Assembly: GCA_027066325.1 (NCBI GenBank)
Contig: JAMONY010000046.1
Coordinates: 1-32,909, forward strand
DNA length: 32,909 bases
Source of the DNA: Helicobacteraceae bacterium
GTDB taxonomy: Bacteria; Campylobacterota; Campylobacteria; Campylobacterales; Sulfurimonadaceae
Direction: 5' to 3'
Made by a program: the position numbers and the translations under genes. Under the pieces are notes generated by a model, which was given only the letters and a program-made list of their open reading frames with translations, ran no database searches and was not told the origin of the DNA. This document shows, in pieces, positions 1 through 32,909 of this stretch (positions are counted from its first letter, which is position 1; each line of letters opens with the position of its first letter).

Positions 1-179
1 GCACTCTCATAATCTATGCCGCTTTTCACCTCTATGATGTGCAGAGTGTCATCTTTTATGGCTAGTATGTCTATCTCTCCGAACCTACTGCTGACATTGC
101 GATCAACTACTCTGTAGCCATTGTCTGATAAGTACCTACATGCTCGATCTTCCGCTTTATCGCCTTTGGCTCTGCTCAC
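1..179 (-). CDS. YraN/UPF0102 endonuclease-like protein (C-terminal part lies outside the window)
   Basis: Only the first 59 codons are present; the gene runs off the left edge. The start is GTG at 179, four bases after the formate dehydrogenase stop. An in-frame TAG at 195-197 rules out a much longer N-terminus, and no ATG is available. The residues fit UPF0102 (YraN), a family with a nuclease-like fold of the Holliday-junction resolvase type: KGDKAE near residue 5, GYRVVDRN at 21-28, GEID at 34-37 and IEVK at 49-52. The Glu, Asp and ExK residues are those expected of the active site. The cellular role of the family is unsettled. It is translationally close to the upstream gene, with no clear Shine-Dalgarno. 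In Campylobacter the family member sits directly next to hom; here the formate dehydrogenase gene lies between them. Confidence 0.85.
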   Translation of the reverse strand, partial: MSRAKGDKAEDRACRYLSDNGYRVVDRNVSSRFGEIDILAIKDDTLHIIEVKSGIDYES

Positions 180-183
180 GGCT

Positions 184-2244
184 CTATACCAGTACTATAT
201 CTACTTTTACCGACTTAAAGGCTGCCGTTAAGATAAGCTCATCTCTTTTATCGCCAAATAGCGCATTGATTTTAGATCTTGCGTGATGAAAAGTTGTAAA
301 TATAGTACCTTTGATGATCTTATCGGTTATCTTGATGGTTAGTGGCGTGGTCTCTCCATGTTCACTTCTCAAGATCACTTTTGTTGATGTAAAAAAGTCT
401 GCATCTTCACTACTTACAAGCACTATGTCTTCACTATAAGCATCATTGAGCTTCTTACTTGCCTTGGTCTGCGCGGCATTGTTGTAGTGTGCTAGCGTTC
501 TGCCTGTAGTTAGATAGAAACCGCCTTGAACTTTTAGCTCACCTATAAGCTCTTCTACCATGCCTCTAAGCTTATATTGGTGATAGTGAAACTCACCCAA
601 TCCATCATCTTTACGAAAGTCTAAAAGATGCAACACTGGTGTATCTTCATGATAGACTGGCCACTGCAGACCTCTTTTACGGTGTCTCTCTAGCTTGGTA
701 TATGAGGCTCCGCTATATCTGCGATGTGCTACTTCTCGAACCTCATCCCACACCTCTTTGCTATTTTGGTAGTTATACTCTCCACCCATCTTGTTATCTA
801 ACATCTGTATCACTTCCCAATCATCAGGCAGATCTGAGTTGATTAGTGGTTGTGAGAGGTGGAGACGGCGCATGGCATTAACATAGACACCCGTCTTCTC
901 ATAAGCAGACTTTACACCAACTACGATATCTGCTCTATGAGCAATATCAGTCATCATGATCTCTTGAACCATCAAAAACTCCAGCTCTTCAAATGCCCTA
1001 TCTATCTTGTTTAAATTTGGGTGTATATGTGTAATATCTTCACCCATGTTAAAAAGTGCTTTTATCTTGCCATCAAGCATAGCATCTATAAGTAACGGTG
1101 TAGCTAAACCCTTCTCTTGTGGCTCTTGATAATCTGGCTCAAAGTATGGTAAACAGCCCATGTCGCATGCACCTTGGACATTATTTTGACCTCGAAGTGG
1201 CATAAGACCTGCTCCACTCTTGCCTATATTGCCCGTTAGAAGTGCTAAGTGCACTATCGCCATAACAGCGTATGAGCCATCAGTATGTTCAGTCATGCCT
1301 AAGCCCCAAAATATCATCGACTTTTTAAGAGCATATTCGCGTGCAATATTTGGTATGATTTTAGCTAGATGCTCAAACCCTGCAACGCTCTCAAAAAACT
1401 TTGGATCAGCATACGGATCATCTAAAATTTTCTGTTTAAACTCATCGAACCACTTTGTTCTGCTTGCTATAAACTCTCTATTGTAGAGCTCCTCCTCTAT
1501 GATCACTCTAGCCATCATATTTAAGAACAATAAGTTACTCTCGTGTGGCAAAACTACCTGCTGCTTTGCATACTTCATAAGCTTTATCTCGCGCACATCT
1601 ACTACTGCTAGATTGTTACTTTTTCTAGCAGCTTCTATCATGCGGTTGGCTACTATGGGGTGTGCTTCTGTTGTATTTGAGCCTATGACCAGTATGTACT
1701 CTGTCTGGTAGATATCATTGTAGGGATTTGTAGCAGCACCTTCACCTATGGTTGTTCTCATCCCTTTGAGGCTTGGAGCATGACATACTCTAGCACAGTT
1801 GTCTATGTTTGGAGTCTTAAGGGTTTTTCTAGTAAATTTCTGAAACAGATAAGCGCTCTCACAACTAGTTCTAGCTCCGCCTATGGAGCAGACACTCTTA
1901 TGTCCATGTTTAGCTTGTATCTGTTTAATCTTCATGGTAGCAGCAGTGGTTGCGCTATCTAAATCACACTCGTACCAAACTTCATCAAGATCTCTAAGAC
2001 CATCTTGTATAACTTCAGCTATCTGTGGGTTTTGCTCTATAAAACTTTTGCGTACTCTTGGGGACCGTATGCGGTTGCTATCGTACAAAAAATCATATCC
2101 AAATTTACCTTTAATACAGAGCTTACCTTGTGAGACATAACCATCTGGTGATGCGCTTATCTTAACAACTCTATTCTCTTCTATATGACCTACTATGTCA
2201 CAACCAACACCACAGTAAGTACAAACACTATCAATTTTTTTCAT
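184..2244 (-). CDS. Formate dehydrogenase catalytic (alpha) subunit, cysteine type, molybdopterin enzyme
   Basis: A 686-residue member of the molybdopterin oxidoreductase superfamily that should oxidise formate to CO2 or run in reverse. The N-terminus carries a [4Fe-4S] motif, Cys8, Cys11, Cys15 and Cys43, followed by KGKFG. The active-site segment NCARVCHAPS has Cys154-His155, the place where E. coli FdhF has selenocysteine-His, so this is a cysteine enzyme and not a nitrate reductase. The C-terminal molybdopterin-dinucleotide-binding domain ends in a segment rich in HHARSKIN and TAAFKSVKV, as in epsilonproteobacterial FDH. There is no Tat signal peptide and no fused ferredoxin or NADH module, so it is probably cytoplasmic and needs an outside electron partner, none of which is encoded nearby. 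A good Shine-Dalgarno (TTGGAG) lies in the 22-base gap after hom, so it is probably cotranscribed. A different electron-carrier specificity cannot be excluded. Confidence 0.88.
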   Translation of the reverse strand: MKKIDSVCTYCGVGCDIVGHIEENRVVKISASPDGYVSQGKLCIKGKFGYDFLYDSNRIRSPRVRKSFIEQNPQIAEVIQDGLRDLDEVWYECDLDSATTAATMKIKQIQAKHGHKSVCSIGGARTSCESAYLFQKFTRKTLKTPNIDNCARVCHAPSLKGMRTTIGEGAATNPYNDIYQTEYILVIGSNTTEAHPIVANRMIEAARKSNNLAVVDVREIKLMKYAKQQVVLPHESNLLFLNMMARVIIEEELYNREFIASRTKWFDEFKQKILDDPYADPKFFESVAGFEHLAKIIPNIAREYALKKSMIFWGLGMTEHTDGSYAVMAIVHLALLTGNIGKSGAGLMPLRGQNNVQGACDMGCLPYFEPDYQEPQEKGLATPLLIDAMLDGKIKALFNMGEDITHIHPNLNKIDRAFEELEFLMVQEIMMTDIAHRADIVVGVKSAYEKTGVYVNAMRRLHLSQPLINSDLPDDWEVIQMLDNKMGGEYNYQNSKEVWDEVREVAHRRYSGASYTKLERHRKRGLQWPVYHEDTPVLHLLDFRKDDGLGEFHYHQYKLRGMVEELIGELKVQGGFYLTTGRTLAHYNNAAQTKASKKLNDAYSEDIVLVSSEDADFFTSTKVILRSEHGETTPLTIKITDKIIKGTIFTTFHHARSKINALFGDKRDELILTAAFKSVKVDIVLV

Positions 2245-2266
2245 AAGCGCTCCAATATAAATAGAG

Positions 2267-3529
2267 TTATAATATACGAATCATTACACTCTTGTTAAGG
2301 ATAAAGTCTAGTTTCTCTATTTTGGCTAATACACTCTGTATATCTCGCTCTACTGCCTCGTGAGTTGAGAAGAGAAGATTTGCACTACCCTCATCTATGG
2401 GGCGCTGCAACATGGTCTCTATGGAGATATCAAACTCTTCAAACAACTTTGCAATTTGTGCTAAAACACCCTTGCTATCTTCTACTTTTAATCTAAGATA
2501 GTACTTGCTTACAATATCATCAGATTTTTTTAGCTTCAATCCATGCTCTAATGGCTTATTGTAGCCCAACATAGGTGAGCTTTTGCCGCCTGCTCTTGCT
2601 ATGTCGATAATGTTTGCTACAACTGCACTAGCAGTAGCATCTCCTCCAGCTCCAGGTCCATAATATAGCGTCTCACCAACACGATCACCAACTACACTAA
2701 TAGCATTCATCACGCCATCTATCTTGGCTATCATCTGTGTATTTTTTATAAGTGCTGCATGGACTCTAAGCTCCACCTCATCACCATCTCTTTTAGCAAC
2801 ACCCAAGAGCTTAAGCGCATATCCAAACTCTTTTGCAAATGCTATATCATCTTGTGTTACACTCTCTATACCCTCTATGAGAATATCTTCAGGCTTAGCC
2901 TCGATCCCATAAGCGATAGATGCTAAAATAAGTAGCTTATGAGCAGCATCATATCCACCTATATCGAATGTAGGATCAGCTTCAGCGTAACCCAACTCTT
3001 GAGCCTCTTTTAAGATAGCCTCAAACTCCACACCATCATCAGCCATTTTGCTCATCATATAGTTACATGTGCCGTTGAGTATACCAACAATTGACTCTAT
3101 GTGATTGGCACTCAAACCATCTCTTAGAGCATTGATGATAGGTATGCCTCCAGCCACACTAGCCTCATATAAAAATGCGATATCTGCTGCTAAAGATTGA
3201 AGCTCATAACGATGATAAGCCAAAAGTGCCTTATTTGCTGTCACAACTGCCTTGCCATTACTCAATGCTCGTTTTACAATCTTAAATGGCTCATCAACAC
3301 CACCCATAAGCTCTACAACAATATCTATATCTGGATCATCTACGATATCTAACGGATCTGTACTAAGTGCAATATCTAGCCCTCTATCTCTATCTAAGTT
3401 ACTAACAACTCCGCTCTTAACTACAACCTCACAACCAGCCCTAGCGGTGATCATGTCTGCATTTTGCTCCAATATCTGAACAACTGATCTACCTACCGTA
3501 CCTACACCTATCACACCTATCTTAAGCAT
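2267..3529 (-). CDS. hom: Homoserine dehydrogenase
   Basis: Reduces aspartate semialdehyde to homoserine, the branch step to threonine and methionine. With the start chosen here the protein has 420 residues. A Rossmann motif GVGTVG lies at residues 8-13. The catalytic lysines fall in TANKALLA (Lys100) and in the family signature ADPTFDIGGYDAAHK (Lys198). A C-terminal ACT domain begins near residue 340 (LRLKVEDSKGVLAQIA), which suggests threonine feedback as in other long bacterial forms. The open frame extends to a GTG at 3538, but the ATG at 3529 has AAGGTGAG at the right spacing and gives an 8-base overlap with the aminotransferase stop, so I prefer it. Translational coupling with the upstream aminotransferase is likely. 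Confidence 0.95.
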   Translation of the reverse strand: MLKIGVIGVGTVGRSVVQILEQNADMITARAGCEVVVKSGVVSNLDRDRGLDIALSTDPLDIVDDPDIDIVVELMGGVDEPFKIVKRALSNGKAVVTANKALLAYHRYELQSLAADIAFLYEASVAGGIPIINALRDGLSANHIESIVGILNGTCNYMMSKMADDGVEFEAILKEAQELGYAEADPTFDIGGYDAAHKLLILASIAYGIEAKPEDILIEGIESVTQDDIAFAKEFGYALKLLGVAKRDGDEVELRVHAALIKNTQMIAKIDGVMNAISVVGDRVGETLYYGPGAGGDATASAVVANIIDIARAGGKSSPMLGYNKPLEHGLKLKKSDDIVSKYYLRLKVEDSKGVLAQIAKLFEEFDISIETMLQRPIDEGSANLLFSTHEAVERDIQSVLAKIEKLDFILNKSVMIRIL

Positions 3530-4745
3530 TTTTCTCACCTTGGTATTTTTTCAAAAAAGTTTTAATATTTTTAGCTGCTTGGCGAATGCGGTGGCGATTC
3601 TCTATGAGAGCTATGCGCACATATCCTTCGCCATATTCGCCAAAACCTATGCCTGGAGAAACCGCTACTTGTGCCTCTACAAGCAGTCGCTTGCTAAACT
3701 CTAAAGAGCCCATATCTGCTACACACTCAGGTATCTTTGCCCAGACAAACATAGAGGCATTGTTGCGGTTGATCTTCCAGCCAGCTTTTGTGAATGCCTC
3801 TATAAGAACATCTTGTCTCTCATCATATTTTTGAGTAATCTCTCTTACACAAGATTGATCTTCATTTAAGGCTACAGTAGCTGCTACTTGTATGGGTGTA
3901 AACATGCCATAATCTAGCCAGCTCTTAATCTTTTGAAGTGCGCCTATGAGTTTTTTGTTGCCTACAAAAAAGCCCACTCTCCAGCCTGCCATGTTGTAGC
4001 TTTTTGAGAGGGTAAATGACTCAACTGCCACATCAGTAGCACCCTCAACACTCATGATCGATGGTGTCTGGTATCCGTTAAATGTTATATCTCCATATGC
4101 TATATCAGAGATGACATAAAAACGCTCTCTTTTTGCCATGGCTACTATGCGCTCGTAAAATGCTGGTGTAACTGTTGCGGTTGATGGATTGTGTGGGAAG
4201 TTAACAACAACATACTTTGGCTTTGGAAAAGAGTCTTTAAAAGCGGTCTCTAGATGCTCAAAAAAAAGATCTTCATCTACTCTATACTCATCATCAAAAA
4301 TAAGTGGCATCTTAGCTACACTGCCACCTGCTAAGATAAAAGCATAAGAGTGTATAGGGTATGTAGGATCAGGCACAACTGCTACATCTCCAGGGTTTGT
4401 GATAGCATAAGCTAAATGAGCATAACCCTCTTTTGAGCCCATGGTAGCCACTGCTTCACTCTCAGGGTCTAGATCAACATCATAGCGTCTTTTATACCAA
4501 TCTGTAATAGCAAGGCGTAGCTTATAGATCCCTTTTGAGTTTGAGTAGCCATGGGTTTTACCTCTACTCATCACCTCTACTAGCTTATCTTGTATATGTT
4601 GTGGTGTATCTCCATCTGGGTTGCCCATACTAAAGTCAATCACATCAGCACCAGCTCTTCTCTCTGCCATTTTTAGATCATTAACCTCTGCAAATACATA
4701 TTTTGGCAGACGACGAATGCGATCAAACTGTATCTCATCAAACAT
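3522..4745 (-). CDS. PLP-dependent class I/II aminotransferase, AlaC/LL-DAP aminotransferase-like
   Basis: A 407-residue fold-type I aminotransferase. The PLP-binding lysine is Lys248 in SFTLSKSYNMAGWRVGF. The substrate/cofactor region NFPHNPS is at 183-189, and Asp214/Tyr217 in ISDIAYGD would contact the pyridoxal ring. The N-terminal PKYVFAEVNDLK and the GNPDGDTP segment fit the group containing E. coli AlaC (a glutamate-pyruvate aminotransferase) and LL-diaminopimelate-type enzymes. Placement next to hom is conserved in Campylobacter (Cj0150c, from memory) and suggests amino-acid biosynthesis. The exact substrate pair (alanine, aspartate or other) cannot be fixed from sequence alone. The 3' end overlaps hom by 8 bases; 8 bases separate it from the upstream periplasmic gene. 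Confidence 0.9.
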   Translation of the reverse strand: MFDEIQFDRIRRLPKYVFAEVNDLKMAERRAGADVIDFSMGNPDGDTPQHIQDKLVEVMSRGKTHGYSNSKGIYKLRLAITDWYKRRYDVDLDPESEAVATMGSKEGYAHLAYAITNPGDVAVVPDPTYPIHSYAFILAGGSVAKMPLIFDDEYRVDEDLFFEHLETAFKDSFPKPKYVVVNFPHNPSTATVTPAFYERIVAMAKRERFYVISDIAYGDITFNGYQTPSIMSVEGATDVAVESFTLSKSYNMAGWRVGFFVGNKKLIGALQKIKSWLDYGMFTPIQVAATVALNEDQSCVREITQKYDERQDVLIEAFTKAGWKINRNNASMFVWAKIPECVADMGSLEFSKRLLVEAQVAVSPGIGFGEYGEGYVRIALIENRHRIRQAAKNIKTFLKKYQGEKNA

Positions 4746-4753
4746 ATCTTTTC

Positions 4754-5572
4754 CTATTTTGCTTCAACTCTAAGTCCTGATTTTAGATTTTTTCTACTGT
4801 AAAGGTCTGCTATCTTGACATACTCTGCTCTATCTGGCAGATCTACTTTAACTTTACGACTTCTCTCATCTTGTTGTATCACCTCTAAAACATTTAACTT
4901 GTAGTCATAAATCACTATGTAAGGGTACCAACTGTTTGCTTTTAGACTCCAAAGATTTAGCCGCCTTAGCTCAGATACATCTAACCATATAGGATACTGA
5001 AGTCTTTTTATCTTTTTTGTCTCACCGCGCTTAAGTGGAGCAAGGGCTAGATGAGCTTGAGCTGTATCTACAGTGTAGACCCACTCATTTGCACTCACCT
5101 TCTCAATAGAGACAATAGAGGCTCCTCGTAGCTTTAAAGCTCTTTGGAAAAGGGTAGGATCAATGGCTCGCTCTGCTCTAAGATAGATCTTATCTACCAG
5201 CTCATGCTCTTGCACCCGCACCTCTGCACTTAGATAATTTTGGTAACCAAGATCTCTTAAAACCTCATCCAATATTGCTGTAAAAAAGAGGGGATCTGCA
5301 TTGCCTTTAAGTGTAAGAGATAGGTCTTGTGAGCTATCTAGTTTGAGTGACAGTAGCCTATTGGCTTGTAGCTCTTCTGCTACCTTAACCACATCAACAC
5401 CACCGTCTACTATAAAATCTCTCTCTCTTTCGAAAAGTACACCGATCAGAGCTCTATGTTTAGAGTAGTTATGCTCACCTATGAGCGCCACTATACTACT
5501 AGAAAGCTGGACACTTTGAGCATATAGTGTAGTACCAAATACAAAGATACAAATTAGCGCATATCTCACCAC
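4754..5572 (-). CDS. Periplasmic protein of unknown function (Cj0151c-type)
   Basis: A 272-residue protein with a clear signal peptide: a hydrophobic run from residue 4 to 16 and a probable cleavage after LYAQ near residue 19. The mature part has no motif I recognise. Residues 20-110 alternate helix-like and hydrophobic segments. The C-terminal 80 residues contain many aromatic and beta-type residues (YPIWLDVS, WYPYIVIYD) and may form a beta-sandwich. No cysteines, repeats or lipobox are seen. Two adjacent GTG codons (5572 and 5569) could start it; the second would give a 4-base GTGA overlap with the upstream gene. In Campylobacter the same pair of genes occurs in this position, so the two products may work together in the envelope. 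Function is not assigned. Confidence 0.75.
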   Translation of the reverse strand: MVRYALICIFVFGTTLYAQSVQLSSSIVALIGEHNYSKHRALIGVLFERERDFIVDGGVDVVKVAEELQANRLLSLKLDSSQDLSLTLKGNADPLFFTAILDEVLRDLGYQNYLSAEVRVQEHELVDKIYLRAERAIDPTLFQRALKLRGASIVSIEKVSANEWVYTVDTAQAHLALAPLKRGETKKIKRLQYPIWLDVSELRRLNLWSLKANSWYPYIVIYDYKLNVLEVIQQDERSRKVKVDLPDRAEYVKIADLYSRKNLKSGLRVEAK

Positions 5573-6474
5573 AATTTTCCTCTATTGAGACGACGAAACT
5601 CATGCTCATCTATCTTGCTACATACACCATCAGCATAGAGCAACATCACCCTTTTTCGTGTCAAAAACTCTTCGCTCTCCTCACCACACTCTAGCGAAAA
5701 TTCTCCATGCCCTGTGATAATCAACCACTCTCTCAATCCGTCTAGTCTGATTGGTAGCGCAGATACTCGAGTCTCTCTTTTGTAACTCTTAAGATCTATA
5801 ATCCCCATCCATATTTTAATTTTTGGTTTTATGATTAGATTATCAAGCAGCTTGTGTGATGAACTACTACTATAACTCACAACATCTTCTACTACAACGG
5901 TGCTGTTATCATCTACCAAGTTCTGTATTGAAGATATGGAGCTAGACATGCTGTCAATGGTACTATTTGACTCCATACTCTCTATCTCTTCAAATCTTAA
6001 TCTCTCCTGCTCTTTAGCTAAACGCTCTCGTTCTAGATCTTTGCTCAATGACAACATCTCTAAGTTTTTTTTAGCTTTATCTATGGCTGTATTGTTAATC
6101 TCTATCTTCTCTTCAGAAGAGAAGCTCATAAATACAAACACTCCAACTAAAAGTGTCAATATAAGAGCGGCTCCCAACATAAAGCCTACTAACTTCTCCC
6201 TCTTTCTACGCATAGCACTATTTTTAAATGGATCATTTTGGCTCTCTTGTGGAATATGCTCTTTGTGTTGACTATAGATCTCTCTAAGCTCACTTAAATC
6301 TACACCATATTCACGCTCCAAAATTCTAATAAATCCTACAAATTGAGTTGGCGTAAAACTATCTATATTCTGCTCTAAAAGTAGCTCTAAATTAGCTGGT
6401 GCAATGTGCGTCTGCTTACTTATAGCATCAACACCTATCTCCTGTAGTTTCTCTATCTCTTTTGATAAACTCAT
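5566..6474 (-). CDS. Bitopic inner-membrane protein with RodZ-like architecture, function unknown (Cj0152c-type)
   Basis: 302 residues. Residues 1-70 look like a cytoplasmic helix-turn-helix-type helical domain (repeated acidic/hydrophobic helices with ISKQTHIAPANLELLLEQ). They are followed by a basic patch MRRKREK near 88 and a single membrane segment at about 94-115. A charged, partly coiled region (about 125-165) and a Ser-rich linker (about 165-210) come next. The final 90 residues are periplasmic and beta-rich, starting at IWMGIIDLKS. This order (HTH-like, basic, one TM, linker, C-terminal beta domain) is that of RodZ, the MreB partner in cell shape, although similarity is weak and the assignment is inference. 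It overlaps its neighbours by 4 bases (ATGA) upstream and about 7 downstream, so coupled translation is likely. Confidence 0.72.
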   Translation of the reverse strand: MSLSKEIEKLQEIGVDAISKQTHIAPANLELLLEQNIDSFTPTQFVGFIRILEREYGVDLSELREIYSQHKEHIPQESQNDPFKNSAMRRKREKLVGFMLGAALILTLLVGVFVFMSFSSEEKIEINNTAIDKAKKNLEMLSLSKDLERERLAKEQERLRFEEIESMESNSTIDSMSSSISSIQNLVDDNSTVVVEDVVSYSSSSSHKLLDNLIIKPKIKIWMGIIDLKSYKRETRVSALPIRLDGLREWLIITGHGEFSLECGEESEEFLTRKRVMLLYADGVCSKIDEHEFRRLNRGKLW

Positions 6475-7148
6475 CTTAACCTCTGCATCAATATGGCACC
6501 AGCCGCACTCACATTGAGAGAGTTGAACTTATGTGTCATCTCTATCTTGAGTATCTTATCTAGACGGCGTAATGCTCTAGATGGTATGCCGCTATCTTCA
6601 CTGCCAAGCAGAAGTGTCCGCTTGCCACTAAACTCAATCTTTTCTATATCACAACCACTCATATCAGCTCCATAAAGTTTGTGAGATGCATTTTTCAGCT
6701 CCGTCATCACATCATATAGATTATCTGCCACATAAAATGGCATATCCAATAGAGCCCCTGCGCTACTACGCACAACAGCCTCCTGCTTTAAAGATCTAAT
6801 ACCTGTAATCACAACAGCACCTACCCCTAAAGCGTAAGCTGTCCTAATAAGCGCACCGATATTACCCATATCAGTAAGCATACAGAGTACAAGTACAAAC
6901 TCACACTGAGCCACACTTTTGAGATCACTCTGCTCTAGCTCATCTATATCAGCAAGATAGCCTTGATGATTTCCACTTCTGCTCATCTGCACAGCAGCAT
7001 TTGCCGGTATGCGTTTAAGCTCAAAGTCATAGCGCATAAGTGCACTATACTCTTTTTGATCGATATCTTTAGAGATATAGAGTGTAGATATTTTACTACT
7101 ATGGTGTTCTATGGCATATTTGACTGGTTGCTTACCGTATATTAACAT
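6471..7148 (-). CDS. TrmH/SpoU-family RNA 2'-O-methyltransferase (RlmB-like)
   Basis: A 225-residue SPOUT methyltransferase that should methylate a ribose 2'-OH in rRNA, most likely a guanosine of 23S rRNA as RlmB does. The short N-terminal substrate-binding domain begins YGKQPVKYAIE. The catalytic domain has the three family motifs: motif 1 at about residues 92-104 (LTDMGNIGALIRTA, where the family has DP.N.GA..R.A), motif 2 LLGSEDSGIP near 180, and motif 3 SLNVSAAGAILM near 210. The AdoMet site is the trefoil knot made by motifs 2 and 3. Its stop codon overlaps the next start as ATGA. The exact target nucleotide is not decidable here. Only a weak Shine-Dalgarno is seen before the ATG at 7148. 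Confidence 0.88.
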   Translation of the reverse strand: MLIYGKQPVKYAIEHHSSKISTLYISKDIDQKEYSALMRYDFELKRIPANAAVQMSRSGNHQGYLADIDELEQSDLKSVAQCEFVLVLCMLTDMGNIGALIRTAYALGVGAVVITGIRSLKQEAVVRSSAGALLDMPFYVADNLYDVMTELKNASHKLYGADMSGCDIEKIEFSGKRTLLLGSEDSGIPSRALRRLDKILKIEMTHKFNSLNVSAAGAILMQRLR

Positions 7149-7181
7149 ATTGAGATTGTACCCAAAAGTAGCTAATACAAA

Positions 7182-7997
7182 TCATAAATCTACCAGCTCG
7201 TCATAGCAACTCTTTACACTCCTACCACTCAACTTCGATAGAAGTTTGGCAGTACTCTTTTTTGGAAGATTTAGTGCCATTATCTCCTGCTTGCTAATAG
7301 TGCTACTTACTCTACTTTGAGCTGCATTAAGCACCACAACCCACTCTCCTCGCACCTGCGCACCAATATCTTTCATGATCTTAGATGCACTGCCTTTGTA
7401 GTAGGTTTGAAACTTTTTTGTAAGCTCCTTGGCCACAAATAGCTCCCTGTCTGGCTCTGTCTCATTTATCTCTTCAAGTAGCCTGATTAAACGGCGTGGT
7501 GACTCATAAAGCATGGTAACATATCCGCTATAAAGAGCCTCTTGCAGTGCTACTGCCCTTTGTGAACCCTTATGTGGCAAAAAACCAATAAAGAGTGTCT
7601 TTGTATCTTTAAATCCACTAGCAACATAGGCTAAAAGATAAGCATTTGCACCAGGCAATACATCATACTCTATATTTTGCTCTATGCAGTACTCTACTAA
7701 AAGTGCGCCAGGATCGCTCACGCTTGGCATTCCAGCATCGCTAACATAGAGAATATTTTGTTGAAAAAAATCTGGGCTAAGATTGTCTAAAAAAGCTTGT
7801 TCATTGTGTGAGTGTAGTGGGATAAACTGCTGTGGATTAAGTGGTATTTTGTTGTATCTAGTCTCTAATATATTTAAGAGTTTTTTTGTAACTCTTGTAT
7901 CTTCACACAACAAAACATCCGCTCTCATAAGAGCATCTATGGCTCTTAGAGTGATGTCTGCTATATTGCCTATAGGTGTAGCTACGAGTGTTAACAC
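7182..7997 (-). CDS. rsmI: 16S rRNA (cytidine1402-2'-O)-methyltransferase RsmI
   Basis: 271 residues of the tetrapyrrole-methylase-like fold. It opens with VATPIGNIADITLRA, then LLCEDTRVTKKLL near 30-42, VSDAGMPSVSDPG near 85-97 and a PGANAYLLAYVASGF loop near 115, all signatures of RsmI. The enzyme 2'-O-methylates C1402 in the decoding centre and so tunes start-codon fidelity. The start is GTG at 7997, directly preceded by an in-frame TGA, so no longer form is possible. The start codon lies inside a 14-base perfect palindrome (7986-7999). It follows rpmE by 10 bases and is probably cotranscribed with it, an arrangement known in Campylobacter. Confidence 0.94.
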   Translation of the reverse strand: MLTLVATPIGNIADITLRAIDALMRADVLLCEDTRVTKKLLNILETRYNKIPLNPQQFIPLHSHNEQAFLDNLSPDFFQQNILYVSDAGMPSVSDPGALLVEYCIEQNIEYDVLPGANAYLLAYVASGFKDTKTLFIGFLPHKGSQRAVALQEALYSGYVTMLYESPRRLIRLLEEINETEPDRELFVAKELTKKFQTYYKGSASKIMKDIGAQVRGEWVVVLNAAQSRVSSTISKQEIMALNLPKKSTAKLLSKLSGRSVKSCYDELVDL

Positions 7998-8007
7998 TCA
8001 AGCCACT

Positions 8008-8208
8008 CTAACTCATACTGTAACGCTTCTTGAACTTCTCAACGCGTCCAGCAGTATCTACAATCTTCTCAGAACCTGTAAAAAATGGGTGACACTCATT
8101 GCATATATCTATACGCATAGCAGCCTGAAGACTTTTTGTCTCAAACTCATTACCGCATGCGCAAGTAACCGCGCAAGCAACATAATTTGGGTGAATCTCT
8201 TTTTTCAT
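8008..8208 (-). CDS. rpmE: 50S ribosomal protein L31, zinc-binding form
   Basis: 66 residues, usual L31 length. Zinc ligands are present: Cys16 and Cys18 (CACGNEF) and Cys36 and Cys39 (CNECHPF), so this is the C+ paralogue expected under zinc-replete conditions. The ending KFKKRYSM is typical. AAAGG lies a few bases upstream of the ATG. The gene follows a structured leader with two hairpins and an upstream TATAAT, so it probably starts a transcription unit that continues into rsmI. Confidence 0.97.
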
Positions 8209-8280
8209 TATATGCCTTTAAGCTCACGCCTCTGCGTAAGCTAGTATATTGTTTATATCCGTACGGGTGCGGATAGTTGA
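8209..8280 (-). promoter_or_regulatory. Structured 5' leader of rpmE (candidate L31 autoregulatory RNA)
   Basis: Two hairpins lie in the untranslated leader. The proximal one (8221-8242) pairs AGCT and ACGC with GCGT and AGCT, with one C/A mismatch and a 4-base loop. It ends just before the Shine-Dalgarno. The distal one (8256-8275) pairs TATCCG with CGGATA around an 8-base loop. No T-tract follows either one, so they do not look like intrinsic terminators. L31 leaders are known in several other phyla; ligand and function here are inference. Confidence 0.45.
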
Positions 8281-8286
8281 AGCGAA

Positions 8287-8292
8287 ATTATA
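8287..8292 (-). promoter_or_regulatory. Probable -10 element of the rpmE promoter
   Basis: A perfect TATAAT on the minus strand lies 79 bases before the rpmE ATG, between the upstream gene's stop and the leader hairpins. No good -35 is seen, which is normal for Campylobacterota sigma-70 promoters. Confidence 0.45.
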
Positions 8293-8306
8293 ACCAACAA
8301 AGCTTA

Positions 8307-11300
8307 TTAGTCTCTGAAGGATAGAGTCTCTCTTCGTCTGCGGTAGAGTAGAGTGTAAGCACTAAGAGCTATCAGGAGTGCGAGCACAAATCTTCCAATC
8401 TCACCTATAGTAGGCACCTCAACTGGTTTTTTTGCTACAGTAGGATCTGTGTCACCAAGTGGAATTGGATCATCACTAAGCGTAGACTCATTTCTCTCTA
8501 CTGTGCCATCTCCATTGTGATCCCAAAAAGCTATAGCTTGATTTTCAACCTCCAAAACTGCATTTGCTACATCAGTTCTAAATGTTATCACAACCTCATT
8601 ATCTGAATCATCTTCACTAGTTCCACCAATATCTGAACCTATGGAGCCCTCCCAGTAGACTGTATGTGTCACAGAGTCGTACTCACATCTAGTTGTAGCA
8701 GAGACCCCTCTAGGTTCACAATTTAACGAGCCAGAAACATATGTAAGATCGCTACTTAACGGATCTTCTACTACGATATTGTATGCTACTGCATTGGCAT
8801 CATTAATCCAAACCATCTTCCACTCTATCTCTGGCCAACCAGCTGCATTAACTCTCTTTTTTGCACTTGGAGGGTCAAAAACATTTGTATACATAGTCAC
8901 GATACCCATATCCCAAGTAAGATCATTCTCACCTGCAGTTAGTGTTGTCACAGCTGTTCTTAAAGTTGTTGCGTCAGTATCGCTATCTACTGCCCCATCA
9001 GCTCCCACGCCTTGTGGAGACACTGCATATCCTACTGGTAGCGTAAAGCTTACAAAATAATCACCTGGTATAAGATCCGTAAACTTATATGCTCCTGTGG
9101 TGGTTGTTATGGTGGAGATTAGCGCATTGGTTGTGCCATTATATAGAGTTACATTAATCTCTTCGGTTACATTTAACTCATCTGCATCTTGTATGCCATC
9201 TGCATCTGCATCAAACCAGATTCTATTGCCTATGCTAGCTGGTTGATAGAAACCAAAATCTACAGTTAGATTGTCGTTATTATCATCTGTGCCGTTGACA
9301 TCGCTTCCTGCTAGCCCATCCTCTGCGGTTGGTTCGCTATCGTTGGTAAGCGTAATAAGTCCGCTTGTGTAACTTCCATCTGCATTATCTATTTTTATGT
9401 TTGAGTCGGTTGCTGTATCATCATTGTCAGATATATTTTGAACTGGTGATGGCACATATCCAGATGGCGGAGTCACTCTGATTGAGTAGTTGCCCTCATC
9501 TAGATTACTAAAATAATATAGCCCATCCATAGATGTTGTTTTAGTATCTATAACTGTGCCGTTACCATCTAGCAACTCTACAAGCGCACCAGATATAGGT
9601 GTTTCGGTTGCATCTTGTAACCCATTACCATCTGAATCATTCCATATTAATGAGCCCACAGAGAGTGCTGGTGCTGAAAAACCAAAATCCAAAGTATGAT
9701 TACTCTCACCAGCCCTGCCTGTTGTATAGGCTATGGTTGAAAAATTAGCATTTAGATCTCCGTTGTCACCATCACTATCTCTCTGATCTGCGCTTAAAGC
9801 ATCTTGCACTGTTACCACCAAAGATGCTAATGGCGCATTTGTAGATAGTGGAACCCTTATCTGATAGTCTGTATTGTACTTAAGCGATACTCCACCAGCA
9901 CTATTTAATCCACCAAAATAGTATGTTCCACTACTATCTGTTGTAGTAGTTCCAACTAGCACAGACCCCTCATATAGCTCAACTACAACTCCACTCAAAG
10001 CTGGCTCATCAGGGTCTTGAATGCCGTCCCTATCAATATCGTTCCATATGTAGTTACCTATCTCTATTGGTGCTGGATCACATAACGCTTCCATATCACC
10101 AATACCACTTGCTTTACCATAAAAAAAGGCTCCATTATCTTTTGAAACAAGGAGTCTTTTAGGTCTGCTAGATCCATCTAAGCTAACTGTACCATCATCA
10201 TTTCTAAGCCATATCAGACCGTTATCAACACCACCACCTTGAGAGTCCATTACACCCGTTACAATATCTGGATATCCTGCTATATACAGAAGTCCTCCCA
10301 TGGTAGTTTCAGAGTGTCCGCTACTACCTCCGTTGACATTACCATTACCGCCTGGTCCATTATCGTACCAATAGTACTCTCCTCCTCCTAAGCCTTCGCC
10401 ACTACCTGCCCCGCCTGTAGTAGAGCCTCCACAAGTTCCATTGCTCTCAAGAGTCCACCCAAGCTCTGCATTACCACAAGCTCTCAATAGATCCCCATAA
10501 CTATTACCATTTTGGCTAGTGAAATCTGTTGAGTCTGGTGAGTGGTTGTTGTGTCCTGTTCTATCTCCGTTGATATCTTTTATCTGGATAATCATAGAGC
10601 CATCATAGTCAAACTCTATATCTGAAAGGAGTGGTTGTTGGTACTCAAGGTAAGCATCTTGATTACCGATATTGCCAGGTTTTTTATCATTAAAAACAAT
10701 ATCATAATCCATCTGCCATGGATTCCAATCAGCAGTAAATGGATGTGTTGCTCCATCTTTATCTGTAAACTGGTGACAACTACCTGGAGGGTTTGTATTG
10801 CTTATATTGCTATCATATGAGCAACCTCTACTATATGTAAGATCTATATCTAAAACTGGTGTAGGAGCAAATGTACTAAGAGCTGGATCAAAACTATAGA
10901 TATGTGCGGATAACTGGCTTCTATCGCCATACCTAGCGCCACCATAACTATCATCAGGATCATTGATATTTACAGTTGATTCTGCTGTACATGTCACACC
11001 CACATAAAGCTTACCATCATTAAAACCTAAACCCATAGGACGAAAATCTTGTAGCGTTGGGCAAGGGTTTGGGATAGAGTGGATACTATAGCTACTGATA
11101 TTGGCACTTATATCGATACCATAAACATCAAGCGTTCTTTGCCCCATGTTGATGGCAAAAAGCTTTGATTCATCATCTGAGATCTCTATGTCTCCAACAC
11201 CAACTTTACCTACACTTGCATACCCTTGTGTATCATGGGTCCAATCATAAGGCATAGCAGTACGCGGATCTGTATTGCCTGGTAAATTAGCAAATGTTGA

Positions 11301-11963
11301 AACCGCATTTGCGTTATTGTGCTCAAGCTTATATATAGTGCCTGGACCGCCTGAGCCCAGATCAGAATGTCTCTTAAAATATGCAGAGACCAAAGTTATG
11401 TTTGCCATCTTAAGATGAGCAACACCATACACAGAGCCTAAATCAGAGTATGTGGCCAAACCTGCTGGAGTATCAGTTCCATTTGCACTATATGGAAACT
11501 GCAACAAGACATTAACAGCAGAACCGTTACCATCACGAGCATCTTTTGTAAACCTTGTCAAAATGATCTCAGGGTCAGCTTGACAATACTCTCCAGAACT
11601 ATCAAGACCAACATTGTGTATCTGCGCATCTGCTACTATGCTAACCAAAGCAGACCCGTTACTATCAGCTGCTAAACCAGAGTGGAGATAGCTTGGTAGC
11701 CCACTAATCTCAACCCTATAAGATCCAGAAGTAGTTGCTAAATGATAGCTACCATTTAGATCAGTTACTGCAGATATTGACACTCCTGCGGCATCATATG
11801 CTGTAACATTAATACCCGATACACCAGGCTCCAATCCATCTTGTGTGCCATTAAGATTGTAGTCTCTAAAAACTGTGCCATCTATGCTTGATAGCAGAAC
11901 CGTTGGCATCAAAACCAGCCCAATAGTTAAAAAAATAGCTACTTTTACTCTTCTAAAGTCCAT
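8307..11963 (-). CDS. Large exported SdrD-B-repeat protein with IPTL-CTERM-like C-terminal anchor
   Basis: 1218 residues. The signal peptide spans about 1-25 (hydrophobic core FLTIGLVLMPTVLL). Four SdrD-B-type beta-sandwich domains carry the signature of the DGxQDxxE calcium loop: near residues 25-120, 634-762, 768-905 and 909-1020. Between the first and second lies a region of about 500 residues (130-630) with blade-like segments (IEISDDESKLFAINMG) and a Gly-rich stretch at 512-550, possibly a beta-propeller. Residues 1030-1140 resemble a DUF11-type repeat. The tail has VPTIGEIG at 1183-1190, a hydrophobic helix, then RRRR, the three-part plan of IPTL-CTERM sorting signals handled by exosortase-like enzymes. 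The usual Trp is Ile here. A surface or matrix role is inferred. It has its own likely promoter and sits between rpmE and rsmE, which are adjacent in Campylobacter, so it appears to be an insertion. Confidence 0.85.
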   Translation of the reverse strand: MDFRRVKVAIFLTIGLVLMPTVLLSSIDGTVFRDYNLNGTQDGLEPGVSGINVTAYDAAGVSISAVTDLNGSYHLATTSGSYRVEISGLPSYLHSGLAADSNGSALVSIVADAQIHNVGLDSSGEYCQADPEIILTRFTKDARDGNGSAVNVLLQFPYSANGTDTPAGLATYSDLGSVYGVAHLKMANITLVSAYFKRHSDLGSGGPGTIYKLEHNNANAVSTFANLPGNTDPRTAMPYDWTHDTQGYASVGKVGVGDIEISDDESKLFAINMGQRTLDVYGIDISANISSYSIHSIPNPCPTLQDFRPMGLGFNDGKLYVGVTCTAESTVNINDPDDSYGGARYGDRSQLSAHIYSFDPALSTFAPTPVLDIDLTYSRGCSYDSNISNTNPPGSCHQFTDKDGATHPFTADWNPWQMDYDIVFNDKKPGNIGNQDAYLEYQQPLLSDIEFDYDGSMIIQIKDINGDRTGHNNHSPDSTDFTSQNGNSYGDLLRACGNAELGWTLESNGTCGGSTTGGAGSGEGLGGGEYYWYDNGPGGNGNVNGGSSGHSETTMGGLLYIAGYPDIVTGVMDSQGGGVDNGLIWLRNDDGTVSLDGSSRPKRLLVSKDNGAFFYGKASGIGDMEALCDPAPIEIGNYIWNDIDRDGIQDPDEPALSGVVVELYEGSVLVGTTTTDSSGTYYFGGLNSAGGVSLKYNTDYQIRVPLSTNAPLASLVVTVQDALSADQRDSDGDNGDLNANFSTIAYTTGRAGESNHTLDFGFSAPALSVGSLIWNDSDGNGLQDATETPISGALVELLDGNGTVIDTKTTSMDGLYYFSNLDEGNYSIRVTPPSGYVPSPVQNISDNDDTATDSNIKIDNADGSYTSGLITLTNDSEPTAEDGLAGSDVNGTDDNNDNLTVDFGFYQPASIGNRIWFDADADGIQDADELNVTEEINVTLYNGTTNALISTITTTTGAYKFTDLIPGDYFVSFTLPVGYAVSPQGVGADGAVDSDTDATTLRTAVTTLTAGENDLTWDMGIVTMYTNVFDPPSAKKRVNAAGWPEIEWKMVWINDANAVAYNIVVEDPLSSDLTYVSGSLNCEPRGVSATTRCEYDSVTHTVYWEGSIGSDIGGTSEDDSDNEVVITFRTDVANAVLEVENQAIAFWDHNGDGTVERNESTLSDDPIPLGDTDPTVAKKPVEVPTIGEIGRFVLALLIALSAYTLLYRRRRETLSFRD

Positions 11964-12002
11964 TGCAAACTCACTTTAAAGTTATTTTAAAATACACAAC
12001 AG

Positions 12003-12008
12003 ATTATA
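12003..12008 (-). promoter_or_regulatory. Probable -10 element for the SdrD-B gene
   Basis: TATAAT preceded by TTGTA (a TG-extended form one base away) lies 40 bases before the ATG at 11963, in an A/T-rich 78-base gap after rsmE. AGTGAG before the ATG serves as Shine-Dalgarno. No clear -35 is present. This would let the large gene be transcribed apart from the rsmE block. Confidence 0.45.
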
Positions 12009-12041
12009 TACAAATACTCTTAAAGATTTAAAATTAATTCT

Positions 12042-12728
12042 TTAAATTAATATTTTGCTTGATATTGCCAAAACCGCACTCTCTGCACGCAAAATCATCT
12101 TGGTACTAAAACTAAAAACTTTTTGCTCTAAAAAAAGCTCGCGTTCACGCTCACTAAAACCACCTTCACAGCCCACAATTACAACCTCTATCGCAGAAGT
12201 ATCTTCAAGAGTAGTTGATGAGAGATCTAGCACTGCACTATTTGGATATTGTTGTAGAAACTGATCTATAGAGCCAGTCTCTTCAAAGATCATCATATCT
12301 GTTCTGCCACACTGCTGCATTGAGTTTAACACAATTCTCTCTAAGCGTTTAAGGTCTATTTTAAAAGAATTTTGTGATCTATCGCTCTTTATAAAAGTGA
12401 TTTTTGAGACCCCAAATTCACATAGCGAACCCAACACCTTCTCGATAGATTTTGGATCCACAATAGCCCAACCTATATGTAACGATCTTTTAGGTTCTAT
12501 TTTTAATTTTTGTGAATTTTGAAGGCTCAATGTGGCTTTTCGCCCATCTACATGAGTAACTACATAAGTAAAAAGTGATGTTGTGTCTGCTAGCGAACGA
12601 AGATATACGCTATCTGAGACTCTGTGTCGACATGCTCTGATAATATGCTTAAAACTCTCACCTTTTAAAATAAGAGTTTTGCAACCAGCACTCTCATTAA
12701 AAAAGAATCTCAAATCATCATCATCCAT
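12042..12728 (-). CDS. rsmE: 16S rRNA (uracil1498-N3)-methyltransferase RsmE
   Basis: 228 residues with an N-terminal PUA-like RNA-binding domain (1-70, GESFKHIIRACR) and a C-terminal SPOUT methyltransferase domain (about 80-228). Family motifs visible are KVLGSLCEFGVSKI near 97, SDRSQ near 115, QQCGRT near 138, GCEGGFSERE at 186-195 (usually GPEGGFS) and MILRAESAVLA near 211 (usually ILRTETA). It methylates U1498 of 16S rRNA. Two starts are possible: ATG at 12728, giving MDDDD, with a 19-base overlap with the upstream gene; or TTG at 12713, giving MRFFF, with a 4-base TTGA overlap and a more family-like N-terminus. Neither has a strong Shine-Dalgarno. Confidence 0.88.
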   Translation of the reverse strand: MDDDDLRFFFNESAGCKTLILKGESFKHIIRACRHRVSDSVYLRSLADTTSLFTYVVTHVDGRKATLSLQNSQKLKIEPKRSLHIGWAIVDPKSIEKVLGSLCEFGVSKITFIKSDRSQNSFKIDLKRLERIVLNSMQQCGRTDMMIFEETGSIDQFLQQYPNSAVLDLSSTTLEDTSAIEVVIVGCEGGFSERERELFLEQKVFSFSTKMILRAESAVLAISSKILI

Positions 12729-13120
12729 ACGGTTATAAAGATACTCATAAAGATCTCAGCTCCTAAGATCTTCAGAGCATATACCCTATGACGCTCTAGC
12801 TCTCCATCCTCTTTAATCTTAATGCCTCTAAGGTGTTTATAGCGCATAATTTCCAAAACTACAAGAGCTATAAGTATTATAATCATCGCGATATTGGGTG
12901 CATCAAACTGTAGATGTTTTGCTGCCATCATAATTGAGCCTGTAAATCCAACTGCTATAAGTAGTATAGTCGAAAATGTCATAGCAATTCTTGCACGACG
13001 CACAAAATCTCTAGTGTTTGTGGCTAACTGCACAAGTGCGATATTAAAAGCTATTGAGCCAAATATTAGTAGCGTATTGATAAAGTGTATCTGTATAGAT
13101 GCTGAGTACATAGGTTCCAT
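12710..13120 (-). CDS. Small integral membrane protein of unknown function (Cj0157c-type)
   Basis: 136 residues with four predicted membrane segments, near 10-31, 45-66, 75-92 and 112-134. A basic segment RRAR sits between the first and second, and a charged loop (RYKHLRGIKIKEDGELERHR) between the third and fourth. No catalytic motif or metal-ligand pattern is seen apart from His12 and His68, which are too few to argue for haem. The protein is the first gene of the leftward block and lies divergent from moeA, only 36 bases apart. Its 3' end overlaps rsmE. Position and topology fit a conserved Campylobacterota protein; its function is not known. Confidence 0.72.
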   Translation of the reverse strand: MEPMYSASIQIHFINTLLIFGSIAFNIALVQLATNTRDFVRRARIAMTFSTILLIAVGFTGSIMMAAKHLQFDAPNIAMIIILIALVVLEIMRYKHLRGIKIKEDGELERHRVYALKILGAEIFMSIFITVWMMMI

Positions 13121-13156
13121 AAACGAAACTTTACCATATTTTGTCTACAATACGAA

Positions 13157-14320
13157 ATGCTTACAACAATAAAAGATGCTACAAGACTAATTGAGCAACA
13201 CAAAATAGATAGAACCACACAGAGAGTAGCACTAAAAAATGTGCTTAAAAGAGTGCTTGCAGAAGATATATTTGCCTCTATAAATCTGCCGCCATCTGAT
13301 AACTCTGCTATGGATGGGTATGCCATACCCATAAGCTCTACAGGAGATGTCCTCAACTCAACCGATACTATATATGCTGACGAACAAAGAGAGTTAACGC
13401 TAAAAAGTGGTGAGTGTATGCGTATTATGACTGGAGCAACAATACCTCAAAACTGCTACGCTATTGTGCCTATAGAAGATGTAAAAACTGATGGGCAAAA
13501 AGTTAAACTTATGCAAAATATTCGACCAGCTCAACATATAAGATCTTGTGCAGAAGATATCAAAACAGGTGATCTACTTCTAAAAGCGGATATTAGGCTA
13601 AACTCATACCACATAGCAGTATTGGCGTCACAAGGCATCGAGAGTGTGCTCTGTTTTAAACAGATTGAGGTTGCTATTATATCATCTGGAGATGAGCTTA
13701 AATCATATGGTAGTGATAAAGAGTCACATCAGATATATGATATAAACTCTCCTCTACTAGCAAATAGATGTCGTGAACTTAACTGCAAAGTTGTGGAAGT
13801 TCCTATATTTGAAGATAACTTACATCAGATGATAGAGTCTATAAAATCTCTTCTAAAGTTTGATCTTATCATAACTACAGGAGGGGCAAGTGTGGGAGAT
13901 AAAGACTACACCAAAAAGGCTCTTGAATCCATAGGAGCTATGTCTATATTTGATGGCGTACAGGTGCGACCTGGCAAACCAACAGCACTATCGTACATCA
14001 ACAATACACTTCTCCTCAATCTACCTGGAAATCCTCTAGCAGCAGCTCTGTGTTTTGAGCTTTTTGGTACTACAATAGTATCTAAACTTAGTGGGTGTCA
14101 TAAATCTGGAGTGTTAAACTGCGTACTAAAAAAAGCGATTCATATCAAGTCTGGACGACCAGCTATCATACCAGGTTTTTACGATGGTAGATACTTTACA
14201 GCTGCGTCAAAATACTCTCCAGCCATGATATCTCCGCTCATAAACTCAAATAGTTTCTTATTAGCAGAGCACTCTCTTGAAGATAATCAGGCTATACAGA
14301 TCTATCTTACACAGTACTAA
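13157..14320 (+). CDS. moeA: Molybdopterin molybdenumtransferase MoeA
   Basis: 387 residues. MoeA inserts molybdate into adenylylated molybdopterin, the last step of molybdenum cofactor synthesis in the cytoplasm. Signatures are PPSDNSAMDGYAI at 45-57, MTGATIPQNCYAIVPIEDV in domain II, the MogA-like domain loop TTGGASVGDKDY, and VRPGKPTALSY with LPGNPLAA. A small domain IV closes the C-terminus. It is the only plus-strand gene in the first 28 kb and is divergent from the small membrane protein. The formate dehydrogenase 11 kb away would be a client. TACAAT lies just before the ATG, but no promoter can be placed with confidence. Confidence 0.95.
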   Translation: MLTTIKDATRLIEQHKIDRTTQRVALKNVLKRVLAEDIFASINLPPSDNSAMDGYAIPISSTGDVLNSTDTIYADEQRELTLKSGECMRIMTGATIPQNCYAIVPIEDVKTDGQKVKLMQNIRPAQHIRSCAEDIKTGDLLLKADIRLNSYHIAVLASQGIESVLCFKQIEVAIISSGDELKSYGSDKESHQIYDINSPLLANRCRELNCKVVEVPIFEDNLHQMIESIKSLLKFDLIITTGGASVGDKDYTKKALESIGAMSIFDGVQVRPGKPTALSYINNTLLLNLPGNPLAAALCFELFGTTIVSKLSGCHKSGVLNCVLKKAIHIKSGRPAIIPGFYDGRYFTAASKYSPAMISPLINSNSFLLAEHSLEDNQAIQIYLTQY

Positions 14321-14335
14321 AAACTAGATATAGGT

Positions 14336-14358
14336 AGCAGCCTAAAAGAAGGTCTGCT
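14336..14358. terminator. Weak hairpin between convergent moeA and rpoC
   Basis: AGCAGCCT pairs with AGG-CTGCT around a loop of six bases (AAAAGA), eight base pairs with one bulged T. It lies directly against the rpoC stop, in the 38-base space between the two converging genes. TTTTT follows on the minus strand only after about ten bases, so it may be a weak bidirectional terminator. Confidence 0.3.
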
Positions 14359-23041
<8,683 letters not shown>

Positions 23042-23059
23042 TTACTGAAAAATCAGTAA
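23042..23059 (-). promoter_or_regulatory. Hairpin in the rpoB leader, third of a series
   Basis: TTACTGA pairs perfectly with TCAGTAA over a 4-base loop. It lies 25 bases before the rpoB start codon, close to the ribosome-binding region, so it could affect rpoB translation. Confidence 0.4.
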
Positions 23060-23073
23060 GTGCTGGCTAACTA

Positions 23074-23096
23074 ATAGACTAAAACATCTAGTCTAT
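23074..23096 (-). promoter_or_regulatory. Hairpin in the rplL-rpoB gap, second of a series
   Basis: ATAGACTA pairs with TAGTCTAT, eight perfect base pairs around a 7-base loop. No T-tract follows on the minus strand, so it is not a standard intrinsic terminator. Confidence 0.4.
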
Positions 23097-23107
23097 AGTG
23101 ACAAATG

Positions 23108-23148
23108 GGCACTTTTATCTGCTGTTTGCAACAGAAGATAAAAGTGTC
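23108..23148 (-). promoter_or_regulatory. Strong hairpin between rplL and rpoB (candidate attenuator or RNase III site)
   Basis: An 11-base perfect stem (CACTTTTATCT with AGATAAAAGTG, 23110-23146) continues after one G/A mismatch into five more pairs (CTGTT with AACAG) and a 3-base loop. Two further outer positions can pair. No poly-T follows on the transcribed strand. E. coli has an attenuator and an RNase III site in this same gap, which keep polymerase subunits below ribosomal protein levels; the same role here is inferred. A smaller hairpin (AGAGC/GCTCT, 23163-23175) lies nearer rplL. Confidence 0.6.
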
Positions 23149-23193
23149 AAAAACGCATATACAGAGCCAAGCTCTATATATACAGACAGTGAT

Positions 23194-23565
23194 CTACTTG
23201 ATCTCTGCGGTTGCACCAGCCTCTTCAAGCTGCTTTTTAGTCTCTTCAGCAGTATCTTTATCTACACCCTCTTTAATAGTTGTAGGTACGCCTTCAACTG
23301 CCTCTTTTGCCTCTTTAAGACCAAGACCAGTGATAGCGCGAACAGCTTTAATAGCATTGATTTTCTTCTCACCAGCGCTTGTTAAGATTACATCAAACTC
23401 AGTTTTCTCTTCAGCAGCCTCAGCGGCTCCACCAGCTACACCAGCTACCGCTACAGGTTGAGCAGATACTCCAAATTTCTCTTCAAACTCTTTTACAAGC
23501 TCTGAAAGCTCAAGAACTGAAAGGCCTGAAATATACTCTAATACATCTTCTTTTGTTACAGCCAT
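23194..23565 (-). CDS. rplL: 50S ribosomal protein L7/L12
   Basis: 123 residues. The N-terminal dimerisation helices (1-33) are followed by an Ala/Gly-rich hinge (about 36-54) and the factor-binding C-terminal domain with [20 protein letters not shown] and the VEGVP loop. Dimers bind L10 on the ribosome stalk and recruit EF-Tu and EF-G. It follows rplJ by 26 bases with a clear GGAGAAAA Shine-Dalgarno. Confidence 0.98.
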
Positions 23566-23591
23566 AATTTTCTCCTATAAATTTAAATTTT

Positions 23592-24074
23592 TTAAGCCTC
23601 TTCTTCGCGCTTTTTTCTTAGCGCATCAAGACCGATTGTAAAGTTTGTAAGTGGTGCCATCCAAGTAGCAGCCAACATACCAAGCAACTCATCTCTACCA
23701 GGCAACTTAGCAAATGCTTCGATTTTTGCGCTATCTGCACTCTCTTTATCAAGATATCCAGCTCTAATACTAAGCTTATCATTCTGCTTAGCAAAATCTA
23801 CTGCTACTTTAGATGCAGATATAACATCATCAGACCAGATAAAGATATTCATATCTTTAAGATCTACACCGCTCATATTGGCACGATTTAGTGCTATAGT
23901 TGCTAGTGAATTCTTAACAACTTGAACTTTTGTATCACTTGAGCGTGCCATATCGCGTAACTCTTCAAGATCAGATACACCAAGACCTTTATAGTCACAA
24001 ATAATAACTGCCGATACAGAGTCAAACTCGCTAGATAGAGTATCGATAATCTCTGCTTTTTTTGCTTTTGTCAT
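23592..24074 (-). CDS. rplJ: 50S ribosomal protein L10
   Basis: 160 residues, slightly short for the family. The N-terminal rRNA/L11-binding domain has VIICDYKGLGVSDLEELRD and VVKNSLATIALNRA. The C-terminal helix that carries L7/L12 dimers is present (LTNFTIGLDALRKKREEE). AAAGGAG precedes the ATG. It lies behind a 180-base structured leader and is probably autoregulated with L7/L12. Confidence 0.97.
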   Translation of the reverse strand: MTKAKKAEIIDTLSSEFDSVSAVIICDYKGLGVSDLEELRDMARSSDTKVQVVKNSLATIALNRANMSGVDLKDMNIFIWSDDVISASKVAVDFAKQNDKLSIRAGYLDKESADSAKIEAFAKLPGRDELLGMLAATWMAPLTNFTIGLDALRKKREEEA

Positions 24075-24254
24075 ATTTTCTCCTTTCCAGACAACAACTT
24101 CAAGCAGGGCGGGAAAGTCCGTTTAAGCATCTGCCCCTAACTATCTTTAGTCCAAAGATTTAGATCTTCTGTGTTGAAAACCTTTGATTAGAGCTCAAAA
24201 AAACACTAATCAAAAGCTTTAGCCATAGAGCCATAAAAGCTCTATAGATCTACT
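24075..24254 (-). promoter_or_regulatory. Candidate ribosomal protein L10 leader RNA
   Basis: The rplA-rplJ gap holds several structures in the transcribed strand. A 7-bp hairpin (ATAGAGC/GCTCTAT, 24225-24245) lies just after rplA, and a 9-bp stem TTTGATTAG/CTAATCAAA (24183-24214) follows. Near rplJ is a G-rich then C-rich element (24104-24137) holding GCAG, GCTTAA and TCCCGCCCTGC in the order seen in bacterial L10 leaders, where L10(L12)4 binds a kinked stem. Known families couple this to repression of rplJL; the assignment here rests on motif order only. Confidence 0.6.
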
Positions 24255-24950
24255 CTATTTGATATCTGAGAGTTCACTCAAATCAAATTTTAATGCTGGA
24301 CTCATAGTGAGTGATAGTGCAGCATTTTTGATATATCTACCTTTGGCAGATGATGGCTTTTGTTTATTTATAGCCACTATAAATGTTGTAATATTATCTT
24401 TAATCTGATCAGAAGAGAAGCTAGCCTTCCCGATACCAGCATGAATATTGCCTTTTTTATCAACTCTAAAAGCTACTTGACCACCTTTAACATTTTTAAC
24501 AGCAGTTGCTATATCTGCTGTTACTGTACCAGTTTTTGGATTTGGCATTAACCCTTTTGGTCCTAGTATGCGCCCAACTTTACCAACAACACCCATACAA
24601 TCAGGTGCAGCAACTACAACATCAAATGCGAAGTTGCCCTCTTTGATCATCTCTACTATCTCATCAGTTCCTACAATGTCTGCTCCAGCCTCTTTTGCTT
24701 CATCTGCTTTAGCACCCTTTGCAAAAACTGCCACTCTTACACTCTTACCTGTGCCGTGAGGAAGAACTACTGCACCTCGTACCATCTGATCTGCATGTCG
24801 TGGGTCTACATTGAGGTTCATAGCTATCTCAATAGTCTCATCAAATTTTGCCGACTTTAGCTCTTTGATAACAGTTGATGCCTCTTCTACGGAGTAGCTC
24901 TTACTGCTATCTATCTTCTCTATAAGTGAATTGTATCTTTTACTTGCCAT
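24255..24950 (-). CDS. rplA: 50S ribosomal protein L1
   Basis: 231 residues, standard length. The family region [15 protein letters not shown] is near 129-143, and [21 protein letters not shown] follows. L1 forms the L1 stalk at the E site and in many bacteria represses the rplKA message. It lies 75 bases after rplK. Confidence 0.98.
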
Positions 24951-25025
24951 TTTGATTCTCCAAAAAGTTAATCTGCCGCACTATTTTGTATCTCTGCGGT
25001 CGAAGATATACTAAAATTATTGACT

Positions 25026-25451
25026 CTAGTCTACTATCTCGATACCCATAGATCTTGCAGAGCCAGCTATGATTTTTGATGCCTGCTCAACCTCTTTTGT
25101 ATTTAGATCAGCGATTTTCATCTGCACAATCTCCTCTAGTTGACTCTTTGTAATCTTGCCTACTTTGTTTAAAAGAGGGTTATCTGTCCCTTTTTTTAGA
25201 CCAGCTGCTTTTAGTAGTAACTGTGATGCTGGTGGCTGCTTTGTAACAAATGAGAAACTTCTATCTGCATAAACAGTGATAACAACTGGTACTTTAAAGC
25301 CCATCTTATCTTTTGTCTTCTCGTTAAATGCCTTACAGAACTCCATGATATTAACACCACGCTGCCCTAGAGCAGGACCTACTGGAGGAGCAGGGTTTGC
25401 TTTGCCAGCTTCAATCTGAAGCTTAATATAATCCATGACTTTTTTTGCCAT
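25026..25451 (-). CDS. rplK: 50S ribosomal protein L11
   Basis: 141 residues. It has [20 protein letters not shown] at 10-29, the proline-rich N-terminal domain bound by thiopeptides and release/elongation factors, and the rRNA-binding C-terminal domain with [21 protein letters not shown] and [13 protein letters not shown]. It follows nusG by 24 bases with a Shine-Dalgarno AAAGGAA. Confidence 0.98.
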
Positions 25452-25475
25452 TATAATTCCTTTCTTTGGTTGGGT

Positions 25476-26006
25476 TTAAATAATTTTCTCTACCTGAGTA
25501 TAGGTAATATCAACAGGTGTACTTCTGCCAAATATAGAGACATTTAACTTTAGTGTTCCATGCTCAAAATCATACTCATCTACAGTGCCTGTAAAGTTTG
25601 CAAATGGTCCATCAATAATACGCACCATCTCACCCTTCTCAAAATAGACTTTTGGTTTAGGAGCTGCACGATTTTCAACGCGATCTAGTATATTTTTAAT
25701 GTCCGCATCACTCAATGGAGTTGGATAGTTAGACTCCCCAATAAAACCAGAAACTTTAGAGATAGCTGTGATCATATGCTGAAGTTCAGTAGTAAGGTCT
25801 ATGTAGATAAAGACATACCCAGAGTACAAAGAGCGCTCTGTGATCTTCTTCTTCCCATCTTTTACCTCCATTACATCTTCAGTTGGAACCACAACCTCTT
25901 TTATCGCATCTTGCAAAGAGTGCTCTTCAATCTGATTTTCTATAACTTTTTTTACACTTCTCTCACTACCAGCATATGTCTGTATAGAGTACCATTGATG
26001 TGCCAT
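25476..26006 (-). CDS. nusG: Transcription termination/antitermination protein NusG
   Basis: 176 residues with an N-terminal NGN domain (WYSIQTYAGSERSVKKVIE at 5-23) and a C-terminal KOW domain (GEMVRIIDGPFANFTGTVDE near 125-144). It binds RNA polymerase and links it to Rho or ribosomal S10. It lies nine bases after secE, as in most bacteria. Confidence 0.98.
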   Translation of the reverse strand: MAHQWYSIQTYAGSERSVKKVIENQIEEHSLQDAIKEVVVPTEDVMEVKDGKKKITERSLYSGYVFIYIDLTTELQHMITAISKVSGFIGESNYPTPLSDADIKNILDRVENRAAPKPKVYFEKGEMVRIIDGPFANFTGTVDEYDFEHGTLKLNVSIFGRSTPVDITYTQVEKII

Positions 26007-26015
26007 TGTAGCTCC

Positions 26016-26201
26016 TTAACCTAAGATCGCTGATAGCGATGAAGACATGATAAGATCAACAAGTGCCAAAAAGAGAGTCACAAAAGTTACAACTATAAAT
26101 ACAGAGAAAAATGCCTGTTTTACCTGTTGCTTTGTTGGAAAAATTACCTTAGACAACTCTAAGCGAGCATTTTTGATATATGTTGTAACGGTTGCTTTCA
26201 T
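26016..26201 (-). CDS. secE: Protein translocase subunit SecE
   Basis: 61 residues from the chosen ATG at 26201, which has AAGGA seven bases upstream; the frame is open ten codons further but that start (MYRKCYKDKE) lacks a ribosome site. An amphipathic helix (YIKNARLELSKVIFPTKQQV) is followed by a single membrane segment at about 29-51, the short form of SecE. It clamps SecY in the SecYEG channel. Confidence 0.94.
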   Translation of the reverse strand: MKATVTTYIKNARLELSKVIFPTKQQVKQAFFSVFIVVTFVTLFLALVDLIMSSSLSAILG

Positions 26202-26266
26202 CTCTTTATCCTTATAGCATTTACGATACATAGAGCCCAGTAGCTACATGTATCAAAAATGGTTAG

Positions 26267-26342
26267 TGGCAGGCGAGGAGGGACTCGAACCCCCAACCAT
26301 CGGATTTGGAATCCGGCGCTCTACCATTGGAGCTACTCGCCT
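26267..26342 (-). tRNA. tRNA-Trp (anticodon CCA)
   Basis: A 76-base cloverleaf with encoded 3' CCA. Acceptor AGGCGAG pairs with CTCGCCT, anticodon loop TTCCAAA gives CCA, and the T-loop is TTCGAGT. The outer pair of the anticodon stem (27-43) is C/A, a mismatch where most tRNA-Trp have a Watson-Crick pair. It sits between rpmG and secE. Confidence 0.96.
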
Positions 26343-26351
26343 ATTGCTACT

Positions 26352-26393
26352 CTAAAACAAAAAGAGGTTAAACTATTAAAGTTTTGCCTCTTT
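26352..26393 (-). terminator. Rho-independent terminator at the 3' end of rpmG
   Basis: AAAGAGG pairs with CCTCTTT, then after one mismatch and one wobble AAACT pairs with AGTTT around a 5-base loop. The transcribed strand then reads TTTTTGTTTT. The upstream arm contains the last codons and the stop of rpmG. It should terminate or attenuate transcription from tuf-rpmG into tRNA-Trp and secE. Confidence 0.65.
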
Positions 26394-26528
26394 ATGGTTT
26401 GTGTGTTCACGACACCATCTGCAGTATTTGCGTACTTCAAACTTTGATGTGTGAGTCTTTTTATTTTTAGTTGTGTGGTAGTTGCGTCTTGCGCACTTTT
26501 CACATGCTAAATGTATATTTTCTCTCAT
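26376..26528 (-). CDS. rpmG: 50S ribosomal protein L33, zinc-binding form
   Basis: 50 residues, too short for usual open-frame cut-offs but clear. The start is MRENIHLACEKC and the end REHTNHKEAKL. Zinc ligands are Cys9, Cys12, Cys36 and Cys39 (CEKC and CRWC). The THTSKFEVRKYC region matches the family. It follows tuf by 59 bases and precedes tRNA-Trp; its stop codon is inside a terminator hairpin. Confidence 0.96.
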   Translation of the reverse strand: MRENIHLACEKCARRNYHTTKNKKTHTSKFEVRKYCRWCREHTNHKEAKL

Positions 26529-26587
26529 TTTATATCCTGTGATACTATTTTAAGAGGCAGAGTCTGCCTCTTGTCTATATTGAACTT

Positions 26588-27787
26588 TTATGCAAGAATC
26601 TTAGAGACAACACCTGCACCAACTGTTCTACCACCCTCACGGATTGCAAAACGCGTACCCTCTTCCATAGCAATTGGGTTGATTAGCTCTGCTGTGATCG
26701 CAACATTGTCTCCTGGCATAACCATCTCAGTACCTTCAGGTAGAGTGATAGCACCAGTAACATCTGTTGTACGGACATAAAACTGTGGACGATAACCATC
26801 AAAGAATGGAGTGTGACGACCACCCTCCTCTTTTGAGAGTATATAGACCTCTGCTTCAAACTTAGTATGAGGAGTGATTGAGCCTGGCTTACATAGAACC
26901 TGTCCACGCTCAACATCATCTTTACCTACACCACGAAGAAGAACGCCACAGTTATCGCCTGCAACACCACAATCCATCTCTTTTCTAAACATCTCAACAC
27001 CAGTTACTGTTGTTGTCTGAGTATCTTTGATACCTACTATCTCGATAGACTCACCGATACAGACTTGACCACGCTCAACACGACCTGTCACAACTGTACC
27101 ACGACCAGAGATTGAGAAAACATCCTCAACTGGCATCAAGAACTCTTTATCAGTTTCACGAACTGGCTCAGGGATATATGCATCAACATTAGCCATAAGT
27201 GTAACGATCTTTTCTGACCACTCACCAAGTGTACCGCTTTTTGCCTCTTCTAGTGCTTTTAGAGCTGAACCTGCACAGATTGGAGTATCATCTCCTGGGA
27301 ACTCATACTGATCTAGTAGCTCACGGATCTCCATCTCTACTAGCTCAAGTAGCTCCTCATCATCAACCATATCTGACTTGTTCATAAAAACAACGATATA
27401 TGGAACACCAACTTGGCGTGAAAGAAGAATGTGCTCACGCGTCTGTGGCATAGGACCATCTGCTGCACTAACAACAAGAATAGCACCATCCATCTGTGCC
27501 GCACCTGTGATCATGTTCTTAACATAGTCGGCGTGACCAGGACAGTCAACATGTGCATAGTGACGATTTTCAGTCTCATACTCAACATGTGAAGTAGCGA
27601 TTGTAATACCACGCTCTCTCTCTTCAGGAGCATTATCAATCTGATCATAATCCATAAGCTCTGCGCCACCCTTAGTAGCTAAAACTGCAGTGATTGCTGC
27701 TGTTAGTGTTGTTTTACCATGATCGACATGACCAATTGTACCGATGTTAACATGTGGTTTGTTACGCTCAAACTTCTCTTTTGCCAT
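26588..27787 (-). CDS. tuf: Elongation factor Tu
   Basis: 399 residues. The GTPase motifs are GHVDHGKT at 19-26, the switch [14 protein letters not shown] near 80 and NKSD near 136 (NKCD in E. coli). Domains 2 and 3 follow with [12 protein letters not shown] and the C-terminal [10 protein letters not shown]. It delivers aminoacyl-tRNA to the ribosome. GGAGG is seven bases before the ATG. It is preceded by four tRNA genes, as E. coli tufB is. No second tuf is in the window. Confidence 0.98.
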
Positions 27788-27868
27788 AGTGTCCTCCGAC
27801 TTATAATGTTATTGGAAACGCGATAGTACCAGAATTATCCTTCAAAACAGCTTTAAAGGTGCATTCAG

Positions 27869-27885
27869 TATTGTACATTTTTTAT
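27869..27885 (-). repeat. Right-hand (3' in the transcript) arm of a 17-base perfect inverted repeat around tRNA-Thr(GGT)
   Basis: Reads TATTGTACATTTTTTAT on the plus strand and is the exact reverse complement of 27991-28007. It ends 13 bases from the CCA end of the tRNA gene. In the transcript the two arms would form a 17-bp duplex enclosing the tRNA. Confidence 0.9.
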
Positions 27886-27898
27886 CTTATCAAATTAG

Positions 27899-27973
<75 letters not shown>

Positions 27974-27990
27974 AAAACATATCAGATATA

Positions 27991-28007
27991 ATAAAAAATG
28001 TACAATA
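27991..28007 (-). repeat. Left-hand (5' in the transcript) arm of the 17-base inverted repeat around tRNA-Thr(GGT)
   Basis: Reads ATAAAAAATGTACAATA on the plus strand, perfectly complementary to 27869-27885, and lies 17 bases before the tRNA 5' end. Confidence 0.9.
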
Positions 28008-28081
28008 TTAGTGAAGCTAAAGCTATAACGATGCTCTTATGAAAGTAGTAAAAAAATCTATTATTATACTACAGCTCCCAG

Positions 28082-28158
<77 letters not shown>

Positions 28159-28161
28159 AAA

Positions 28162-28247
<86 letters not shown>

Positions 28248-28296
28248 TAGGCCTATCATAATCTGGTCTAACACTGTCTCTAAATTCAAATTCAAA

Positions 28297-28373
28297 TGGT
28301 GCCGACACGAGGATTTGAACCCCGGGCCTGCTGATTACAAATCAGCTGCTCTAGCCAACTGAGCTATGTCGGC
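28297..28373 (-). tRNA. tRNA-Thr (anticodon TGT)
   Basis: A 77-base cloverleaf with encoded CCA. Acceptor GCCGACA pairs with TGTCGGC, anticodon loop TTTGTAA gives TGT, and the T-loop is TTCAAAT. First gene of the tRNA-tuf transcript, about 12 bases after the expected start site. Flanking bases TTCAAAT and ATTTGAA extend the pairing past the ends of the tRNA. Confidence 0.97.
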
Positions 28374-28391
28374 ATTTGAAATTGAGCCAGA

Positions 28392-28420
28392 ATTATAGTG
28401 ACAATTGTCAACTTTGTCAA
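28392..28420 (-). promoter_or_regulatory. Perfect consensus sigma-70 promoter of the tRNA-tuf operon
   Basis: TTGACA (28415-28420), a spacer of exactly 17 bases and TATAAT (28392-28397), all without mismatch on the minus strand. A second TTGACA and a 12-base palindrome TGACAATTGTCA (28399-28410) fill the spacer. The expected start is near 28385, just before tRNA-Thr(TGT). Confidence 0.88.
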
Positions 28421-28477
28421 GCTGTTTTGGCAGTTTTGTGGCTCTTCAGTACCATTTAATCACTTTTGGCTCATAAT

Positions 28478-29374
28478 ATGGTTATGAAACTTCTAGTGGC
28501 TATATTATTAATATCTACCCTGCAAGCAAAGAGTTATAGTGAGCCATTTGTAAACTTAAGTAAACCTCTATTTGAATTTGCTGCGCAAGACCAGACCTAT
28601 CTTGCCGATCCAGATCTACCAAGACTACTTAAGAAGTACAAAACAGAAGCAGAAGCTGCCAAACAGATCTCTAAAGGTGAACTTAACGAGAAAGAGAGAG
28701 CAGAGTATCTTAAAAAGTTAAGAGCTCTACAGAAGAGTCACAATCGCATACTTGCTCTTTTAAAAAGCAAGATCTTAGACTCTATAGATCAAAATAGCTA
28801 CCAAAAGTTTGAAGAGTTACTACAAAGAGAGCCCAAAGAGCTACTCAAAAATCGCAGTTTTAAAGCTAAAGTGTTATCTTTTTATAGAAAAAATCAGAAA
28901 AAAATCAACATACCATATCTACATAAATCTTTTAAAAAAGTTAAAAAAAGTACTTCAAAAACTACTAGAGCTTCTGCTCAAAATAGAGTCGATACCGATA
29001 GTAGTGGCGATGGGTCTTCGTATCGTGAATGGATGAGAGCTATGGATAGAAGTAAAAATATATCAACAACACCGTACCGCTATGTCTCTAAGGGTGGCTC
29101 TGGGTCTGCAACCAACAAAAACTCTAACTCTCAACAACGCTACAGTAAGAAAAAGGTTATCGTCCTTACAACAAAAACTTGTGGGGCTTGCTATATGGCA
29201 AAAGATGCTCTACGCAAAAAGAAGATACCATTTGTAGAGTATGATGTTGACTCATCGCCAGATGGCAAAAGACTATTTAAAAAACATAAAGGGTATGCTG
29301 TACCACTGATCATAGTTGGTGATAAATCAATGGCTGGTTATGAAGAGGGTGCATTTATGCGACTCTACAACTAA
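28478..29374 (+). CDS. Exported protein with C-terminal glutaredoxin domain
   Basis: 298 residues from the ATG at 28478; the ATG at 28484 is equally good, and no Shine-Dalgarno is clear for either. A signal peptide covers about residues 1-17 (KLLVAILLISTLQA). The middle (about 45-160) is helical and highly charged with coiled-coil character, followed by a Ser/Gly-rich linker (about 165-220). The last 75 residues form a glutaredoxin/thioredoxin-like domain: beta strand KVIVLTT, active-site Cys235-Gly-Ala-Cys238, and cis-proline AVPLIIVG with Pro276. These are the only two cysteines in the protein. A thiol-disulfide role in the periplasm is inferred; the N-terminal part matches nothing I know. 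It is divergent from the tRNA operon and convergent with rplQ. Confidence 0.8.
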   Translation: MVMKLLVAILLISTLQAKSYSEPFVNLSKPLFEFAAQDQTYLADPDLPRLLKKYKTEAEAAKQISKGELNEKERAEYLKKLRALQKSHNRILALLKSKILDSIDQNSYQKFEELLQREPKELLKNRSFKAKVLSFYRKNQKKINIPYLHKSFKKVKKSTSKTTRASAQNRVDTDSSGDGSSYREWMRAMDRSKNISTTPYRYVSKGGSGSATNKNSNSQQRYSKKKVIVLTTKTCGACYMAKDALRKKKIPFVEYDVDSSPDGKRLFKKHKGYAVPLIIVGDKSMAGYEEGAFMRLYN

Positions 29375-29382
29375 GTGTAGAG
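29363..29382. terminator. Hairpin between convergent glutaredoxin-domain gene and rplQ
   Basis: CTCTACA pairs perfectly with TGTAGAG around a 6-base loop holding the stop codon of the plus-strand gene. The rplQ stop lies 12 bases further. No T-tract follows on either strand, so it is at best a weak bidirectional terminator. Confidence 0.35.
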
Positions 29383-29394
29383 CTTAAAACTAGT

Positions 29395-29745
29395 TTATAC
29401 CAGCTCTATAAATGCCATAGGTGCGGCATCGCCACGACGCGTTCTTGTTCTTGTTATGCGTGTATATCCACCATTGCGGTCTTCATATTTTGGTGCTATC
29501 TCATTGAGTAGTTTTTTTACACTCTCTTTACACTGAAGAGTTGCAAATACTGCTCTGTGTGCATTTGAATCACCTCTGCGAGCAGTTGTAATAAGCTTCT
29601 CTACAAATGAGCGTAACTCTTTTGCTTTAGGGACTGTTGTCTCTATCTTCTCTCTCTCTATTAGTGCAATGCTCATGTTTTTTAACAGCGCAGCGCGATG
29701 TGCGCTTGTGCGGTTGAGCTTGCGATATCCATGACGATGTCTCAT
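29395..29745 (-). CDS. rplQ: 50S ribosomal protein L17
   Basis: 116 residues, the usual bacterial length. It starts [20 protein letters not shown] and has [19 protein letters not shown] and the ending [22 protein letters not shown]. Last gene of the alpha operon, 12 bases after rpoA. Confidence 0.98.
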
Positions 29746-29757
29746 AATCGTAACTCC

Positions 29758-30747
29758 TTAAGATTCTATCTGTTTTTTTACTGCAGCAACTGTCTCATCT
29801 GCAAGTACCTGACCAACACTAAAGCCGGCCTCTTCTAGCTTTTCTACTATCTCATCAAAAGATTTTTTGCCAAGATTTTTAACATTTTTGAGATCATTTT
29901 TGCTCATAAAAACGATCTGCGCAATATACTTAATCTCTGCTCTATCAAGACAGTTATAACTTCTAGCGCTCAACCCAAGATCATCAATGGTAGCTATAAG
30001 AGATTTAACCTCTTCGCTATCTGCTGTTCTCTCGATTGCTACTGGTGTCTGTATGCTAATCTCACTACTGAAAACAGCCATCTGAGCATGCATTACACTT
30101 AGTGCATTCTTAAAAGCATCCACTGGTGAGATCTGCCCGTCTGTTACAATATTTAAGATGAGTTTTTCAAAGTTTGGGCTATCTTCAACAAGAACATTCT
30201 CTATCTGATAAGTTGCTCTTCTGACAGGCGTGAAAAATGCATCTAAAGTAATATAGTCTTCATCAATATCATCACGAATATCTTCACTAGGAACATACCC
30301 TATGCCTTGATAGATCTTGAGTGAAAACTTCAGTGTAGCATCTTCATTTAGAGTGGCTAAGAATGCATCTGGAGTTACCACATCAACCTCATCACTCTGA
30401 AGGTCACTACCTCTAACTTCACAAGGACCAGTAAAGCTGTACTCAACTTCTGCATACTTGGCCTCATCTTTGAGTCTAAAGCGGATACTCTTTAGATTAA
30501 TGATGAAGTCTGAGATATCCTCAAGCATACCACGAACTGAATCGAACTCATGTTTTGCGCCCTCTATCTTAATAGCAACAGGAGCGTATCCAACAGAGCT
30601 ACTTAAGAGAAAACGGCGCAGTGGATGTGCCAAAGAGACTGAAAAACCAGTCTCAAATGGGAAAGCTATGATATTAGCCTCATTATCACTGATCTGCTCT
30701 ACAACAAACTCTTCTGGTAGATAGGGAGTTGTTTTGATCTTTTTCAT
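29758..30747 (-). CDS. rpoA: DNA-directed RNA polymerase alpha subunit
   Basis: 329 residues. The N-terminal domain (about 1-235) with [16 protein letters not shown] dimerises and assembles beta and beta'. The C-terminal domain (about 255-315) contains [11 protein letters not shown], keeping the Arg and Asn equivalent to E. coli 265 and 268 that bind UP elements, and the helix-hairpin-helix [16 protein letters not shown]. Sits between rpsD and rplQ as usual. Confidence 0.98.
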
Positions 30748-30766
30748 CTGCTTTCCTTTTTAATGT

Positions 30767-31393
30767 CTATTTTGAGTAAAGCTCAACGATGAATCGCTCT
30801 TCAACAGGAATAACAATCTCTTCTCTTGATGGAAGCCTAGTAAATATACCATACTTCTTATCTGCATCAACATCAACCCATTCAGCAAGACCAGTCTGAT
30901 TAACAAGCTCAACTGCACGAACTATCTGTGTATTGCTCTTGCTCTTCTCGCGAATCTCTATCTTTTGACCAGGTTTAACACGATATGATGGTATGTCTAC
31001 CCTCTTGCCATCTACCAATATATGTCCATGGTTTGTTAACTGGCGTGCAAAACGGCGTGTTGATGCAAACCCCATACGATAGACAACATTATCTAGTCTC
31101 TGCTCAAGTAGTGTTACTAGGTTTGTACCTGTATTTCCAGATAGTCTCTTCGCCTCTGTAAACAGAGATCTCATCTGTTTTTCAGATACACCGTATATAA
31201 ACTTCAGCTTCTGCTTCTCATTTAACTGAGTACCATATTCTGATACTTTTTTGCGTCTTTGACCATGTTGACCTGGCGCATAAGGGCGTTTCTCTAGTGC
31301 TGATTTGCCAGCTAGACGACGCTCACCTTTTAAGTTAAGGCTTACGCCAAATCTTCTCTCAATTTTCTCTACTGGACCTCTATATCTTGCCAT
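30767..31393 (-). CDS. rpsD: 30S ribosomal protein S4
   Basis: 208 residues. It opens [17 protein letters not shown], without the zinc-binding cysteines of the C+ form. [15 protein letters not shown] and the S4 RNA-binding domain [20 protein letters not shown] at about 95-160 are present. S4 nucleates 30S assembly and in many bacteria represses this operon. Confidence 0.98.
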
Positions 31394-31403
31394 CTATGAC
31401 CCC

Positions 31404-31796
31404 CTATACTCTACGACGCTTAGGCGCACGACAACCATTGTGTGGCAACGGCGTAACATCTTTCATAAATGTAACGCGAATGCCTTCAATCGCACCTATA
31501 GCTTTTACTGCTGTCTCACGACCAGAACCTGGACCTTGTACTTTTATGCCAAGCTCTTTTATGCCATGAACCATAGCTTTCTCAACCGCTGCTTCTACTG
31601 CTTGTTGTGCTGCAAATGGAGTAGACTTCTTAGAGCCTTTAAACCCTAAACTTCCAGATGAACTCCAAGCTATCATGTTGCCCATCTCATCAGTGATGGT
31701 TACAAGCGTGTTGTTAAATGATGCTGAGATATGTACTATACCTCTAGCAATATTTTTTTTGACTACTTTTTTGCGTGTTACTTTTCTCTTTGCCAT
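31404..31796 (-). CDS. rpsK: 30S ribosomal protein S11
   Basis: 130 residues. Family segments are [53 protein letters not shown] and [13 protein letters not shown] at the end. It lies ten bases after rpsM and ten before rpsD. Confidence 0.98.
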
Positions 31797-31806
31797 AACC
31801 TAATCC

Positions 31807-32169
31807 TTATGCTGCGCCGACAGTTTTGCGTCGACCCTTACGAGTTCTTGCATTTGTCTTAGTTTTTTGACCACGACATGGAAGACCACGACGATGACGA
31901 ATACCACGATATGAGCCCAAGTCCATAAGAGACTTGATATCCATAGCAACTTTTTTACGCAGATCACCCTCAACCATATGATCTTGTCGAATCTGCTTTG
32001 TTAGCGCTGCTACATCATCTTCTGTTAGCTCAAACACTCTCTTATTGATATCTATGCCAGTAGCATCTAAAATCTTGCGTGAAGAGTGAAGACCAATGCC
32101 ATATATATATGTTAGTCCGTACTCAATGCGTTTTTTCTTTGGTAAATCTACACCTGATATACGCGCCAT
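31807..32169 (-). CDS. rpsM: 30S ribosomal protein S13
   Basis: 120 residues. It starts [21 protein letters not shown], followed by [12 protein letters not shown], and ends with [19 protein letters not shown] and a basic tail that contacts tRNA. Two bases separate it from the rpmJ stop. Confidence 0.98.
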
Positions 32170-32171
32170 GT

Positions 32172-32285
32172 CTATCCTTGTCTCTGTTTGTGTTTTGCGG
32201 TTTTGCAGATCACTCTTACAATACCTTTTCGTTTGACAACTTTACAGTCATCACACATCTTCTTAACTGAAGATCTTACTTTCAT
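32172..32285 (-). CDS. rpmJ: 50S ribosomal protein L36, zinc-binding form
   Basis: 37 residues, [16 protein letters not shown] to the ending AKHKQRQG. Zinc ligands Cys11, Cys14, Cys27 and His32 are all present. It is the first gene of the operon here; infA, which normally precedes it in Campylobacterota, is not upstream. Confidence 0.96.
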
Positions 32286-32465
32286 AATAAGCTCCAAAAT
32301 ACGATATATCACTTATGACCGCCTTAGGCAAATAGTGCCAATACTTATATCTATTCTTACTGTAAAACAGACACAAATACTCAACGCAGTGTGTTCAATG
32401 CGGGCAAAGTGGAGGCGAATTATAATCAAAAGTTGCTAAAAGTATTATTAAGCTATACTATTGTT
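32286..32465. promoter_or_regulatory. Divergent promoter region between rpmJ and rnhB
   Basis: 180 bases without a gene. ATTATAAT at 32419-32426 gives a perfect TATAAT on both strands (minus 32419-32424, plus 32421-32426). On the plus strand a further TATACT lies ten bases before the rnhB ATG, and on the minus strand a TATAAG lies closer to rpmJ. No -35 is convincing. I saw no clear ribosomal protein leader fold. Confidence 0.4.
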
Positions 32466-32909
32466 ATGAAAACTTACAAAAAAGTGTGTGGTATTGATGA
32501 GGCAGGACGAGGTCCTCTTGCGGGCTCTTTAGTTGTTGCTGGCGTTGTGCTAGAAGAGAGTATAAGCGGGCTCTGCGACTCTAAGCAGCTATCACCAAAA
32601 AGACGAGAGCTACTCTATGAGCAGATAGTTGCCACAAGTAGCTACCATATTGTACGCTTTGGCTCCAGAGATATAGATAGACTTGGCTTATCACACTGTC
32701 TCTTAAGTGCGTTAGAGGAGATAAAAAACACTCTAAAGGAGCATAGATATATCTTTGATGGCAATAGTGCATTTGGAGCAAGCGGCATAGAGACCGTAGT
32801 TAAAGCTGATACCAAAATAGACGCCGTAAGTGCTGCTAGCATTTTAGCAAAAGTAACCAGAGATCGTGAAATGGTAGAGTACTCAAAACTCTATCCAGAG
32901 TATGGTTTT
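32466..32909 (+). CDS. rnhB: Ribonuclease HII (C-terminal part lies outside the window)
   Basis: The first 148 codons are present. The N-terminal catalytic signature CGIDEAGRGPLAG (residues 8-20) supplies Asp and Glu of the active site, DSKQLSPKRR follows near 38-47, and FDGN (about 97) and KADTKIDAVSAASILAKVTRD complete the metal site (Asp in DG and in DA). The enzyme removes RNA from RNA-DNA hybrids and excises misinserted ribonucleotides. Start ATG at 32466; no strong Shine-Dalgarno is visible. Confidence 0.95.
   Translation, partial: MKTYKKVCGIDEAGRGPLAGSLVVAGVVLEESISGLCDSKQLSPKRRELLYEQIVATSSYHIVRFGSRDIDRLGLSHCLLSALEEIKNTLKEHRYIFDGNSAFGASGIETVVKADTKIDAVSAASILAKVTRDREMVEYSKLYPEYGF

Follow-up and report, generated by a model that had tools for sequence, protein, structure and literature searches.

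P0001, the 302-residue product of a reading frame with an ATG start at positions 5566..6474 of the (-) strand of the window (the whole analysed stretch of 32,909 nucleotides), is quite probably the RodZ of the Campylobacterota, diverged beyond routine detection and having an altered MreB contact. RodZ is the membrane protein by which MreB, the bacterial actin, is connected with wall synthesis. The original prediction had recognized the domain order of RodZ in this RodZ-like, presumably bitopic membrane protein, and the same order (HTH domain, basic patch, one membrane helix, linker and C-terminal beta domain) was found in the sequence and in the AlphaFold2 model. The reading as a RodZ counterpart was supported, since the HTH appeared clearly RodZ-type, and the C-terminal domain weakly but specifically RodZ_C-like. 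Profile comparison with RodZ, which had been proposed as the test that could overturn this reading, revealed similarity in both domains (97% and 32-46%, respectively), hence the reading was not refuted. P0001 has in common with E. coli RodZ (YfgA) the domain order, the HTH_25-type HTH, the basic juxtamembrane run, the single membrane helix, the variable linker and the C-terminal beta domain with a leading Trp. It differs in the shorter first helix of the HTH, in the loss of the F60-equivalent aromatic residue and in an added NxGKxW tail, and its RodZ_C similarity is weak and could be seen only by our own profiles.

The cytoplasmic HTH domain of RodZ/HTH_25 type covers residues 1-72 (6259..6474, (-)) and carries Q44 and G47-F48; it was delimited by AlphaFold2, HTH_25, hhalign and VIA-align. 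The N-terminal fold was predicted to be an HTH of five short helices at residues 3-72, with pLDDT 95-98 (AlphaFold2, 40-sequence alignment). When P0001 alone was scanned against Pfam and NCBIfam, only chance linker or coiled-coil matches and no HTH family were obtained; when the whole genome was scanned, the HTH of P0001 reached 13.5 bits (E 0.109) with HTH_25 (PF13413), below the cut-off of 24.6 bits. Of 40 family members, 16 matched HTH_25 at E<=0.1, the best of them with E 8.6e-9; the next most frequent family was matched by 3, and XRE-type HTH families were absent among the 25 Pfam families listed for these 40 members. The HTH_25 match is over the cut-off for locus L034 and at the cut-off for L036. 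Over-cut-off HTH_25 matches occurred in 11 of 200 phylum genomes, and 10 of the 11 loci belong to the P0001 family, the exception being L043.

For the hhalign comparison a RodZ HTH profile of 66 sequences, including E. coli, was used (15 of 81 RodZ sequences were unfit for the regex and were left out). The 40-member N-terminal domain matched it with 97% probability over 61 columns and a score of 59; with 79 members, a set which contains near-identical copies, the probability was 97.2%. The reversed profile gave 0.1%, and the scores of 200 column shuffles did not exceed 20, none of them (0/200) reaching the real one; the hhalign E-values hold for one comparison. Searching viral contigs with E. 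coli RodZ gave no match. Among known structures, the top VIA-align match of the HTH domain was S. aureus YmfM (PDB 3fym, Z 6.5, rmsd 3.6, 73 residues, model residues 2-78), which we take to be a RodZ relative; it is the best structural match at 14% identity, and the PDB chain of this coccal protein holds the N-terminal part only (130 residues). The next match, a DNA-binding protein, had Z 4.5. Since a VIA-align Z under 8, as that of YmfM, may mean merely a common arrangement, it is the sequence evidence that carries the RodZ claim for the HTH. The family profile matched 3fym among PDB sequences at E 0.03, which was the best meaningful PDB sequence match. Foldseek found no PDB match to the P0001 model at E<=0.001, and T. 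maritima RodZ was absent among the VIA-align matches listed, which excludes nothing. Judged from the profiles, the HTH of P0001 can clearly be assigned to the RodZ type at family level.

The C-terminal domain (residues 208-302; 5569..5853, (-)) is predicted by AlphaFold2 and profiles to be a periplasmic, nine-stranded, RodZ_C-like domain with the family-specific NxGKxW tail. In the model the nine strands lie at residues 212-287 and are followed by a short helix, to about residue 296, with pLDDT mostly 93-98. A WxGxID start like that of the RodZ C-terminal domain had been claimed for it, and this proved correct: the start reads W222-M-G-I-I-D, W222 is invariant in 40/40 sequences, and in the alignment it falls on the RodZ_C Trp, G-H-G being placed on the RodZ_C G-N-A. 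No member of the P0001 family reached Pfam RodZ_C (PF13464). Matches to PF13464 were present in 4 of 200 phylum genomes; these lie in frames of 731-759 aa, not in the P0001 gene, and were rejected as candidates.

A separate RodZ_C profile was built from 32 of the 81 RodZ sequences, those whose tail resembled RodZ_C by eye; sequences with PASTA-like or low-complexity tails, or with a cut tail, were dropped. Against this profile hhalign gave 46% (40 members) and 32% (79 members) over 63-64 columns. The score was 27.2; shuffles gave at most 16.9, and 0/200 reached the real value. Unrelated real profiles (P0002, PASTA) remained under 1%, and undoubted RodZ_C clades matched each other at 95-97%, the C-terminal domain of the P0001 family being far below this. 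When 1205 ORFs of phylum loci were searched with a RodZ_C HMM, the best 8 all belonged to the P0001 family and were matched at the C-terminal domain; the best E (9.7e-5) was that of locus L202, Helicobacter-like by its proteins, and P0001 itself was not among the matches listed. The periplasmic part of B. subtilis RodZ is described as disordered stretches and then a nine-stranded folded domain (PMC6946637, excerpt), and the P0001 model, with disorder followed by nine strands, matches this description. The weak but specific similarity suggests, if weakly, a remote homology of the two C-terminal domains that is real.

The basic juxtamembrane run MRRKREK (residues 88-94; 6193..6213, (-)), found in the sequence, is followed by the single membrane-spanning helix at about residues 95-117 (6124..6192, (-)), assigned from the hydrophobic segment and AlphaFold2, where this segment is contained in a long helix at residues 82-117. 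The family members have one hydrophobic segment (median start 99), and the charge before it exceeds the charge after it in 68/79, i.e. it is more positive toward the HTH side. The topology predicted in this way is bitopic, with the HTH inside and the beta domain outside. The periplasmic linker (5863..6090, (-)) is variable in the alignment. Its description as a low-complexity linker stood for residues 169-204, predicted by AlphaFold2 to be disordered, but not for residues 129-168, where a long helix is predicted.

The P0001 gene stands between the gene of an rRNA methylase of the SpoU family, which precedes it in the run (6471..7148, (-); Pfam SpoU_methylase E 2e-33) and the gene of a putative periplasmic partner, P0002 (4754..5572, (-); 272 aa, GTG start). 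Its frame overlaps the stop of the SpoU methylase by 4 nt (6471-6474) and the GTG start of P0002 by 7 nt (5566-5572), therefore P0001 is likely coupled in translation to both neighbours, as had been predicted for the periplasmic gene. The gene run is rpmE (L31), a tetrapyrrole-methylase-family gene (RsmI by its position), SpoU methylase, P0001, P0002, aminotransferase and homoserine dehydrogenase; the E. coli rodZ locus, in contrast, has ispG/rlmN. This order fits the region cj0155c-0151c / hp0551-0555, which is conserved throughout Epsilonproteobacteria (PMC3847290, excerpt). By gene order P0001 would be the counterpart of Cj0152c/HP0554, the fourth gene of that region, and P0002 that of Cj0151c/HP0555. 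A leaderless promoter arrangement is described for cj0153c in the same excerpted source. The sequence TACAAT (7155..7160, (-)), six bases ahead of the SpoU methylase ATG (window 7149-7160), fits a promoter of this kind and likely serves as the -10 element for a transcript that begins, leaderless, at that ATG, so that P0001 and P0002 are probably on the same transcript. P0002 adjoins P0001 in 86 of 92 loci and the SpoU gene does so in 89 (the loci are redundant, near-identical copies included, and in some of the exceptions P0002 may have scored under the cut-off or may lie beyond the stretch); no P0001 homolog adjoining mre genes was seen in the loci read.

Elsewhere in the window, 8307-11963 encodes a secreted protein of 1218 aa. 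It contains four SdrD_B stretches, and basic residues come after the membrane segment at its C-terminus; judged by eye, it would be an exosortase-type or surface-anchored protein. The rpoB and rpoC genes are separate (14359-23017, (-)), their listed frames overlapping by 41 bases.

The model of P0002 is confident (pLDDT 93, pTM 0.84) and consists of an N-terminal signal-peptide-like helix, two alpha/beta repeats and a C-terminal beta sandwich. A Pfam scan of P0002 gave no match. The sandwich is nearest to collagenase collagen-binding/PPC domains (Z 8.3, 90 residues; Foldseek E 3.8e-4), a likeness too general to assign a function. Both Cj0151c and Cj0152c are essential in C. jejuni (PMC10077673, excerpt), and P0002 would accordingly be essential by its gene-order counterpart.

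A scan of genome contigs with the single P0001 sequence found no relative. Homologs were recognized in 97 of the 101 genomes of its family (79/79 among those at least 90% complete) and in 194 of 200 sampled phylum genomes, representing 45 of 47 genera; P0001 is therefore not a chance ORF. The six genomes without P0001 are all in one family (f7; five of genus g25 and one of g50), and all of them have kept MreB and a P0002 homolog. In four of the six (loci L160-L163, genomes G273, G126, G215 and G108, respectively) P0002 comes immediately after the SpoU gene, so that P0001 is cleanly missing from its usual place; this natural loss could show what replaces P0001. The same group includes G200 and G219, likewise with no detectable copy. 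A second search of the six genomes, in which the family alignment included their closest kin, gave matches nearly confined to the membrane and linker part of the profile, SPOR-like and secretion-type ORFs (by eye) among them. In two other genomes of this family the P0001 homolog is no longer beside P0002 (L168:4345-5235 and L169:4928-5731) and adjoins a riboflavin-synthase-like or transketolase-like gene, by eye.

The MreB contact deserves special attention. E. coli RodZ requires F60 and Y64 to bind MreB, and that of Chlamydia requires Y66 and F70 (PMC4047632, excerpt), and the expectation of aromatic residues at these sites rests on those E. coli and Chlamydia residues. The contact residues were placed by aligning E. 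coli G63-Y64 with G47-F48, by which F48 is the equivalent of Y64 and Q44 that of F60. The Y64-equivalent aromatic was found in 77 of 79 members: 64 by a regex, which itself demands an aromatic residue, and 13 of the other 15 by eye, the remaining 2 having leucine. The F60-equivalent aromatic is present in 1/79, and the other 78 members have a polar residue there; in the RodZ set it is found in 65/66, partly by construction, as the set was fetched with patterns one of which requires Y/F at the F60 and Y64 positions. The likeness to RodZ has two limits: Pfam RodZ_C is not matched, and one of the two aromatic MreB contacts is replaced, the other being kept. The residue next to the F60 equivalent is usually hydrophobic (F/L/V/A), and one may speculate that the contact is shifted by one residue.

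MreB was detected in 200/200 phylum genomes, so that its co-occurrence with P0001 (194/200, six exceptions) discriminates little. MreD was over the cut-off in 0/200. A hidden MreD was considered, since sub-cut-off PF04093 (MreD) matches occurred in 16 of the 200 genomes, but nearly all of these lie in frames of 450-840 aa. In the genome of P0001 an ORF that is MreC-like by position and by eye comes after mreB (G000:C12:15827-16810), and the ORF after that is unlike MreD. We regard it as likely, by inference, that P0001 works through MreB. It is unlikely, yet deserves consideration, that P0001 is a RodZ descendant whose HTH binds, in place of MreB, some other protein of the cytoplasm (a bactofilin, a division protein or a wall-precursor protein), so that it is no MreB adaptor. 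The polar residue at the F60 position, the family's own signature ILEREYxVDLS, the six genomes which retain MreB without P0001 and the RodZ noted in cocci without MreB (PMC6946637, excerpt) would all suit such a partner, but the kept Y64-equivalent aromatic, the hydrophobic residue often found one position on from the lost one, and the universal presence of MreB in the phylum argue against it.

We consider it very improbable that P0001 is a one-pass CadC/ToxR-like transcription regulator, the beta domain of which senses the periplasm and the HTH of which binds DNA. The modelled combination of an HTH fold, one membrane helix and a periplasmic beta domain would agree with this, but the HTH is acidic (median net charge of the 79 members -3, counted over their first 70 residues; RodZ set -2), its profile is RodZ-type, no DNA-binding HTH family is among the Pfam families listed, and CadC and ToxR use winged helices. 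The least probable of all is an unrelated scaffold dedicated to P0002 and resembling RodZ by convergence: the adjacency of the two genes and their shared essentiality in C. jejuni by gene-order counterpart (PMC10077673, excerpt) speak for it, but the scores of both domains against RodZ exceed those of shuffles, with the domains in the same order, and in one family the two genes lie apart or P0001 is lost and P0002 kept. Because it is kept in such genomes, P0002 cannot serve P0001 alone.

These bacteria were stated to lack RodZ and MreD (PMC3310789, excerpt), and Cj0152c is described only as a membrane protein (PMC10077673, excerpt). Among the papers listed in a literature search that covered mainly open-access journal articles, no title or abstract start named a RodZ in Campylobacterota. 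In the strain of the H. pylori MreB paper mreB is reported to be essential, and the excerpted text of that paper mentions RodZ twice, in the references (PMC7012605). The RodZ of Chlamydia (Ct009) offers a parallel: it has an HTH domain and was likewise overlooked until a directed search; unlike P0001, it has no periplasmic domain and possesses both MreB-contact aromatics, Y66 and F70 (PMC4047632, excerpt). Furthermore, E. coli rodZ is non-essential (PMC6946637, excerpt), whereas Cj0152c, the counterpart of P0001, is listed as essential (PMC10077673, excerpt).

If P0001 is the RodZ of this phylum, its acidic HTH would not read DNA; instead, the F48-carrying helix might attach it to MreB filaments beneath the inner membrane, by a contact that is rearranged at the position of E. 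coli F60. From there the signal may pass through the membrane helix and the linker to the periplasmic C-terminal domain, which could contact the wall-synthesis machinery, perhaps together with the co-translated P0002. A further-reaching proposal, which we consider doubtful, is that an essential RodZ of the Campylobacterota, Campylobacter and Helicobacter included, binds MreB via the rearranged interface, and that the missing MreD is replaced in part by the phylum-specific P0002 (by gene order Cj0151c) in transmitting the MreB signal to the wall synthase.

It should be emphasized that, if P0001 is a RodZ, its presence in almost the whole phylum would correct the reported absence (PMC3310789, excerpt) and would provide the helical-shape field with a candidate MreB anchor. 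It would also explain two essential C. jejuni genes of unknown function, and the family would represent a natural test of how the contact between RodZ and MreB can change.

Follow-up and report, generated by a model that had tools for sequence, protein, structure and literature searches.

A large SdrD-B repeat protein with a divergent IPTL-type tail, a probable substrate of an XrtH-like exosortase in a Helicobacteraceae genome

Exosortases and related enzymes belong to the membrane proteases and act on C-terminal tags composed of a motif, a helix and a basic cluster, and their substrates are apparently left anchored at the cell surface, perhaps by transpeptidation (PMC11980579). A three-part C-terminal signal is also found in the GlyGly-CTERM/rhombosortase and MYXO-CTERM/myxosortase systems, and homologous protein bodies with interchangeable tails are known from such sorting systems (PMC3237569). 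Fibrillar adhesins use SdrD_B and DUF11 as stalk domains (PMC9210967), and intramolecular isopeptide bonds have been predicted for both families (PMC12617251). Our searches of the full-text literature, a scope that leaves out most subscription papers, returned only an incidental co-mention in a planctomycete paper for exosortases together with Campylobacterota or Sulfurimonas, and no paper for exosortases together with IPTL-CTERM or XrtH. Within this scope, which is no proof of novelty, there is hardly any description of exosortase sorting in Campylobacterota. The present analysis offers specific candidates for the enzyme, the helper and the substrates in a phylum that includes important pathogens and major members of the sulfur cycle. 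Here, we propose with a probability of roughly three in four that P0001, a large protein of a Helicobacteraceae bacterium related to Campylobacter and active in the sulfur cycle, serves an XrtH-like exosortase as a divergent substrate of the IPTL type and is probably a stalked surface adhesin.

The window, that is the whole stretch of DNA analyzed, is the 32,909-nt contig JAMONY010000046.1 of assembly GCA_027066325.1. P0001 (8307..11963, minus strand, as are all of its features) is an exact and complete ORF of 1218 amino acids with an ATG start, predicted to encode an exosortase-type surface protein. Residues 1-25 (11889..11963) resemble a Sec-type signal peptide with RR, a hydrophobic core and SS, as judged by inspection and hydropathy; among all 17-mers of the protein, the one with the highest hydrophobicity begins here at residue 8, and the helix of the tail (window from residue 1189) ranks second. 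The initial annotation had described four SdrD-B domains, and four SdrD_B stretches were indeed found by Pfam (E=2.2e-82, 273 bits, cut-off 29.7). Domain 1 (∼residues 27-120, 11604..11885), domain 2 (∼633-767, 9663..10067, with a DIDRDG loop at 642) and domain 3 (∼768-905, 9249..9662, with a DSDGNG loop at 776) were delimited by inspection, and domain 4 (residues 909-1021, 8901..9239) is the best Pfam stretch.

The first SdrD_B domain is followed by the central domain (residues 123-640, 10044..11597), which had been annotated as a region of about 500 residues of no assigned family and has no Pfam match. Weak profile similarity to the propeller structures 1l0q, 3fgb and 6zea, of which 1l0q passes only as a whole sequence, suggests that it possibly forms a head resembling a β-propeller; an AlphaFold model calculated without an alignment was worthless (pLDDT 31). 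Other solved structures, of SdrD and UafA (4jdz, 8vdk, 10ps), match P0001 via the B repeats. The last domain before the tail (residues 1023-1179, 8427..8897) is an FDPPSA/DUF11-like domain with 54% identity to a protein of genome G285 and 75% identity over 44 amino acids to a sequence on contig C18 of the P0001 genome. The DUF11 similarity noted earlier is present but weak, below the cut-offs of both Pfam (14.6 bits vs. 24.6) and TIGR01451 (18.1 vs. 24).

P0001 shares the SdrD_B stalk domains and the plan of stalk plus head with the staphylococcal MSCRAMM SdrD and with fibrillar adhesins (PMC9210967). It differs from SdrD in its head and its Gram-negative host, and it shows neither an LPXTG anchor nor a match to the N-terminal binding region. 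The staphylococcal full-length models for SdrD and SdrC, NF012181 (167.6 vs. 2500) and NF000535 (124.5 vs. 1700), respond to the B repeats only.

The C-terminus of P0001 reads PVEVPTIGEIG RFVLALLIALSAYTLLY RRRR ETLSFRD and contains all three parts of a sorting signal (8310..8426): the proline motif VEVPT (residues 1181-1185), a 17-residue helix (1191-1207) and the basic cluster RRRR (1208-1211), followed by seven more residues. VPTIGEIG, the hydrophobic helix and the arginines had been read in the same way by the initial annotation, which also correctly stated that Ile replaces the Trp of the IPTL-CTERM family. Compared with GlyGly-CTERM and MYXO-CTERM, the motif contains neither Gly-Gly nor Cys, and the candidate enzyme is unrelated. 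IPTL-CTERM is closer, with its Pro-Thr/Leu motif, helix and basic end. Nevertheless, the P0001 motif is VEVPTIGEIG, and the motif shared with the related tails described below is VxVP[TL] instead of IPTL. The IPTL-CTERM model TIGR04174 (cut-off 20.5) matches neither this tail nor the second tail of the genome, although a consensus-like peptide used as positive control scores 44.9. One tail of the related genome G013, located beside an orthologous exosortase, does pass the model (22.2), and the tail at locus L072 reaches 19.7. With an XrtH-like enzyme in the genome, the term “variant IPTL-CTERM” chosen in the initial annotation is apt. Searching with a short DNA pattern of the tail returned 391 matches and was of no use.

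A search of the genome for similar tails revealed a second one, APVAVPLNSEAGRYALIFAMMLAASMLLARRRRYI (VAVPLNSEAGR, helix, RRRR), at one end each of contigs C57 and C62. The two ends have exactly 127 nt in common and then diverge. Because this identity is read as a repeat collapsed at an assembly word of 127, the second tail is probably present in two or more genes, of which no full copy is contained in the assembly. Its owner may be a paralogue of the end of P0001 rather than an unrelated protein, and a candidate is located on contig C18: a giant SdrD-B protein of more than 2290 amino acids (locus L011, 2-6871), cut by the contig end inside an FDPPSA domain like that of P0001, may own the C57/C62 tail. 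Its homologue in genome G058 (L127, 12109-18003) is 37-51% identical. Tails of the same kind, VTVPLSPLALGF..., VAVPLSNSSKLL..., VTVPLSPFALLL..., VAVPLFVDAASF... and VGVPLGSETAYL..., terminate genes beside orthologous exosortases in other genomes, with the motifs VTVPLSP, VAVPL or VGVPL, and two more are found elsewhere in G013.

Alternatively, the tail could be a plain transmembrane anchor, so that P0001 stays in the inner membrane by means of its helix and the positive-inside RRRR, the exosortase having other substrates. The missing IPTL match fits this explanation, and so does a leave-out test, in which the tail model was rebuilt without both tails of this genome: the second tail was recovered (12.7 bits), but that of P0001 scored 4.3 bits, like ordinary C-terminal helices. 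The P0001 tail is thus tied to the tail family mainly via its genome-mate and could, on its own, easily pass for an ordinary membrane helix. On the other hand, the two tails are 50% identical over 32 residues, and of 454 C-termini, 10 have VxVP[TL] placed 18-38 residues before the end; all 10 are collected tails, which had themselves defined the motif. Moreover, homologues of the P0001 body go together with exosortases elsewhere (see below), and a large stalk protein would have no obvious use on the inner membrane of a Gram-negative cell. We consider the plain anchor unlikely and retain a divergent sorting signal as the preferred reading.

The tail had been taken to imply an exosortase-type enzyme, and a genome search identified one on contig C35 (4708-5199, minus strand, 163 amino acids). 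With this enzyme and the second tail, neither of the two absences that the initial annotation had listed as refuting was observed. It is the only protein of the genome above the PF09721 cut-off (39.4 bits vs. 25.7), it also passes TIGR04178 (59.2 vs. 23), and its presumed catalytic residues Cys73, Arg114 and His133 are invariant in 11 divergent Campylobacterota exosortases as well as in the 12 of the XrtH-like clade. On the XrtH model TIGR04177, which describes the IPTL-linked exosortase of NCBIfam, it scores 74.8 bits and thereby remains below the cut-off of 86, but a 72% identical orthologue from the same genus (L061) exceeds this value (88.4). The highest raw score, 77.5 bits, was obtained with Exosortase X (NF046081). 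We rejected this identity because the score is far below the cut-off of 170 and the neighboring gene points to XrtH: this gene adjoins and overlaps the exosortase gene, and its closest model is the XrtH-associated membrane protein NF041730 (31.5 bits, E 1.4e-7, cut-off 35). Enzyme and putative helper are thus both nearest to the exosortase H/NF041730 system while staying just under its curated cut-offs, and the scores, together with those of the orthologue, indicate that the C35 enzyme is an XrtH-like exosortase. The same contig contains an RHS-repeat-like fragment near the exosortase genes (L010, 9102-9569).

Since the genome is a draft of 82 contigs, the pairing could in principle be a binning artefact, with either C35 or the P0001 contig foreign to it. 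P0001, however, shares its contig with rpoB/rpoC and with genes for ribosomal proteins, and C35 carries mnmG, as do three orthologous loci of other Campylobacterota, in addition to an exosortase with the 72% identical orthologue in the genus. Such an artefact is therefore highly improbable.

A contig scan with the XrtH-associated protein identified 13 loci, all in Campylobacterota records labeled Helicobacteraceae, Sulfuricurvum, Sulfurimonas, Nitratiruptor, Campylobacterales or Epsilonproteobacteria; the same type of scan with a three-row exosortase alignment found no loci. At every locus with both genes complete, the two adjoin, and the pair shows conservation across genomes of the Sulfuricurvum, Sulfurimonas and Nitratiruptor types. 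Among 298 genomes of the phylum, strong matches to the tail model (E 5.1e-11 or better) were restricted to the three genomes with the XrtH-like exosortase type. This distribution is partly circular, since those tails built the model; its non-circular part is that nothing elsewhere is better than E 0.0018. Two exosortase-bearing drafts of the same genus, G299 (89% complete) and G300 (76% complete), gave no tail match at E 0.01.

Homologues of the central domain of P0001 (residues 123-640) are present in 4 of 397 Campylobacterota genomes, namely its own and three of family f4. All three of these that were included in the exosortase scan (the genome of P0001, G058 and G096) are positive, compared with a base rate of 12/298 (p ∼5e-5, treating genomes as independent although they are related); the fourth, G320, lies outside the 298 genomes scanned. 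This association of body and exosortase is the observation referred to above as speaking against a plain anchor.

P0001 is flanked upstream by rsmE (12042..12728), which is present in all eight genomes of the genus, and downstream by rpmE (approximately 8012..8209) and rsmI, all on the minus strand. The initial annotation had proposed that the gene separates rpmE from rsmE, and this agrees with the situation in the same genus: the rsmE-rpmE gap measures ∼122 nt in G191, G298 and G302 and ∼360 nt in G300. In G288 and G301 (L108, L109), a lipoprotein-like gene of 264 amino acids lies in this gap in the opposite orientation, and the site may thus take up genes repeatedly. A TATAAT element with a weak –35 region precedes P0001 (TTTAAA-18-TATAAT, 12003..12032, minus strand) and is a possible promoter from a consensus scan only, in which promoter-like sites were fewer than in shuffles (9 observed vs. 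13.3). That P0001 may have been acquired, as suggested earlier, is supported by comparison of the genomes: no homologue was detected at E 0.001 in the seven other genomes of the genus or in G013 and G031, and a 53% identical homologue occurs in another family. Its composition is not foreign (GC 41.5%, window 40.1%) and gives no support to a foreign origin.

Based on the processing of exosortase tags, the role of stalk domains and the weak propeller similarity, we interpret P0001 as a surface protein that is sorted by an exosortase and combines a stalk with a head that is possibly propeller-like. According to this model, the signal peptide would direct P0001 through the Sec pathway across the inner membrane, and the C-terminal helix, with RRRR inside, would hold it there. 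The XrtH-like exosortase, with the XrtH-associated membrane protein as presumed helper, would recognize VxVP[TL] at the outer face of the inner membrane and remove the tail, and the new end would probably be joined to an envelope component. The mature protein should then be displayed at the cell surface, with the SdrD_B domains as a stalk that carries the central, probably propeller-like domain. Attachment or a matrix role seems most likely for such a protein; the calcium-dependent function mentioned in the initial annotation is conceivable.

P0001 might also reach the surface, or be released, by another route that does not involve the exosortase as partner, for example through a second protease or through a three-gene cassette beside the giant SdrD-B protein on C18 (L011, 6989-10515). 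This cassette encodes an NQR2/RnfD-like protein of 272 amino acids and two proteins of 606 and 296 amino acids that belong to no family. Giant SdrD-B proteins of G058 (L127) and G320 (L124) are likewise accompanied by the latter two, at ∼40-50% identity, and the 272-amino-acid gene also occurs in G058, a recurrence that speaks for this route. In G058, however, the closest homologue of the P0001 body adjoins an exosortase gene, and the P0001 tail has the three-part plan of sorting-enzyme substrates (PMC3237569, PMC11980579). We therefore regard a separate route as improbable, and sorting by the XrtH-like enzyme remains our preferred explanation.

The homologue in G058, from another family, is 53% identical to P0001 over 853 residues and located ∼1 kb from the exosortase gene of that genome. 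A frameshift lies close to the end of this homologue, where the long ORF terminates in ...GGGCRAL and a different frame leads on to the tail NDSGGGSAMGVISGLLMIFLSAGLGLWMIRREES. The copy may therefore be defective or a product of mis-assembly; nearly the same tail is borne by an intact paralogue of 1880 amino acids. The G285 protein related to the last domain of P0001 also ends in a different tail, SDSGDTLGNWSLFILMFLTGLIGLYYVRKEE. Tails of the form DSG-helix-R[KR]EE, or looser versions of it, were observed on giant SdrD-B-type or related proteins of G234, G058, G285 and G320 (L040, L041, L127, L126, L039, L124). They pass no curated tail model and possibly represent an undescribed sorting signal.

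In G234, G058 and G285, the exosortase is of a second clade, ∼25% identical and without an XrtH-associated protein. In a tree, a fully supported split divides the 12 XrtH-like sequences from this second clade, which belongs to family f4, although some branches are long. We tentatively suggest, as an idea with slightly less than even odds, that two exosortase lineages use their own tail codes, VxVP[LT]...RR for the XrtH-like enzymes and [SN]DSG[DG]...R[KR]EE for the second clade, and that the giant proteins and the cassette, which might be display machinery, are associated with either lineage, the giant proteins carrying the tail that matches the exosortase of their genome. Judged by the available models, the second code is of no known family. 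Homologous bodies with different tails and different exosortases would provide a natural test of tail discrimination, which is poorly understood. In addition, a protein of 207-232 amino acids ending in YDF or YHF, a barrel-like end, is encoded either adjacent to the gene for the second-clade exosortase or a few kb away (L040, L041, L042, L043).
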